NCBI GenBank assembly: GCA_945913255.1 | Contig: CAMEDC010000002.1 | Coordinates: forward strand, 1-64,000 | Origin: an uncultured Lachnospiraceae bacterium | Lineage (GTDB): Bacteria > Bacillota > Clostridia > Lachnospirales > Lachnospiraceae | DNA: 64,000 nucleotides | Direction of reading: 5' to 3' | The notes under the pieces: generated by a model | What the model was told of the DNA's origin: nothing | Database searches by the model: none | Seen by the model: only the letters and a program-made list of their open reading frames with translations | In this document: positions 1 to 64,000 of the stretch, in pieces | Numbering within the stretch: the stretch's first letter is position 1 | How the letters are laid out: every line of letters begins with the position of its first letter | Program-made: the position numbers and the translations under genes

Positions 1-495
1 TTCCTTTGTATTAAGCTCTTACGGTCAGATAAATAATCCAGTACAATCCTGACATCCCCTTCATACAGTTCCCGTACTTCCCTTTTCAGAAACCGCATGT
101 CAAATACATGCATCCTGTTTTGATCCAGGTATTGCTCTGCAGCCTCATGTACCGGATAATCCAGCAATTCCCGGACTGACATCGCTGCCCTCCAGAGTTC
201 TTCCCCCAGTTCAACACCACGCTGATGACAGGGTAAATCCCCTGTCCGTCCCTCGATTTATACTGGCTGCGATAGGCTGCTCCGTCATATCCTGCACACC
301 GTAAGGGCATCTTTCTATCCACGCTGCTCTGGTTTTCCAGATTATACAGCGCATGCACCTTTCCTTCTGCGATTTCATACATGCTGAAATCGCGAAACTG
401 GTTGTGCACTTCCCCACCCTTACCCTCGTAAATACTTTCTGTGGGTCCCGGCATTTTGTAAAAGTTGAATCTGTGGCGAAACGCCTGAAAAGCAC
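1..495 (-). pseudogene. Rpn-family recombination-promoting nuclease/transposase remnant, cut by window edge
   Basis: The minus strand encodes a PD-(D/E)XK Rpn-family protein in broken pieces. One frame carries GEVHNQFRDFSMYEIA, LENQSSVDRKMPLRC and YPVISVVLNWGK. The next frame continues it with AMSVRELLDYPVHEA and HVFDMRFLKREVRELYEGD, running off the left edge. The switch falls near 195-205, in a short A run after NWGK; one extra A would restore NWGKELWRAAMSVREL. The N-terminal third is not readable as one frame (pieces lie in ORFs 211-495 and 420-626), so there is probably more damage upstream. Family members promote RecA-independent recombination and are often scattered as decayed copies. 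Family assignment comes from remembered motif patterns. Confidence 0.72.
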
Positions 496-650
496 TTTGA
501 TTTGCAGATGTTATGAAGTGCGATAGGATTCTGTTCTCTCTTACGTATTGAATATATCATATCGGCAAAGTATACGCAAGCATTTTCCTGATATTTATTT
601 TCGTCTAATAAAAAGGTAAATTCCACATTAGGATGAATTCAGTCTTACAC

Positions 651-794
651 TCACTCTGGTTTCAGCGTATCCGCTACTACAAGTACCGAACCTGCAATCA
701 TGACTGCTAATGCTACCAAATACATTTCTGACAGCTTTTCCCGCAAAAATACAAAAGAGAGAAATGCAAACAGGATTGCTTTGATGTTTTTCAT
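651..794 (-). pseudogene. 47-residue C-terminal fragment of an EamA/DMT-family transporter
   Basis: A short open frame absent from the ORF track encodes 47 residues beginning MKNIKAILFAFLSF and containing VFLREKLSEMYLVALAVM and a second hydrophobic stretch ending VLVVADTLKPE. The pattern of two helices with FLREKLS between them matches the last hairpin of EamA/DMT permeases, whose full length is about 300 residues. Its ATG overlaps the stop of the upstream 827-residue gene as ATGA, so it could be translated by coupling. A two-helix fragment is unlikely to transport alone, so it is called a remnant; a genuine microprotein is possible. Confidence 0.5.
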
Positions 795-3274
795 TGGCTC
801 TCTATCTCCCATTTCGTCTCAATACTGTGAAGCATTGTCGTGTTCTGCCAGCCGCCCGTTCCCGGCGTTCCCGTATGCCAGATTAAAATTCCTCCCTCCG
901 GATTTTCCGATACCTCCGTTTCCAACCGCACCTCATGTGCATAGCCTTTTTCCATCTGGCAAACAGGCTGAGGCGTATCACATACAGCCGTAGCAGTCAG
1001 CATTTTTCCTTCCAATCTGACAGTCACGCGACAACCGGTGAGATAACAGGAAACCATCTGCAGTGCGGTCAGATAACTGCTCTTTCCATCTCTGTATTCT
1101 ACCAGCGCCATTGCCACCGCATCGGACGCTTCCTTCACGCGGATTACCCGCAGGGCATATCCTGTCAGTTTCTCTGTATCAAACTTGATTCCAAAATCCA
1201 TGTACTGTCCTGCGCTGCCAAACCCCTGTCCCGCCGTCTTTGCAGGGTCAACCTTAACCGTCAGGCTCATATCACCATACTGTTTAGAGACGGGAGTAAA
1301 CCGAATTCTGGCTCCCTGGGTATTCTGATAGAACCCCACACCCTTACTTCCGTTGCCCGTCTCCCCGTATTTCCAGGCAGGAATACTGCTGTCCATTTCC
1401 CAACTTCCAAAGGTGGACGAGTTAATCTCTATATCGGCCGGTCTCGCACAATCCAAAGTCCAGCTTCCCCTTCTTAATTCCGGTTGATTTTCATCCGGCA
1501 GTTCAGAGAAATCTGTAAATAAATGCTTCTCATCCACTTCACTTTTCTCCACAGGAAAAGATGTGACAACCTCTTTGGCAGTTCCCGGCAAACCTCCCGA
1601 AAGACTGGGAATGATGACTGCCTTTACGTATTTTCCGATATCAGCCGCTGTCAGACGATAGCTGCGAAGCGGGATACCCCTTTTGGTCACTGCACAGAGT
1701 ACAGCCCCCTCTCCTGCTGCGGTATCACACCTGTACCAGGAAATTTCCGACGCATCAGTGCGTTCTTTTGAAGACAAGTCATAGGAAAGCGTCACACATC
1801 CTGGTTTCCTTACCACTACCGGTTCTCCCAACAGTTCCGGTGCAGGCAACCGGCAAGGTTCCACGAAAATGGCAGCCGCAGCCTCAAGACCGCTCTCCGT
1901 ACAGGCATGAACCACAACCTGTTTCACCTTATCACTGTGGTTGCTGCCTGCAATCCGACAGGAACACTCCGTCTCCTGAATCAGTTCTGCATAAACCGCG
2001 TCTTCTTTCTCCAATCGGAAGTCAGCCTTCTCCCGACATTCTTCCCCGGAAAAGAGGAATACCTTCGCGGTCACATGAACAATTTCCTCTCCGGAGACGA
2101 TTCTTTCCCTATCTGTCTGCAGCTGCATAAAAGTTGGAATCTGCATCTTCCCGGCTTTTTTCGAAATTTCCGGCTCTCCCAAAGGATTCCAACCCTCACT
2201 GCCACCCAGCAGATTTTCGATATTGATATATCTCCTGTCTTCATATGCAAAGACATATGCCTCCAGTGCTTTCTTACCCTGAAGCTGTACCGTTTCTTCG
2301 CTGTCACCGCCTCCGAGCGTGACCGGCTTCCCGTTTTGGACAACCCCGTATTGATAACATTTTAGAGAGGGTAAGGGATATTTCGTCCAGCCAAGTTTCA
2401 CAGGCACGCTTCGCTCCGTCTCATAGCAACAATCAATCAGTGCAACCGGACCACCCTCCTTGGTGAGATACTGTTCTGCCTCCGTTCCCATAGCCTTAAT
2501 CCTGCTATGGAAAATACAGTCAATAAACACAACTCCCGTTCCTGTTGCCTGATAAATGGGCCGATTCCCGTAAAAATCAAAATCGCAGCCCACATACACT
2601 GCATTTCCGTTTAAAGCATCATCTGTACTCTCAAAATGACAATTTCGGTATAATGCGCGCTTTGCCCCACAGACAGGCGCCAGATTCAACCGGCTCACGA
2701 AACGGCAATTGTCGGCACAGAGTTTTTCTCCTTCCTGAAAGGCAAGCTGTGCCTGGGTAATGGCTTCGGTTCTCTTTGCCTGATTCAGCGCCGGATTCAA
2801 CGGATAGACCAAATCTACACAACAATAGTTTCCCAGCGTCAGATTGGCAAGGAGCAATTCCTCCACTCGAAAACAGAACAAGGTATAATTTCCGTTGCAG
2901 GCATGGGACTGCCCTCTGTTACCTGCAATCACTATGTTCTCCGGCTTTTCGGATAATCCCACGATTTTTAAAGCCCTGCAGTTTACATGCATGCCGAAAG
3001 GAACCCGATCCCCTTCTTTTTTCTGCATGGTATCCGTTGCCAGAGGATCATCAATCCAATAGACATTTGGAACAATGTACACGACAGTGGGCTTTTCCGG
3101 ACTTCCTTCCGATAGTTCACAACCGGCAAAAGCCTCCCGAATATCACAGTAGACATGGGGATGCGCAGCCGCCTCCTCCCGGGAAAGACTGCCGTCCAGC
3201 AAAAGCGTGTGATCATTCAGTTCCCTGTATTCTCCGTTATATACAAAACCCTGTTCTTTCCAGATAATGTCCAA
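791..3274 (-). CDS. Pectinesterase-like right-handed beta-helix protein, cytoplasmic
   Basis: The protein has 827 residues and no signal peptide or membrane segment. Residues about 60-330 look like a right-handed beta-helix of the pectinesterase/pectate-lyase superfamily: YIVPNVYWIDDP, then stacked short strands such as NCHFESTDDALNGNAVYVGC and TGVVFIDCIF. The middle contains beta-rich Ig-like segments, and the C-terminal ~230 residues resemble a concanavalin-like carbohydrate-binding fold. The start is a TTG preceded by GGGAGGAACTAAGAG; no nearby in-frame ATG exists. Lachnospiraceae relatives are annotated as pectin methylesterase-like proteins, but the catalytic residues cannot be confirmed by eye. 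Without a secretion signal it would act on imported oligosaccharides. It stands alone among degraded genes. Confidence 0.7.
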   Translation of the reverse strand: MDIIWKEQGFVYNGEYRELNDHTLLLDGSLSREEAAAHPHVYCDIREAFAGCELSEGSPEKPTVVYIVPNVYWIDDPLATDTMQKKEGDRVPFGMHVNCRALKIVGLSEKPENIVIAGNRGQSHACNGNYTLFCFRVEELLLANLTLGNYCCVDLVYPLNPALNQAKRTEAITQAQLAFQEGEKLCADNCRFVSRLNLAPVCGAKRALYRNCHFESTDDALNGNAVYVGCDFDFYGNRPIYQATGTGVVFIDCIFHSRIKAMGTEAEQYLTKEGGPVALIDCCYETERSVPVKLGWTKYPLPSLKCYQYGVVQNGKPVTLGGGDSEETVQLQGKKALEAYVFAYEDRRYINIENLLGGSEGWNPLGEPEISKKAGKMQIPTFMQLQTDRERIVSGEEIVHVTAKVFLFSGEECREKADFRLEKEDAVYAELIQETECSCRIAGSNHSDKVKQVVVHACTESGLEAAAAIFVEPCRLPAPELLGEPVVVRKPGCVTLSYDLSSKERTDASEISWYRCDTAAGEGAVLCAVTKRGIPLRSYRLTAADIGKYVKAVIIPSLSGGLPGTAKEVVTSFPVEKSEVDEKHLFTDFSELPDENQPELRRGSWTLDCARPADIEINSSTFGSWEMDSSIPAWKYGETGNGSKGVGFYQNTQGARIRFTPVSKQYGDMSLTVKVDPAKTAGQGFGSAGQYMDFGIKFDTEKLTGYALRVIRVKEASDAVAMALVEYRDGKSSYLTALQMVSCYLTGCRVTVRLEGKMLTATAVCDTPQPVCQMEKGYAHEVRLETEVSENPEGGILIWHTGTPGTGGWQNTTMLHSIETKWEIESQ

Positions 3275-3300
3275 CTCTTAGTTCCTCCCTGTTTTTTATG

Positions 3301-3402
3301 CTATAATAACGTGGGATATATCATATCCTGTCTGGTTTCCTGTTCGGGAACACCACTGCCTAAAAGTTCAGCAACAGACACCTCAAGCATTTCTGCATCC
3401 GG
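3301..3402 (-). pseudogene. Possible tail of an XRE-family regulator (remnant)
   Basis: One minus-strand frame reads PDAEMLEVSVAELLGSG, then EQETRQDMIYPTLL and a stop. The first part matches the final helix of an XRE (HTH_3) DNA-binding domain, normally of the type PDVSLLPALAEVLGVSVAELL. No helix-turn-helix precedes it in frame, and the overlapping 77-residue ORF in the track is a different frame. It is called a remnant at low confidence; the match rests on one short motif. Confidence 0.35.
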
Positions 3403-3844
3403 CACAAATGTACATTTCCAAGCATATGATTGCCCTCCTTGTTTTTGATGGCTTCATCATACAATGGAGCAGATTGTAACTGCAAGCAACGCAAGTTAAC
3501 ATTTGCCAGGCACACCACACACTTATATGTATTGCACCTATCCGATTCGCTGAAATATTCCATTCCCACAACTTGGTATTTGTTGTTTTTCATATGTAGT
3601 GACAGGGAATTCCCTACGAATGAAATTTCATTTTTACTATTTATATCCGTAGTGCCATGGTATTTTCTTTGAGCTCAGTCAATTCTTATTTTTGATACCC
3701 ATTATATAGTACATAAATTATTTTCACAACAGCCTTTTAAGTTAGTTTCGCACCCTTATGCACCCAGACTCGCTGGAAATCTACCACGAAAAAAGTGCCT
3801 TACCTGGACTACCTCAAATCAAGATAAAGCACTCGAATTATAGC
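3403..3844. other. Intergenic stretch without a recognisable gene
   Basis: About 440 bases between the XRE trace and the palindrome. The ORFs listed here (77, 62 and 80 residues) are Cys-rich or low-complexity readings with no ribosome binding site and no recognisable domain. Part may be further debris of the XRE gene, since a shifted frame gives LEMYICAGCR, reminiscent of zinc-ribbon tails on some such regulators. Confidence 0.5.
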
Positions 3845-3882
3845 GCGAACGCTCACCTCAATTCCGCGAGGTGCATGTTCGC
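3845..3882. repeat. 38-bp two-step palindrome
   Basis: GCGAAC, a 3-base bulge, CACCTC, an 8-base loop, GAGGTG, a 3-base bulge, GTTCGC. Both arms are perfect and the bulges sit opposite each other. There is no T run, so it is not an obvious terminator. It lies about 50 bases from the prfA terminator and away from any gene start. It could be a REP-like element, a regulator site or a structural RNA trace. Confidence 0.6.
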
Positions 3883-3926
3883 ACCTTTCGCTCCATCCCG
3901 GTGTCGTTTGCATTCTTACAGAATAA

Positions 3927-3977
3927 AAAGAAGAGCCAGAATCTCTTGCAAGCAAGATTCTGACTCTCCATTTTTAT
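3927..3977 (-). terminator. Terminator after prfA
   Basis: AGAGCCAGAATCT and AGATTCTGACTCT form a long stem around a short loop. A T-rich tract follows in both directions (TTCTTTTTATTC on the minus side, ATTTTTATTAT on the plus side). It lies just beyond the prfA stop and closes the rpmE-prfA gene group. Confidence 0.8.
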
Positions 3978-3991
3978 TATGCACTCATAGC

Positions 3992-5065
3992 TCATTCATT
4001 CATTTTAGCTAATTTCGCCGCCTGGTCGGCTGCAATACAAGCGTCGATAATTTCTTCAATGTCGCCGTTCATAACCTTATCCAGCTTGTAGATGGTCAGA
4101 CCGATACGGTGGTCGGTGACACGGCCCTGGGGAAAATTGTAGGTACGGATTTTCTCGGAGCGGTCTCCCGTACCAATCTGGCTTCTTCGCATCTCTGCCT
4201 CTGCGTCATGTCTCTGCTGCTGCTCGATATCGTACAGCTTTGCCTTCAGCAAGGCAAACGCCTTTGCCTTATTCTGAATCTGGGACTTTTCTGTCTGGCT
4301 GTAAACCACAATTCCTGTGGGATAGTGAGTCAGACGAACCGCAGAGTCGGTGGTATTGACGCACTGTCCGCCGTTGCCGGACGCACGCATGACGTCGATA
4401 CGGATGTCCTTTTCATCAATCACAATATCAATATCCTCATCCACCTCGGGCATTACCGCCACACTGATGGTAGAGGTATGGATTCGTCCGCCGCTCTCTG
4501 TTTCGGGAACACGCTGTACGCGATGCACGCCGCTCTCGTACTTCATCTTGGAGTAAGCGCCCTGTCCGGTAATCATGAATTGTACTTCCTTCATACCACC
4601 GATGCCGATTTCATCCACATTCAGCGTTTCTACCTTCCAGCGCTGACTCTCCGCATAATGCACATACATGCGGTAAATCTCGGCAGCAAAGAGAGCCGCC
4701 TCATCTCCGCCCGCACCGGCGCGGATTTCCACGATAACATTCTTGTCATCGTTGGGATCCTTGGGCAGAAGCAGAATCTTCATCTCCTGCTCCAGTTCTT
4801 CCACGCGCTTCTTGCTGTCGTTAAGCGTTTCCTTAATCATCTCGCGCATTTCTTCATCGCTTTCCTCTTCCAGCATTGCCAGAGAGTCATCGATATCCTG
4901 TTTGCACTTTTTATATTCTGTATAAGCTTCCACAATGGGAGTCAAATCACTCTGCTCCTTCATCAGCTTGCGGAAGCGCTCCTGGTTGTTGGTCACCGTG
5001 GGCTCATGCAGTTCACCCATGATTTCCTCAAACCGAATTAACAAATCTTCCAACTTATCAAACAT
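3992..5065 (-). CDS. prfA: Peptide chain release factor 1
   Basis: RF1 recognises UAA and UAG stop codons in the ribosomal A site and triggers hydrolysis of peptidyl-tRNA. The 357-residue length is typical. The GGQ catalytic loop is present in [19 protein letters not shown], with the preceding [16 protein letters not shown] segment characteristic of class I factors. The N-terminal coiled region and the C-terminal [18 protein letters not shown] signature are intact. The gene follows prmC after 31 bases, and PrmC methylates the Gln of the GGQ motif, so enzyme and substrate are encoded side by side. It is the last gene of its cluster, followed by a strong terminator. Confidence 0.97.
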
Positions 5066-5096
5066 AGTTTTACCTTTCCTTCACTCATCAATTTCG

Positions 5097-5984
5097 TTAA
5101 ACAGTAACTCCGAATCCCAGGGTTCCCGACACTATTCTGTCAAGGCCGGCATAATCCTTTTTCACGCATACCTCCAGATAGCCCGCCTGCTCCATCAGCG
5201 TCTTTACAGCTTCCCCCTGGTCATATCCTATTTCAAAGAACAGCATACCGCCCTTTTTTAAGTATCTGACACTGTCCTCAATAATCCTTCTATAAAATTT
5301 CAGTCCGTCCGCGCTTCCGTCCAGCGCCTGCCTGGGCTCGTGTTCCCGTACCTCCGGCATCAGCGTCTCAATCACATCCGTGCAGATATAAGGCGGATTG
5401 GACACAATCATATCAAACTGCCCTTCCACCTTCTCAAAGAGGTTACTCTGTACAAACATAGCCGGGCAGCCATCACCTGCCTGCTCTATCTCTCCGGTTT
5501 CCTTTTTTATCAGCAGCCGTTTGGCATTTTTCTCTGCCACCCGCAGCGCCTCCTCGGAAATATCAGCTCCCACACCGGTACAGTCATTGGAATAACGAAG
5601 CAGACTGATTAAAATGCAGCCGGAGCCGGTACACATATCCAGCACATGCATTCCATCGTGCAACTCCTGGAGCGCCTCTTCCACCAGAATTTCCGTATCC
5701 TGCCGGGGAATCAGCACATGCTCATTCACCTCAAACTCCAGTCCCATGAAATCCTGCGTTCCTGTCAGATGCTGCAATGGAATTCGTTTCACTCGCTTTT
5801 CTGTCAGTCGGCGATAAGCGGATGCCTCCTCTGCTGTCACAGGTCTGTCGCCGTGCACCAGAAGGGTATTCCTGTCCGTTCCGCAGACAAATTCCAGAAG
5901 CAGTCTGGCGTCCAGCTCTGCCTCCTCTATTCCTGCTGCCGCTAAGGCTCCTTTTCCCTCTTCATAGATTTCTCTGTAAGTCAT
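5097..5984 (-). CDS. prmC: Peptide chain release factor N5-glutamine methyltransferase
   Basis: PrmC uses S-adenosylmethionine to methylate the glutamine in the GGQ loop of release factors. The 295-residue protein has the N-terminal helical domain (about 1-80), the SAM-binding segment VLDMCTGSGCILISLL, and the catalytic NPPY motif in IVSNPPYICTDVIETL. ALDGSADGLKFYRRI and GGMLFFEIGYDQG are also family signatures. Its start overlaps the end of the upstream DUF1385 gene by four bases (ATGA), which implies translational coupling, and prfA lies directly downstream. Confidence 0.96.
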   Translation of the reverse strand: MTYREIYEEGKGALAAAGIEEAELDARLLLEFVCGTDRNTLLVHGDRPVTAEEASAYRRLTEKRVKRIPLQHLTGTQDFMGLEFEVNEHVLIPRQDTEILVEEALQELHDGMHVLDMCTGSGCILISLLRYSNDCTGVGADISEEALRVAEKNAKRLLIKKETGEIEQAGDGCPAMFVQSNLFEKVEGQFDMIVSNPPYICTDVIETLMPEVREHEPRQALDGSADGLKFYRRIIEDSVRYLKKGGMLFFEIGYDQGEAVKTLMEQAGYLEVCVKKDYAGLDRIVSGTLGFGVTV

Positions 5985-7033
5985 TTGTCATCCGCAGCCT
6001 CATCCTGCCCGAAGTCTGAAGCTGTCTCTTCCTGCATTCCTGCCGATGCTTCTTCCTCAGTATCCCCATCCATCCAGGATTCGTCAACCTCATATCCGAA
6101 ATTATCGTAGAGATATTTCTTCCAGTCAAAAACTGCTTCCACTGCGGCAATCGCCACTTCCACCATACCCTTGTCGGGCTCCTTGGTGGTCATTCTTTGA
6201 ATCAGCATACCGGGAGCAGAAATGATGCGTACGAAAATATTGTCACTTCTGCCCGCAAGCCGGATAATCTCATAAGAAATTCCCGCAATGACAGGCATCA
6301 GTAAAATGCGCAGCACAACCTTCTGTATCGGATTATCCACACGGATAAAGAAAAACAGAATAATGCTGACAAACAATACAAAGAAAATAAAACTGGTTCC
6401 GCATCTCTTGTGCAGTCTGGAACTTCTCATCACATTATGCACTGTCAGAGGACGTCCCTTCTCAATACAGTTAATGCATTTATGTTCAGCGCCGTGATAG
6501 CGGTACAGGCGCCTGATATCCTTCATGGCACTGATGCCCCACACATACAGAAGGAAAATCAAAATTCTAAGTACTCCCTCTATAATTGCCATCAGGGATT
6601 CGTTACGGATAAATCCTCCCATCAGAGATGCCAGATAATAAGGCAGCACTACAAAAATACCTACAGCAAGCACTATCGATACAATAGTAATCAGCGTTGT
6701 CATCAGCTTTTCACCGTTACCACCGCTTACTTTATCCGCCGCTTTATCCAGTTTCCCCTCTTCTTCATCATCCTCATAGAAAGAAGCCGAATAATTGAGA
6801 CACTTCATTCCAAGTACAAGGGAATCTATAAAGTTAAAAATACCTCTGATGAATGGCAGTTCTTTCAGTTTGCTTCCGTGTAAAAGTCCCTGGTAATTCT
6901 CCAGTTCCACGGCGATTTCACCGTTCGGCTTCCGCACCGCCACTGCATATTTCTCCTGATTCTTCATCATAATCCCTTCCAGCACGGCCTGTCCGCCGAT
7001 ACCGGAATAACGGTTGCATTTCTTTTTCGCCAT
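5981..7033 (-). CDS. DUF1385 multi-pass membrane protein
   Basis: The protein begins GIGGQAVLEGIMMKN and carries the DUF1385 core with YHGAEHKCINCIEKG and SRLHKRCGTSFIFFV, a His/Cys-rich stretch that could bind metal. There are four to five hydrophobic segments between residues about 110 and 280, and an acidic, Glu-rich tail. The start is set at the second ATG (MAKKKCNRYS) because GCGAGGAGTAGTT precedes it. DUF1385 genes commonly sit between rpmE and prmC/prfA in Clostridia, as here. Biochemical function is unknown; a link to ribosome or release-factor biology is only a neighbourhood argument. Confidence 0.9.
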   Translation of the reverse strand: MAKKKCNRYSGIGGQAVLEGIMMKNQEKYAVAVRKPNGEIAVELENYQGLLHGSKLKELPFIRGIFNFIDSLVLGMKCLNYSASFYEDDEEEGKLDKAADKVSGGNGEKLMTTLITIVSIVLAVGIFVVLPYYLASLMGGFIRNESLMAIIEGVLRILIFLLYVWGISAMKDIRRLYRYHGAEHKCINCIEKGRPLTVHNVMRSSRLHKRCGTSFIFFVLFVSIILFFFIRVDNPIQKVVLRILLMPVIAGISYEIIRLAGRSDNIFVRIISAPGMLIQRMTTKEPDKGMVEVAIAAVEAVFDWKKYLYDNFGYEVDESWMDGDTEEEASAGMQEETASDFGQDEAADDK

Positions 7034-7070
7034 AACTACTCCTCGCAAAACTAAACTTCTTTATAAGAAC

Positions 7071-7103
7071 AAAAGGTTGAGATACCAGCACCTCAACCTT
7101 TTT
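7071..7103 (-). terminator. Hairpin between rpmE and the DUF1385 gene
   Basis: AAAAGGTTGAG and CTCAACCTTTT pair around an ATACCAGCAC loop. The T run is better on the plus side; on the minus side it is followed by TTTTGTTC. It probably ends or attenuates rpmE transcription and sets a higher ratio of rpmE to downstream genes. Confidence 0.7.
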
Positions 7104-7112
7104 TTGCGATTC

Positions 7113-7313
7113 TTATTTAACGCCGTATTTCTTGTTGAACTTCTCAATACGTCCATCGGCTCTTGCTGTCTTCTGCTGGCCGGTGTAGAATGAATGGCAC
7201 TTGGAGCAAACTTCTACGTGAATCTCAGGCTTTGTGGAGCCGGTCACGAAAGTATTGCCGCAGTTGCAGGTTACAGTTGCCTGATAGTACTGGGGATGGA
7301 TTCCTTCTTTCAT
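7113..7313 (-). CDS. rpmE: Ribosomal protein bL31, zinc-binding type
   Basis: L31 sits at the central protuberance and bridges the ribosomal subunits. The 66-residue product starts [20 protein letters not shown] and includes [22 protein letters not shown]. The CxC and CxxC pairs are the zinc-binding type of L31, as opposed to the zinc-free paralogue made in zinc starvation. The ATG at 7313 is preferred over the upstream GTG because GAGGTG lies at suitable distance. A consensus-like promoter lies about 80 bases upstream. Confidence 0.96.
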
Positions 7314-7393
7314 CTCTTTCACCTCTCTATGATAATTACAGTATATTTGTTGTTCTCATCCGCACTGCTTATGGAACCACAAACAGCGGTATT

Positions 7394-7422
7394 ATTGTAA
7401 CATAAGGCTTATGCACTTGCAA
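7394..7422 (-). promoter_or_regulatory. Promoter of rpmE
   Basis: TTGCAA (-35), a 17-base spacer and TACAAT (-10) on the minus strand, placed so that the transcript begins about 75 bases before the rpmE start. Confidence 0.65.
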
Positions 7423-7461
7423 GTCCTATTTTTAAGAAATTGAGGTAAATTTGACAAAATT

Positions 7462-9054
7462 TTATATGAACCGGTTCTTCTTGACCATCTGCACAAACTC
7501 AAAGTTATTTCTGGTTCTTGCAAACATGTCCAGAATACGATCCGCAGCTTCATCGGGTTTCAGTCCGTTCAGTGCCTTACGCATAATGTTGATTGCCTCA
7601 AGTTCTTCGGGATTCAACAGCAGATCCTCTCTTCTCGTACCGGACTTTGCCAGATCGATCGCAGGGAAAATTCTCTTTTCGGACAACTTTCTGTCCAAAA
7701 TCATTTCCATGTTGCCGGTTCCCTTGAATTCCTCATAAACCACATCATCCATCTTACTTCCGGTATCCACCAGTGCCGTTGCAAGAATCGTCAGGCTTCC
7801 GCCTTCACGCATATTTCTCGCAGCTCCGAAAAATCTCTTGGGCATGTGAAGGGCTGCCGGATCAAGGCCACCGGAAAGCGTACGTCCGCTGGGCGGCACT
7901 ACCAGGTTATAGGCTCTTGCCAGACGGGTTATGGAATCCAGCAGGATTACCACATCCTTTTTATGTTCTACCAGACGCTTTGCGCGTTCGATTGCCATCT
8001 CGGACACTCTCTTGTGATGCTCCGGCAGCTCATCGAAGGTGGAATAAATGACTTCTACATTATCCCCGATGATTGCTTCCTTGATGTCAGTCACTTCCTC
8101 AGGGCGCTCGTCAATCAGCAGAATCAGCATATGCATATGCGGATTGGTGCGAAGGATGGATTTTGCCACCTCCTTGAGCAGCGTAGTTTTTCCGGCTTTG
8201 GGCGGAGAAACAATCATGCCACGCTGTCCCTTACCGACAGGACTCACCAGATCCATGACTCTCATTGCCACGCTGCAGCCGGGCGTCTCTAACCGGATAC
8301 GCTCATCCGGGAAAATCGGTGTCATATCCTCAAACGCCTTGCGCTTTGTAGCTTCCTCCACGGTATATCCATTGATGGTTCGGATAAACAGCAGTGCACT
8401 AAATTTCTCCTGCTGCGTTTTAATTCTCTTATTTCCTTTCAGGATGTCGCCTGTCTTCAGCCCAAAGCGACGAATCTGGCTGGGTGCCACATAAACATCA
8501 TTTTCACCGGGCAGATAGTTTTCACAGCGGATAAACCCGTATCCATCAGGCATTACTTCCAGGATACCGCTTGCCTCTTCCCCACTGTCCAACTCCTTGG
8601 GATAGGTCTTCTCATCATATACTTCATTGTTTCGGTTCGGACGCATTGCTGCCGCATCCCCTCCGGAAATTGCCTGCCCTGCTGCCTGTGTCTGAACAGG
8701 AACCGCCTGTGCTGCTACCTGAGGCTGTGCGGGAGCTGGCTGCTGCACTCCCTCCGCTTTCGCGGGTGCTTCCGCACGGTATACGGTTTCATTTCGTACC
8801 GCGCCGCCTGCCCCTTCTGTACGCTGGGATACAAACGAACGGCGGGTATTTGTCATCGTTTTCTTAGGAGCCTGTGCTGCTGTATTTGTTTCCGCTGCCG
8901 CTTTCTCCTCCTCCAGCTTCTTAATTCTCTCATCTTCTGCCAGCATGGCTTCAACGAGTTCAGCCTTCTTCATGGTAGATGTACCTTTGAGCCCACGCAC
9001 TTTTGCAAGCTCCTTCAATTGTGCCAATGCCAGCGATTCATATTTCTCTCTCAT
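7462..9054 (-). CDS. rho: Transcription termination factor Rho
   Basis: Rho is a hexameric RNA helicase that ends transcription at C-rich sites. The 530-residue protein has the N-terminal SAP-like Rho_N helix bundle ([17 protein letters not shown]), a long Ala/Gln/Pro-rich linker of about 100 residues, the cold-shock-like RNA-binding domain ([18 protein letters not shown]), and the ATPase core with Walker [13 protein letters not shown], the [18 protein letters not shown] segment and the Q-loop region [12 protein letters not shown]. It is longer than the ~420-residue E. coli protein because of the linker, a feature common in Clostridia, where disordered Rho linkers can drive assembly. AGGAGG precedes the ATG. 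Confidence 0.97.
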
Positions 9055-9240
9055 AAATTCCTCCTACATAATAAATAATTGAAAGCAGCTTTGTCTTCCA
9101 TAGCAAAAAAATGGGGTTCTTAACAAGACTTGTACTCGACATGCTTCCTCGACTTCATGATTGACGTATCACTTATGGCAACATTATAATACAATTTTCC
9201 AAAAATAGAAAGTACTATTTTTGAAAGAAGGAAAAATCGC
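9055..9240. other. Divergent leader between rho and malic enzyme
   Basis: Holds the rho leader. On the minus strand TATTATAATG lies about 140 bases upstream of the rho start and may supply the -10 element; no good -35 is seen. rho genes are often autoregulated through long leaders, but no specific structure is proven here. Confidence 0.35.
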
Positions 9241-9269
9241 TTGCGAACTGCTGCATTCTATTATATGAT
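9241..9269 (+). promoter_or_regulatory. Promoter of the malic enzyme gene
   Basis: TTGCGA, a 17-base spacer, and TATGAT on the plus strand. The leader would be about 85-90 bases long and contains the direct repeat at 9297-9334. The ORF in the track (from 9241) reads through this promoter and is therefore too long. Confidence 0.6.
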
Positions 9270-9296
9270 ACAGGTAGTTTCAGCAGGATACATCTG

Positions 9297-9334
9297 CCGG
9301 TGCAGACAGTATGATGTTACCGGTGCAGACAATA
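9297..9334 (+). promoter_or_regulatory. Direct repeat in the malic enzyme leader
   Basis: CCGGTGCAGACAGTA at 9297-9311 and CCGGTGCAGACAATA at 9320-9334, 14 of 15 bases identical, starts 23 bases apart (about two helical turns). Located between the promoter and the ribosome binding site, this is a good candidate for a regulator binding as two head-to-tail units. The regulator is unknown. Confidence 0.5.
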
Positions 9335-9360
9335 CTATATATAAGGAAAGAGGTACCGCA

Positions 9361-10515
9361 ATGACAACCAATGAAAAAGCTCTTTTGATGCACGAAAAAT
9401 GGAACGGCAAATTGGAGATTGTATCAAAATCACCCGTTAAATCCAGGGAGGATCTGGCCATTGCCTACACACCCGGAGTGGCAGAACCCTGTAAAGTAAT
9501 CGCGCAGGACAAAGAAGCTGCTTACAAGTATACCATGAAAGCCAATACCGTCGCTGTCGTTTCCGACGGAAGCGCAGTTCTCGGTCTCGGCAACATCGGT
9601 CCCCACGCTGCCATGCCTGTTATGGAAGGAAAGGCCGTTTTGTTCAAGGAGTTCGGTGGTGTGAATGCAGTACCCATCTGTCTGGACACCCAGGATACCG
9701 AGGAAATCATCAAGGCCGTCACCTGGCTTGCTCCCGGCTTCGGAGGAATCAATCTGGAAGATATCAGCGCCCCCCGCTGTTTTGAAATTGAGGAGCGTCT
9801 GAAGGCCACTCTGAACATCCCTGTATTCCATGATGATCAGCACGGTACCGCTATTGTGGTGCTTGCCGGAATCATCAACGGCTTAAAGGTTGTCGGAAAG
9901 AAAAAGGAAGACTGCAAGGTTGTGGTAAACGGCGCCGGAAGTGCCGGTGTAGCTATCACAAAGCTGCTTCTGACTTATGGTTTCCCCAATATTGTGATGT
10001 GTGATAAAGTCGGCATTCTCTCCAAATCCACAGAAGGCTTGAACTGGATGCAGGAGAAAATGGTGGAAGTCACCAATCTGCAGAATGAAACAGGAACACT
10101 TGCAGATGCCTTAAAGGGTGCAGACATTTTTGTCGGTGTCTCTGCTCCCAATATTGTGACACCCGAAATGGTAGCTTCCATGAATCATGACTCCATTCTC
10201 TTTGCCATGGCAAACCCTGTTCCCGAGATTATGCCCGATGTGGCAAAGGCAGCCGGTGCCAGAGTTGTCGGTACAGGCCGCAGCGACTTCCCCAACCAGG
10301 TGAACAATGTCGTTGCCTTCCCCGGAATCTTCAAGGGTGCTCTGGAAGGGCGTGCCACTCAGATTACGGAAGAAATGAAGCTCGCCGCTGCCGAGGCCAT
10401 CGCAAGTCTCGTTCCCGAAGAAGAATTAAATGAGGACAACATTATGCCGGAAGCCTTTAATCCCAAGGTTGCAGAACTGGTTGCCGAAGCCGTAAAGTCC
10501 CACATTGTACGATAA
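9361..10515 (+). CDS. NAD(P)-dependent malic enzyme
   Basis: Catalyses oxidative decarboxylation of malate to pyruvate. The 384-residue protein starts MTTNEKALLMHEKW after GGAAAGAGGTACCGCA; the track's 424-residue version includes promoter sequence. Signatures include IAYTPGVAEPCKV, LGNIGPHAAMPVMEGKA, the metal/active-site segment PVFHDDQHGTAIV, the nucleotide-binding VNGAGSAGVAI, and FAMANPVPEIMPD. The length matches the short bacterial form without the C-terminal phosphotransacetylase-like domain. The radical SAM gene follows after 17 bases on the same strand. Cofactor preference cannot be told from the sequence by eye. Confidence 0.95.
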   Translation: MTTNEKALLMHEKWNGKLEIVSKSPVKSREDLAIAYTPGVAEPCKVIAQDKEAAYKYTMKANTVAVVSDGSAVLGLGNIGPHAAMPVMEGKAVLFKEFGGVNAVPICLDTQDTEEIIKAVTWLAPGFGGINLEDISAPRCFEIEERLKATLNIPVFHDDQHGTAIVVLAGIINGLKVVGKKKEDCKVVVNGAGSAGVAITKLLLTYGFPNIVMCDKVGILSKSTEGLNWMQEKMVEVTNLQNETGTLADALKGADIFVGVSAPNIVTPEMVASMNHDSILFAMANPVPEIMPDVAKAAGARVVGTGRSDFPNQVNNVVAFPGIFKGALEGRATQITEEMKLAAAEAIASLVPEEELNEDNIMPEAFNPKVAELVAEAVKSHIVR

Positions 10516-10532
10516 ATACCCACGGAGGTTCT

Positions 10533-11534
10533 ATGCCGGAAACTACCTGGCTGGGCAAACCATATTATTCCCTGGATGCCTGGTGCAAGAAAAATTTACA
10601 TCATAAATGCTATAAAGTAGCCCTGAATGCCCACATGACCTGTCCGAACCGGGACGGTACCCTGGGCACTCGGGGCTGTATCTTCTGCAGTGCCGGAGGA
10701 AGCGGTGACTTTGCTGTGGATACTGCAGGGGTTGACATGGAGATTCAGCTTGCGGAGGGCATTCGCCGCATAGAGGCCAAACTGCCCCGGACAGAATCTC
10801 CCTGCATGATCGCCTACTTTCAGGCATACACCAACACCTACGCTCCCCTGCCTTATCTGAAAAAGGTTTTCACCTGTGCCCTGGAAAACCATTTGGTCTG
10901 CGGTATTTCCATCGCCACAAGGCCCGACTGTCTGCCTGAGGAAGTTCTTCTGCTGCTTTCCGAACTGAAGCAGCGTTTTCCCGGGAAATTCATTTGGATA
11001 GAATTGGGATTACAGACGATTCATGAGAGAACTGCCGATTTTATCAGAAGAGGCTACAGGCTTTCCTGTTTTGAAACTGCCTGTTCCCGCCTTCGCGAAC
11101 TGGATATTCCCGTCATCGTTCATGTGATTCTGGGACTGCCCGGAGAAACAAAATCGGATATACTGGAAACTGTCCGTTACCTGAACAGGCTTCACCCTTT
11201 TGGGATCAAACTCCAGCTGCTCCACATTTTAAAAGGAACAGACCTGGAGAACCATTTTGTCAACGGGGAATTTGATGCATTGACAAAAGAAGAATATCTG
11301 GATATCCTGATTACCTGTCTGGAGAATCTGTCCCCCGATATTGTGATTCACAGAGTCACCGGGGACGGTCCGAAAAAATTACTAGTCGCTCCGCTCTGGA
11401 GCGCCGACAAACGGGATGTGCTGAACTCCCTTCACCGTCTTATGAAGGAAAAACATACCTGCCAGGGAAAGCTTTTTCAACACCAGGAGCCTCCCCGAAG
11501 GGATTCCAATACCGCAGAATTTGACAGAATGTGA
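10533..11534 (+). CDS. Radical SAM protein of the TIGR01212/YhcC family
   Basis: The 333-residue protein carries the family's extended Fe-S motif CPNRDGTLGTRGCIFC, in which three cysteines bind a 4Fe-4S cluster that reductively cleaves S-adenosylmethionine. YFQAYTNTYAPL, SIATRPDCLP, WIELGLQT and HVILGLPGE follow the usual order of the TIM-barrel core. Members resemble Elp3-type radical SAM domains; the reaction of this family is not established. CGGAGG precedes the ATG. It overlaps the open frame of the next gene, suggesting co-transcription with malic enzyme and DUF4364. Confidence 0.92.
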   Translation: MPETTWLGKPYYSLDAWCKKNLHHKCYKVALNAHMTCPNRDGTLGTRGCIFCSAGGSGDFAVDTAGVDMEIQLAEGIRRIEAKLPRTESPCMIAYFQAYTNTYAPLPYLKKVFTCALENHLVCGISIATRPDCLPEEVLLLLSELKQRFPGKFIWIELGLQTIHERTADFIRRGYRLSCFETACSRLRELDIPVIVHVILGLPGETKSDILETVRYLNRLHPFGIKLQLLHILKGTDLENHFVNGEFDALTKEEYLDILITCLENLSPDIVIHRVTGDGPKKLLVAPLWSADKRDVLNSLHRLMKEKHTCQGKLFQHQEPPRRDSNTAEFDRM

Positions 11535-11544
11535 GGAAAAGAAT

Positions 11545-12060
11545 ATGCTGCAAGACCCATTGACACTTTACAAACTGATTGTTTTATATATGCTGAACAG
11601 AGTGACCTTTCCCATGACGACTGCACAGGTCAGTGATTTTATACTGGAAAAGGATTACACAAATTTTCTGACACTGCAGCAGGTAATCAATGAACTGACA
11701 GATGCAAAACTGATTTCCTCCGAGACAATCCGCAACCGCACCCATCTGTCCATTACACCGGAAGGGAAAGAGACTTTACGCTTTTTTGAAAACCGCATCA
11801 GTGATGCTATCAAGCAGGAAATCAATACCTACTTCCGGGAGAACGAATTTACTCTCCGCAATGAAGTTTCCGTACTTGGGGATTACTATAAATCCACCTC
11901 CGGTGAATACGAGGCTCATCTGGTTGCAAAAGACCGGGGCATCAGCCTGGTGGATATCACCCTCTCTGTTCCCGACGAATCCACCGCCGCCTCCATCTGT
12001 GACAACTGGCAGAAAAAGAATCAGGTTATCTACCAGTATTTAATTCAGGAATTATTCTAA
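11545..12060 (+). CDS. DUF4364 family protein
   Basis: The product has 171 residues from the ATG at 11545 (MLQDPLTLYKLIVLYMLNRV), chosen because GTGAGGAAAAGAAT lies before it; the longer ORF start is inside the radical SAM gene. Residues about 1-85 look like a winged helix-turn-helix (SDFILEKDYTNFLTLQQVIN, then LISSETIRNRTHLSITPEG), and the C-terminal half is a beta-rich domain ending KKNQVIYQYLIQELF. The family is widespread in Clostridia and uncharacterised; a transcription-factor role is inferred from the fold only. The stop lies 16 bases from the convergent rarA gene. Confidence 0.88.
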   Translation: MLQDPLTLYKLIVLYMLNRVTFPMTTAQVSDFILEKDYTNFLTLQQVINELTDAKLISSETIRNRTHLSITPEGKETLRFFENRISDAIKQEINTYFRENEFTLRNEVSVLGDYYKSTSGEYEAHLVAKDRGISLVDITLSVPDESTAASICDNWQKKNQVIYQYLIQELF

Positions 12061-12076
12061 GGCACAGCCGCGGTCT

Positions 12077-13438
12077 TTACTGTCCGAGGTGCTTCTCGTG
12101 AATAACCTGTTCACCGGAGGCCTCCTCTTTCAGCTTTTTCATATGTTCTTTGATTTTCACCTCATACCCGTTTCCCGAGGGTCTGTAAAACTCCTGCCCG
12201 TTCAACTCATAAGGCAGATACTGTTGTGCCACATAATGATTCGGGTAGTCATGCGCATACTTATATCCTGTGCCGTGTCCCAATTTTGCCGCTCCTTTAT
12301 AATGTGCATCCTGCAGATGGGTTGGAATGGGCAGGTTTCCTGTCTCTTCCACTACCTTCATTGCCTGAAAAACAGCTTCGCATGCTGCATTGCTCTTTGG
12401 TGCACAGGCCACATAGCTTGCCGCCTGCGCAAGAATAATCTGTGCCTCCGGCATACCGATACGTTCCACCGCCATAGAAGCGTTCGTTGCCACCACCAGC
12501 GCCTGTGGATCGGCATTTCCCACATCTTCTGCAGCACATATCATAATGCGTCTCGCAATGAAAGCCACATCTTCTCCCGCATAAAGCATTCTCGCCAGAT
12601 AATACACCGCGGCATCCGGGTCGGAACCGCGCATGCTCTTGATAAAGGCGGAAATCGTATCGTAATGGTTGTCCCCCGTCTTATCATAGCGGATGGCACG
12701 TTTCTGAATGCACTCCTGGGCAACCTCCAGAGTAATGTGAATCTTGCCGTCCGCACTGCGGTCTGTGGTCATAATGCCAAGTTCCACCGCATTCAGGGCA
12801 TGTCTGGCATCCCCTCCCGAGAGATCTGCCAGAAAATCAAGGGCATCCTCATCAATCACCGCGTCATAGGCTCCCATGCCGCGATCCGTATCATAGACTG
12901 CTTTTTTGATCAGTTCCCTCACCGCCTCAACAGAAAGCGGCTTCAGTTCAAAGATGACAGAGCGGGAAATCAACGCACCATTCACTTCAAAATACGGATT
13001 CTCGGTGGTAGCACCAATCAGAATCAGGGTACCGTCCTCCACAAAGGGCAACAGATAATCCTGCTGGCTCTTGTTAAAGCGATGAATCTCGTCGATGAAA
13101 AGAATTGTTCTCTTTCCGTACATTCCCTGGACATCCTTCGCCTTTGCCACTACCTCTTCCATGTCCTTTTTTCCTGCAACCGTCGCGTTAATCTGGGTAA
13201 ACTCCGCGCTGGTGGTATTTGCAATCACGCGTGCAAGTGTCGTCTTTCCCGTTCCGGGCGGCCCGTAGAAAATAACGGAGCTTATCTTGTCCGCTTTGAT
13301 GGCACGATACAGCAGTTTATCCTTGCCGATGATGTGCTCCTGCCCCACCACTTCATCCAGCGTTCTCGGGCGCATTCTCGCTGCAAGAGGTGACTCCTTT
13401 TCCATCTTTGTCGTACGCATATATTCAAATAAATCCAT
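12077..13438 (-). CDS. rarA: Replication-associated recombination protein A (AAA+ ATPase)
   Basis: RarA/MgsA is a clamp-loader-like AAA+ ATPase that acts at stalled replication forks. The 453-residue protein shows [19 protein letters not shown], Walker [16 protein letters not shown], Walker [17 protein letters not shown], sensor 1 [14 protein letters not shown] and the C-terminal tetramerisation region with [20 protein letters not shown]. Length and motif order are standard. The NYN-LOTUS gene ends two bases upstream, so the two are almost certainly co-transcribed. Confidence 0.96.
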
Positions 13439-13440
13439 TT

Positions 13441-14388
13441 CTATTTATCCTTCTTTAGTGATACCTGATTTTCATGAACTGTCACTGACTTCATACTTCT
13501 TAAGAAGCTGGATATCCGGCTGTACCCAAACTGCTTAAAGTCAAGCTGCTTATACTTCTTGTGCAGTTCATCGTTGAGCGTGGAAAGATTGTCAACCATA
13601 CCGCCGCTTTTTTCTATCATGCGGAAGATTTCCTGCTCCAGTTCTTCCTTCGTCAGCGAAGAACATCTTTCCACATAATACAGGTTATTTTTCTTAAACA
13701 CATGTAACTCCGGAATTTCCTGACTCACCATGGTACTCAGCTTCGTATAACCATAGTTTCTGGAATCAAAATCGGAAAATTTATCATTCAGACGGTTTCC
13801 GACCCGTGCCAGGTCCACCTGCTTTCCGCCATTCTCGTTGATTACAGTAAGAATCGCCTGACGCACCTCGGAGATTGGTGTCACATTCTGCTCCTCCTCC
13901 AGTTCCTCCGAATCCGCATTCACCGCCTTATTCTGCTCCGTCACCAGATTCAGATGGATAAACCGGTTGCATGCCCTCGTCAGTGCAAGCGGCGTCTTGG
14001 ACTCTCCCATACCCAGCACAAACATGTTCTCCTCACGAAGACGCATGGCAAGTCTTGTAAAATCACTGTCGCTGGTGACAAGGCAAAATCCCTGAACCTT
14101 ATTTTTATAGAGAATATCCATGGCATCAATCACCATGGCCATATCTGTTGCATTTTTCCCCGCGGTATAGGAGAACTGCTGCACAGGCATTATGGAATGC
14201 TCCAGCAAAAGTTCCTCGCTCCATCCGTTTCCCCTGGACCAGTTTCCGTAAATACGCCTGTAGGTAGATACGCCGTAGGTTTCCAGTTCTTCAAATATGG
14301 CGGCAGCGTATCTGGAGCTGATATTGTCCGCATCAATCAACACCGCAAACTGCATTCTTTCGTTGGATATACTCTCATTTAAATCCAT
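13441..14388 (-). CDS. NYN domain nuclease with two OST-HTH/LOTUS domains
   Basis: Residues about 10-150 form a LabA-like NYN (PIN-fold) domain with the acidic residues expected for a metal-dependent RNase: FAVLIDADN, TDMAMVIDAMDIL and LVTSDSDFTRLA. Two OST-HTH (LOTUS) RNA-binding domains follow: about 180-245 (QAILTVINENGG to LYYVER) and about 250-315 (IFRMIEKSGGMVDN to the end). The ATG at 14388 is preferred because CAGGAGTAATGAG precedes it. The architecture predicts a structured-RNA-binding ribonuclease, with LOTUS domains possibly recognising G-quadruplex RNA, as reported for the family. The rarA gene lies two bases downstream. Confidence 0.88.
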   Translation of the reverse strand: MDLNESISNERMQFAVLIDADNISSRYAAAIFEELETYGVSTYRRIYGNWSRGNGWSEELLLEHSIMPVQQFSYTAGKNATDMAMVIDAMDILYKNKVQGFCLVTSDSDFTRLAMRLREENMFVLGMGESKTPLALTRACNRFIHLNLVTEQNKAVNADSEELEEEQNVTPISEVRQAILTVINENGGKQVDLARVGNRLNDKFSDFDSRNYGYTKLSTMVSQEIPELHVFKKNNLYYVERCSSLTKEELEQEIFRMIEKSGGMVDNLSTLNDELHKKYKQLDFKQFGYSRISSFLRSMKSVTVHENQVSLKKDK

Positions 14389-14520
14389 CTCATTACTCCT
14401 GTTCTCCGGCGACTTTCCCGCCGTTTCTTCCGATTCTTCTATTTTACAACGAACCTTATAAAAAATCCACCTTGCCATCAAAATAAAAGAACAAAATACC
14501 TTTCTTTACAAATAATTTTC

Positions 14521-14549
14521 TTGCACATTCCATTTTCTTCCCTTACAAT
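14521..14549 (+). promoter_or_regulatory. Promoter of the diguanylate cyclase gene
   Basis: TTGCAC, 17-base spacer, TACAAT, ending 37 bases before the chosen start. The track ORF begins inside this promoter. Confidence 0.6.
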
Positions 14550-14586
14550 AATGTTATATTTGCGTATCATAAAAAAGGAGAAGACA

Positions 14587-15708
14587 ATGGAGATAGCTAC
14601 TTACTTACAATTTATGCTGCTCTGTATTATTATACTCGGTATGATTCTCTTCCACGCCGTACACGGTGTGTCCAGAGGAAAGAACTGGCGCCTCTTCATT
14701 GGCGCTATCATCGGTGCGCTCTTCTGTCAGATTTTTGAGTTGTTCTGGGGTCTGACTGATTTTGAAGTACTCCGAGTTTCCATCGGTATGCATCGCCTCA
14801 TCTGTTCCCTGTACTATTCCTCCGTAACTGCCCTTTCCCTGTGGTGGTTCTACTATTCGGAATATACAATGAACTCACCTGTACTGAAAACACGCGGAAG
14901 GATTTTTTTATGCGCACTTCCGTATCTGCTGGTCAATCTGATTTTACTCTTTCCTTCTGAGAAAGGTATCTTTTACTTAGACAATAATAATCTCTACCAT
15001 CGGGGAAATCTGTACCTTTTATCTACCGCTGTATCCTTTGGCTACCTCATAGTGACAGCATGCAGAGCTTTATGGAAGGCAAAAAACAAAAATAATTTTG
15101 CAAGGCGAAAGGATTACCTTATTCTGGCTTCCTTTATCGTCTATCCCTGTTTTTTCGGTATATTGCAATTTTATGCCCCTGATACCTCACTGATCAGCCT
15201 TGGCATTACCCTCGCCATCGTTCAGATTTATCTGGTTTCTCAGGAAACCCTGATTTCTATTGACCCACTGACCCGTCTCAACAACCGGAATCAGCTGTTA
15301 AAATATCTTTCCGGGAAAATGAAAACTTTCAGTGGAAAGAACCATCTCTATCTTCTGATTATGGATGTTGATAATTTCAAATTCATCAACGACAAGCTGG
15401 GCCATGTGGAGGGTGACAACGCTCTGGTTCAGATTGCCGATACCCTGAAGCTTCACTGTGCCCAAAGGGATTATTTTGCCTCCCGATACGGCGGCGATGA
15501 ATTTATCATGATATGTGAGGCCGAATCGCAGGAAGAGATTGAAACACTATGCAGGGAAATTGAAAAGGAACTGGCTGCCTGTTCCATCCATCTCAGCATC
15601 GGTTATGCACCATACACGGAAGACATTCAAAACATTCCGGACTTTATTGCAAAAGCAGATAAAGAACTGTATAAAATAAAAAACGAGCGGCGCAGCAAAT
15701 CCTGCTGA
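14587..15708 (+). CDS. Membrane diguanylate cyclase (7-TM sensor + GGDEF)
   Basis: Synthesises cyclic di-GMP. From the ATG at 14587 (after AAAAAGGAGAAGACA) the protein has 373 residues. About seven hydrophobic segments occupy residues 1-205, resembling the 7TM sensor type of histidine kinases. The GGDEF domain follows: SIDPLTRLNNRNQL, MDVDNFKFINDKLGHVEGD, and the intact active-site loop SRYGGDEFIMI. The inhibitory RxxD site usually found just before the loop is absent (sequence AQRDYFASRY), so product inhibition may be weak. The gene stands alone and converges on a decayed surface-protein gene; the stop codon lies within its own terminator. Confidence 0.92.
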   Translation: MEIATYLQFMLLCIIILGMILFHAVHGVSRGKNWRLFIGAIIGALFCQIFELFWGLTDFEVLRVSIGMHRLICSLYYSSVTALSLWWFYYSEYTMNSPVLKTRGRIFLCALPYLLVNLILLFPSEKGIFYLDNNNLYHRGNLYLLSTAVSFGYLIVTACRALWKAKNKNNFARRKDYLILASFIVYPCFFGILQFYAPDTSLISLGITLAIVQIYLVSQETLISIDPLTRLNNRNQLLKYLSGKMKTFSGKNHLYLLIMDVDNFKFINDKLGHVEGDNALVQIADTLKLHCAQRDYFASRYGGDEFIMICEAESQEEIETLCREIEKELAACSIHLSIGYAPYTEDIQNIPDFIAKADKELYKIKNERRSKSC

Positions 15709-15716
15709 GCCGCTCT
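15685..15716 (+). terminator. Terminator overlapping the end of the GGDEF gene
   Basis: GAGCGGC-G-CAGCA pairs with TGCTG-A-GCCGCTC around AATCC; the stop codon TGA is part of the stem. TCTTCATG follows on the plus strand. On the minus strand the flank is TCGTTTTTTATTTTATAC, a stronger T run, so it can serve both convergent units. Confidence 0.8.
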
Positions 15717-15764
15717 CTTCATGTCTCACTAATCTTATCATATAATCAAATTCACAATTTATAC

Positions 15765-16235
15765 CTATTTTCTGACTCCATGCCGCTTCTTGAAAAACAG
15801 CAGTGCAATCAATGCAAGCAAAATAACTGTACTGCCAATCACCCAGAGAACAGAGCTACTGCTCTGATTCGTCTCTGTCAAACCTGTATCCTCTGCCACG
15901 TTATCCCTATACAGGATTGCATAAACGGAAAACCGGTCTGTCAAAATAGTGATGGTGGTATCCTCCGAATCCAAATCTTCCAGAAGTGTGCATTCTCCTT
16001 CATGATTTCGCTCGACATAGTAGGTCCGTCCTTCTGCCATCAATGTCTCCGGAATTTTGAGTGTAATCTCCGTTTCTCCGTTAAGTTCATGCAGCTTCTT
16101 CCAACCGCCGTTTCCCACCTGGCGCTCAATCGTAATGTCCACATAGCTGCCGAATTCAAGGCCTTCAATATGCTGTGCATATTCCGTTATCCGCTCCTGC
16201 ATCAGCTTGGTATCCTCTTCCGAAACATCCTCCTT
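15765..16235 (-). pseudogene. C-terminal piece of a Lachnospiraceae surface protein
   Basis: The open frame reads EDVSEEDTKLMQERITEYAQ, FGSYVDITIERQVG, then IPETLMAEGRTYYVER, ILTDRFSVYAILYRD, a polar linker, one membrane helix (VLWVIGSTVILLALIALLFF) and KKRHGVRK. This order is the usual membrane-proximal end of large Lachnospiraceae surface proteins. The ligand-binding N-terminal part and the signal peptide are missing. The frame opens inside the tail of the broken multicopper oxidase, so the two were joined by a deletion near 16225-16240. It may still be transcribed but would not be exported. Confidence 0.7.
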
Positions 16236-17426
16236 TCACAGGACTTCTCGCATTCGTCACGCTTTCTTCCGCATTCGTCCGTATGGCAGGGACAGGTATC
16301 ACAATACAGCGCACCGGGATGAAAATCCTTCACAAAATTTGCCCGTTCCAAATCCGTGGGTTCCTTTGTTACATTTCCTTCCTTTTTGCGCGGCGGAATA
16401 CGGTCCTTCAAAGGCAGAAGTGGCGGTATGACTGTGCCATCCGGCAGTTTCCCGCTTCCGTCTTCCAGACGGCCGTGAATTCTCCAGAGTTTCCACATTC
16501 CTTCATGAAAATGGGGATACAGATGGCAGTGGAAAATCACATCGCCGATGGTTCCGTTCCGGCTTCCTGCTCCATGCAGAATGTCCAGAGTATAACATTC
16601 CTGGGGACTGATGGAGACAGAAGCAATGATGGTTGAGTTGGGATTGTCACCCGCCAGACGCCACTGATGATTGTGCAAGTGAAACACGTGCGTCTGCTTG
16701 ACACCGCCGTGAATCAGGCGGATTTTTGCCGGGTCACCCACATAAGCCCGCAGAATAGGCGGTGCCGGGTCACCGTACACCCAGGAACTCATGGAGATAT
16801 CTTCCCCTGTATCACTGTGTTCGTGGGTCAGAGGAGGACGGTTCCTCATGGGTTCCGAGCGATAGCTGATTGCCGTCGTTGCAGAAGGCAGCCCTGTGTG
16901 GGGGTCTGTCGGCTGTTCGCCGTCTTTGTTCAGAATTTCCAGTTCATCATGAAAGAAAACTGCATATTCACGGAAAGCAGGTTTCACCGGATGGTAAATA
17001 TCCGCAAACAGCCCGCTCTCCAGCTCTTTCCCTGTCGGCATACCAGGTATACGTGATTTGCCCGGTTGTTGTGGAATCACTGTTAAACCCCACACTGGCA
17101 CCGTCCGAGGTCTGTACATCGTACCGCAGTCCCTGCACATGGATGGATAGTACACGGTTCAGGGAATGCGTAAAACGAATTGTAATTTTATCACCCACAT
17201 TTGCCCGGATTACCAGCGGTTTTACCTCATGATAAGGCTGTGGAGGATACATTGCGAAATTACGGCGTGCACCATCTTTGATTTTGGCAGCATCTTTCTT
17301 CAGTACATACAAAAGTCCATTCGGGTCATGGTCTCCGTACTTATTGTAAACAATGGGAATTTCAATTGCTTCTATCTCATAAAAGCGACACTTTTGCACC
17401 TTAGGATAATCACGAAGTTCCATCAT
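16202..17426 (-). pseudogene. Multicopper oxidase, broken by internal deletion and frameshift
   Basis: Two overlapping frames give one multicopper oxidase. The N-terminal piece (ORF 16968-17426) has YNKYGDHDPNGLLYVLKK and cupredoxin features ending QITYTWYADRE. The second piece (ORF 16202-17155) continues with ELESGLFADIYHPVKPAF, HVFHLHNHQWRLAGDNP and the type 1/type 3 copper motif HCHLYPHFHEGMW. In the family, roughly 40 residues including a copper-binding segment normally separate the pieces (from memory). The shared bases GCCGACAGGGA, read in different frames by the two parts, suggest a microhomology deletion. The N-terminal motif appears as IHVQGLRYD. There is no signal peptide. The C-terminus is Cys-rich (CDTCPCHTDEC) and runs into the surface-protein scar. 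Confidence 0.82.
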
Positions 17427-17434
17427 AAGCCCCC

Positions 17435-18335
17435 CTATCCTTCTTTTCCTGTTTCCAGGAGCCGAATATAGTGATTGGCTTCCCGCAGAACATGGTCTGC
17501 AAGCAGTGGAAGAATGATGGATGCGATTTCACATTTTAGGATGCCTTTCGCTCCTGCTGCCTTGAAATCCCGTATTTTCATAGTTTCCGCCAGGGCTTCT
17601 TCTGTCATCCCCATGGCTCTGCAGTCCTGCTTCCTTGCCTTCCTCAGAAGTTCCCCATACTCCACGGCAAACTGGTTGGCTGTCTGAATCAGCGTATCCT
17701 CCGTGGGGTCAAGCAGCCCTCTGATAAAAAGGGCATGTTCCATCATAATCTGATTCCAGAATCTCTCTGTTTTTCTGAGATTTTTGTAAGAAAGTTCCCG
17801 ATTTCCCAGCAGTTCCTCCACTGTAGTACAGTACAGCCGGGCTTCTCTTAAGATGTGTTCAACCAGAAGCGGGTAGTTGACCGTAAAAAGCCTTCCGTTT
17901 CCAACCTCCCGCAAAATGCTTCCTTAAATTCAATAAATTGATTCAGTAGCCGGAGCGCCCGACGATTCAGTTCATCGACTGCCCTGACAAGCTCCCTGTC
18001 CACCTGAATCCGCTGTCCTGGACGAAGTGCTTTTTCCTGCCTGGAAATCCCACTGTCTATGAGGACTCCGCTCAGTTTTTCCGTGCACTCCTCCGCCGGT
18101 ATCGTAAACTCCGTCACCAGTTCCTGCGAATCAAGAATCCACGAATTTACTCTTCTGTTGGCAAGCTGCACCGTATCGCGCAGTAATTCCTCCAACTGAC
18201 GTCTGAACCAGTCCGCTTTCTCTATCCATGTTTTATCCGCGCACACAAACCCGCCTCCAGAAAAAGACCATGCTCCTTCTTGATTCTGGCGAAGAATAAA
18301 TGCGTTTCCAATGATAATGTTGCATAATTTTCCAT
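17435..18335 (-). pseudogene. DUF2935 protein with two frameshifts
   Basis: A four-helix-bundle, ferritin-like DUF2935 protein can be assembled from three frames. The start MENYATLSLETHLFFARIKK (ATG at 18335) is not in the track. A frame change near 18245-18253 leads to FVCADKTWIEKADWFRRQ and LDSQELVTEFTIPAEE. A second, near 17912-17917, leads to REVGNGRLFTVNYPLLVEHI and FWNQIMMEHALFIRG. Each break is repaired by one extra base in a short T or A run. The family has two EH(A/G)LF metal-site-like motifs, both visible. It lies eight bases upstream of the broken multicopper oxidase, so both genes of a probable metal/redox operon are inactive, or both contain sequence errors. Confidence 0.78.
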
Positions 18336-18423
18336 ATACCCTCATACCTTTATAGTTTATCGTTTACTATATGATACGCAGGTTAAGGGCACATGGTGTT
18401 TACGTGATATTTGTCTTTTCCCG

Positions 18424-18771
18424 TTATTCTTGTTCCTCCGGCTTTTTCTTTCTGAAAACCGCATAGGCTCCAATGCCGGAAAACAGTATCATCAGTCCTG
18501 AGATGAGGACAACCGGCAGAAAACAGAGAGCCCTGCCGGTTTCTGAGGCATCATCCAAATTCACTACCTGCACCAATATGTTACTATCCTCGATTCCATT
18601 TATCGGCTCCTTCACAGTCTCAGCCACTTCTCCCACTGCTGTAATCGTTGCCGCCTGTTCTTCTGTCTGTGCCGATACGGATAAAGTAGTAAAGTCAATT
18701 GAATGGCTCAAAAGAGCTGCTGTAAACATCAACACAAATATCCGCTTTAAGCCCGTTTTCCATTCTTTCAT
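18424..18771 (-). CDS. Small exported protein with C-terminal membrane anchor
   Basis: From the ATG at 18771 (after ATGGAGTAAGG) the product has 115 residues: a signal peptide (KRIFVLMFTAALLSHSIDF, possible cleavage after SVSAQ), a 45-residue acidic polar stretch, one membrane helix (LPVVLISGLMILFSGIGAYA) and a basic, then acidic tail FRKKKPEEQE. No LPxTG motif precedes the helix. The two ends look like those of a large surface protein with its middle lost, so it may be an in-frame deletion derivative. As it stands it would be a small membrane-anchored surface peptide of unknown role. Confidence 0.6.
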   Translation of the reverse strand: MKEWKTGLKRIFVLMFTAALLSHSIDFTTLSVSAQTEEQAATITAVGEVAETVKEPINGIEDSNILVQVVNLDDASETGRALCFLPVVLISGLMILFSGIGAYAVFRKKKPEEQE

Positions 18772-18827
18772 AATCCTTACTCCATTCTGTATTTTCATAA
18801 CTGCCCAGTACCTTCAAAGCCACATTT

Positions 18828-21281
18828 TCACAAAAGACGCCGATTTCTGGCTTCTGCCACTGCAGCACTCTTATTGTTTACACCTAACTTTTTATAGGTT
18901 TCCTGATTGTAATATTTTACACCCGCTTTTGACAGACCAAGCTGTCCGGCAATTTCTTCCACAGACATTCCTTCCGCCTGAAGCCGCAGGATTTTCAGTG
19001 CCTTATCACTTAAGAATACATTTCCCTCCTGCTTTTCTTTCAGATAAGCCGGATAAAAGCCTGCCATCCGTTCGCATTCCTCCAGAACCTGCTTTTTAAA
19101 TGCCTGATCCTGCCATATAATCGTACCGGCTTTCAAAAGTTCCCAAAGCGGGGCGCCTTCTCTTGTAAGAATCCTCACGAAATGATACTCCTCTGCCCTT
19201 TTTACCGCTTCCTGCAAAACATCCTGCCAACCGTCTTTTCCCATTCGGAACATGGCGATGGCGGCCAGAATTCTCACTTCTATTGCTATGTAAGTTCTGT
19301 GCATTCTTTCTGCATAGAAATCCAGTTTATCCAATAAAAGCAGCGCCTTTTCCTTTCGTCCGGCTGCCAGATATACCCGCACCTTGGTCAGATAACGGTA
19401 CCGTTCCATGCCATTGAACTCTGCATTCTCATCCGGTGCTTCCTTCAGCCACTGATATGCTTCGCTGATTCTGCCGGGATATAAATCCATTCTTGCCGAC
19501 ATGGCACGGATATTCGGAAGAAGCTTCGGCGCCTCCCGTTCCGCCACCTGTTTGAAGCTCTCCAGCATATCCACAGCATCCTCCATCCGGTTATTCATAA
19601 TGGATAACTGTGTCAAAATTCCCACTGCCACAAAAACCTGCTCCGTCTTTCCGCCGCTTTCTGCCTGCATCCTTCCTTTACCTGCAAGGGATGCCACTTC
19701 GTAATCATCTCCGCCCTTTTCAAAATAACTCTCTGCAAGGGCAAGATTTATCAGGCCTTTTCCATATTTTCCAAGCACAAGCGTAATGACCTTTCCAATG
19801 GTCTTTACCAATTCCGTATCCTTCCTGCTCCATTCACAGAAATCTTTTCCCCCGTTCATCATGGACGGCAGATTGCTGGTAACTGAGAATTCCGGCAAAG
19901 CATTCCTTCCCTCTGTCAAAAACAGTCCTGCCCTCTTTATCAGGTCTATCATCCGGAAAGTTCCCCTGTGAGGCAGGGCAATGTCCAGATACAAAAGTCT
20001 GGTTTCCGCTGCCTTTTTCATACCTCCCGTCTTTTCTTTGGCATAAGTAAGAAGCTCCTGATACCAACGTTCGCTTTCTTCTTCATTTAATAGCATGGAC
20101 TGCAGCATGCTCATGCCCGCCATCAGTTCCACGCTTTCCTTTATCTTTTCTTCCGGAAGTACCAGATAATAGTGTCTCAGTTCAAAATATTCCCCCGAGG
20201 CCGGATTTCTTCTCATATTTTCAATCAGAATACGTGAAATCCCATCCTCATTGTTGCACATCTCATACATCCTGAGTGCTTCCGCCACGTTTCCTTCTAT
20301 CTCATAGCGGTTTCCCGCACTATAGTAAAGTTCCTTTATGTAATCCCGCGAATATTTCGCCGCAAGTCTACGACGCATGGAATATTTCATGGGCGTTCGC
20401 AGTTCATAAACACTTTGTTCGTTTTCCCTGCGTTCCATCAGGAAGTTACCCGTTTCCTGAGCCTGGCGTATGAGCTTTCCAGTCTCTTTCTTCTTGGTAA
20501 TCTGCTGCGCCATCTGCAGGTCAAACTGCTCTACAACACACACGGCTTCCAAAAACTCCTGCAACTCCACATTCCACTGGTCATACACATGGATTTCCAG
20601 ATAATCCCAAATATCTTTTCTGGATTCCTCGATGGCCCTTAGTTCTGCACCTTCCTTGTCCTTTGCAGCATCCGGCTCCGGGATGTCTTTCAGTTTCATC
20701 GCCGCAATCCGAAGACACAGAGGATTTCCGCAGCTCAGTTCCCGTATTCTCCTGTAGGAAGCTTCTGTAGGAGTCAGTTCCCATTTCTCAAAATAGTGTT
20801 CCTGCTCCTTTTCTGTCAGGCAAAGTTCATCTTCGCCAATCGTCACAAAGACATACCGGAAAAAGACAGATTTTAACCACTTCGGCATAGGTGCTCTGGA
20901 AATCAGAATCAGCCAGACATCCTTTCTGCCGCTCAGTCGCTCAATCACCCGTCCCCAGGAGTTTCTGTTCTCCTCCGTCTCCAGTAACTGCAGATTATCC
21001 AGCACAAAAATTGTCTGCGCATTTGCTTTCTCGAGTACTGTATCCACTTTCTCCTGTACTATCGCCTCAGGTTCGGCAATTCCGGTATCAGCGAAATCGA
21101 TATAACAATATCGTTTTCTGACAAGGAAATCTGCCGCAAAGGAAGTCTTTCCGGTTCCCGTTGCTCCGTAGATATACACAGTCTGTCTGGTGTTCTGAGC
21201 AGCCTTCATCTTCTCCCATGCCGCCTGCGGACGCACATAATATTCATCTGTGACAAGCTTATGTGTTTTCTTATCTGACAT
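18828..21281 (-). CDS. MalT-like STAND ATPase, LuxR-type regulator
   Basis: The 817-residue protein has the MalT architecture. An N-terminal STAND NTPase has Walker A YGATGTGKTSFAAD and Walker B-like TIFVLDNLQLLE. A long helical region of about 400 residues with repeated paired helices (TPR-like, for example YLAAGRKEKALLLLDKLDF) follows. The C-terminal LuxR/GerE helix-turn-helix covers about 745-815 (LSDKALKILRLQAEGMSVEE, LGVNNKSAAVAEARNRRLL). Such proteins oligomerise on ligand and ATP binding and activate nearby promoters. Candidate targets are the adjacent small surface gene or the upstream deacetylase, but no operator was recognised. The ligand is unknown. Confidence 0.88.
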   Translation of the reverse strand: MSDKKTHKLVTDEYYVRPQAAWEKMKAAQNTRQTVYIYGATGTGKTSFAADFLVRKRYCYIDFADTGIAEPEAIVQEKVDTVLEKANAQTIFVLDNLQLLETEENRNSWGRVIERLSGRKDVWLILISRAPMPKWLKSVFFRYVFVTIGEDELCLTEKEQEHYFEKWELTPTEASYRRIRELSCGNPLCLRIAAMKLKDIPEPDAAKDKEGAELRAIEESRKDIWDYLEIHVYDQWNVELQEFLEAVCVVEQFDLQMAQQITKKKETGKLIRQAQETGNFLMERRENEQSVYELRTPMKYSMRRRLAAKYSRDYIKELYYSAGNRYEIEGNVAEALRMYEMCNNEDGISRILIENMRRNPASGEYFELRHYYLVLPEEKIKESVELMAGMSMLQSMLLNEEESERWYQELLTYAKEKTGGMKKAAETRLLYLDIALPHRGTFRMIDLIKRAGLFLTEGRNALPEFSVTSNLPSMMNGGKDFCEWSRKDTELVKTIGKVITLVLGKYGKGLINLALAESYFEKGGDDYEVASLAGKGRMQAESGGKTEQVFVAVGILTQLSIMNNRMEDAVDMLESFKQVAEREAPKLLPNIRAMSARMDLYPGRISEAYQWLKEAPDENAEFNGMERYRYLTKVRVYLAAGRKEKALLLLDKLDFYAERMHRTYIAIEVRILAAIAMFRMGKDGWQDVLQEAVKRAEEYHFVRILTREGAPLWELLKAGTIIWQDQAFKKQVLEECERMAGFYPAYLKEKQEGNVFLSDKALKILRLQAEGMSVEEIAGQLGLSKAGVKYYNQETYKKLGVNNKSAAVAEARNRRLL

Positions 21282-21473
21282 GAAGCTCTCCTTTCTGCGC
21301 TGGATTTCCGGACATAAACAGCGTCAGGCATGGGAAGTATTATTTTACACCGATACCTGAATAAATTATACACTTCAGGAACAGTATAAGTAAACTAGCC
21401 AAAAGGATAGACATTGCTAAATTTATAGAATTACGGCCGTTGGGATTGAAGCTGACAATCTCTAAATAACTCA

Positions 21474-21495
21474 AGCCGGCATATTCTGCCGGCCT
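21474..21495 (-). terminator. Weak terminator after the deacetylase gene
   Basis: AGCCGGC, ATATTCT, GCCGGCC form a short GC-rich stem just beyond the deacetylase stop. The minus-side flank (TTGAGTTATTTAGAG) has only a weak T tract. Confidence 0.45.
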
Positions 21496-21501
21496 GCTCA
21501 C

Positions 21502-22236
21502 TCAATCAAACAATATCTCCTCCACCGTCACAAAGGTATACCCTTCCTCCATCAGTTCATCTATGGCCTTCAGTGCTGCCGTCACGGAGGTATCAAAATA
21601 ATCGTGCATGAGAATAATATCATTCTCTCCCGCCTTATCCACTATCTTTTCCGTAATGCAGGCCACATTGCTGGAGCACCAGTCCAGCGGATCTACAGTC
21701 CACAGCACCGGGAACATATTCAGTTCCTTCTCAAAGCTCTTGTCCCAGGCGCCGTAGGGCGGGCGCACATACTGTACTTCCTCACCGGTGATTTCCTGAA
21801 TAACTGCATTGGTGTCAATCAGCTCCTGCTTAAATTTCTCCCGGTTTTTTGGAGTCAGCTGGATATGACTGTAGGTGTGGTTACCAATCAGATGCCCCTC
21901 CTCCTGCATCCGCTTGATGATGTCAGGGTGCATCTTGGCGTGCTCCCCCGTGACGAAAAAGGTGGCGTGAACGCCTCTCTCCTTTAAGCCGTCCAGAAGC
22001 TGCTCCGTGTAGCTTGGATGCGGACCATCATCAAAGGTGATGGCGATTTTCCGGATTTCCTCCTGACTGTCATGAGTTTGTTCCGGCACCGCCAGTCGGT
22101 CAGCCTGCGTACCGGTAACTGTCTTCCCAGTTGTCTCTTTCCATGTAATCATTTCTCCATTTGATTCCCACAAACCTAAAAACAGCAACCCCGCCATCAA
22201 ATCAAATACCAGGATTGCTGTCGCTATTTTTTTCAT
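21502..22236 (-). CDS. Membrane-anchored polysaccharide deacetylase (NodB family)
   Basis: The 244-residue protein starts with a membrane helix (IATAILVFDLMAGLLFLGLW) and then the NodB homology domain: ITFDDGPHPSYTEQLL (catalytic Asp and metal Asp), GNHTYSHIQLTP (metal-binding HxxxH), YVRPPYGAWDKS and IILMHDYFD. These are the CE4 motifs 1-5 in order. The expected reaction is metal-dependent N-deacetylation of peptidoglycan GlcNAc or MurNAc at the cell surface. The gene has no close partner; the ABC exporter ends about 110 bases upstream on the same strand. Confidence 0.93.
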   Translation of the reverse strand: MKKIATAILVFDLMAGLLFLGLWESNGEMITWKETTGKTVTGTQADRLAVPEQTHDSQEEIRKIAITFDDGPHPSYTEQLLDGLKERGVHATFFVTGEHAKMHPDIIKRMQEEGHLIGNHTYSHIQLTPKNREKFKQELIDTNAVIQEITGEEVQYVRPPYGAWDKSFEKELNMFPVLWTVDPLDWCSSNVACITEKIVDKAGENDIILMHDYFDTSVTAALKAIDELMEEGYTFVTVEEILFD

Positions 22237-22347
22237 ATCAGACTCTCGATTCTGCTTTAGTTTCTTTTAAATATATGCAATGTCTGAGGGTGCCATTCCA
22301 CTCAGTCGCATCTCCCGAAATGGTTTCTGCTCTGTCTGCTGTCTAAA

Positions 22348-24123
22348 TTACTCCCACTGCGCATTGTACAGCTTTCTGTATACGCCGCCTCGTTCCATCA
22401 GTTCTCTGTGCGTACCCTGCTCCACCACTTCACCGTCATTTACTACCAGAATCAAATCCGCGTTCTCAATCGTGGAGAGTCTGTGCGCAATGACAAAGCA
22501 GGTTTTTCCCTCCATAAGCTTCAACATGGCCTTTTGAATATGTCTCTCCGTTCGGGTATCCACATTGGAGGTTGCCTCATCCAGGATCAGCATTTTTGCA
22601 TCCAACAGCATGGCTCTGGCTATTGTCAAAAGCTGTTTCTGTCCCTTGGAAATATTAGTTCCCTCATCCGTCAGAATCGTGTCATATCCTTCCGGGAGAC
22701 GCTTAATAAAGGAATGGATATGCGCCGCTTTCGCAGCCGCTTCCACGTCCTCTCTGGACGCTCCTTCCTTTCCGTAAGCCAGATTTTCATAAATACTGCC
22801 GTAAAACAGCCAGGTATCCTGCAAAACCATGGCATACGCCTGTCGCAGACTCTTTCTGGTAAAGCTGTCCGCCGCCTTCCCGTCCACAAGTATCTTTCCG
22901 CTTTCCGGGTCATAAAACCGCATAAGCAGGTTAATGAGTGTTGTCTTACCGGCACCGGTAGGCCCCACAATGGCAATCAGTCTGCCGGGTTTAGCCCGGA
23001 AGCTTAAATCATGAATAATAGTTTTTCCCGGTACATAGCCAAACCGCACATGCTGAAGCTGCACATCCCCTTCTACCTCTGACAGTTCCTCGGCATCCGC
23101 CCTGTCCGCAGGCTCCGGCTCCTCATCAATCAGTCGGAAAACCCGTTCCGCCGCTGCAAGTGCCGACTGCAGTTCACTGAAAATATTCGCTGCCTCATTA
23201 ATCGGACCGGAAAATTTTCTGGAATACAGCACAAAAGAAGAAATATCCCCAATGCTCATACTGCCCGCCAGATACAACAGCGCACCAAACACACTGATGA
23301 GAGACAGAGACAGATTGTTGATAAAGTTGACACAGGGACCCACAATACTTCCGTAATATTCTGCCCTGTAGTAGGCGTCTACTGCCGCCTTATTCTTCCC
23401 GTTAAACCGTTGCTGAGTATACTCTTCCCGTCCATACGCCTTTAAGGTTTTCTGCCCTGTTATCATCTCCTCCACAAACCCGTTCATCTCGCCCAGTCTG
23501 GCAGAGCGCTGCCGGAAAAGCGGCCTTGTCTTGCCCGTTATATTCTTTGTCAGAAATACGGACAGAGGAACTGTAAAAGCAAATACCAGCACCAGCTTCG
23601 GTGAAATGGTAATCATCATCGTCAGAGCACCCACAACCGTGATTACCGTTGTCAAAAGCTGTACCAGATCATTTGATAAAGATGCATTCACCGTATCAAT
23701 GTCATAAGAGATACGGCTGATGATATCTCCTGTCTGATGCACATCAAAATATCCCACCGGCAAAGTCATCAGCTTTTCAAACACATCCTGGCGCATCCGG
23801 TATACCACCTTCCGGCTGATGGTCAGCATGAGAACCTGTAATCCATAGGACATGGCTGCGGAAATCACGTAAAAGCCCGCCATCCATGCCGCATAATAAA
23901 ATACTCTTCCAAAATCCACAGCGCCCTTTCCGGATTCAATCGCACCGATGGAAAGTCCGGTCAGTTTTGGGCCAATCAGAGAAAACAGGTTACTTCCAAG
24001 GGTACAAATCATGGCTAGAAGGAGCAGCCATTTATAGTGCAGCATATATTTTCCAAGACGTAAGATAGTTCCTTTGGAATATCTTCTTGGTGCCGCATTT
24101 CCCGTGTTTTCTTCTCTTTTCAT
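22348..24123 (-). CDS. ABC exporter subunit B (fused TM-ATPase)
   Basis: The 591-residue half-transporter has six membrane helices (about 25-320) and an ATPase domain with Walker A GPTGAGKTTLI, Q-loop MVLQDTWLFYGSIYENL, Walker B MLILDEATSNVD and a variant signature motif ISKGQKQ instead of LSGGQ. The partner gene upstream overlaps it by four bases (ATGA). The variant signature here and the Glu-to-Asp change in the partner's Walker B fall in the same composite ATP site, the hallmark of a heterodimeric exporter with one weak site. The substrate, a drug, lipid or peptide, is unknown. Confidence 0.93.
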   Translation of the reverse strand: MKREENTGNAAPRRYSKGTILRLGKYMLHYKWLLLLAMICTLGSNLFSLIGPKLTGLSIGAIESGKGAVDFGRVFYYAAWMAGFYVISAAMSYGLQVLMLTISRKVVYRMRQDVFEKLMTLPVGYFDVHQTGDIISRISYDIDTVNASLSNDLVQLLTTVITVVGALTMMITISPKLVLVFAFTVPLSVFLTKNITGKTRPLFRQRSARLGEMNGFVEEMITGQKTLKAYGREEYTQQRFNGKNKAAVDAYYRAEYYGSIVGPCVNFINNLSLSLISVFGALLYLAGSMSIGDISSFVLYSRKFSGPINEAANIFSELQSALAAAERVFRLIDEEPEPADRADAEELSEVEGDVQLQHVRFGYVPGKTIIHDLSFRAKPGRLIAIVGPTGAGKTTLINLLMRFYDPESGKILVDGKAADSFTRKSLRQAYAMVLQDTWLFYGSIYENLAYGKEGASREDVEAAAKAAHIHSFIKRLPEGYDTILTDEGTNISKGQKQLLTIARAMLLDAKMLILDEATSNVDTRTERHIQKAMLKLMEGKTCFVIAHRLSTIENADLILVVNDGEVVEQGTHRELMERGGVYRKLYNAQWE

Positions 24124-26087
24124 CGAGTCGGCACCTCCTTTTCGGTATCCGCATTCTGTCCTGCATCTGTGCTTTGTCCCGTTTCCGCTCCTGATTCTGC
24201 ATTCGGCCTTCGCCCTGCTTCCGCTCCTGTTCTTATATCCGCGCTTTGTCCCGCTTCCGCTCCTGATTCTGCTTCCGCGCTTTGTCCTGCTTCCGCACCT
24301 GACTCAGTTTCATGTCCCTCACCCATCTGGGACTTTGCGATCTCAGCATAAACTTCACAGTCCTTCAACAGCTCTTCATGTTTTCCATACCCAATCGGGA
24401 CACCGTCTTCCAACACCAGGATATGGTCGGCATTGCGAATGGAGCTGACACGCTGTGCCACAATCACAAGTGTTGTATCCGTAAAGTGCTCCTTAATACC
24501 GCGGCGTAATTCCGCATCCGTCCGGTAATCCAATGCGCTGGAGGAATCATCCAGAATCAGAATTTCCGGTTTTGCCGCGAGCGCTCTTGCAATCAGTACA
24601 CGCTGCTTTTGTCCGCCGCTTAGATTGGCCCCCTTGATGTTCAGGGCTTCTGCCTCCTTATCTGCCTTTCCCTCCACGAACTCTCTGGCACGGGCATACA
24701 GAAGTGCTTCCTGAATCTGTTTTTCATCCATTTCCCTTCCCAGGGTTACATTTCCCGCAATAGTATCTTCAAAGATGGTATCATTCTGGAACACGACACC
24801 GAATTTTTTCTTTAAGTCTTCCGGCTGATAGCTTCTCACATCCCGTCCCGCTATCTGAATCTGTCCCTCGTCCACATCATACATCCGCATCATCAGATTG
24901 ACGATGGTAGACTTGCCGGAACCGATTTCTCCGATGATTCCAAGGGTTTCTCCCTTCTGAATCCGAAAACTCAGATTACGGATATTCGCCTCGCCCTTTT
25001 TCAGATAAGAGAATGTCACATGCTTAAACTCAATTTCCGGCACAGAACGATTTCCCTGTGTCGCCTCACTGCTCTTTGCTTCAACCGTTCCCTGTACGAC
25101 CTCCTCTTTCTCACCGTATACTGTCTCAAGCACCTGCATGTCATCTCCGCAGGCAAGCACCTGCCAGATACGATTTCCGGATGCAATCGCTTTGGACAAC
25201 ACGGTGAACATCTTGGAAATCGACATCATTGCATTCAGGATAATCGTAAAATAAGTCGTAAAAGCAAGAATTTTCCCCACTTCGGAAAGGCCGCTGTTTA
25301 CGCGGTATGCGCCCACCAGAATAACACCCACAAGTCCCAGATTGAGCAGAATATTCATAGAAGGGTTAATAATTGCCATCACCATACCGTTCTTCCGCTC
25401 CCGTTCTACCACTTCTTTGTTAATCGCACGGAACTTCTCCGTCTCGTAGTCTGTCTTTGACAAAGCCTTGATCACACGGATTCCCGCAATATCTTCCCGC
25501 ACCATTCTCACAAAACGGTCATTGGCCTCCTGAAGGCCGCCATACATGGGAATACTTCTTCTGGACACATACACGGTAATGAAACCGAGCACAGGCAGCG
25601 TTGCCAGCAGAACGCAGGCCATCACAGGATCCAGCGTAAACGTGACACAGATACCGCCAATCAGCAGAATCGGGGCACGGACTCCCAGCCTCTGAATACG
25701 CCCCAGCGCCTGGTGCATGTTATAAGTATCGGAAGTCATTCTGGAAATGAGAGAAGGTTTTGTAAAAGAATCTGTCTGTGCATTGGAAAGATACATCGTC
25801 TTAGAAAACAAATCATGCCGTATTACTTCCGTGGCATCACTGGCAACCTTGGATGCCATCCGGTTTGCAATCACATTACCTGACAAAGCCAGAAAGGAAC
25901 AGACAAGCATCAGTGCTCCCCAGATCAACACCAGTTTTTTCTCTCTGGTGGGAATCACAGAATCAATGATGTAGGCCAGAATGTAGGGGATACACAAATC
26001 CATGATTGTTCCGATAAATTTGATGATAAACCCGACTCCCATCCTCGGGAAATAAGGTTTTAAATAGTTTGAAATAATCTGCTTCAA
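24120..26087 (-). CDS. ABC exporter subunit A (fused TM-ATPase) with repetitive tail
   Basis: The track ORF begins at 26249, but its first 54 residues are translated repeat and hairpin sequence. The likely start is the TTG at 26087, preceded by AGTGAGGATGAAAGA, which gives LKQIISNYLKPYFPRMG, a normal exporter N-terminus, and a 655-residue protein. Six membrane helices precede an ATPase domain with GEIGSGKSTIV, LSGGQKQRVLIA and ILILDDSSSALD. The catalytic Glu after Walker B is Asp, so this site is degenerate. The last 64 residues are repeats of the type ESGAEAGQS, Glu/Gly/Ala-rich and probably disordered. Forms a heterodimer with the next gene. Confidence 0.9.
   Translation of the reverse strand: MKQIISNYLKPYFPRMGVGFIIKFIGTIMDLCIPYILAYIIDSVIPTREKKLVLIWGALMLVCSFLALSGNVIANRMASKVASDATEVIRHDLFSKTMYLSNAQTDSFTKPSLISRMTSDTYNMHQALGRIQRLGVRAPILLIGGICVTFTLDPVMACVLLATLPVLGFITVYVSRRSIPMYGGLQEANDRFVRMVREDIAGIRVIKALSKTDYETEKFRAINKEVVERERKNGMVMAIINPSMNILLNLGLVGVILVGAYRVNSGLSEVGKILAFTTYFTIILNAMMSISKMFTVLSKAIASGNRIWQVLACGDDMQVLETVYGEKEEVVQGTVEAKSSEATQGNRSVPEIEFKHVTFSYLKKGEANIRNLSFRIQKGETLGIIGEIGSGKSTIVNLMMRMYDVDEGQIQIAGRDVRSYQPEDLKKKFGVVFQNDTIFEDTIAGNVTLGREMDEKQIQEALLYARAREFVEGKADKEAEALNIKGANLSGGQKQRVLIARALAAKPEILILDDSSSALDYRTDAELRRGIKEHFTDTTLVIVAQRVSSIRNADHILVLEDGVPIGYGKHEELLKDCEVYAEIAKSQMGEGHETESGAEAGQSAEAESGAEAGQSADIRTGAEAGRRPNAESGAETGQSTDAGQNADTEKEVPTR
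24150..24306 (-). repeat. Degenerate minisatellite in the ABC exporter tail
   Basis: Imperfect copies of a roughly 27-33-base unit encode ESGAEAGQSAE, ESGAEAGQSAD, RTGAEAGRRPN, ESGAETGQSTD and a partial AGQNAD. It lies at the extreme 3-prime end of the gene, beyond the conserved ATPase domain. Copy number may vary between strains without changing the catalytic part. Confidence 0.7.
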
Positions 26088-26127
26088 TCTTTCATCCTCA
26101 CTGTAAACAAAAGTCAGTGCATAGTAA

Positions 26128-26157
26128 ACCGGGCGGTGCAGAACCGCACTGCCCGGT
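26128..26157. repeat. Strong hairpin upstream of the ABC exporter
   Basis: ACCGGGCGGTGC and GCACTGCCCGGT pair around AGAACC. It lies 40 bases before the proposed TTG start. On the minus strand it is followed by TTTACTATG, so it could be a terminator or leader hairpin limiting exporter expression. Confidence 0.6.
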
Positions 26158-26167
26158 GCTTTATTAG

Positions 26168-26295
26168 ACTCGCAAACACGCGCCTTCAGCGCTCCTTCGC
26201 CTGCTTTCGCAGGCTGTTTGCGCTTGGACGTACTTTCTGAAACTCGCAAACACGCGCCTTCAGCGCTCCTTCGCCTGCTTTCGCAGGCTGTTTGC
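26168..26295. repeat. Two identical 54-bp palindromic repeats
   Basis: Copies at 26168-26221 and 26242-26295 are identical over 54 bases and separated by 20 bases. Each is framed by GCAAACA and TGTTTGC and holds GCGC-CTTCA-GCGC and GCCTGC-TTTC-GCAGGC. Each unit can fold on itself and the pair can also form larger structures. It resembles a REP/BIME-type element. It sits between the chemoreceptor terminator and the exporter gene. Confidence 0.8.
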
Positions 26296-26308
26296 TCGTT
26301 AACGACGC

Positions 26309-26349
26309 AAGAAAAACAAATGGCTGCTTCGCAGCCGCTTGTTTTTCTT
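26309..26349 (-). terminator. Terminator after the chemoreceptor gene
   Basis: AAGAAAAACAA, ATG, GCTGC, TTC, GCAGC, CGC, TTGTTTTTCTT: a long, nearly perfect stem with A-rich and T-rich sides, ten bases after the stop at 26359. Confidence 0.85.
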
Positions 26350-26358
26350 TTGCGTTCG

Positions 26359-28524
26359 TTATATCTTAAATACGGATATCTCGGATTTCAGACCATCCAT
26401 GTTCTCTCCAAGGGAATCCGCTGTCTGGTTCAGTCCTTCTACCTTCTCCATCAGTTTTTCTACCGCATCCCTTACCGTCATGGCGCTGTTTGCTGTCTCC
26501 TCAATACTGCCGGAAATCTGCCGGATAGCTATCACTGTATGCGAGCGCTCCATATCTGCCTTTTCTGTGCTTTCGATAATTGCGCCCAGCCCCTCTACCA
26601 GCCTCCTCATGCGCTCCTGCATCTCGCGGAATACACTGACTACCTGTTCCACTGCCTCTGTCTGGGAAGCAACCATGGTCTGTGCCGCTTTAGCACTTTC
26701 CACACTGTTCATGGTCTGTGTCGTAATGTGCTCCACGTTATTTCTGATTTCGCCTGCCGCCACCGCAGAATCATCTGCCAGCTTTCGGATTTCCTCGGCA
26801 ACCACCGCAAATCCTCTTCCAGCCTCGCCCGCTCTTGCCGCTTCGATGGAAGCATTCAGCGAAAGCAGATTCGTCTGCTCTGAAATTTCGGTGATTGTTC
26901 CGACAAAACTGTTGATAATCTCGGATTCCCGGCGAAGCGAGTCAATATTCTCACCAACCTTGGCCGTAATCTCCGTAGTCTCGTCTGCCCTCCTACCGAG
27001 AAGCTGGACAATCTCCATACCGTGTCCTATCATCTCTTCCGTCTCATCAACAAGCTTCTCAACCTGTTCAACCACACGGTTTACTTCCTGCATTTCTTCC
27101 GACAGGATATCTGTCTTTGCCACACATTCCTGCACATTTGCCGTCTGCTGGGTCATTGTCTCGCTGATTTCATTGATTGCCTGCGTTATATCGGCAGAAT
27201 GACTGCTGATCACGCCGGATACCTGCTCTACCTCCCGTGCAGATTCCTCCAACTGGCTTGTCGCCGTATTTACTTTGTCAACCAGCTTCTTGGTATTCAC
27301 GATCATGTGGTTCGCCGAACCGGCAAGATTACGGAATTCATCCCTGCCCTTCGCCTTCACGCTGACTGTCAGATCACCTCCGGCAACCTCCTCCAGCGTC
27401 TTTTCCATACGGCTCATATTTTTCTGGATACCGATTACAATCAGGAATCCCACTGCCAGAACCACGATACATGCCAGTACAACCAGCCCTATCGTAATGC
27501 TCTTGATTGCTTCTGCCTGTCCCGTGATGATATGTAGAGGTACAAGTGCACAGACAGTCGCTTCACTTACACTGCTTCTTCCGTAGAAGAACATGTATTT
27601 CTCGCCGTTATATGTAACCTCTGAAGATCCAAGGAGTTCTTCCGCATCCTGTGCAGGAAAAAAGTCCTGGGAGAAAAATACCTTTTCATCTGCTTCCGAA
27701 ACATCTGAGGCCACATTCTGTTCCGCCTCTTCACCGCTGTTTCTGCAGATAATTTCACTTCCGTTCTTTGTGACAAACCCTACGATACTGCCTTCTCCGA
27801 GGTCAATATCTTTCAGGAAATTCTCGATGGCCGATGCCTTGATATCGATTACCACACAGGCGTTGGAGGACTGGGATGTAATCTGGTACGCCATAATATA
27901 CTTTTTCTGGCGCATTCCCAGCGTCTCATCCAGAAGCTGATGATTATCAACCCACTTTTCTATTCCCCTTTTACCGTTTGCAACCGTCTCTCGGTATTGG
28001 TCGAAAATACCATCACAATTACTGGTGCCGGTAGTTGACAGCATATAGATTCCCTGTCTTGTGACAATATGAATATCACTGATAAAATCATTTGATGTCT
28101 GCGAAGCAATGATATTGGACTTCACATTATTCATCAGATTCATTTTGCCAAGCTTGTCGCTCTCGTAAAGTCCCACGAAATATTTGCTCAGCTCCGAGTC
28201 AAAAGCATACTTCACTCCTTCCGCTTCGACAAAATTACAGCTCATATCCACATATTCCACTGCCATGTTGATTGTCTGCTGCGTGGATTCGCTATACTTT
28301 TCACTCATGCCGGATGCCGCACGCTGATAGGCTGTAGTACCAATCACAATCATGAACAGGATTGGCACCAGGAAACAAATAATTATTTTATTCCGGATAC
28401 TGAACAGCATTGTCCTGCTCCGTTGTCCGGCTTCCCGGCCTTTCTGTAATCCGGCCTTCTGTCGCGTCTTCCGCTTTTCCACCTTTTCCACTTTCACCTT
28501 TTGTTTTTTGTCAACCTTCCCCAT
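26359..28524 (-). CDS. Methyl-accepting chemotaxis protein with large extracellular sensor
   Basis: The start is the ATG at 28524, six bases after AGGAGG. The 721-residue receptor begins with a basic cytoplasmic segment of about 35 residues, then helix 1 ([18 protein letters not shown]), an extracellular domain of about 260 residues of Cache type, helix 2 ([20 protein letters not shown]), a HAMP domain ([20 protein letters not shown]) and the signalling hairpin [20 protein letters not shown] with [15 protein letters not shown]. It passes ligand information to CheA/CheW. The long [10 protein letters not shown]-terminal stretch is unusual for a receptor. No chemotaxis genes adjoin it. Confidence 0.94.
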
Positions 28525-28638
28525 AGGCAACCTCCTGTTTACATAAAAATACCCATGAAAACATTATACAATACTTTTTGATAATTTTAAATAGAAAAAG
28601 GCAAAACTTTCCGCCAATAAATGTTGTTTTTTTACAAA

Positions 28639-29910
28639 TTACACTGTTTTTCTGAGATTTATCAGACGAATATAGGATTTTTCAAACTCCGGCTCCGCTG
28701 CCAGATTCAATGTCTCCGTTTGCGATGCGATGTGTTTCAGTTCCTCTGCCATCTCCCCGCGGGCTCTGCCGCCCAGTATTTCTCTTCCCGCCAGCAAGTC
28801 ACCGGTGAGCACTGTGTTTCCGCCGCTCACGGTTTTCTCTGCCAGTTTTACCGGCAAAAGGCCGATTTCCGCCGCATCACACGGGTTCAGATAATACCCG
28901 AATCCACCGGCCAATACCACTCTGTCCACCTGTTCGGGCGCTATGCCGTATTTTGCCAGCAATATCTCCATCCCCGCCGCAATCGCTCCCTTTGCCAGCT
29001 GCACGCTGCGCACCGACTCCTTCGTCACCGTCACATTTCCGATACGGATTCCCTTCTCAAAATACGGGTCTGCCAAAAGACCTGTTTCATCCAGTACGTC
29101 CTGTCTTCTGAGCGTTGCCAGGAAGCTTATCATATCAGCTCCCCAGATTCCTCTGTTTACACCGCCTTCAAAGGCAGGGCCGGCAGCCGTGGCACAGGCA
29201 ATTCTTCTGCGGCTGTTTCCGAGCACCATTTCCCCGTTCGTCCCCAAATCAATAAATAGCGTTAGTTCCTCGCTCTCTGCCATTCCACAGGCATATATTC
29301 CCGCGGTAATGTCTCCGCCCACAAAGGCAGACATTCCCGGAAACACAAAGCAGGGAACTTCACCCACCCTTGTCTGTACCGCATCCAGATGAGACGCGCG
29401 AAAAGGCGCATGTCCCAATTCCGAAGTATCCAGTCCGAGCAGTAGATATGTCATGGTAGTATTTGCTGCCAGAACCAGAAACATTGTCTCTTCGGGAGCC
29501 AGTTTCCCCTGAAAACGCCGAATTCCCCGTTCCAGCGTTTCCAGTATCATCATCCTCATTTTCTCTGCCGCAGCATTCTCCTGTGCCGCCCGGATTCTGG
29601 AAATGACATCTGCTCCGAAGGCTGTCTGCGGATTCACCGCCAGGAATCTGTCCGCCACGCTTCCATCCTCCGCATAGAGAAGCATTGCTACCGTAGTGGT
29701 TCCGATATCAGCTGCCACAAGCCGTTTTCCTCCACCCAGTATGGGGCATCTTCTTCCCAGCAGAGCATCCTCGTCCAGAACATGAAGATTCCCGGCGGCA
29801 CTTCCTTTCGGAGTGACGCCGGGGCATAAACCGCATCCGGTACAAATATGACAGCGCAAGCCTTTTTTTATTCCGCTTTTCTCAGACAAATTGGTTCTTC
29901 CCTTCCTCAT
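28639..29910 (-). CDS. RACo-like ASKHA ATPase (DUF4445) with N-terminal Cys cluster
   Basis: The C-terminal portion matches the RACo/RamA-type ASKHA ATPases that reductively reactivate corrinoid proteins: LVAADIGTTTVAMLLY, FGADVISRI, LFIDLGTNGEMVLGN, AAGPAFEGGVNRG and VVLAGGFGYYL. The N-terminus holds LRCHICTGCGLCPG, a CxxCxxCxxC array likely to bind an Fe-S cluster, whereas classical RACo carries a 2Fe-2S ferredoxin domain. The protein is about 423 residues from the ATG at 29910 or 416 from the TTG at 29889; the latter overlaps DUF4250 by only eight bases. No corrinoid protein or methyltransferase lies nearby, so the partner is unknown. Confidence 0.85.
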   Translation of the reverse strand: MRKGRTNLSEKSGIKKGLRCHICTGCGLCPGVTPKGSAAGNLHVLDEDALLGRRCPILGGGKRLVAADIGTTTVAMLLYAEDGSVADRFLAVNPQTAFGADVISRIRAAQENAAAEKMRMMILETLERGIRRFQGKLAPEETMFLVLAANTTMTYLLLGLDTSELGHAPFRASHLDAVQTRVGEVPCFVFPGMSAFVGGDITAGIYACGMAESEELTLFIDLGTNGEMVLGNSRRRIACATAAGPAFEGGVNRGIWGADMISFLATLRRQDVLDETGLLADPYFEKGIRIGNVTVTKESVRSVQLAKGAIAAGMEILLAKYGIAPEQVDRVVLAGGFGYYLNPCDAAEIGLLPVKLAEKTVSGGNTVLTGDLLAGREILGGRARGEMAEELKHIASQTETLNLAAEPEFEKSYIRLINLRKTV

Positions 29911-30055
29911 AATGATAATCAATCCCTGCCAGTTTCTCTTCCAATTCCGTTCTGTCCACATCCAGGTCTTCGCAGAGTTCTCCCAGACTCGCATAATAAT
30001 CTCTCAGTTTCAGATTGATAAAGCTCAAAAGCATTACCGGATCCTTCGGTACCAT
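29882..30055 (-). CDS. DUF4250 family small protein
   Basis: A 57-residue gene missing from the ORF track: MVPKDPVMLLSFINLKLRDY, ELCEDLDVDRTELEEKL, then GIDYHYEEGKNQFV. It matches the DUF4250 pattern of short Clostridia proteins ending in DYHYDxxxNQF. AAAGGAGTATAAAA precedes the ATG, a strong ribosome binding site. It sits between manA, 12 bases upstream, and the RACo-like gene, whose start overlaps its end, so the three are probably one transcript. Function is unknown; the sequence suggests a small helical, helix-turn-helix-like fold. Confidence 0.88.
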   Translation of the reverse strand: MVPKDPVMLLSFINLKLRDYYASLGELCEDLDVDRTELEEKLAGIDYHYEEGKNQFV

Positions 30056-30067
30056 TTTTATACTCCT

Positions 30068-31024
30068 TTACTCTGTCTCGTTCTGTCCGGGTACTGTAGA
30101 CAAAATCAATTCCATCTCGCCCGACAGTTCTGCCGCACCGTATCCTGCAGGCAGAAGGAAATGTGCACCCTTCTCCACTTTTCTGCCATCCACGGTTCCA
30201 CTGCCCTCCAGCACACTGGCAATCAGGAAGGGATTTTCCTGCTGCAATGCAGACACGCCTCTCAGGTTCAGCTTCCACACCTTGTAATAATCGCACTCCA
30301 CCAGAAGATTCAGCCGGTTCTCCGGCAGATTTCCGGCATGGCTCAGGGCTTTTTTATCCGCTTCGTCCGGCACATTGATAACATCAATGCTCTGCTGCAC
30401 ATGAAGCTGTCTCGGTTTTCCGTCCACAAGTCTTCCATAATCATAGACGCGATAGGTGATATCACTGTTCTGCTGCGTCTCCAGAATCAGGAAGCCCCCC
30501 TTGATGGCATGCACGGTTCCGGGTACAATCTGCAGAAAATCTCCCTTCTTTACAGGTACCTCCCGAATCAGCTCCTCATAGCGGCCTGCCGCAATCATTT
30601 CCTTCAATTCTTCTTTTGTCTTTGCATGATGTCCGATAATCAGGCTGGCATTTTCGGGACAATCCATCACATACCAGCATTCCGTCTTTCCAAAAGGACA
30701 GTTCTCATGCTCCTTTACATAGGCATCATCGGGATGCACCTGAATGCTCAGATTTTCTCTGGCATCAATTATCTTCACAAGCAGTGGAAACTGTTCCGCA
30801 CGGATACCGCCAAACAGTTCTCTGTGCTCCGCATAGAGCTGTGACAGCGTCCTGCCTGCGTATGTTCCCTCCGATATCACGCAGTCTCCGTGAGGATGGG
30901 CGCTGATTGCCCAGCATTCTCCGATATGTTCCCCTTCCGCGTGATAGGGAAACTCTGTCACAAGTCTCTGTCCTCCCCATACGCACTCTTTTAAAACCGG
31001 CTCCAAAAACAATATTTCCCGCAT
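30068..31024 (-). CDS. manA: Mannose-6-phosphate isomerase, class I
   Basis: Interconverts mannose-6-phosphate and fructose-6-phosphate. The start MREILFLEPVLKECVWGG (ATG at 31024) follows CGGAGAAAAAAG and gives 318 residues; the longer ORF has no ribosome binding site. The zinc-binding cupin core shows LSIQVHPDDAYVKEHE, FGKTECWYVMD and the later GTVHAIKGGFLILETQQNSD segment. This is the short Firmicutes type. It lies directly downstream of the GH130 phosphorylase, separated by a hairpin, and would feed mannose from that pathway into glycolysis. Confidence 0.95.
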   Translation of the reverse strand: MREILFLEPVLKECVWGGQRLVTEFPYHAEGEHIGECWAISAHPHGDCVISEGTYAGRTLSQLYAEHRELFGGIRAEQFPLLVKIIDARENLSIQVHPDDAYVKEHENCPFGKTECWYVMDCPENASLIIGHHAKTKEELKEMIAAGRYEELIREVPVKKGDFLQIVPGTVHAIKGGFLILETQQNSDITYRVYDYGRLVDGKPRQLHVQQSIDVINVPDEADKKALSHAGNLPENRLNLLVECDYYKVWKLNLRGVSALQQENPFLIASVLEGSGTVDGRKVEKGAHFLLPAGYGAAELSGEMELILSTVPGQNETE

Positions 31025-31080
31025 CTTTTTTCTCCGTTTCCTTGTTATTGCAAGCGTATCACAACTTGCCATTACCGTCA

Positions 31081-31115
31081 AGAAAGGCAGAGGTTTTCCC
31101 TCTGCCTGTTTCTTA
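31081..31115 (-). terminator. Hairpin between GH130 and manA
   Basis: AAGAAA-GGCAGAGG and CCTCTGCC-TG-TTTCTT pair around TTTTC. It begins at the GH130 stop. TTTCTTGACGG follows on the minus strand, so it is a terminator or a partial stop that lowers manA expression relative to GH130. Confidence 0.75.
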
Positions 31116-32291
31116 TTTCACTTCCTGCAGAAGTGCCATATTGCTGTCAATCAATTCACATCTCTGGGCCACGCACTCCACACTTCTCAGGGGATCGGAA
31201 GGTGTGTTGAACACATAATCCTTCAGTTTTTCCACTGTGGTGGTTGCCACATGCAGCCTGGTGTCAGAAGATGCGTAATAAAGATAGACATCTCCGTTCT
31301 CTCTGGCAATGCAGCCGTTTGAGAACACTACATTTGACACATCTCCCACTCTCTCTCCGCCTCTGGGCCCCATCAGCATTCCGGAAGGCTCTGCAATCAC
31401 TCTGGAAGGATCTTTTAAGTCTGTTGCAAAGGCGTAAAGCACATAGCGGAGTCCTGCTGCCGTGTTGCGGACACCGTGGGCAATGTGAATCCATCCCCTG
31501 TCCGTCTTAATGGGAACCGCACCGGCACCGTTCTTCACTTCCGTGATGGTATGATACTTTCTCTTGCTGGTAATCACTTCCTCGTCAATCACGGGATGCA
31601 TGATATCGTCACAAAGTCCGAAGCCGATTCCGCCGCCGGACCCCGTATCAATGAAATCATCCATGGGTCTTGTGTAGAATGCATATTTTCCGTTCACAAA
31701 CTCCGGATGCAGCACAACGTTCCTCTGCTGGGGAGAGTGCAGTGTCTTTAAATTCGGCAGCCGCTCCCACTTCTTCAGATCTTTCGTTCTGACGATACCC
31801 GCAGCAGCCACAGCCGCCGACAGATCATTGGATGAGGTATCCTTGCTTTCGGAACAGAATACACCGTAAATATACCCATCCTCATGTTTCGTCAGACGCA
31901 TGTCATATACATTTGTTTCCTCGGGGCAGGTATCCGGCAGAAGGATGGGATAATCCCAGAACCGGAAATTATCGATTCCGTTATCGCTCTCCGCTACTGC
32001 AAAGAAAGACTTTCTGTCGTTGCCCTCCACTCTTGCCACCAGATAGAACTTGCCGTCCAGTTCGATAGCTCCTGAATTCATCACCGCATTGATGCCAAGT
32101 CTTTCCTGAAAATAAGGATTTGTCTTCTCATTCAAATCATATCTCCAGGTTAAGGGGGCATGTTCTCTCGTGAGAACCGGATTTACATACCTGTCGTAAA
32201 TACCGTTGTAGAAGTTCCTGTCCACGCTGTTCTTTCTGGAAAGAAGCTCTTCCTGTTTTTTCAGTTCTTCATAATATCTGGGATGTATCAT
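31113..32291 (-). CDS. GH130 4-O-beta-D-mannosyl-D-glucose phosphorylase
   Basis: Phosphorolyses beta-1,4-mannosyl-glucose to mannose-1-phosphate and glucose in the cytoplasm. The 392-residue protein has no signal peptide and carries GH130 subfamily 1 features: [37 protein letters not shown] (containing the conserved catalytic Asp), [42 protein letters not shown] and [18 protein letters not shown]. These fit mannosylglucose phosphorylases better than mannobiose phosphorylases; substrate preference is inferred from remembered alignments. GAGGGAGGAAGAAAGAAT precedes the ATG. It lies between manA and two LacI regulators. Confidence 0.9.
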
Positions 32292-32374
32292 ATTCTTTCT
32301 TCCTCCCTCTTCATAATTTTCACATACATTCTACCACTATATTTGATAAACTGCCGGATATCCAGTGATGCTTT

Positions 32375-33367
32375 TCACACCGACTTTACACTGGAGCGTT
32401 CCACAATCACACTGTCCACCGTATGGACACCATATCGTTTCTCATTTCCGCCTATTTTGTCAAACAGAATTTTCACCGCTTTCTCCGCCATACGCTTCAT
32501 ATCAACATTGTATGTTGTCAGCTCTCCGGCGAATTTGTGCCCGTGAAGATAATTATCAAATCCGATAACCGAAACATCCTCCGGTACACGCAGTCCCTTC
32601 TCCTGCAAGGCATCATACAGCAGTCCTGCGGATAAGTCCGCATTACATACAAAGGCATCCGGCAGTTCTTCGGGCAGTTCGATATGGAGTAAACCTCCCG
32701 TCTCAATGTCTCTGTCCTCCAGAATCCAGTCCTGCCGCAAAGAGATTCCATATTCCGCCATACCCTTGCGATAGCCAAAGTATCTGTCCATGATGTTCTC
32801 GTTTGCCCTGACGGTTCCCACAAATCCGATTCTTCTATGCCCTCTTTCCAGCAGATACCTTGTGATTTTATAGCCTCCGATATAGTTCGCCGTAATCACC
32901 GCATCGCAGGGCAGATCCGGATACTGGAAATCCAGCAGCACAATCGGAACATGGATATTCTCCAACAGCATTCTGATATAATCATGGCTCATCCAGCCAA
33001 TCACCAGTATTCCGTCAGAATTCCTCTCACCAATCATTTTGGGAAGGCTCTTCTCATCCTCTCCGCTTTCCAGAATCTCAATCATCGTTGCGCTTTTTCT
33101 CTTTGAAACAGCATATGCAACGTGCTGATACATTTCCCAGTAAAAAGAGGCGCCTACCGTCACGTACTTCTCCGATACCAGGACGCCAATCCGCACTTCC
33201 TGCTGTTTGTCATACCGACTGCAGTTATATCCGATTTCCCGCGCTTTACCCAGGATTTCCTCCCGCAGCGTTTCACTGACACCGGGCTTACCGGAGAGCG
33301 CATTGGAAACAGTCACCACACTGACCCCCAGCGCAGCTGCAATATCCTTCAGCTTCACTTCCGCCAT
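32375..33367 (-). CDS. LacI-family repressor 1 (mannoside locus)
   Basis: The 330-residue regulator has the N-terminal LacI helix-turn-helix and hinge (KLKDIAAALGVSVVTVSNAL, GKPGVSETLREEILGKAREI) followed by a periplasmic-binding-protein-like sensor (RIGVLVSEKYVTVGASFYWE, SDGILVIGWMS, RIGFVGTVRANENIMDRYFG, VPEDVSVIGFDNY). GAGGAGGACACTGAGT precedes the ATG. It ends about 80 bases before GH130 and starts two bases after its neighbour of the same family ends, so the two are co-transcribed. Sugar effector inferred to be mannosyl-glucose or a galactomannan oligosaccharide. Confidence 0.93.
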   Translation of the reverse strand: MAEVKLKDIAAALGVSVVTVSNALSGKPGVSETLREEILGKAREIGYNCSRYDKQQEVRIGVLVSEKYVTVGASFYWEMYQHVAYAVSKRKSATMIEILESGEDEKSLPKMIGERNSDGILVIGWMSHDYIRMLLENIHVPIVLLDFQYPDLPCDAVITANYIGGYKITRYLLERGHRRIGFVGTVRANENIMDRYFGYRKGMAEYGISLRQDWILEDRDIETGGLLHIELPEELPDAFVCNADLSAGLLYDALQEKGLRVPEDVSVIGFDNYLHGHKFAGELTTYNVDMKRMAEKAVKILFDKIGGNEKRYGVHTVDSVIVERSSVKSV

Positions 33368-33369
33368 AC

Positions 33370-34386
33370 TCAGTGTCCTCCTCTTCTCATAACGGTATCG
33401 CCCTCAATCATAGTTCCTTCCACCAGGCGGATTCCGCCAGGCTCCCTGCCTGAAATCCGCTTAAAGAGCGTACTCACACTGATGTGGGCGATTACTTTCT
33501 CATCGTTTTCAAAGGTTGTCAGCGACATTCCGTTGGAGAGCCGCGCATAGTAATGATCAAATCCCGTGACTGAAACATCCTCCGGCACACGCAAGCCTGC
33601 CTGCATCAGCTTTTCCACCAACAGCTTTGCTGTTTTATCGCAGTTGCAGACAAATGCCTCCGGCATTTGTCCCGGCAGCTCAGCTTCCAGTCCGTAATTA
33701 TCCCCCGATGCTTCTCTGTCAAACAGGATATTCCGCTGTTCCTCGCTAAGCCCATACTTTTCCAGAGCCTTGCAATATCCCATGTACCTGTCCATGTTGT
33801 TTCCGGTTGCCTGTGGTGTTCCCACAAAGCAGAACTTGCGGAAGCCCTGTAAAATCAGCCGTTCCGTCATTTTCTGCATGCCGCCGTAGCCATCCGTCAC
33901 AATATAGTCCACTCCCGGCTGCACATCATAGTAGTCCACGCACACAAGCGGCACACGTGCCCTCTTCCGCAGGGCGTCAAAAAATGCATCCGACAGCTGC
34001 CCGATGGCAATGATTCCGTTCACTTCCACGCCGGGGAACACTTCCGTCGGCTCCTTCTCCCTTCCGGCATCTACAATTTCCAACACCGTAAGGCTTCCTT
34101 TTTGTGTCACTTCCTGTGCCACCCATTTGTAGATATCCATGTAAAAAGAGGGAAACTCCTTCACATAACGCTCCGCCACCACAACTCCGACCATATAGCT
34201 CGCTTTTTCCGGAGATACTCTCTCCATCTGCATATGGTAACCCATCTGCTCTGCTATTTTCAGGATTTTTTCTCTCATGGCGGGGCTGACACCTTTTTTC
34301 CCCTTCAGCGCGTTGGAGACAGTGACAATGCTGACTCCCGCTTCTAACGCGATATCTTCCAGTTTTACCTCTTTTTCACGACCCAT
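33370..34386 (-). CDS. LacI-family repressor 2 (paralogue)
   Basis: The protein is 338 residues from the ATG at 34386, chosen because CAGGGAGCAGACAA precedes it; the 42 extra residues of the track ORF translate a tandem repeat. The DNA-binding head VKLEDIALEAGVSIVTVSNA and KGVSPAMREKILKIAEQMGY parallels repressor 1, as do VGVVVAERYVKEFPSFYMDI and FCFVGTPQATGNNMDRYMGY. The pair looks like a tandem duplication that has since diverged, with similar recognition helices and perhaps shared operators. It starts about 95 bases beyond the GH36 gene. Confidence 0.92.
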   Translation of the reverse strand: MGREKEVKLEDIALEAGVSIVTVSNALKGKKGVSPAMREKILKIAEQMGYHMQMERVSPEKASYMVGVVVAERYVKEFPSFYMDIYKWVAQEVTQKGSLTVLEIVDAGREKEPTEVFPGVEVNGIIAIGQLSDAFFDALRKRARVPLVCVDYYDVQPGVDYIVTDGYGGMQKMTERLILQGFRKFCFVGTPQATGNNMDRYMGYCKALEKYGLSEEQRNILFDREASGDNYGLEAELPGQMPEAFVCNCDKTAKLLVEKLMQAGLRVPEDVSVTGFDHYYARLSNGMSLTTFENDEKVIAHISVSTLFKRISGREPGGIRLVEGTMIEGDTVMRRGGH

Positions 34387-34400
34387 TTGTCTGCTCCCTG

Positions 34401-34482
34401 TCTGTTCCGCACCTGTTTCTTTCTGTTCTGCACCTAACTTTTTCCTGCTCCGCGCCTGCTTTCCTGCTCCGCGCCTGTTTTT
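34401..34482. repeat. Four degenerate tandem repeats between GH36 and LacI 2
   Basis: About 20-base units read on the plus strand: CTGTTCCGCACCTGTTTC, CTGTTCTGCACCTAACTT, CTGCTCCGCGCCTGCTTT, CTGCTCCGCGCCTGTTTT. The last two differ only at the end. The array reaches the GH36 stop and encodes the spurious N-terminal extension KKLGAEQKETGAEQ of the LacI 2 track ORF. Confidence 0.7.
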
Positions 34483-36667
34483 ACTCTGGCACCGCTTCGA
34501 TTTCCATAACAAGGCTCATAAAGTCATGCATCCCGCCCGGAATCCGGACACCCGCATTCATGAGAACCGCACCGGTGTAACGCTTTCCGTTAATTTCATA
34601 AAGTCGGTCTGCATCCAACCCCTGCAATCTTAACAATCGACTTTTCTCATTCGGATAAGCCAGAACTCTCACATAAAACAGGAGTGCCTTTGTCTTATCC
34701 TTGCTCACAAACATCCAGCTGTCTGCCTCATTCTGCGGCAGTCTTGACAACAACCGGTAATAGTCCCCCTCCGCAACCAACGGATAATATTTATGATAGG
34801 TTATCGTCTGCTCCTTCACCATCTCCTTTTCGGCATCGGAAAGTTTAGTCATATCCAGCTCATAGCCAAAGGTACCGGACATTGCCACAAGTCCCCTCGT
34901 CTCAAAAGGAGTGACGCGCTGTACCGTATGATTGGGGCAGACACTCACATGAGAGCCCATACAGGAAACGGGATAAACCAGTGCCGTCCCCTCCTGAATG
35001 GTCAGCCGCTCGATGGCATCCGTATCATCGGAAGTCCATATCTGAGGGCTGTAATAAAGCATACCCGGATCAAACCTCGCTCCGCCGCCGGAACAGTTCT
35101 CCAGAAGCAGCTCCGGAAAATCCGTCACCAGTCTCTCCTGCATTCTGTAGACTCCCAGCATATAGCGGTGCATCAATTCGCCCTGCCTGTCGCTCTCAAG
35201 TGCTGCACTGCCAAGGGTTGTCAGCTGTCTGTTCATATCCCACTTCACATAGGAGATATCCGCACTCTTCAAAATATCACAGAGCATCTGATAAACGGCA
35301 TCCGCCACTTCCGGTCTTCCGATATCCAGCACATACTGGGCACGACTCTGGGTGATGTTTCTTCCCGGTATCTGAATGGCCCAGTCAGGATGTTTCCGGA
35401 ATAATTCGGAGTCCGGGGAAATCATCTCCGGCTCAAACCAGATACCGAATTTCATTCCCTTTTTTTTCACATTGTCAACCAGCAGCTTCAATCCGCCCTT
35501 TAACTTTTGCTCATTGACAAACCAGTCGCCCAGGGAATTGTCATCAGAATTCCTCTTTCCGAACCAGCCGTCATCCATAACAAGCATTTCCACGCCCAGT
35601 CGGGATGCCTCCTCTGCAATGGCAAGCAGTTTTTTTTCATCGAAATCAAAGTAGGTACCTTCCCAGTTATTGATCAAGATGGGACGCGGCTTTTTCACAT
35701 AGGGACTTCTGATTAAATGTTCTCTGTATAAATCGTGGAAGGTTCTCGTCATCTTGCCGAGACCTTCTGCCGAATACACCATTACCACTTCAGGCGCCGT
35801 AAAAGAATCCCCGGGCAGAAGCTTCCAGGTAAAGGTATCGGGGTGAATGCCCATCGTCATTCTGATGCAGTCAAACTGGTTCTTCTCCACTTGTGCCAGG
35901 AAAGAACCGGAATAGACAAAATTCATGGCATAAACCTCTCCCATCTCCTGATTGGTCTCCGGGGTTACAAGCGCCATGAAAGGGCTTTCCTGGTGGCTTG
36001 ATTCTCCCTTGGAGGAAGCAATATTCTGCCTGCCATAGCCCACCGGCATCCTCTGAATATGCCGCTCCCTCGCCCAGGAGCCGAACAATCCGAGTACTTC
36101 AAAATTTCTGTCCTCCATATCCAGGCAGGCACTGTATACCTTCTCCAGATAAAAAGGTTCTTTGCCGTTATTTCTTACGAGCACACTGCGTGTAATGGCA
36201 TCCAGCCTTTCAAATACCGTATACTGGAGGCAGACCTCCATCCCCAGCAGTACATCCTCGCAGTACAGCTTCAGAGTCGTACATTCTTCCCCGCTTCCCC
36301 AGGTTGCAGGCAGACCCTCCAATGCAGGCTTTCCGACTTCTATCTCAAAGCGGCGGTACACCAGTTCGCTGGCCTTATGTCCCTGCATGCTTCTGACGCA
36401 GAAAGCCGCTTCTCTGTAATCTCCCATACCGCTCTCCGGATATTCCATCGGTCTCACATCCAGGAAAGTATTCTCCTCACGCTTATTGGTACTGGGAACA
36501 AAAGGCGGCTCATCCTCCCGCAGCAGATAGCGGATATCCGTCGAATCAATCCGTTTTCCATAGTATAAATGACACAGGAATCTGTCATCTACCACTGCAA
36601 TCCCATACGTGGTGTTTGGTGTATGCAATAAAAACACTTTTTGTTCTTCATCAAATAAAATAGCCAT
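34481..36667 (-). CDS. GH36 alpha-galactosidase
   Basis: Removes alpha-linked galactose from galactomannan or raffinose-type oligosaccharides. The 728-residue protein lacks a signal peptide, so it acts in the cytoplasm. The N-terminal beta-sandwich (about 1-320) is followed by the TIM barrel with PILINNWEGTYFDFDEKK, EMLVMDDGWFGKRNSD, the nucleophile in SYVKWDMNRQ and the acid/base Asp in IWTSDDTDAIERL. The SGGGARFDPGMLYYSP and VSCMGSHVSVCPNHT segments are also typical. Length equals that of tetrameric bacterial GH36 enzymes. It heads the mannoside locus and has its own promoter. Confidence 0.95.
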   Translation of the reverse strand: MAILFDEEQKVFLLHTPNTTYGIAVVDDRFLCHLYYGKRIDSTDIRYLLREDEPPFVPSTNKREENTFLDVRPMEYPESGMGDYREAAFCVRSMQGHKASELVYRRFEIEVGKPALEGLPATWGSGEECTTLKLYCEDVLLGMEVCLQYTVFERLDAITRSVLVRNNGKEPFYLEKVYSACLDMEDRNFEVLGLFGSWARERHIQRMPVGYGRQNIASSKGESSHQESPFMALVTPETNQEMGEVYAMNFVYSGSFLAQVEKNQFDCIRMTMGIHPDTFTWKLLPGDSFTAPEVVMVYSAEGLGKMTRTFHDLYREHLIRSPYVKKPRPILINNWEGTYFDFDEKKLLAIAEEASRLGVEMLVMDDGWFGKRNSDDNSLGDWFVNEQKLKGGLKLLVDNVKKKGMKFGIWFEPEMISPDSELFRKHPDWAIQIPGRNITQSRAQYVLDIGRPEVADAVYQMLCDILKSADISYVKWDMNRQLTTLGSAALESDRQGELMHRYMLGVYRMQERLVTDFPELLLENCSGGGARFDPGMLYYSPQIWTSDDTDAIERLTIQEGTALVYPVSCMGSHVSVCPNHTVQRVTPFETRGLVAMSGTFGYELDMTKLSDAEKEMVKEQTITYHKYYPLVAEGDYYRLLSRLPQNEADSWMFVSKDKTKALLFYVRVLAYPNEKSRLLRLQGLDADRLYEINGKRYTGAVLMNAGVRIPGGMHDFMSLVMEIEAVPE

Positions 36668-36714
36668 ATACCCTCCACATTTGCTTCGCTTAAATTATAT
36701 TTGTTTTTAATTAT

Positions 36715-36742
36715 ATTTTAATTTATTTTTAGGTGCTGTCAA
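36715..36742 (-). promoter_or_regulatory. Promoter of the GH36-LacI-GH130 group
   Basis: Minus strand: TTGACA, 16-base spacer, TAAAAT, in an AT-rich stretch about 50 bases upstream of the GH36 ribosome binding site. No LacI palindrome is obvious at the site. Confidence 0.55.
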
Positions 36743-36872
36743 TACATAAATAAGTTAATTAATAAAAACAGGAATAAACTGATGTATAAATGCAGTCGGG
36801 AATCCATGCATAATCTCCAAAGAAAATACCATTCTGAAAAAAAGAGTTGTTAAAATAAATCACTTTGCAAAG

Positions 36873-36907
36873 AACCGGATGTAAAGATATTCTCTCTACA
36901 TCCGGTT
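36873..36907 (-). terminator. Terminator after clpB
   Basis: AACCGGATGTA and TACATCCGGTT pair perfectly around AAGATATTCTCTC. On the minus strand TCTTTGCAAAGTG follows. It lies 13 bases after the clpB stop. Confidence 0.75.
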
Positions 36908-36920
36908 CGTAATTCATCTT

Positions 36921-39512
36921 TCAGGCTGTCTTGATCGCCGATGCAGTCAGCTGACCATCCTCCACAGCAATCTGAATGACATCACCCTCATCCACCTGAT
37001 CTGCCAGAATCAGCTTTGCCGCAAGGGTTTCCACATGCTTCTGGATATACCGCTTCAAAGGACGTGCGCCATATACAGGGTCGTAGGCATTATCCGCAAT
37101 GAACTGCTTTGCTTCCGGTGTCAGTTCCAGTGTAAGTTCCCTGTCCGCCAGCCGCTTGTTTAAATCTGCCACAATCAAATCGACTATGCCGCCGATATTA
37201 TCCCTGGTCAAAGGCTTGAACAAAATCGTCTCATCCAGACGGTTCAAAAACTCCGGTCTGAAATGGTTTCTCAGATCATTCATGACCAGTTCCTCTGCCT
37301 GAGGGCTAATGGTTCCGTCTTCCTGGATGCCTTCCAGCAGATAGTTCGCACCGATGTTGGAAGTCATAATCAGAATAGTATTCTTAAAGTCCACCGTTCT
37401 GCCCTGGGAATCGGTAATACGTCCATCATCCAGTACCTGCAAAAGCACATTGAACACATCCGGATGCGCTTTCTCAATCTCATCAAAGAGCACAACACTG
37501 TAGGGCTTTCTCCTGACCGCTTCCGTCAGCTGTCCGCCCTCTTCATATCCCACATATCCGGGAGGTGCTCCAATCAGACGCGAGACAGAATACTTCTCCA
37601 TATATTCACTCATGTCAATACGAACCATATTGTTCTCATCGTCAAACAGGGCCGCCGCAAGGGATTTTGCCAGCTCCGTCTTACCGACACCGGTAGGTCC
37701 CAGGAACAGGAAGGAACCGATGGGCTTCGTGGGGTCTTTGATACCCGCCTTGGAACGGATGATTGCCTCCGTTACCTTGGTGACACCTTCCTCCTGTCCG
37801 ATGACACGCTTGTGCAGTTCCTCGTCCAGGTGAAGCGTCTTGTTTCTCTCGCTCTCCGTCAGCTTTGCCACCGGAATTCCCGTCCAACGGGAAATAATTC
37901 TGGCGATTTCCTCATCGGATACCTTCTCATGCACCAGGGAAAGCTCTGCATCTCCTGACTTTGCCTCTTCCTGCTCCAGCTGCTTTTTCAGACTGGGCAA
38001 TTTGCCGTAGGAAAGTTCTGCCGCCTTCTCCAGATTACCTTCCCGCTGCGCAATCTGTATCTCATTGTTGACGCTGTCAATTTCCTCACGCAGTTTGGAA
38101 AGTTTATCCACAGATGCTTTCTCATTGTCCCACTGGGCCTTTTTGCCCGCAAATTCTTCTTTCAGTTCCGCCAGTTCCTTCTGCAAATCCGCCAGCCGCT
38201 CACTGCTCAGTCTGTCATCTTCCTTCTTCAGAGCCGCCTCCTCGATTTCCAGCTGCATAATCTTTCTCTGCAGTTCATCCAGTTCCGTAGGCATGGAATC
38301 CAGTTCTGTCTTAATCAATGCGCAGGCCTCATCCACCAAATCGATTGCCTTGTCCGGAAGAAATCTGTCGGAAATATATCGGTTGGACAGCACTGCCGCG
38401 CTCACCAGAGCGTTGTCCATGATTTTCACACCATGGTATACCTCATAGCGCTCCTTCAGTCCTCTTAGGATGGAGATGGTATCTTCCACCGTGGGCTCCT
38501 CTACCATAACCGGCTGGAAACGACGTTCCAGAGCTGCATCTTTCTCAATATACTGTCTGTACTCATCCAGTGTCGTTGCACCGATGCAGTGCAGTTCACC
38601 CCTTGCAAGCATGGGCTTTAACATATTGCCCGCATCCAAAGCGCCGTCCGTCTTTCCTGCACCCACAATGGTGTGCAGTTCATCGATAAACAGAATAATC
38701 TGCCCATCGCTGTTCTTTACATCCTCCAGCACCGCTTTCAGACGTTCCTCGAATTCGCCTCTGTACTTGGCTCCTGCCACAAGGGCACCCATATCCAGTG
38801 CAAATATCTTCTTATCCTTTAAGCCCTGCGGCACATCCCCTCTGACAATACGCTGTGCAAGGCCTTCCACCACGGCGGTCTTGCCGACACCGGGCTCACC
38901 AATCAGCACAGGATTGTTCTTGGTCTTCCGAGACAGAATGCGGATAATATTTCTGATTTCGCTGTCTCTGCCAATAACCGGATCAAGCTTCTGATTTCTT
39001 GCCTTCTCCACCAGCTCCTGCCCGTATTTCTCCAGGGTGTCATAGGTCGCCTCCGGGTTGTCGCTGGTCACGCGCTGATTGCCGCGTACTGTGGACAACG
39101 CCTGCAAAAAGCGTTCTCTGGTAATGCCGTACTCCTTCCAGATTTGTGCAATCTCCCTGTTCGGATTCTTAATCATGGCAAGGAATAAATGCTCCACGGA
39201 GACATATTCGTCCCCCAGCTGCTTCGCCTCATCTTCAGCACTGACAAGAACCTTGTTCAGATCCTTTCCCACATAGACCTGTCCGCCCTGTACCTTGGTA
39301 CGTTTAGCGAGTGCCTGCTCCACCCTGTTCACAAAGTGTTCCTTCTGAATCTCCATCTTCTCAATCAGTTTCAAAATCAGGCTGTCTTCTATGGTCAGGA
39401 GACTGTACAGCAAATGCTCCTGCTCTATCTCCTGATTGCCATACTCATAAGCCAGTTTCTCACATCCCTCAACTGCCTGCATGGACTTCTGCGTAAATTT
39501 CTGTATATTCAT
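36921..39512 (-). CDS. clpB: ATP-dependent disaggregase ClpB
   Basis: ClpB rescues aggregated proteins with DnaK. The 863-residue hexameric AAA+ protein shows the N-domain ([18 protein letters not shown]), NBD1 with Walker [15 protein letters not shown], the coiled-coil middle domain (about 400-520, rich in [13 protein letters not shown]), NBD2 with [14 protein letters not shown] and [20 protein letters not shown], and the C-terminal domain. The middle domain separates ClpB from ClpA and ClpC. No CtsR or CIRCE operator was recognised upstream, where instead a short tandem repeat precedes the gene. Confidence 0.97.
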
Positions 39513-39559
39513 AATAAATCCCCCTTTCCGGTTGTCCTATTTGCCTTTTTTGATTGTTC

Positions 39560-39609
39560 TTCCGGTTATCATTCCGGGTTCGCACTCCGGTTATTATCCT
39601 GGTTATTCT
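39560..39609. repeat. Short degenerate tandem repeats upstream of clpB
   Basis: TTCCGGTTATCA, TTCCGGGTTCGCAC, TCCGGTTATTAT, CCTGGTTATTC: four related units with a 12-14-base period in the clpB leader, plus another TTTCCGGTTG at the ribosome binding site. Could be a regulator-binding array or neutral microsatellite. Confidence 0.5.
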
Positions 39610-39644
39610 TGATTGGTTCCTATTCTCTTTTGTCTGTTCTATAA

Positions 39645-39674
39645 CTAATATAGCATAAGTGTTCTATTATGCAA
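39645..39674 (-). promoter_or_regulatory. Promoter of clpB
   Basis: Minus strand TTGCAT, 18-base spacer, TATTAG, giving a leader of about 125 bases that contains the tandem repeats. Confidence 0.45.
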
Positions 39675-40089
39675 TAAAGAAAGTATAAACTTTTTCGGAA
39701 GAAATTAAAATCCCCAAAACTTCAACAGCCTCCAGAGCCTTCTGTACCCTTCCGGTACAGTGTCCGCACATCATTCCCTCAATTGTCATTACCTTTGTCA
39801 TACTCTTTTCCTTCCTTTCCTCATAAAATTCCATTTTATTTTCATTTCCTATCCTTACATCGATAGACTGTCCGCTCATTGTTTCCGTCACTTCTGTCGA
39901 ACCGTCACCGGCCTCCTGCGTTGCATCCGGCGCTTCCAGTTTTTCCTGCGAACCTTTTACCACTTCCGGCTTTTGCCTCACTTCTGCCGCAGCGCTCCTC
40001 CTCTTCACTGGCTTCTCAAACCCACTCTTAAATCCTCTCAGCCGCAGCGCATTTCCGATATATGATACCGTTCCTTCATACTGCCTCAC
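39667..40089 (-). pseudogene. Collapsed copA-copZ remnant
   Basis: The 140-residue frame joins pieces of two copper genes. The start EGTVSYIGNALRLRGFK resembles the last residues of CopA-type P1B-ATPases (normally SVVSNALRLRFFK), while the rest of the roughly 750-residue pump is absent. A low-complexity Glu-rich linker leads to TKVMTIEGMMCGHCTGRVQK, the heavy-metal-associated domain with its CxxC copper site. That domain stops about halfway and is followed by frame-shifted sequence. It lies 44 bases downstream of csoR in the normal csoR-copA-copZ order. A large deletion best explains this; no copper pump remains here. Confidence 0.75.
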
Positions 40090-40132
40090 ATTCTGCCGCC
40101 GGTGACGGCAATTAGTCTAAGAGCTTTTCCTC

Positions 40133-40465
40133 CTATTTTAACTTCTTCACCGGTTCCACCGCCTCATCCACCACGGCTGTATTCCCTTTCTGTATTTCCC
40201 CAACCACACAGGTTTCCATATGCTCCTGCAAAATCAGATATCCGAAAGCCTGCAGCGCACTCTCCACCGCAGCAATCTGCGTCAGGATATCTCCGCAATA
40301 GCGGTTTTCATCCAGCATTTTCCCAATTCCGTTCAGTTGACCCATCATCCGGCTCAAACGGTTTTTCAGCTGTCTTAACTCTTTTTCATCCCTGGGCGTC
40401 GCCTTCTGATGACAGCAGCAACTATTTTCTGCAGAATTCTCCTTATCCTTATTATTTCCCGACAT
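40133..40465 (-). CDS. csoR: Copper-sensing repressor CsoR
   Basis: The 110-residue protein starts MSGNNKDKENSAENSCCCHQ (ATG at 40465, after GGATAGGAGAGAT). The DUF156 helical bundle is intact: LRQLKNRLSRMMGQLNGIGK, DENRYCGDILTQIAAVESAL and LQEHMETCVVG. The Cys of RYC and the His and Cys of EHMETC are the Cu(I) ligands of CsoR. The N-terminal CCCH cluster is an extra possible metal site. Two matching operators lie in its promoter, so it likely represses itself although the pump genes behind it are gone. Confidence 0.92.
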   Translation of the reverse strand: MSGNNKDKENSAENSCCCHQKATPRDEKELRQLKNRLSRMMGQLNGIGKMLDENRYCGDILTQIAAVESALQAFGYLILQEHMETCVVGEIQKGNTAVVDEAVEPVKKLK

Positions 40466-40540
40466 ATCTCTCCTATCCCTTCTTCTACACTGATACACAA
40501 TCTACACAAGTCACAACCGCGTCTGTATTGGTTACGCAAA

Positions 40541-40602
40541 ATACCCCACAGGGGTATCCCGTATCCTCTCACGGGATATACCCCCATAGGGTATTTTGTC
40601 AA
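40541..40602 (-). promoter_or_regulatory. csoR promoter with two CsoR operators
   Basis: ATACCCCACAGGGGTAT (40541-40557) and ATACCCCCATAGGGTAT (40578-40594) are palindromes of the TACCC-N-GGGTA type known for CsoR. Their starts are 37 bases apart. A further inverted pair, TATCCCGT and ACGGGATA, lies between them. On the minus strand TTGACA (40597-40602) sits next to the second palindrome and TATATC follows at about 16 bases, so that operator fills the spacer and would block RNA polymerase. Confidence 0.85.
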
Positions 40603-40654
40603 GTGCTCTGTTTATTTCTTGCTTTAGGTTCTTGCTGCTTACCAGGCAAAGTAC

Positions 40655-41959
40655 CTAGATGCTTGCGAAGCCGCCCTCCAGATCCTCAATAATATCATCG
40701 ATATTCTCAGTTCCGATGGAAAGGCGGATTGTATTGCGGTAAATGCCCTGTTCCTTTAATTCCTCATCGCTCAGCTGTGCATGTGTTGTGGAAGCCGGAT
40801 GAATCACCAGACTCTTTACATCTGCAACATTTGCCAGCAGAGAGAACAACTCCAGATTGTCAATGAACTTCTTTGCTTCTTCCTCTCCACCCTTGATTTC
40901 AAAGGTAAAGATGGAGCCGCCGCCCTTCGGGAAATACTTCTTGTAGAGAGCCTGCTGCACAGGGTCGTCGGAAACGGAAGGGTGATGTACCTTTTCTACC
41001 TTGGGATGCCTGTTCAAATATTCCACAACCTTCAGTGCATTTTCCACGTGACGCTCCACTCTCAGAGAAAGCGTTTCCAGTCCCTGCAAAAAGAAAAATG
41101 CGTGGAAAGGAGAAAGTGTTGCACCGGTATCTCTCAAAAGAATGGCACGGATTGCCGTCACAAAAGCAGCCTGAGGCAATGCCTCTGCAAAGTTTACACC
41201 GTGATAGCTGTCATTGGGTGTCGTCAGATGAGGAAACTTGCCGCTTGCTTTCCAGTCAAATTTTCCGCTCTCAATAATCACACCGCCAATCGTTGTTCCG
41301 TGTCCGCCGATAAATTTTGTCGCGGAATGAACCACGATATCTGCCCCATACTCAAAGGGTCTCACCAGATAAGGCGTTGCAAAGGTATTGTCCACCACCA
41401 GAGGGATTTTGTGTGCATGCGCAATCTCCGCAAGCTTCTCAATGTCTACCACGTCGGAATTGGGATTTCCAAGTGTCTCGATATAGACAGCCTTTGTATT
41501 CTCTCTGATTGCATTTTCCACAGCATTAAGATCAAATGGGTCAACAAAAGTAGTGGTAACGCCGTAATCAACCAGTGTATGTGCCAGAAGATTATAGGTT
41601 CCTCCGTATATATTGTTGGCACATACAATATGGTCACCGGATTTTGCAAGATTCTGAATTGTGTATGTAATGGCAGCCATACCGCTTCCGACAGCAAGCG
41701 CTGCTGTTCCGCCTTCCAAAGCTGCAATTCTCTTTTCAAACACATCCTCCGTGGGATTGGTCAGACGCCCATAAATATTTCCGCTGTCAGCAAGTCCGAA
41801 ACGTGCCGCCGCATGATCACAGTTTCGGAATACATAGGAGGAAGTCTGGTAAATAGGCACTGCCCTCGCATCCGTAACGGGATCCGGCTGTTCCTGTCCA
41901 ACATGTAACTGTAATGTCTCAAATCTTAAGTTTCTCTCTGCATAGGGTTTCTTACTCAT
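40655..41959 (-). CDS. metY: O-acetylhomoserine sulfhydrylase
   Basis: PLP enzyme that makes homocysteine from O-acetylhomoserine and sulfide. The 434-residue protein starts MSKKPYAERNLRFETLQLHV (ATG at 41959, after GGAGAAAACG). The PLP lysine is in VVHSATKFIGGHGTTIGGVI. VGSGMAAITYTIQNL, IYGGTYNLL, FVDPFDLNAVENAI and SLVIHPASTTHAQLSDEEL are typical of the MetY branch of Cys/Met-metabolism enzymes. Its promoter carries an imperfect palindrome. No S-box or T-box leader was seen. Confidence 0.95.
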   Translation of the reverse strand: MSKKPYAERNLRFETLQLHVGQEQPDPVTDARAVPIYQTSSYVFRNCDHAAARFGLADSGNIYGRLTNPTEDVFEKRIAALEGGTAALAVGSGMAAITYTIQNLAKSGDHIVCANNIYGGTYNLLAHTLVDYGVTTTFVDPFDLNAVENAIRENTKAVYIETLGNPNSDVVDIEKLAEIAHAHKIPLVVDNTFATPYLVRPFEYGADIVVHSATKFIGGHGTTIGGVIIESGKFDWKASGKFPHLTTPNDSYHGVNFAEALPQAAFVTAIRAILLRDTGATLSPFHAFFFLQGLETLSLRVERHVENALKVVEYLNRHPKVEKVHHPSVSDDPVQQALYKKYFPKGGGSIFTFEIKGGEEEAKKFIDNLELFSLLANVADVKSLVIHPASTTHAQLSDEELKEQGIYRNTIRLSIGTENIDDIIEDLEGGFASI

Positions 41960-42001
41960 CGTTTTCTCCATTCTGCCGGTCTGCGGCTCCCGCTTTTATT
42001 T

Positions 42002-42056
42002 CCTACTATTTTAGTGGGGTTTAGTAGATAATATTATACCGGACGGAATAAGTCAA
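42002..42056 (-). promoter_or_regulatory. metY promoter and candidate operator
   Basis: Minus strand TTGACT (42051-42056), 17-base spacer, TATTAT (42028-42033). Around and beyond the start point lies CCTACTATTTTAGTGGG (42002-42018), an imperfect palindrome, plus a further TAGTAG. The position suggests a repressor site; an Rrf2/CymR-type sulfur regulator would make sense but is not shown. Confidence 0.5.
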
Positions 42057-42082
42057 GCCGTTTTTGAAAATTTTTCCATAAA

Positions 42083-42130
42083 AAAACCGCCGCCCCGGAG
42101 ATTCTGCAGTTCCCCGGGAATGGCGGTTTT
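42083..42130 (-). terminator. Terminator after chemoreceptor 2
   Basis: AAAACCGCC with CCCCGG on one side and CCGGGG-AATGGCGGTTTT on the other form a long stem. On the minus strand TTTTTTTATGG follows directly, a strong intrinsic terminator 30 bases beyond the stop. Confidence 0.88.
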
Positions 42131-42160
42131 CATATTTTTTCATTCTGCTATCGTGGCGCA

Positions 42161-43630
42161 TCAGCCTTCCGTCCGCTGTAAATCCTGTGCCATCGCATAA
42201 ATACTCTCCAAAATTTCCTTACAGGATTTCATTGCTTCCACAGTTGTCCCGGAAGTCTTCAAGCCCTCCGTGGAAGAAGCTGCAACCTCTTCGCTGGTAG
42301 CTGATAAATGTGTGATATTTTCGGAAATGACACCGGTAGAGCGTAAAATCTCCTTTATCACGCGCTCTGTATGATTGATGTTTTCGTTTAGTCTGGACAC
42401 ACCTTCATCAATCTTCTCAAACTTTACTTTCGTCTCTTCAATCAGTTCATTCTGTTTTGCAACGGACTCCACAGAATTCTGAATACTCTCATTTGCACGC
42501 TTTGTATCGCTGTTCAATTCCTCGATGATATTGGTGATATTGTTGGAAGCGTCCTTTGTCTGCTCGGATAATTGTCTGATTTCCTCAGCTACTACGGCAA
42601 AGCCTCTTCCTGCCTCACCCGCACGTGCTGCCTCAATCGAAGCATTTAATGCCAGCAGATTTGTCTGGCTGGAAATACTGAGAATCGTTCCCACAAAACT
42701 CTGCACTTCAGCAACCTTCTGTGTCAGGCTTTCGATTACCTCCACGGTAATATCGCTTGCCGTTTCCACATTGTGCGCCTGCTCCTTCAGTTCCCTCACC
42801 ATAGCGGAACCCGCCGCTACATTTTCGCCGGTTCTCTCAGAGGCATCAATCATATTTTTCGTCTCGCTCTCAGCAACATCGGTATGCTGCTGAATGTCCG
42901 CACACATAGTCGCCTGCTCCTGAATGGCTTCTGCAGTACTCTCAGTGCTCTCCGCAATATTTGACATTGCAAAATTGCTTGTTTCCACACTCTGGTTCAG
43001 ACGCTCCAGCATCTCCATTGCCTCTTCGAAATGCCTGGAGATATTATCTGCCACAAGAGCCATCTTTTTGTTGCTTTCCTCCTGTCTCCTGGCTGCATCT
43101 GTAATCGTTTCCATGTTCTCCGCATTATTGCGAATTAACAGTTTTACAATACGCACGGATGCAACACCAATCAGTAAGGAAATGAAAAATGCAAGGAAAA
43201 GCGACTGCTGACCGGATGCATCGGAACTGCTGTAACGGAGCAGAAGTTTCAGCAGGTTTGCCGCAATAATCACAGCATTTCCCACAGCAATGATCCTTAC
43301 ATTCAAAAATACCATTGCTGCAAACAGAACGGGAAATGCGTAGGAAAAGGACAACAGATTGTTATTGAAAAGCACTGTCACCACATATGCCAGAGAAGCG
43401 CTTCCCAACATTACAATACCGCACATCTTCGTGTCTCTCTTCAGGATATAGACCACAGTTGAGACAATCAATGCAAGGACACCTGCTGCAATCTGAATAT
43501 AGTGCGTCCAGCTTCCTCCACCCTCATTGGTAAAGACAAAAAGCAACATTATCAAGACCATATAGCCAAGAATAATTGCAATTACGGGAAATACGGTAGC
43601 ATTCGCTCTCTTATACTGTTCACTGGTCAT
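42161..43630 (-). CDS. Methyl-accepting chemotaxis protein without extracellular domain
   Basis: The 489-residue receptor has about six membrane helices in residues 10-170 joined by short loops, so sensing must occur in the membrane or cytoplasm. No HAMP motif is clear. The signalling domain is complete: [54 protein letters not shown], and the C-terminal helix ends LQRTEG. Such membrane-only receptors may respond to energy or membrane state. It is monocistronic with its own promoter and terminator and distinct from the Cache-type receptor at 26-28 kb. Confidence 0.93.
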
Positions 43631-43686
43631 ATTTTTCTCCCTTCAACATCAGAAATTTTCGTCAGCACTGCCAACGGATAAAATAA

Positions 43687-43716
43687 ATTATAGCATGTTT
43701 TGACTTAAATTTACAA
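43687..43716 (-). promoter_or_regulatory. Promoter of chemoreceptor 2
   Basis: Minus strand TTGTAA, 18-base spacer, TATAAT, about 55 bases upstream of the start. It resembles the vegetative sigma factor consensus rather than a flagellar sigma-28 site. Confidence 0.55.
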
Positions 43717-43743
43717 TATTTCTTCAGGAAATTTTCAGACATT

Positions 43744-45285
43744 TCACAGTTTTTCGAATGCAAAATATTCCGATGTCGTATATCCTTCTTTTGTGCCTCT
43801 TTCATTGATGGCAAAGAGACCTGCCTTCACACCGACCCATCTTCCCGGCGTAGCCTTTGTCACCCTGCCCGCCTGCCGGAAGTTTTTTTCATCCTCACTG
43901 ATTTCAAAACAGATATTTTCTGATTTTTCCACACGCATTCGCAGATAAATCCTGTTTTCCGTCACTACCTCCAGATTTGCCCTGATCTCATCATTCTGTT
44001 CCCAGTTACCGGTTCTCTGCTGCAAAATCAGTTTCCCATCTTTTTTCTGTACTGCCAGTGCCGTATAGCAGCCTCCCAGGGAAATCATACCTGCCACATC
44101 CCCCTCTGTCAGGTTCTCCAGATGCAGACAGGTGGTAATCTGAAATTCCGGTGCGGGCCACTTCTGAAGCAGAAGATTACTGATATCACACAACTGTGTC
44201 TCTTCCTTTGCAGGCTGAGCATACAGGGTCAGCCGATTCTTCTCAAGCTGATACCATTCCTCATGATAATTCGCATTCCACTGCCACTGCAGCCCCAGCT
44301 TCTCTCCCTCAAAGAAATCACTGTCCTCCGGCGCATCCACAGGATAAGTGCCTCCTACATCCGGTTTTTTGTACTGCATCACGGGCTCTCCACATCCGTC
44401 CACATCCTTCACGCCGATTATAGGCCAGTCATTCTCCCATCGCATGGGCTGTAAATGCAGAATTCTCCCCGCATTTCCTACATCCTGGAAATGAAGGAAC
44501 CAGTTCTCACCGCTCGGTGTATCCACCCAGGCTCCCTGGTGAGGGCCGTTCACCGGAGAACCTCCCTGGTGCAGCACGATTTTTTCTTCATAAGGGCCGT
44601 AGATATTTTTGGAACGAAGTACTGTCTGCCAGCCCGGCTTTACGCCTCCGGCAGGTGCAAAAATATAATAATAACCATTTCTCTTATACAGCTTCGGTCC
44701 TTCTATCGTAGGCTGGGTTGCATGCCCGTCATAGATAAACTGTCCGTCGTCCAGTACGCCGGAACAATCGGGCGCAATCGGTGACATATAGAGCATGCTC
44801 TTAAACCCGATTCTACTCCTCGCAAAGGCGGATACCATATACGCCTTTCCGTCATCATCCCAGAACGGGCAGGGATCTATCCATCCTACCACCTTCTTCA
44901 CATAGGAAGGCTCGCTCCACTTTCCCCAGGGATCCGTTGTCTTGCACATCATGATTCCCTCATCCGGCATGGGAATGAAAACGTAATATACCCCTTCGTG
45001 AAAACGAATGGCAGGTGCCCAGGTTCCGCATCCATGAACCGGTTTTTCATAGCATGCAAAGGGCAGCTTTTCCATAACATAATTGATTACCTTCCAGTTC
45101 ACCATATCCTTTGAGTGCAATAACGGCACCGCAGGTGTATTGCAAAAGCTGGATGCAATCAGGAAATAATCTTCCCCGACACGGATGGCATCCGGATCGG
45201 AATAGTCTGTGTACAGTATGGGGTTTTTGTATGTGCCGTCCCCTTGGTCGGCAATCCACATTTTCTGAATTTTTGTCTTATCCAT
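43744..45285 (-). CDS. GH43 glycosidase (beta-xylosidase/arabinofuranosidase-like)
   Basis: The start MDKTKIQKMWIADQGDGTYK (ATG at 45285, after GGGAGGGAGAGACT) gives 513 residues. The five-bladed propeller contains NPILYTDYSDPDAIRVGEDY (catalytic base Asp), VGWIDPCPFWDDDGKAYMV and TIEGPKLYKRNGYYYIFAPA (general acid Glu). A C-terminal beta-sandwich of about 190 residues begins near EKLGLQWQWNANYHEEWYQL, as in GH43 enzymes with a second lectin-like domain. There is no signal peptide, so it acts on imported oligosaccharides. A divergent AraC regulator with clear repeats in the shared promoter region implies local control. Confidence 0.92.
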   Translation of the reverse strand: MDKTKIQKMWIADQGDGTYKNPILYTDYSDPDAIRVGEDYFLIASSFCNTPAVPLLHSKDMVNWKVINYVMEKLPFACYEKPVHGCGTWAPAIRFHEGVYYVFIPMPDEGIMMCKTTDPWGKWSEPSYVKKVVGWIDPCPFWDDDGKAYMVSAFARSRIGFKSMLYMSPIAPDCSGVLDDGQFIYDGHATQPTIEGPKLYKRNGYYYIFAPAGGVKPGWQTVLRSKNIYGPYEEKIVLHQGGSPVNGPHQGAWVDTPSGENWFLHFQDVGNAGRILHLQPMRWENDWPIIGVKDVDGCGEPVMQYKKPDVGGTYPVDAPEDSDFFEGEKLGLQWQWNANYHEEWYQLEKNRLTLYAQPAKEETQLCDISNLLLQKWPAPEFQITTCLHLENLTEGDVAGMISLGGCYTALAVQKKDGKLILQQRTGNWEQNDEIRANLEVVTENRIYLRMRVEKSENICFEISEDEKNFRQAGRVTKATPGRWVGVKAGLFAINERGTKEGYTTSEYFAFEKL

Positions 45286-45345
45286 AGTCTCTCCCTCCCA
45301 GCCGGCTCTATCTGAGAACCGGTTTATCTCTGATACGGAAAGCAT

Positions 45346-45454
45346 ATCATATCAGCTTTTTCGTTTCGTGCCATTTTTTTAATTTTTTATGCCATTTCTT
45401 GCCATTCTCTCTCAAAGCATTTATACTGGTAACTATTCAGAGTAACTTATACTG
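45346..45454. promoter_or_regulatory. Divergent GH43/AraC control region
   Basis: Three TGCCATT boxes lie at 45369, 45390 and 45400, spaced 21 and 10 bases (two turns and one turn). The first overlaps the -35 position of a minus-strand promoter whose -10 is TATGAT (45346-45351), with a poor -35, the arrangement expected of an AraC-activated gene. Toward the araC-type gene, TTATACTG occurs twice (45421 and 45447), each containing a TATACT -10 candidate. Confidence 0.65.
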
Positions 45455-45473
45455 TTTGTAACGGGAGGTTCCC

Positions 45474-46316
45474 ATGAGTTTTTTCTATCAAAACCGCGCT
45501 GAGCGCGTCTGGTTCCACATATCGGAAAACCGCAGTTTTGCGCCCCATCTGCACAGACAGGTGGAACTGCTGCTTGTTCTCGAAGGAATTGTTACCGTCA
45601 CAGCAGACGACGCTGCCTTTCAGTTGTCCGCCGGAGAAGGTGTTATTGTCTTTCCCAACAGACTGCACAGCTTTACTACGCCCGAAAGCAGCCGTATTCT
45701 GATTTGCATTTTTGACAGCAGTTTCTGTCATGCATTCCGGAATTTTTTCCAGAACGACATTCCCGACAATCCACGCTTCCTGTTTCATGCTTTTTCCTGC
45801 CACGGCAGACACGCTTTACAGGAGCTGTTAAAATTGACTTCCGAGTTCGACCAGGCGCTGCGGATGCCGGAAAACATCGTGCTGTACGCTCAGGGCTACC
45901 TCACTCTGCTTCTGACTGACATTTTTGCCGGACTCTCCCTTTCTCCGGAACAGCGAATGAACGAGCCGGAGTTGGAACAACAGTTATTTCTCTACATCGA
46001 CAGCCACTACACCGACAATCTGACGCTGGAATATCTTGCCCGGGAATTCGGTGTCAGTCCTTTTCGCATATCCCGCATTTTTTCCGAAAAGCTTCATACC
46101 TCTTTTCCCCACTATGTAAACTCCAGACGACTGGAGTATGCGAGAGAACTGCTTGCAAATTCAGGGCTTTCCGTCACACGGATTGCACTGGATGCCGGCT
46201 TTGGAAGCGTTCGCACCTTTTTTCGGGAGTTTAAACGTACCTATCTCATCAGTCCCGGCGAATACCGTCGAAACGGTAATGATCCGTCACCCGCAGAATC
46301 TCTTCCCCCGTCTTGA
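45474..46316 (+). CDS. AraC-family regulator of the GH43 gene
   Basis: The 280-residue protein has an N-terminal cupin sensor (HLHRQVELLLVLEGIVTVTA, SAGEGVIVFPNRLHSFTTPE) and a C-terminal double helix-turn-helix (LTLEYLAREFGVSPFRISRI, then VTRIALDAGFGSVRTFFREF, ending ISPGEYRR). CGGGAGG precedes the ATG. It is transcribed away from the GH43 gene and probably activates it through the TGCCATT boxes. Its last 68 bases overlap the convergent EIIA-like gene, which is unusual. Confidence 0.93.
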   Translation: MSFFYQNRAERVWFHISENRSFAPHLHRQVELLLVLEGIVTVTADDAAFQLSAGEGVIVFPNRLHSFTTPESSRILICIFDSSFCHAFRNFFQNDIPDNPRFLFHAFSCHGRHALQELLKLTSEFDQALRMPENIVLYAQGYLTLLLTDIFAGLSLSPEQRMNEPELEQQLFLYIDSHYTDNLTLEYLAREFGVSPFRISRIFSEKLHTSFPHYVNSRRLEYARELLANSGLSVTRIALDAGFGSVRTFFREFKRTYLISPGEYRRNGNDPSPAESLPPS

Positions 46317-46839
46317 CAGATTCTGTGGCAGTCATCTGTACATCACTGCCGTAGACGCTGCTCTCCAGTCTGACTGATATGTCGGAAGAGCATCCCTCCG
46401 CCTCCAGCCCGCATCGGTCAAATTCCAGAAGCAGCTTTCCCTTTCCCACAATTTCATTCTGAATAATTCTGGGTCTGTAGTACCGTGCAAGCATCTCATC
46501 CTTCGCTTCCCCCACCCGAATATCCAGTTCCGCTCCAAACTCTGTCCGAAAAAGGAACTCATTTCCCATGGGAAACAGTTTTGTAATTTTTCCGCCTGCC
46601 GGCGCATACAGTTTATCTTCCCGGGGTGTTATTACCACCAGCGGATGTTCTCCTTCCTGCATACAGGCTATCTCGCCCGAAACAGGGCTTCCCACAGACC
46701 AGAAAGTAACGCTCTCCTTCTCACCGTGTCTTTCTTTTTTTTCATATGCAAGACTTTCTCTGCTTTGTCTGCCCATACAAAAGCCCGCTAAAAAGCCTGC
46801 TGCCGTAAGCAGTACAATACCCCAAAAACTCCATATCAC
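46249..46839 (-). CDS. Membrane-anchored EIIA-Glc-like protein lacking the phospho-histidine
   Basis: The 196-residue protein has one N-terminal helix (FWGIVLLTAAGFLAGFCMG), a 25-residue linker and a domain resembling glucose-type PTS EIIA: VGSPVSGEIACMQ, LYAPAGGKITKLFPMGNEFL, FGAELDIRVGEAKDE and IVGKGKLLLEFDRCG. In EIIA-Glc the corresponding active-site strand reads GVEILIHVG, and its His accepts the phosphate; here it is Arg in DIRVG. The protein therefore cannot relay phosphate in the usual way and may be a sensor or scaffold. It overlaps the AraC gene tail to tail. Confidence 0.75.
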   Translation of the reverse strand: MIWSFWGIVLLTAAGFLAGFCMGRQSRESLAYEKKERHGEKESVTFWSVGSPVSGEIACMQEGEHPLVVITPREDKLYAPAGGKITKLFPMGNEFLFRTEFGAELDIRVGEAKDEMLARYYRPRIIQNEIVGKGKLLLEFDRCGLEAEGCSSDISVRLESSVYGSDVQMTATESVKTGEEILRVTDHYRFDGIRRD

Positions 46840-46912
46840 TTTCTGTCAAACCTCCTGTCTCATCTCATTTTTTCCCGCTAAAACAACATTTATTCTCACC
46901 AAAAAATAATTG

Positions 46913-46942
46913 TTGACATTTCGCAAAAAATGGTGCTATACT
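46913..46942 (+). promoter_or_regulatory. Promoter of the cold-shock gene
   Basis: TTGACA, 18-base spacer, TATACT. It gives a leader of about 130 bases, long for a 71-residue gene. Confidence 0.75.
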
Positions 46943-46950
46943 ACAGCTGT

Positions 46951-47052
46951 ATTCTAAATGAAAGTCATTGAACTCACATATTTTTGTAAGTCATTGCTAC
47001 TTTGATGATGGTTTACAAAAATATGTGATTTTTTTGTCCTACGTTTTAGAAT
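46951..47052 (+). promoter_or_regulatory. Structured cold-shock leader with terminator-like hairpin
   Basis: TCACATATTTTTGTAA (46974-46989) pairs over 16 bases with TTACAAAAATATGTGA (47013-47028), followed at once by seven T residues. An outer pair, ATTCTAAA (46951) with TTTAGAAT (47045), encloses it. AAGTCATTG occurs twice (46962, 46988). It looks like an attenuator or a temperature-sensitive leader; a decayed inverted-repeat element is the alternative. Confidence 0.7.
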
Positions 47053-47080
47053 CACTATTTTTATGAAGGAGGTACCACAA

Positions 47081-47296
47081 ATGAACAACGGTACAGTTAA
47101 ATGGTTCAATGCACAGAAGGGCTATGGTTTCATCACCAACGATGCAACCGGCGAGGAAGTATTCGTACATTTCTCCGCTATCAACGCTGAGGGCTTCAAG
47201 TCCCTGGAAGAGGGCCAGAAGGTTACTTTCGATACCGAGACTGATCCTCAGAACAGCAGCAAGGTTCGTGCAACCAACGTTACTGTAGTAGCATAA
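47081..47296 (+). CDS. Cold-shock protein (CspA/CspB family)
   Basis: The 71-residue single-domain RNA chaperone starts [20 protein letters not shown]; the track ORF adds six residues made from the ribosome binding site. RNP1 (KGYGFIT) and RNP2 (VFVHFSAI) are intact, as are the aromatic residues that bind single-stranded RNA. GAAGGAGGTACCACAA is a near-perfect ribosome binding site. The start codon lies 29 bases beyond the leader structure, and a strong terminator follows. Confidence 0.97.
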
Positions 47297-47321
47297 TTGC
47301 TTCTGAACGATAACGAACATC

Positions 47322-47358
47322 AAAAAGAGCATCGGGCATAAGCCCGGTGCTCTTTTTT
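47322..47358 (+). terminator. Terminator after the cold-shock gene
   Basis: AAAAAGAGCA-T-CGGGC, ATAA, GCCCG-G-TGCTCTTTTTT: a strong stem with A and T tracts, working in both directions. Confidence 0.9.
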
Positions 47359-47398
47359 CCATGCGCCCCATAACGCACGTTTCACCCCCTATTGCTTT

Positions 47399-48607
47399 TT
47401 ATCTATGTACCACATTGTTGTTTTTTCTATATACCACAAGAAGAAATCCCCCATAAAAGCAAAGAATTGCCGTCGGGAAAATGATGCGGCAGACACCAAA
47501 GCCCGCAGCCTCCACCAGATTTCCGAAAACAGCATTAAAAGCAATGTCAAACAACGTACCGATGCTGATAACCATCCCTGTCACAGTGGCAATGATGTCT
47601 TTCGGGAAAAGCTCCTGCAAAAGCAGTACAATTGTAGGGTAAAGAATCGAAATAAAAATACCGCTGATACCCAGAATCCAGATACCCTCTTTTCCGAGTA
47701 AGATACCCAGAAGATAAACCGCCGTTCCCAACCCTCCCAGTATCATAATGCTTTTCCGGGTTCCCAGCTTCTGTACCAGCGGTGCCATCAAAAGTCTTCC
47801 CACCGTCATGGTCCCGAAAAACAATGAAACACCGGTGCTCGCACTGCCGGCACTCAGTCCCAGTCCCTGTGTACAGTACATAAACCACCAGTTCATAATA
47901 CCATGCTCCGCCACAAAGTAGAATCCGAATACCAGACCCATAGCAAGAACCAGACCACTCATACAGGTACGGAAGCTTTTCCCGACAGCGGTTTCCGATG
48001 CACTGTCTTTCTCCGCACTGCAAGCTTCGCCGGTATTTTCCGAAACGCTTCGAAACTTCGTCAGCCCCAACAACACCAGGCTCACTACCCCAATCAGTGA
48101 AAGTCCCAGACAAATCCTGCGATAATCATCATACCCGGTGACAAATGTGCCCGTCAGCTTCTGATTTCCACTGGTACCAATACCCTGGATGAAAAACAGA
48201 ATATTGATATAGAGTCCCGCCATTGCCCCAAAAAAGAAGGGTGAAAGAATATTCATCATGGTGTTCATCAACGTGGATGCACCCATGCTGATAAACATTC
48301 CAATCAGCAAACCGATGTAATTGTCTGTACATACAAAAATCACCTGTGCCGCTGTCCAAAGTCCCAGAATTCCCATACAGGCTTTTTTCCTGTCAAACCT
48401 GTCCGCAGCGTTCCCGCCAAGCAGCATAAACAACAAATTTCCAATATAGCTCACTGTGACAATCAAGGATACCTGCGGTTTGGTCAGCGCCAGCTCCTGC
48501 TCAAAAACAGCGGAAAAAACACCCCTGTTGGAGTCGCTGATACCAAGTCCTATCATAATTAGCATAAATACCAAAAATATCAGTTTTTGATTCCGGTTCC
48601 CTTTCAT
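47399..48607 (-). CDS. MFS transporter, last gene of the glycan locus
   Basis: The start MKGNRNQKLIFLVFMLIMIG (ATG at 48607, after GAGGAAACGGAAA) gives 402 residues. Twelve hydrophobic segments can be counted, with the MFS loop 2-3 motif NAADRFDRKKACMG. It belongs to the sugar/multidrug-type major facilitator group; the substrate is unknown. A long central loop (RSVSENTGEACSAEKDSASE) splits the two six-helix halves. It begins next to the stop of the unknown 223-residue gene and so belongs to the long operon. It could export or import a monosaccharide or an intermediate. Confidence 0.85.
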   Translation of the reverse strand: MKGNRNQKLIFLVFMLIMIGLGISDSNRGVFSAVFEQELALTKPQVSLIVTVSYIGNLLFMLLGGNAADRFDRKKACMGILGLWTAAQVIFVCTDNYIGLLIGMFISMGASTLMNTMMNILSPFFFGAMAGLYINILFFIQGIGTSGNQKLTGTFVTGYDDYRRICLGLSLIGVVSLVLLGLTKFRSVSENTGEACSAEKDSASETAVGKSFRTCMSGLVLAMGLVFGFYFVAEHGIMNWWFMYCTQGLGLSAGSASTGVSLFFGTMTVGRLLMAPLVQKLGTRKSIMILGGLGTAVYLLGILLGKEGIWILGISGIFISILYPTIVLLLQELFPKDIIATVTGMVISIGTLFDIAFNAVFGNLVEAAGFGVCRIIFPTAILCFYGGFLLVVYRKNNNVVHR

Positions 48608-48621
48608 TTTCCGTTTCCTCG

Positions 48622-49293
48622 TCAATCCAACATTTCCTCTTCAATCTGCCGCTTCCAGTCTTTCACGCGCCCCACAATCACCTGTTCCAGTTGTTTCCAT
48701 GGAATCAGCACATCCTCCGCCCTGTGAAGCTGTGGGTATTCCTCCACGAACTCCCAGGTAGGTGTAAAGGCATGTCTTTCGCGGATATATTGTTCCACTT
48801 TTCGGTCAAAATCCTCATCCGTACTCAATCTGTCCTCAAACATGGGTGCAATCAGAAGGCCGTCACTTCCTGCATGCTCCCTGCAGCACCCGTTTCTGTC
48901 CAGGGCAAGCTGAAAATAATGAGGATTCGGCATAAAAGCATGCTTTCCCGGCTGCACGTACAGCACCGGATGCGTCCCTTCAAATTCTGTCTCTCCGGGA
49001 ATCAGCCCATTGAGGAACTTACCGTGAAAGCTGCAAATCAGCCCCACAATATCTCCCTTGCTGTCCACTCGCACAAACGCATGTTCCAGATCATAAAGAT
49101 GCTGAATATCAAAATCGTAATAAAAGGCGTACTCAATCACACTCTCCCCCGGCTCCATCTCGAGAAAAAGTCTGCAGGAATGACTTTGCGCCTTCTGATG
49201 AAACACCGTATAGCCTACCGCTACCAATGGATACGGCTCTGCCCTGTCATACTTCAAATGAGGAACATATTTTTCCACAAATGCTTCAATCAT
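48622..49293 (-). CDS. Unknown 223-residue protein of the glycan locus
   Basis: Not recognised. The protein is soluble, rich in aromatic residues and His: VAVGYTVFHQKAQSHSCRLF, VIEYAFYYDFDIQHLYDLEH, LICSFHGKFLNGLIPG and QPGKHAFMPNPHYFQLALDR. The alternating hydrophobic pattern predicts mostly beta structure in residues 20-140 and helices in the last 60. The DIQHLYDLEHAFVRVD segment faintly recalls DUF946/Vps62-type proteins. It overlaps the 555-residue gene by four bases and the MFS gene at its end, so the three are translationally coupled. A role as a sugar-modifying or binding enzyme is only a guess. Confidence 0.7.
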   Translation of the reverse strand: MIEAFVEKYVPHLKYDRAEPYPLVAVGYTVFHQKAQSHSCRLFLEMEPGESVIEYAFYYDFDIQHLYDLEHAFVRVDSKGDIVGLICSFHGKFLNGLIPGETEFEGTHPVLYVQPGKHAFMPNPHYFQLALDRNGCCREHAGSDGLLIAPMFEDRLSTDEDFDRKVEQYIRERHAFTPTWEFVEEYPQLHRAEDVLIPWKQLEQVIVGRVKDWKRQIEEEMLD

Positions 49294-50957
49294 TTCTTTT
49301 CAAACTGACTCCTTTTGTTTCGGATTTCTATCGTATGGTCAAAGGCTGTATAGTCAGTGAGATACAGCGTTGCAGCCCCCACTGTTTTTGCCTCACTGTC
49401 CTCCTTCCCCTCTGTGAAGTGGTGTTCGCCAAAGCAGGGACCCACTATCAGAGCGTCCTCACCATTGCCCACCTCGGTATATCCCTTCTTTATCACCAGT
49501 ACCTCGCTGCCGGAAAGCGGCATGTCCATATACTCATTTGTCAGGAAATTCACCCCTGTAAATGCCAGTTCAATTCTCCAGGGTGCTCCTTCCACACCGG
49601 AAGTTTTCACACGGATATCTGCCCCGTTCTCCACTTCCTTCACCCATACATCAATCTGCATGTCCGGACCCAGCTTTTTATCTCTGGAAGCATTATCCAT
49701 TTTCCACCAGTCACTTGTCTCCGGTTTTTCGGCAAACGGAAGGTAATACCAGCCCCGCATGGTCTGCGTCAGATGATATTCTTTCTCCGACAGTCGCTCC
49801 ATTTTCTCGCTCCGAAACGCCCGGTGCTCACAAAAACTTCCAGCCACCTTCATCTCCAGCTTCATGGTTCCATTGTGCAGATAAAAGAAATTGGATTTTC
49901 CGTTCATAACCGTCCAGGTAAACCGTCCCTGTTGTCCTCTGGCAATGCCGGATTCCTCGTAATAAACCGCAAAATCGGGACGAATATAGCTCCCTTCATA
50001 TTCCAGACTGCGATACTGGGGATAAAGCATATACCAAATCAGGAAATCAGGGGATGTGATATGCTTTTTGTCCACAATTTCAAAAATGGAATTACACATC
50101 TGCAGGAATTCCGGAATCTCGTATTTGACGCCCATGCGCAGATATTCCATGTAATAATCTTTCGGGAATACCAGCCTGTCCTTGTCAAAACGGGTAGAAT
50201 TGGCAGTAAACACGCTGTCGTCCGGCTCCCAGTAGGTCAGCATCATTTTCAGATTACGTACAGCATTTTTCTCGTAGGAATCATCTCCCGTTGCTTCGGA
50301 CAACATAATCATGGCATCGTTGTTGATGCGGTTATAGTTTCCGGCAGATTTCTCCGCAAATTCTCCGTCCTCATTACAGTCGATACCTTCGTTCAGATAG
50401 ACATAAGCCGCTTTTTCCATCTCCTTGCACGCAAACAGCCTGCTGCATAGCATCAGCACAGAAGCGATAGCCCAGCGATGGTTCGGCGTATGGAAGCCGC
50501 CCTCTAAAAGTCCATAAGCGCCTGAACGCACAATCGTCTCCACCTGTTCCAAAATTGCCTGCTCCCCATCGGGCAGGTTATCCTTCGTTGCCTTTCCTGC
50601 AAGGTATTGATAGACAGGAAGCAGCTTTTTAATGCAGAAAGCAGTATCGGGCGCCGAGGAAAAGTTGCAGGTTATATAATCAAAAAGCCCGTTTTCGTGC
50701 TGCACCCTTCTCACATAGGACAGTCCCAGTAGAATTCTCTCCAAAACCAGATGGTCATGGTAATATGCCGTATCCTCATTGCAGTACGCCGCTATCATAG
50801 ACGCAACACGATAAATGGCAAATTTCGCCTGCACAATTCCCGTAGGATCGGCAAATCCTCCATATCTTGGGCTTTCTTTGTCCAGTATCTGAATCTGTAA
50901 GGACTTTACTACCCTGTCCTGCGTATCCTGAATCATTTTTCTGTAATGTTTTTCCAT
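49290..50957 (-). CDS. Large alpha/alpha-toroid-like protein, possible cytoplasmic polysaccharide lyase
   Basis: The 555-residue protein has no signal peptide. Residues about 1-330 are helical with motifs seen in alpha/alpha-barrel carbohydrate enzymes (GFHTPNHRWAIASVLMLCSR, AGNYNRINNDAMIMLSEATG, YYMEYLRMG). Residues about 340-555 are beta-rich (GQQGRFTWTVMNGKSNFFYL, TQTMRGWYYLPFAEKPET, KSEV-like strands). This two-part layout, with NHRW and N-x-x-x-D-A segments, resembles heparinase II/III or alginate-lyase families, but no family is certain. It sits with GH105, which acts on the unsaturated products of lyases, and that supports a lyase role. Confidence 0.65.
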   Translation of the reverse strand: MEKHYRKMIQDTQDRVVKSLQIQILDKESPRYGGFADPTGIVQAKFAIYRVASMIAAYCNEDTAYYHDHLVLERILLGLSYVRRVQHENGLFDYITCNFSSAPDTAFCIKKLLPVYQYLAGKATKDNLPDGEQAILEQVETIVRSGAYGLLEGGFHTPNHRWAIASVLMLCSRLFACKEMEKAAYVYLNEGIDCNEDGEFAEKSAGNYNRINNDAMIMLSEATGDDSYEKNAVRNLKMMLTYWEPDDSVFTANSTRFDKDRLVFPKDYYMEYLRMGVKYEIPEFLQMCNSIFEIVDKKHITSPDFLIWYMLYPQYRSLEYEGSYIRPDFAVYYEESGIARGQQGRFTWTVMNGKSNFFYLHNGTMKLEMKVAGSFCEHRAFRSEKMERLSEKEYHLTQTMRGWYYLPFAEKPETSDWWKMDNASRDKKLGPDMQIDVWVKEVENGADIRVKTSGVEGAPWRIELAFTGVNFLTNEYMDMPLSGSEVLVIKKGYTEVGNGEDALIVGPCFGEHHFTEGKEDSEAKTVGAATLYLTDYTAFDHTIEIRNKRSQFEKK

Positions 50958-51002
50958 TTTTCTTTTTCTGCCGCACCCGGCAGTTTTTCCTCCCTTTCCC
51001 TT

Positions 51003-51956
51003 TTACTCCCTGCACAGAAACAGTTTTGCCGCACCGATAATGCCTGCGTCATTGTCCAGCTTTGCCACCACAAGCTTCGTGTTTTCCGTGGAATATCTGG
51101 AGTATATTTTATTTCTCATCTTTTCCCGGACCAGCGGAACCAGAATGTCCCCCGACCTGCTGATTCCCCCGCCTATGCACAGAAGTTCCGGCTGCAGAAA
51201 GTTGACAATATTGGCAAGTCCCTCGCTCAGATATTCCGCATATTCCTCCACGACACGGATCGCCGTCTTATCACCGGCACGCACCGCATCAAACACCAGC
51301 TGCCCGTTTATTTTGTCAGGGTTCCCGTCACAGAGTTCCCAAAGCAGACTTTTTTTCTTTTTCTCCATGGCTTCTCTGCTCTGCGCGATCAGCGCTTCCG
51401 CAGAAGCATATGCCTCCAGACACCCCCGCCTGCCGCAGTTACAGGGAATTCCATCGTACCGTATCGTCATATGCCCCAGCTCGGCTGCCGCATAGTTTAT
51501 ACCCCGAACAAGCTTTCCGTTCATAATAATACCGCCTCCGACACCCGTCCCCAGAGTCACCATCACAAAGGAATCCGGCTTCTTTTTAAAGCACAGGTAT
51601 TCTCCCCATGCCGCCGCATTGGCATCATTTTCAAAATATACCTTTTTGGAAGTCTGTCCCTGCAACAGCTGCCGTATATTTCCCTGACAGTTCGGCAGAT
51701 TATTGGCGTATTCAATCCTTCCCGTCTTCCGGTTTGCCGTCCCCGGCACTCCTACTCCGATGGAATGTACCCGTCTCTCCGAAATACCGCTCTCCGCAAG
51801 CAGTTCCCTTGCCAGTTTTACCAGCTGTTTCGATATGGCCTTTGCCGTCAGTTCCCTGTCAGTTGCAATGGTCTTTCTCGCCACGATTTTACAATTTCTG
51901 TCAACAATTCCGGCAGTGATACCTGTTCCGCCCACATCAATTCCGATATCATACAC
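51003..51956 (-). CDS. ROK-family sugar kinase
   Basis: The 317-residue protein starts at a GTG (VYDIGIDVGGTGITAGIVDR) after GGGTGAGACAGGC. The ATP-binding ASKHA fold shows DIGIDVGGTG, FENDANAAAWGEYL, MVTLGTGVGGGIIMNGKLV and the ROK zinc motif CNCGRRGCLEAYASAEALI. There is no helix-turn-helix, so it is a kinase and not a ROK repressor. Likely substrates are glucose, mannose or an N-acetylhexosamine released by the neighbouring glycosidases; mannose fits best because GH38 lies directly upstream (18 bases). Confidence 0.92.
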   Translation of the reverse strand: MYDIGIDVGGTGITAGIVDRNCKIVARKTIATDRELTAKAISKQLVKLARELLAESGISERRVHSIGVGVPGTANRKTGRIEYANNLPNCQGNIRQLLQGQTSKKVYFENDANAAAWGEYLCFKKKPDSFVMVTLGTGVGGGIIMNGKLVRGINYAAAELGHMTIRYDGIPCNCGRRGCLEAYASAEALIAQSREAMEKKKKSLLWELCDGNPDKINGQLVFDAVRAGDKTAIRVVEEYAEYLSEGLANIVNFLQPELLCIGGGISRSGDILVPLVREKMRNKIYSRYSTENTKLVVAKLDNDAGIIGAAKLFLCRE

Positions 51957-51974
51957 GCCTGTCTCACCCCGTTT

Positions 51975-54900
51975 CTATATTTCCAGCATAAGCGTCTTAA
52001 TTTCAAACGCCCTGAATTTCAATTCGGTTCTGTAGTTTTTCAGTTCCAGTTCTTCCTGTTTTTCCTCCAGCATATTACAGGAAAAAATGCGTTTTACATT
52101 GCCGGGAACCGAAAGGATTGTTGTTCCGGCACACCCCTTTGATTCATAGAGTCTGAGAACCACTCCTCTTTTCTCATCAAATGCCGGCTTACAGGTCTCA
52201 AGAATCGTGTGACCTCCTTCCAGCCGGAAAAAGGATACACAGTTAAGCTTCTGTACTGCTGGTTCTCCCGTCTTCTCCCATGTGCCCGCATAGCATTCGC
52301 ACATTGGCGGCTCCACACCTTCGCATACCGTCACCGGTACATTACACTCATATGCCTCCTCCGTTACTCTGCTGTACACAAAAGGCCCGGAAAACGGCAG
52401 AATGGAATAGGTAAATCGATGGCTTCCCTGGTCTGCTGTCATATCCGGTATGACCGGTGCCCGCAGCAATGTCAGAGACATTGTGCTGTCCCTGGCAGAC
52501 AGACCGTATTTACAGTCATTGAGCAGTGCAAGACCGTTCTCTCCGTCCGTCAGTACAGCATATTTGTGATGGCAGGTTTCGTACAAATCCTGTTCATACT
52601 GTCTGGATTTGTGCGTAGGACGCCGTATATATCCGAACTGAATCTCATCCAATACCTCTTTCGTATAGATCGTCGTCGGGAAATCCACCTTCAAAATCCT
52701 GTGGCGCTCGTGCCAGTCAATCTCCGTGACGAAATCAATTCTGGGGCTGTCCGTGGCAAAATGAATTCTCTGGCACACAGTAAAGTTGTTTTCCCTGCGT
52801 TCAACTGTGACGATGATGCCTCCCTGCAGATCACGCTCCGCCAGGAAGCTGCTTTCCCCGCAAAGTTCATCCGGAACCTGCTCATACATCCTGCCAAGCT
52901 CCCAGGCGTCATATGCCACATTCACATCCTTATAGAGCTTCCAGTCATTCAAAGGAGCCGCAGCATACTCATACCCCGTTTTTCTGTCGGTCAGGCTGGT
53001 GATTCTGCCCAGGGAATCCACCTCTGCCCGATAGTATTCATTTGTAAATACCAGCTGACTGCCGGGGAAAGGATCCGATTCCTCTGACGGCTGCACAATA
53101 TCTGCTTCTGTCACCACTCTGTAACCACAGGCGGGGAGTTTTAAACCTCTGTAGGTTCTCTCCCAGCTTAAGGAGTTAAAACACGCCGTAGTGCTACCCG
53201 TCAATCTCAAAAGCAATTCCTCTGCCAGAAGCCTGCTTTCTTTCTCGACTGCCGAAAGCGCCTCACGCGCTTCTTCATTGACTCTCTGAATGGAACTTCC
53301 GGGAAGGATATCATGAAACTCCTGTAAGAGCAGCTCTTTCCAGAGTTTTTCCAGGGTCTCAAGGACTTCCTCTTCTGTCCTGTCTTTACCGTTTTGCTGT
53401 TCCAATTTACCCGTAAGCCGCAGCAGTCCCGCCAGATACTCTGCTTCCCGCAGCGCATACTCCGCCTTACGGACACCCTTCTTAATTTCCGCTTGTGCCG
53501 TATAGGTTCCCCGGTGCCATGCCAGATACAGTTCCCCATAATAGACATTCTCAACATTACCCGGTACCTGTCGTTCAAAAAACGCAGCGGGGCTCTCCAT
53601 ATGGCATCTGGGAGCGCCTTCCAAATCAACGCACCGCCTGGCTGTCTCCAGCATCAGTTCTGTGGGGCCTCCGCCTCCGTCACCATACCCAAAGGGAAAC
53701 AGCAACCCGTCAATATTTTCTTTCTGGTTTCGGTCCTTCTCCCAGCGTTCTCTGAGTGCACCGGAAGTAAATACCGCATTGTTTTTCTTATAAATATGGG
53801 ACAGAATCCTGGTTCCGTCTATGCCCTCCCACCAGAATACATTGTACGGGAACTGTTCACATTCCGGGTCACAGCGCAGCAGCTTTTGAGTAGCAAAATA
53901 AGGGACACGACAACCTGCCATAATCTGGGGAAGCGCTGCCGTAAATCCAAAAGTATCCGGCATCCAGGCAACACGGCTGTCCACACCGAATTCCTCCTGA
54001 AACCAGCGTTTTCCCAGTACAAACTGGCGTATCAGGCTTTCACCGCCCGCCAGATTCGTATCGCTCTCCACGTAAACCGCACCCTCCGGTACAAACTGTC
54101 CCGTCTTTACCTTTTCTTTTACCTCTTTATAAAGCCCGGGATAGTATTCTTTCAGGTTTTCCAGTATCGGCGGCTCGCAGAGCAGAAATTTATATTCGGG
54201 ATATTTTCGCATCAGGGCAAGCTGATTCGAATAAGTTCTCGCGGATTTCCTCCTGGTCTCACTCAGAGTCCAAAGCCATGCCAGATCCAGATGGGACTGA
54301 CCGAACACGGTATAATCCGGCACGGTATCCCCATTTCTTTTTTCCAGAAGAGGTTTTAAGATTTCGCCCCCTCTTTTGATACTCTCACTGCGCATCGGTT
54401 CATCCGCTTCAAAATCCGCTACGTAAGTAAATTCCTGAAGTGCCTGGCCAATCTGCATGGTTCGCAGTTCGCTCTCGGGAAGTTCTTTCCACAATTCATA
54501 TAACGTATGGTAATCCGCATAAACCTGAAACACAGCTTCATTCCAGATACCGAAGTGGCTCTCCTCCACTCTGCACTGGAATCGGGGCGGTTCCGGAATG
54601 GGTATATCTGTCCTGGTATAGATACCGCCGTTTTCCAGTCTCGGTCCATGTCCGGCATATCCCTCTGCCCAGATTTCAAAAGTTTCACCAGGTACAGCAT
54701 TCTCTGTGAGTTCCACGAAATGATGCTGTTTGTCAATAGAACCAGCCTCCCTTCCATTGACAAATACCAGCATTTCAGAGCATGCACCCAAATGCAGAAA
54801 AATTCTCTTTCCCGCTGTTTCCACCGGCATAACTGCTCTGGTACAAAACCACCCGTATTCCCATTTTTCACCCCAGAGTTTTCCCTCCGGGAAGGCATAC

Positions 54901-55049
54901 AACTCCCTCTCAGACGCCTCTTCCCGACTGAGCGCATTATAAGTTGTAAAACCGGATAAACTCACAGTGCCCAGCTTCCGGTAAAGATTCGGCAGAAACG
55001 CCTCATCCCATATTTTCAGTCGTTCCTCCCACTGTCTCCCAAGCTTCAT
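51975..55049 (-). CDS. GH38 alpha-mannosidase
   Basis: Releases alpha-linked mannose, using zinc. From the second ATG (55049, after ATGGAGGTTGCG) the protein has 1024 residues and no signal peptide. The catalytic domain shows the zinc-binding FGQSHLDLAWLWTLSETRR and the nucleophile Asp in RVAWMPDTFGFTAALPQIM. The mid-domain helices hold LLLQEFHDILPGSSIQRVNE. The C-terminal half is the usual beta-sandwich (SLGRITSLTDRKTGYEYAAA). Length fits bacterial cytoplasmic GH38. It lies between the ROK kinase and the HAD-GH105 gene. Confidence 0.95.
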   Translation of the reverse strand: MKLGRQWEERLKIWDEAFLPNLYRKLGTVSLSGFTTYNALSREEASERELYAFPEGKLWGEKWEYGWFCTRAVMPVETAGKRIFLHLGACSEMLVFVNGREAGSIDKQHHFVELTENAVPGETFEIWAEGYAGHGPRLENGGIYTRTDIPIPEPPRFQCRVEESHFGIWNEAVFQVYADYHTLYELWKELPESELRTMQIGQALQEFTYVADFEADEPMRSESIKRGGEILKPLLEKRNGDTVPDYTVFGQSHLDLAWLWTLSETRRKSARTYSNQLALMRKYPEYKFLLCEPPILENLKEYYPGLYKEVKEKVKTGQFVPEGAVYVESDTNLAGGESLIRQFVLGKRWFQEEFGVDSRVAWMPDTFGFTAALPQIMAGCRVPYFATQKLLRCDPECEQFPYNVFWWEGIDGTRILSHIYKKNNAVFTSGALRERWEKDRNQKENIDGLLFPFGYGDGGGGPTELMLETARRCVDLEGAPRCHMESPAAFFERQVPGNVENVYYGELYLAWHRGTYTAQAEIKKGVRKAEYALREAEYLAGLLRLTGKLEQQNGKDRTEEEVLETLEKLWKELLLQEFHDILPGSSIQRVNEEAREALSAVEKESRLLAEELLLRLTGSTTACFNSLSWERTYRGLKLPACGYRVVTEADIVQPSEESDPFPGSQLVFTNEYYRAEVDSLGRITSLTDRKTGYEYAAAPLNDWKLYKDVNVAYDAWELGRMYEQVPDELCGESSFLAERDLQGGIIVTVERRENNFTVCQRIHFATDSPRIDFVTEIDWHERHRILKVDFPTTIYTKEVLDEIQFGYIRRPTHKSRQYEQDLYETCHHKYAVLTDGENGLALLNDCKYGLSARDSTMSLTLLRAPVIPDMTADQGSHRFTYSILPFSGPFVYSRVTEEAYECNVPVTVCEGVEPPMCECYAGTWEKTGEPAVQKLNCVSFFRLEGGHTILETCKPAFDEKRGVVLRLYESKGCAGTTILSVPGNVKRIFSCNMLEEKQEELELKNYRTELKFRAFEIKTLMLEI

Positions 55050-55108
55050 CGCAACCTCCATTTACGGTCATGGCGCCGAAAAACTATTCGTTTTCCGACG
55101 CCTTAATC

Positions 55109-56731
55109 CTAACACATACTCCTATACTCCGATAAAAACAAAATTGCCAGCGCCTGTCCGTAGGGCATAGACTTCAACGCAATCTGTTTATAAAATTCCT
55201 TTGTTTCCCGTCCCATGGGCGTACCGTAGGACACCTGGTTTACCACGCCTGTATCCGAAATACAATCAAGGACGGCCGGCAGTGCCTTCTCGGCTACCTG
55301 AAGATAGGATTTTTCCAGCAGTCCGTCTCTGACTGCTTTTAAAATGCCGTATGCAAATCCACAGGTCGCACTTGCCTCCACATAGGAATCCGCATCATCC
55401 ACCAGGGTGTGCCACATACCGTTCTCCGCCTGGTATTTCTTTAGGCTCTCCGCCTGTTCCCGCAGGGTATTGACAAGCATTCTTCTGACAGGTTCACTGC
55501 ATTTACTGATAGACAGGAATTCCGGAATCGCCATGGTTATCCAGCAATTTCCTCTGCCCCAGAAGGCCTCCGCAAAATTGTTCTTCTCCTTAAATGTCCA
55601 GCCATGATACCACAGCCCTGTCACCTTATCGCACAGATATTTCTCATGAAGCAGGAACTGATACTCCGCCTCACCTGTCATCTCATCATTCTTCAGAATA
55701 CGCCCCATATTTGCCAGGAAAAGCACCGTCATATACAGAGTGTCATCCCAAAGCTCCTGTTCATTGACAGAGTCAGAAGTTTTATGTTGAAAACCACCCT
55801 CTTTTGTACGAGGGAATTCACACATAATCTCTCTTGCTGCCACCACACAGGGCTGCATATATTTCTCTTCTCCGGTATACTCCGCCAGAAAAGACATCGC
55901 CAGATAGGGGGCCGCCGTATTGACATTCAGTGCCGGAAAACCAATTGCAATCTGCCTGTCATAATATTTCTTTAAGGTATCCAGATAACTCTCTTTCTTT
56001 TCCTTTTGAAACAGCTTCCAGAGACCATAGAGGCCAACGCCCTGCGTCCACTCCCAAAACTGGTACCGGGACAGGTCATCTCCCGCCAGATTATGACTCT
56101 CCATATTTTTCAGAAACGTTTCATCCGGTTCATAAAGGATACCGGAAAAAGCTTCCACCATCTTATCAATCTTTTGTTCAAGCTTCTCCCCAAGCTTCTT
56201 TTTCTCAGCGCACTCCCGTTCCAGCCTGTCAATCAGTTCTTTCAGTTCTTCCGGTGTTTTTACTGTATAATCCGGCTGCCAGTCCGGCTCTTCAACCGCA
56301 TGGAAATAGCGGGGAGACCAATCCAGCCAGATAGAGGTAAGACCGAATCGGTTTGCTCCTGCCACATCCTTCTTTAAATTATTCCCAATCATAACAATAT
56401 GAGGTTTATCCGCATCCGTCAGTTTCATTTTCTCCATGGCAGTGCGGAACATGCTGGCTGCGGGTTTCTGCTCACCAACCACCTCAGACACGATCCATTC
56501 CTCAAAGCAGCTGCCCAGTCCGTTCTTTCGGTACACATTCTGAAAAGACTCCCACTCCCCGTCTGCCACCAGGGCAATCCGATATCCCTCTTCATGAAGC
56601 GACTTCAGAACATCGCCGGCACCGGGTATCAAGTCAGCCTCTGTCACAATCCCTCTTTCATCAAAGACCTGACTGCCTTCGTCAATAATGGTATCGCCGC
56701 TGTCCGTGAATATTATCAGGTTCTTACTCAT
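55109..56731 (-). CDS. HAD-like domain fused to GH105 unsaturated glucuronyl hydrolase
   Basis: Residues about 1-170 form a HAD-like domain: LIIFTDSGDTIIDEG, IALVADGEWESFQN, VVGEQKPAASMF and IVMIGNNLKKDVAGANRFGL. The possible nucleophile Asp and the Lys of motif III remain. The second motif I Asp is Gly, the motif II Ser/Thr is Ala, and the motif IV GD is GN, so phosphatase activity is doubtful. A charged helical linker (about 175-210) leads to a GH105 alpha/alpha barrel: EQELWDDTLYMTVLFLANMG with the WDDT motif and AFWGRGNCWITMAIPEF, where the usual RGNGW is RGNCW. GH105 removes unsaturated uronic acid residues left by lyases. No signal peptide. Confidence 0.85.
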   Translation of the reverse strand: MSKNLIIFTDSGDTIIDEGSQVFDERGIVTEADLIPGAGDVLKSLHEEGYRIALVADGEWESFQNVYRKNGLGSCFEEWIVSEVVGEQKPAASMFRTAMEKMKLTDADKPHIVMIGNNLKKDVAGANRFGLTSIWLDWSPRYFHAVEEPDWQPDYTVKTPEELKELIDRLERECAEKKKLGEKLEQKIDKMVEAFSGILYEPDETFLKNMESHNLAGDDLSRYQFWEWTQGVGLYGLWKLFQKEKKESYLDTLKKYYDRQIAIGFPALNVNTAAPYLAMSFLAEYTGEEKYMQPCVVAAREIMCEFPRTKEGGFQHKTSDSVNEQELWDDTLYMTVLFLANMGRILKNDEMTGEAEYQFLLHEKYLCDKVTGLWYHGWTFKEKNNFAEAFWGRGNCWITMAIPEFLSISKCSEPVRRMLVNTLREQAESLKKYQAENGMWHTLVDDADSYVEASATCGFAYGILKAVRDGLLEKSYLQVAEKALPAVLDCISDTGVVNQVSYGTPMGRETKEFYKQIALKSMPYGQALAILFLSEYRSMC

Positions 56732-56761
56732 TTTATCAGCACCTTTGTCATCCTTATTCTC

Positions 56762-57792
56762 TTAATTTCCGTTGTCTGCCGTCTCCTCGTAGTTGAAGCC
56801 TCTCAGCATCAACTCCTCTGCATAATGGCATGCCACATAATGTCCCGTCTCTATTTCGCGGTATTCAGGTGCCGCCTCCTTACATTTATCCTTACAATAA
56901 CGGCATCTTGTGTGGAAATAGCAGCCGCTGGGCGGATTTGCGGGATTCGGAATCTCTCCTGCAAGAGGGATTCTGTCCAGTTTAATTTCCGGGTCTGCTA
57001 CAGGAACCGCCGACATCAATGCCTCCGTGTAGGGATGTCTTGGTCTGGTAAATAAGCTCTCTGTCTCCGCATATTCTACCATTTTTCCCAGATACATCAC
57101 ACCCACTTTATCGGAAATATGTTCTACTACCGACAGATCATGTGAAATAAAGATATAGGTCAGGTTCATCTCCCTCTGCAAGTCCTTCAGAAGATTAATC
57201 ACCTGGGCCTGGATAGACACATCCAGAGCGGAAACTGCCTCATCACATACAATCACTCTGGGTTTCAGCACAAGCGCTCTTGCAATGCCGATACGCTGTC
57301 TCTGTCCACCCGAGAAGGCATGGGGATACCGCTTGAGATAGCTGACGTTTAAGCCCACCTTTGCCGCGATGTCCATCACCTTTTCTTCCATCTCTTCCTT
57401 ACTCATCTTTGGGAAATTCGCCATCAAAGGCTCCTTGATAATGTCCACAACCGTCATTCTGGGATCCAGGGAGGAATAGGGATTCTGAAAAATCATCTGA
57501 ATATCCTTCCGCAGTTCCTTCATTTTTGCCTTGTCTATGGTCAGGAAATTCACTGGCTCTCCCTCTGCCGGATAGTACATTACTTCTCCGCTCGTGGCAG
57601 GAATTGCACGCACCACGCATCGTCCCATGGTCGTTTTACCACAGCCAGACTCTCCGACAATACCGATTGTCTCACCTTCATTCACCTCAAAGCTGACATC
57701 GGACACCGCATGAACGCAAACCTTTTTGGAGGGGAAATCCTTCGTCAGATGATTGATTTCCAATATTTTTTTGCATCTTCACTTTTAGACAT
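56762..57792 (-). CDS. oppF: Oligosaccharide/oligopeptide ABC transporter ATPase OppF, A7-tract frame break near the start
   Basis: Second ATPase of an Opp-type importer. It has Walker [18 protein letters not shown], the Q-loop [15 protein letters not shown], the signature [15 protein letters not shown], Walker [15 protein letters not shown] and the OppD/F C-terminal Cys motif [14 protein letters not shown]. The best start is the ATG at 57792, which overlaps the oppD stop after GAGGAAGAGG and reads MSKSEDAKK, but after the run of seven A (57766-57772) that frame stops. One more A would give [20 protein letters not shown] in frame with the rest. The track start is a TTG at 57763 without a ribosome binding site. 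Slippage, mutation and sequence error are all possible. Confidence 0.9.
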
Positions 57793-58870
57793 CCTCTTCC
57801 TCTCCCTTCCTGTTTTCTGTTGTCTGCACACCCTGACTGCACCCTTTGCAGCCGCCTGCGCAGGCATGGCACGCCACCATATGCCCGTCTGACATTTCCG
57901 TAAGTTCCGGCTCCTTCACATTGCAGACACCTTCGATCCTCTTGTGGCATCTGTCATAGAAACCGCATCCCGGAGGCAAATTCAGTGCCAACGGAACCGT
58001 ACCTTCGATGGAAAACAATCTCTCCTGATTTTTTGTTCCAATTTTATGCACGGAACCAATCAGGCCCTGGGTATACGGGTGCATGGGATTCGCATAAATA
58101 TCCTTAACCGGAGCAATTTCCACAATCTTTCCCAGATACATGACTGCCACTCTGTCACACATGGCTGCAACAGTACCCAAATCATGGGTAATGAATAAAA
58201 TCGCCATGTTCAAATCCTTCTGCAGTTCCTTCATCAGTTCCAGAATCTGTGCCTGAATGGTAACATCAAGAGCAGTCGTAGGTTCATCGGCAATCAGAAG
58301 CTTGGGATTACATACCAGCGCCATGGCGATTAAGGCTCGCTGGAGCATACCGCCGGAAAACTCATGAGGATACTGGTCATATCTTTTTTCCGCATTGGCA
58401 ATCCCCACTTTTTTCATCATTTCCAGGGAAATTTCCTTTGACTTCTTCTTATCCTTTGTGATATGAAGTCTGGTACATTCATTAATCTGGTTCCCGATTG
58501 TATAAAGCGGCGAAAACGCCACCATGGGTTCCTGGAATACCATGGAAATCTGTTTTCCCCGAACCTCCCGGATTTCCTTTCCCTTGGGTTTTAAATCCAA
58601 CAGGTTCATCATTCCGTGGTCATTGGTGTCAAATATTATTTCGCCGGTGGTCTTGCACTTTTTGTCATTGATTCCGAGAATGGCCTTGCTGGTAAGGCTC
58701 TTTCCACAGCCGGACTCTCCTACCAATCCAAGGGTTTCACCCTTTCTGATACTGAAATTGACCCCGCGTACCGCAGTGAGCGTTCCTTCATCCAGTTCGA
58801 TATTGATTTTCAAATCTCTGACATCCAGAATCAAATCCTGTTGAGAAGATTTTTCTATTTTTTCACTCAT
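57785..58870 (-). CDS. oppD: ABC transporter ATPase OppD
   Basis: The start MSEKIEKSSQQDLILDVRDL (ATG at 58870, after GGAGAAGGGAAAAAGAT) gives 361 residues. It contains Walker [36 protein letters not shown], the signature FSGGMLQRALIAMALVC, Walker B LLIADEPTTALDVTI and the C-terminal CGFYDRCHKRIEGVC cluster that binds Fe-S or metal in this subfamily. The C-terminus is unusually Cys/Gly-rich (HACAGGCKGCSQG). It pairs with OppF to power the importer. It follows oppC by 19 bases. Confidence 0.95.
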   Translation of the reverse strand: MSEKIEKSSQQDLILDVRDLKINIELDEGTLTAVRGVNFSIRKGETLGLVGESGCGKSLTSKAILGINDKKCKTTGEIIFDTNDHGMMNLLDLKPKGKEIREVRGKQISMVFQEPMVAFSPLYTIGNQINECTRLHITKDKKKSKEISLEMMKKVGIANAEKRYDQYPHEFSGGMLQRALIAMALVCNPKLLIADEPTTALDVTIQAQILELMKELQKDLNMAILFITHDLGTVAAMCDRVAVMYLGKIVEIAPVKDIYANPMHPYTQGLIGSVHKIGTKNQERLFSIEGTVPLALNLPPGCGFYDRCHKRIEGVCNVKEPELTEMSDGHMVACHACAGGCKGCSQGVQTTENRKGEEEDV

Positions 58871-58889
58871 ATCTTTTTCCCTTCTCCGC

Positions 58890-60032
58890 TTACTTATAAG
58901 GGTCAGCTGCATCTCTGAGTCCGTCACCCAAGAAGTTGAATGCCAGAACAGTGACAACAACCGCAATCAGCGGAATCAATCTCCATGGATACTGGGCAAT
59001 ACTGGTGATATCCTGCGTTTCCTTCAACAGAACACCCCAGCTGGTAGCCGGTGCTCTCATTCCCAGTCCCAGGAAACTCATGGATGTTTCGCCGATAATC
59101 ATGCTGGGAATTCCCAGAGTCAGATTGACAATCAGATAACTCATAAACCCGGGAACCAGATGCTTTGTCATAATCTTCCAGGTGCTGACACCCGCAACCT
59201 GGGCCGCCATTACGAACTCCTCGTTTCTCAGGGAAATGAACTTTCCTCTTACTGTTCTTGCAAGTCCCGTCCACGAGATAAAGGAGATGATTACCGTTAT
59301 GTACAGGTACATTCTCGGTACCGGAATATCCGCTGGAATTGCCGCGGAAAGTGCCATCCAGAGAGGGATGGTGGGAAGCGCTGTCAACACCTCGATAATT
59401 CTCTGGATAATGGTATCAACCAGACCTCCAAAATATCCGGATATACCACCGAGTATGATACCAAGCACGAAGCTGATTGCAGTACCTGCAAAAGGAATTG
59501 TCAGGGAAATCTGGCTGCCGAACAAGATACGGGAAAACAAATCATTTCCCAGACTGTCGGCCCCGAACAGCATAATCTTCGCACCTTCTCCGCCGTTTTC
59601 ACCCTCTACTTCAAACAGATGTCTGCTGCAGGGAATGAAACCAAAAAGCTTATATTCGCGACCTTCGGCAAAGAATTTCACAAAAAATTTCTCACTGGTA
59701 TCCTCTGCCCACTCACGCTTAAACGTCTGACGATTGTTGACATAAGTCATCTTGTAGACATAAGGTCCTACAAATTTTCCATCTTCATCTTTCCAGTGTA
59801 TTTTGGTAGGCGCGCTGTTCTTATAATTACTGTCGTAGTCATCCAGTCCATAGGGAGCAACAAAGGGTGCAAACAGAGCCATCGCATAAAGGAAAACCAG
59901 CAATATGATACTGAATTTTGCAAGCTTATGATGCATCAGCTTTCTGCCCATCAGCGTCCATTGGGAAGCGAGATAATAGTCTTCATCTGATTTTTTCTTT
60001 TTCTTATGTTGGAATAACGTAGATATGCTCAT
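58890..60032 (-). CDS. oppC: ABC transporter permease OppC
   Basis: The 380-residue permease begins with the OppC N-terminal segment and a first helix (FSIILLVFLYAMALFAPFV), then an extracytoplasmic loop of about 110 residues (SAPTKIHWKDEDGKFVGPYV to FEVEGENGGEGA), then five helices and the EAA-type ATPase-contact loop (EEFVMAAQVAGVSTWKIMTK). The large loop exceeds that of ordinary dipeptide permeases and is common in systems with big substrate-binding proteins. It follows oppB by three bases. Confidence 0.94.
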   Translation of the reverse strand: MSISTLFQHKKKKKSDEDYYLASQWTLMGRKLMHHKLAKFSIILLVFLYAMALFAPFVAPYGLDDYDSNYKNSAPTKIHWKDEDGKFVGPYVYKMTYVNNRQTFKREWAEDTSEKFFVKFFAEGREYKLFGFIPCSRHLFEVEGENGGEGAKIMLFGADSLGNDLFSRILFGSQISLTIPFAGTAISFVLGIILGGISGYFGGLVDTIIQRIIEVLTALPTIPLWMALSAAIPADIPVPRMYLYITVIISFISWTGLARTVRGKFISLRNEEFVMAAQVAGVSTWKIMTKHLVPGFMSYLIVNLTLGIPSMIIGETSMSFLGLGMRAPATSWGVLLKETQDITSIAQYPWRLIPLIAVVVTVLAFNFLGDGLRDAADPYK

Positions 60033-60035
60033 AAG

Positions 60036-61034
60036 CTAACTCCTCTTCTTCTCAAAACGAATTCTGGGATCCAGCCATGCCAGCAGGATATCGGAGAGCA
60101 GCGTACCAATTACCACCAGAACTGCCTGGGTCATCAAAATCGTACCCGCAAGATAGGTATCCTGAGTTTTCAGCGCTTCATAAAGCACCGGCCCCTGAAT
60201 GGACAGATTCATAACGATTGCCGAAATTGTAGAACCGGAAAAAATGCTGGAGAGAGAACCTGCCAGTCCGCTGGCCACCGGATTCAAAGCCGCTCTCAGA
60301 CAATATTTATACACAATCGTTCTCTCGGACACGCCTTTCGCCCTGGCCGTCAATGCATACTGCTTCGCCTGTTCGTCCAGCATTTGTGCACGTACAGTAC
60401 GGATGACTCCACAGGTTCCCGCCGTACCGATAACGATTGTAGGAATTACCATACGCTGTAAAAATTCACCGAAGTTATACCAGTGAAGCCCCTCCTGCAG
60501 CATTTCCGTGGAAAACAGTCCCAGCAGCGGGTCGCCTGTCCACTTGAAGGAAAAATACATCAGGATAATCGCCAGCAAAAAATTTGGTGTTGCCATACCA
60601 AGAAATCCGATTGCTGTAAACACGTAATCGCCCACGGAATACTGGTGCAAGGCACTGTAAATACCGATTGGTATCGACACAAGATATGTAAATACCATGA
60701 TTGTCAACGAAACCGCTATGGTCAGCCAAAGCCGCTCCATAATAACGCTCCAGACAGGTCTGCCATATGCAAAGGAATAACCAAAATCACCCTTCGTGAC
60801 AATCTTTATCACCCAGTCAAAATAACGTGCCACCCAATTCTTATCAAGTCCGTACTGTGCTCTCAGAGACGCTATATCCTCCTCGGTGAAAACCTCACCT
60901 TCGGCCTGCATTCTGGCAATATAGCTTGACACGTAGTCACCTTCCGGCAGCTGCATGATAAAGAAAATCACGAAAGAAATGATAATAATGGTGGGTATGA
61001 ACATTAATATTCGTTTTCCGATATATTTCCACAT
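60036..61034 (-). CDS. oppB: ABC transporter permease OppB
   Basis: The 332-residue permease has six helices starting ILMFIPTIIIISFVIFFIMQ and the family signature with QYALTARAKGVSERTIVYKY as the ATPase-coupling loop. GDFGYSFAYGRPVWSVIMER and ALNPVASGLAGSLSSIFSGS are typical of OppB/DppB. It forms the channel with OppC. The gap to oppA carries a stem-loop. Confidence 0.95.
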   Translation of the reverse strand: MWKYIGKRILMFIPTIIIISFVIFFIMQLPEGDYVSSYIARMQAEGEVFTEEDIASLRAQYGLDKNWVARYFDWVIKIVTKGDFGYSFAYGRPVWSVIMERLWLTIAVSLTIMVFTYLVSIPIGIYSALHQYSVGDYVFTAIGFLGMATPNFLLAIILMYFSFKWTGDPLLGLFSTEMLQEGLHWYNFGEFLQRMVIPTIVIGTAGTCGVIRTVRAQMLDEQAKQYALTARAKGVSERTIVYKYCLRAALNPVASGLAGSLSSIFSGSTISAIVMNLSIQGPVLYEALKTQDTYLAGTILMTQAVLVVIGTLLSDILLAWLDPRIRFEKKRS

Positions 61035-61124
61035 GAAGTCATACTCTCCTTTTCTGAGTACAAAGAAGCAAAAAGTGCTTTACACATTGCATATTTTGCT
61101 TTTTTCTTTCAATTTTTTTGGTAA

Positions 61125-61169
61125 AGAAAGACAGATTCCTTTTTGAGAGCAAAAAGGAACTGTCTTTCT
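61125..61169 (-). terminator. Intercistronic hairpin between oppA and oppB
   Basis: AGAAAGACAG-A-TTCCTTTTT and AAAAAGGAA-CTGTCTTTCT pair around GAGAGC. On the minus strand TTTACC and, further on, an A-rich tract follow. A partial terminator or mRNA-stabilising hairpin here would let the binding protein be made in excess over the permeases, as in many importer operons. Confidence 0.75.
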
Positions 61170-61198
61170 CCTATAATTACAACCTAAATCCCGTGCTT

Positions 61199-63208
61199 CT
61201 ATTCTGCAAACCAGCAGCAATCAATGTGTGCAATGCCAAGTCCACGGTACTCATCGGAGAACATCTCCACATCAGGGAAGTTCTGAAGCTTGCTGTCAAC
61301 AGTAAACAGCGTTGCTGCAGATTCCATATAACCGATAACCCAGATGTTTTCCTCATGCAGTTTATACATCTTGTCAACAATCTCAGCCCTCTTTGCGGAA
61401 TCGGCCTCTGCCTTCAGCTGATCATACAGATTGCACAGTTCAAGCAAATCACCTGTAGGTGCAACACCTTCTGTTCCGCCGGAAGCGTACCAGGTACCAA
61501 TCTCGCCGTACCACTCTGCATAATTTCTGACAGGAACCAGGGTATCGGGTCTGAGTCCCAGACTTACTGTCTCAGCAGGAGCAACAGGGCTCAATACTGC
61601 ATCATATTCATTGGAAATAATGTTGTTGTTCAAAGTATCCTTATCCATAGTCTTATAAGTCGTCTTGATGCCGATTGCATCCCAATACTTATTCAGAACC
61701 TGATAAGTTGCATCAGCGCCGGAATCGGAATAGCTCAGAATATTGAGTACGAAATCTTTACCGTCTGCCAGATCATAGTAACCGTCTTTACCCTTTACCA
61801 TGCCAAGGCCTTCCAGTAAAGCCTCTGCAGCTGCAGGGTCATACTCGGTCCATTTGGTTGCCCAGCTCTCGCTGTAACCTAATGCGCCCTCTGCAGGAGC
61901 TGCCTGACGGCCAGACTGCCATCCATCGGAAATCAGCTTGGAATACTCGTCACGGTCAACTGCGATGGAGAGTGCCTGTCTGAATTCCTTCGTCTGGAAC
62001 AGTGCTCTGTAGTCCTCATCGGGAGCGGTCTGGTTCAGTTCCAGCTGGGATGCAGCATCCGCCCAGGAGCTGTTCGGCCACTGTACAATGCGGTATCCGA
62101 CACTTTCTGCATTCTCGGTCAGAGTCTCAATATCGTTCCAGCCTGCATCCGCAATGGTAAGTTCGCCTGCCAGAGTCTTAATCATAATCTGGCTAACATC
62201 GGAAATCTTGGTGTACTCAATCTTATCCGTATAGGGCAGCTGCTGTCCGTTCTGGTCTACCTTCCAGTAGTAAGGGTTGCGCACATATTCAAAATAATCT
62301 CCGTTTGTATCGTTCTTTCCTGCCTCAGTTGACAGTACATAAGGATTCAGAGTCGGGATGCCGGAAACATTCCAGAAATAATACCCTGTCTCCTTACCCA
62401 TGGTAGCAACATCGGCAAATCCCATTTCTTCTGCCTTCTTCTGCGCAGCATCGTCACCGATGAACTCGGGAAGAATGGTTTCCATATAATGCTTGGGCGC
62501 ATAACACCATTTTGCGTTGATACACAGCTCGTTGATGAAATTAGGCTTGGAAGCCTCAAAGCTTACCGTAAAGGTTGTATCATCCACTTTTGTAAAGGTT
62601 GCAATTGACTCGTTGCCGTCTGCATCCGTCGCTTTAAAGCAATCCCAGAGAGACTTGCCAAATGTCTCAGGCACACACATATGATCATAAAAGAAGACAC
62701 AATCCTCAGCTGTGAAAGGCTCACCGTCAGACCACTTCATACCTTCGCGGAGATGAATGGTATAAACAGTTGCATCTTCATTAACATCATACCCTTTTGC
62801 AACATTGGGTTCTACCTCACCTGCACTGTTGAAGCGGAACAGTCCCTGCTCAATGGGCTTACCGGTATTCCAGCCTGCTTTGGTAAGAGCCATTTTTATG
62901 GATCCGCCATACTGTCCTACACTGGCAACATCCTCTACCATCACATCATCTGCGCTCGGGATACGCTCCTCCACTGTGGGAAGGCTACCTGCACTTACCT
63001 GTTCCGCCAGCATGGGTGCCTCGCTGAAAGCACTCACGGGCTCTGCAGGAGTTTCGGAAGAAGCCGCCTGGCTTCCTGCCTCACTGGATGAAGCAGCAGG
63101 AGTACTTGATGCAGCCGTTTCACTGCCGCCGCATCCGGCCAGTGCCGTTACGCACATTGCTGCGGAAAGAAGAACTGCTGCAAGTTTTTTGCTTACATTC
63201 TTTTTCAT
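61199..63208 (-). CDS. oppA: Opp-type substrate-binding lipoprotein
   Basis: The 669-residue protein starts with a lipoprotein signal MKKNVSKKLAAVLLSAAMCV followed by the lipobox ALAGC, then a Ser/Ala/Glu-rich linker of about 40 residues. The SBP_bac_5 fold shows GMKWSDGEPFTAEDCVFFYD, AGWNDIETLTENAESVGYRI, FRQALSIAVDRDEYSKLIS and VLSPVAPAETVSLGLRPDTL. It is about 100 residues longer than typical peptide-binding OppA. Genomic context with GH105, GH38 and GH-like genes suggests an oligosaccharide ligand and not peptides. It is the first gene of the operon. Confidence 0.93.
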   Translation of the reverse strand: MKKNVSKKLAAVLLSAAMCVTALAGCGGSETAASSTPAASSSEAGSQAASSETPAEPVSAFSEAPMLAEQVSAGSLPTVEERIPSADDVMVEDVASVGQYGGSIKMALTKAGWNTGKPIEQGLFRFNSAGEVEPNVAKGYDVNEDATVYTIHLREGMKWSDGEPFTAEDCVFFYDHMCVPETFGKSLWDCFKATDADGNESIATFTKVDDTTFTVSFEASKPNFINELCINAKWCYAPKHYMETILPEFIGDDAAQKKAEEMGFADVATMGKETGYYFWNVSGIPTLNPYVLSTEAGKNDTNGDYFEYVRNPYYWKVDQNGQQLPYTDKIEYTKISDVSQIMIKTLAGELTIADAGWNDIETLTENAESVGYRIVQWPNSSWADAASQLELNQTAPDEDYRALFQTKEFRQALSIAVDRDEYSKLISDGWQSGRQAAPAEGALGYSESWATKWTEYDPAAAEALLEGLGMVKGKDGYYDLADGKDFVLNILSYSDSGADATYQVLNKYWDAIGIKTTYKTMDKDTLNNNIISNEYDAVLSPVAPAETVSLGLRPDTLVPVRNYAEWYGEIGTWYASGGTEGVAPTGDLLELCNLYDQLKAEADSAKRAEIVDKMYKLHEENIWVIGYMESAATLFTVDSKLQNFPDVEMFSDEYRGLGIAHIDCCWFAE

Positions 63209-63347
63209 ATTAGGAATCCTCCTTATTCATTTTGTGTTCCTCACACATATTTAGTTTCTGGTTTATGTACATTCACCGTTTCTCGGTTCCCCATGAGTCA
63301 AGATTACCAACATTCAATACCCTTTTCCACGCATCTATTGTTTTTTT

Positions 63348-63427
63348 TGCAATACATATTGCATTATTTGCTTTTATTACTTATAATTTAATTATGTCTT
63401 GCACAATATTTACGAATATTGCATCAA
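63348..63427. promoter_or_regulatory. Palindromic sites between oppA and the AraC regulator
   Basis: TGCAATA-CA-TATTGCA (63348-63363) is a perfect 7-base inverted repeat. TTGCACAATATT-TACG-AATATTGCATCAA (63399-63427) is a second, related one, and a further TGATGCAAT lies near 63463. They occupy the 340-base divergent gap and are good operator candidates for the AraC regulator. TATAAT also occurs on the plus strand near 63382. No convincing -35/-10 pair was assigned. Confidence 0.6.
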
Positions 63428-63549
63428 CATTTTGTGCTTTTTACACAATTCAGAGTGAAATTTGATGCAATGTTTACTTATCCGGAAGTTCTCGTAAAAC
63501 ATTTTTTACATTTTTTTGAACAAGAAATGCAATATAGGAGAAAAGTACT

Positions 63550-64000
63550 ATGTTGATTGACAATACCCTTGTATATTCCCAGGAATACAAAATTGAGATT
63601 GGCCGCCCGGGCAAAAACATGTATTACTTTTTCGATTACGATGAACGCTCCTATTCCATCAACATGGAATTTCAGCACTTTCATCAGTTCTATGAAATCT
63701 GTGTCTTTCTGGACGAAAAAGCAGGACATCTGATTGACGGGGTCTGGTATGATATGAGATGCTGCGATATTGTTGCTCTGCGGCCGACTCTGCTTCACAA
63801 AACGGCTTATCCGGAAGGTGCCCCGTGCAAGCGGCTGATTATCCAGTTTACCATTCCCACCATGATTTCACAACTGGAAGGATGTATGAAATATATCTAC
63901 AGTATCTTTGACGGTGATTGTCCCATCTACCGTTTTGAAGGTAGATATAAAAAGGCGGTGCTGGAAAAGCTGAATGATATTTACTACCTTTCCCAGACGC
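63550..64000 (+). CDS. AraC-type regulator of the Opp-glycan locus, N-terminal part
   Basis: An open frame absent from the track because it runs off the right edge. It starts MLIDNTLVYSQEYKIEIGRP at an ATG preceded by TATAGGAGAAAAGTACT. It continues through MEFQHFHQFYEICVFLDEKA and WYDMRCCDIVALRPTLLHKT, a cupin-type sensor with the HFHQFYEI and PTLLHK pattern of AraC-family proteins, then KRLIIQFTIPTMISQLEG. The DNA-binding half is outside the window, so the family call is inferred from the sensor. It is divergent from oppA and likely controls it. Confidence 0.8.
   Translation, partial: MLIDNTLVYSQEYKIEIGRPGKNMYYFFDYDERSYSINMEFQHFHQFYEICVFLDEKAGHLIDGVWYDMRCCDIVALRPTLLHKTAYPEGAPCKRLIIQFTIPTMISQLEGCMKYIYSIFDGDCPIYRFEGRYKKAVLEKLNDIYYLSQT

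Follow-up and report, generated by a model that had tools for sequence, protein, structure and literature searches.

The window, a 64,000-nucleotide stretch of contig from an uncultured Lachnospiraceae bacterium, encodes on its minus strand a protein that joins a haloacid dehalogenase-like (HAD) domain to a GH105 glycosidase domain. An ABC importer is encoded upstream of this gene and several predicted catabolic genes downstream, all within one putative operon.

48622 to 49293, minus strand: 223-aa protein of an unnamed family
49290 to 50957, minus strand: 555-aa protein, lyase-like only by weak similarity to the PL8 N-terminal domain (Lyase_8_N, E = 0.011)
51003 to 51956, minus strand: ROK-family sugar kinase (PF00480, E = 8.6e-67; TIGR00744, 260.6 bits against a cutoff of 260.35)
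51975 to 55061, minus strand: GH38 alpha-mannosidase-like protein, a conserved downstream neighbor in the same putative operon (PF01074, E = 2.5e-67; PF07748; PF09261)
55109 to 56731, minus strand: HAD-GH105 fusion gene
56762 to 63208, minus strand: upstream ABC importer, recognized from its open reading frames, with two ATPases, two permeases, and a 669-aa solute-binding protein

Within the fusion gene, the following features can be distinguished.

56207 to 56731, minus strand: HAD domain of the capless (C0) type, residues 1 to 175 (PF00702/PF13419, AlphaFold, Foldseek)
56690 to 56704, minus strand: altered motif I, residues 10 to 14 (DSGDT), with Gly12 in place of the second Asp
56558 to 56569, minus strand: altered motif II, residues 55 to 58 (VADG), with Ala56 at the Ser/Thr position
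56462 to 56467, minus strand: motif III, Lys89-Pro90, kept
56366 to 56386, minus strand: altered motif IV, residues 116 to 122 (GNNLKKD), with Asn117 in place of the first Asp and Asp122 kept
56135 to 56254, minus strand: linking helix, residues 160 to 199
55112 to 56188, minus strand: GH105 domain, residues 182 to 540 (PF07470, PDB and Foldseek matches), its extent also being put at about residues 182 to 536
55742 to 55744, minus strand: putative general acid Asp330, equivalent to Asp143 of YteR
55541 to 55555, minus strand: RGNCW loop, residues 393 to 397 (Arg393 and Trp397 correspond to Arg213 and Trp217 of YteR)

The open reading frame list and the translation show an unbroken frame of 540 amino acids from ATG to stop. 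As an earlier note on this DNA had proposed, this single frame combines a HAD-like and a GH105 domain: PF00702 and PF13419 match residues 12 to 135 (E = 9.7e-14 and 2.8e-13, respectively), and PF07470, the Glyco_hydro_88 model, which covers both GH88 and GH105, matches residues 220 to 538 (E = 1e-91). The charged helix that the note saw between the two halves is also present in the AlphaFold model of the whole protein (pLDDT 92.3, pTM 0.84), where residues 160 to 199 form a single helix that bridges them. In split-gene relatives, the alignment places the HAD/GH105 boundary at about residue 175, indicating that the linker is the last HAD helix continuing into the first GH105 helix.

The search for the same architecture across genomes found full-length fused forms in 24 loci, namely the window and 23 others with 63 to 82% identity, from many genomes, which rules out a missed stop or an assembly error as the source of the fusion. 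The two halves are thus not separate proteins in the genome of the window, although they are encoded by adjacent genes in 13 relatives. The frame contains in-frame ATG codons at residues 191 and 210, with no obvious ribosome-binding site seen just 5' of either, and an internal start may yield a separate GH105 protein. A literature search of limited coverage found no paper on a HAD-GH105 fusion, so that the architecture is apparently undescribed. The gene is a genuine conserved fusion, but a derived one, of two neighboring operon genes.

The GH105 half is closest to the solved structures 3pmm, 3qwt, and 4xuv. Its PDB matches include 3pmm/3qwt (E = 6e-93) and YteR (1nc5, E = 7e-27), and Foldseek recovers 3pmm (E = 1.3e-32) as well as YteR and 4ce7. 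It shares the fold and the catalytic residues with 3pmm, 3qwt, 4xuv, and YteR/YesR; none of the solved GH105 matches carries a HAD domain. Residues Asp143, His132, His189, Trp211, Arg213, and Trp217 of YteR align with Asp330, His316, His376, Trp391, Arg393, and Trp397, respectively. Wherever a GH105 row of the alignment extends over the Asp330 site, it keeps the W-x-D-T motif, and Asp143 of YteR has been reported to be important (PMC4528949). Trp228 and Asn271 stand where YteR has Tyr and Asp88, and the same replacements have been reported for YesR and RhiN (PMC4528949). The RGNCW loop, previously taken for a departure from the usual form, carries no signal: NCW is the norm of the clade, found in 22 of 29 rows, with NSW in 6 and NAW in 1, which rules out an altered active site at this position. 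Judged by these residues, the GH105 half is an intact and probably intracellular unsaturated-uronyl hydrolase. The NCBIfam model NF051900, named "beta-galactosidase BglB," matches this clade (436 bits; cutoff, 420). This name is treated here as doubtful, since both the uronyl-hydrolase residues and the neighboring KduI and kinase genes (see below) point to unsaturated uronides; a literature search for its source, including the Agrobacterium BglB, found nothing useful. A distant second GH105/GH88 paralogue, with 27% identity, is encoded beyond the importer, just outside the window (G000:C2:65588-66427).

The HAD half modeled alone (pLDDT 92.7) has the HAD Rossmannoid fold with the squiggle and flap, the flap hairpin spanning residues 16 to 34, and contains no cap insert. 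It has 324 PDB matches at E ≤ 0.001, and the top ones listed are without exception HADs or proteins designed from a HAD scaffold. Its pocket residues, placed by alignment and not from the model coordinates, are exactly as had been read from the sequence: Gly12, Ala56, and Asn117 are replacements, and Asp10 and Lys89 are kept. Whole-genome and contig searches yielded a subfamily of 84 nonduplicate members from Lachnospiraceae, other Clostridia, Treponema, and Paenibacillaceae. In place of the canonical motif I, DxDx[T/V], this subfamily has D-S-G-D-T, and in place of GD...D in motif IV, it has G-N-N...D; no homologue has a complete motif set, as the second Asp of motif I and the first Asp of motif IV are absent from all 84. 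The canonical Ser/Thr of motif II is replaced by Ala in 83 members and by Val in 1. The canonical Lys of motif III is retained throughout, and Asp10, Gly12, Asp13, Thr14, Asp57, Gly58, Lys89, Pro90, Asn117, and Asp122 are each found in 84 of 84 members, being among 28 positions that are invariant across two phyla. This fixation shows that the motif changes do not represent decay; the altered motifs are a fixed trait of the subfamily and not an oddity of the window gene. In 12 fused pairs, pN/pS is 0.10 to 0.20 for the HAD part and 0.15 to 0.30 for the GH105 part, ratios that are rough because synonymous sites are close to saturation. The HAD part is under purifying selection and at least about as constrained as the GH105 half.

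The subfamily is sharply bounded: the next-scoring HADs reach 50 to 68 bits, compared with at least 200 bits for its members. Wherever their motifs are readable, nearly all of these outside HADs have DxDxT, TNG/SNG/TDG, and GD; one protein (locus L123) has DLGKT together with SNG and GD. No HAD model of NCBIfam reached its cutoff with the window gene. Among stand-alone members, none did so with the one at L074, and only the broad TIGR01549 (25.5 bits; cutoff, 23.3), among the 25 matches listed, did so with the one at L182. The window HAD scores far below the cutoff of TIGR02253 (CTE7; 78 versus 170 bits) and fails that of the L-2-haloacid dehalogenase model TIGR01428 (46.6 versus 125.4 bits), in addition to having no cap in the model. 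The subfamily is a divergent one, without a named family among those searched, and the HAD half belongs to this unnamed capless group with its own conserved noncanonical pocket (D10-S-G12-D-T14 / A56-D57-G / K89-P / G-N117-N...D122).

The HAD is fused to GH105 in 24 of the 84 loci and is encoded directly beside a separate GH105 gene in 13. In 9 more, five of them Treponema-type clusters, the two lie some genes apart in the same locus, and the remaining 38 have no GH105 nearby in the stretch examined, for some because the contig ends. A quick tree, rooted by choice on Paenibacillaceae and with many weak branches, has free-standing HADs forming the Paenibacillaceae and Treponema branches and the fused ones nested among those of Clostridia. 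The branches outside the fused group consist of free-standing copies, and the starred branches of the tree imply that the fused label changed three times or more. Of 26 genomes in which the HAD is free-standing, 10 gave no GH105-like match at E ≤ 1e-20. Conversely, 10 of 12 genomes with a close unfused GH105, their completeness not being stated, had no HAD of this subfamily. An SBP_bac_5-type importer, the type to which we presume from the look of its sequence that the 669-aa protein belongs, is encoded in 41 of the 84 HAD loci and in none of 25 GH105-only control loci, a comparison that is indicative, as the two sets were gathered by different queries. In Clostridia, Treponema, and some of the Paenibacillaceae, this importer family is a conserved neighbor of the HAD. 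The HAD therefore seems to go with the importer and the operon type rather than with GH105 as such. It is also absent from control clusters in which this GH105 occurs together with the lyase-like protein and GH38, indicating that the GH105 step can proceed without it. In two Acetatifactor metagenome-assembled genomes, a HAD of the subfamily is instead fused behind two Nudix domains (L093:6762-8555 and L098:6972-8546, from putative start sites). Several Paenibacillaceae genomes (L182 to L201) encode DUF5054 GH38-like proteins, as well as membrane proteins of the MgtC family, close to the free-standing HAD.

Two of the downstream genes are harder to place. The 555-aa protein recurs in 18 of the 24 fused loci, and its family has invariant His, Asn, Tyr, and Arg residues. 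No Pfam family scored above its cutoff (chondroitinase AC, E = 0.37), and a search of the genome for classical PL8 enzymes gave no match, but neither did the positive-control query. No obvious signal peptide was seen by eye, so that this protein is perhaps an intracellular oligosaccharide lyase. The 223-aa protein, which has no Pfam or NCBIfam match, recurs with the HAD in 21 of the 84 HAD loci and in none of the 25 GH105-only loci. Its family has many invariant polar residues (D.DI.H.Y.LEH, SFHG, and QPGKHA) and is also found at L074:11505-12215, L165:8404-9084, and L198:6165-6908. Searches for solved relatives of these two proteins gave no significant match. KduI (PF04962) and a PfkB-type kinase are encoded near the fused loci L037 and L043, consistent with catabolism of 4,5-unsaturated uronates. 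Taken together, the operon looks like one for the intracellular breakdown of uronate- and mannose-containing oligosaccharides: the ABC importer would take up the oligosaccharide, GH105 would release a 4,5-unsaturated uronate, GH38 would remove mannose, and the ROK kinase would phosphorylate a sugar.

We consider it somewhat more probable than not that the gene is a derived fusion of a GH105 hydrolase and a HAD pathway protein that belongs to the same route and is not a standard Mg-dependent phosphatase. The HAD would bind or act on a small metabolite of that oligosaccharide route by using Asp10 and Lys89, and the fusion would merely link two proteins of one route. A standard Mg-dependent phosphatase is unlikely, since other residues stand in place of the acid/base Asp, of the Ser/Thr that binds phosphate, and of one Asp that binds the metal. 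To call the domain noncatalytic, as the earlier note did, nevertheless goes too far, given the invariant nucleophile Asp10, Lys89, and Asp122, although the invariant pocket residues could also mark a binding (sensor) site. A more specific version, in which Asp10 and Lys89 carry out a nonphosphate reaction of a sugar acid, or of a sugar-acid adduct, from the uronate route, is a long shot; if true, this type of reaction would be new among capless HADs, and in Lachnospiraceae the HAD would be fused to an enzyme that generates its substrate or acts before it is formed.

The most serious competitor, which we nonetheless find doubtful, is that the HAD still works, by a relaxed chemistry, as a phosphatase or phosphotransferase and dephosphorylates a sugar phosphate of the pathway. 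Asn117 would aid in Mg binding, a backbone NH of motif II would bind the phosphate, and Asp13 or Asp57 would serve as the acid/base. The invariance of Asp10, Thr14, Lys89, and Asp122 fits this scheme, as does the nearest fold, that of HAD hydrolases (2hoq and YfnB, for example), and a solved protein, 3ib6, also combines DxG[DE]T with a GN motif IV. However, three canonical residues are gone together and fixed throughout the subfamily, and the precedent of 3ib6 is itself without an assigned function. The loss of the acid/base Asp makes phosphatase or phosphotransfer activity less likely, yet possible; P-type ATPases function without this residue.

The suggestion of the earlier note that the HAD is a noncatalytic ligand-binding module through which a phosphorylated sugar (or, in a wider version, an acidic one) would regulate GH105 fares worse, and we regard it as unlikely. 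The replacement of three catalytic positions and the physical fusion through a continuous helix in 24 loci would both suit such a module. On the other hand, the Ala at the phosphate-binding Ser/Thr position speaks against a phosphate ligand. Moreover, most lineages have the HAD as a separate protein, some genomes encode it but lack GH105, and close GH105s exist without the HAD, so that the subfamily does not appear to be a dedicated regulator of GH105. The fused forms may have such a regulatory function, but it is unlikely to be the general role of the subfamily. Finally, a decayed pseudo-domain retained by chance after fusion, to which the altered motifs alone might point, is scarcely credible, being refuted by the invariant positions of the 84 relatives and by pN/pS ratios that reveal constraint like that on the catalytic GH105 half.

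These HAD proteins form a sharply bounded, unnamed subfamily that generic profiles label as ordinary hydrolases despite the loss of three canonical catalytic residues, and bulk annotation of its members as phosphatases deserves doubt. In gut Clostridia and Treponema, the subfamily is linked to the catabolism of oligosaccharides, and Paenibacillaceae have relatives that are free-standing. Both the fusion and the operons name concrete candidate substrates, which makes the function directly testable.

Among known HADs, the best full-length Foldseek match of similar size is 3ib6, a capless HAD from Listeria monocytogenes (TM scores, 0.76/0.74). It shares with the window HAD the Gly at position +2 of motif I (DMGET) and the Asn of motif IV (GNT...D), so that for two of the three changes there is a precedent of known structure, if uncharacterized; it differs in keeping the motif II Ser (SNT), in being unfused, and in having only about 20% identity. 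The highest sequence scores come from the HAD-IA hydrolases 2hoq (PH1655; Foldseek E = 2e-11), YfnB/YjjG, and TIGR02253, which have the same motif III and the same motif IV spacing. However, PH1655 has the full motif set (DLDDT, TDG, KP, and GD), and hydrolases of this type carry a C1 cap, in contrast to the capless window HAD. The L-2-haloacid dehalogenases 1jud/1zrm also match in fold. These enzymes lack the second Asp of motif I and the first Asp of motif IV and retain the nucleophile, the Lys, and the last Asp, but they carry a cap as well as Ser in motif II, whereas the window HAD is capless with Ala.

At the level of the operon, the closest parallel is found in xanthan-oligosaccharide loci, which combine GH88, GH38, and an ABC importer and so have the same hydrolase, mannosidase, and importer functions (PMC10881899, PMC12827396). 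There, the unsaturated glucuronyl hydrolase and GH38 together remove the GlcA-Man side chain from the xanthan oligosaccharides (PMC10881899, PMC12827396), but the hydrolase belongs to GH88, whereas the window operon has GH105. By analogy, a substrate similar to the GlcA-Man of xanthan is a reasonable guess, no more. As for the fusion itself, drimenol synthases likewise join a HAD-like domain to a different enzyme, a terpene synthase domain, and are thought to stem from the fusion of discrete genes (PMC9128629). Their partner and substrate are unrelated to those of the HAD-GH105 protein, and their two domains share one active site (PMC9128629).
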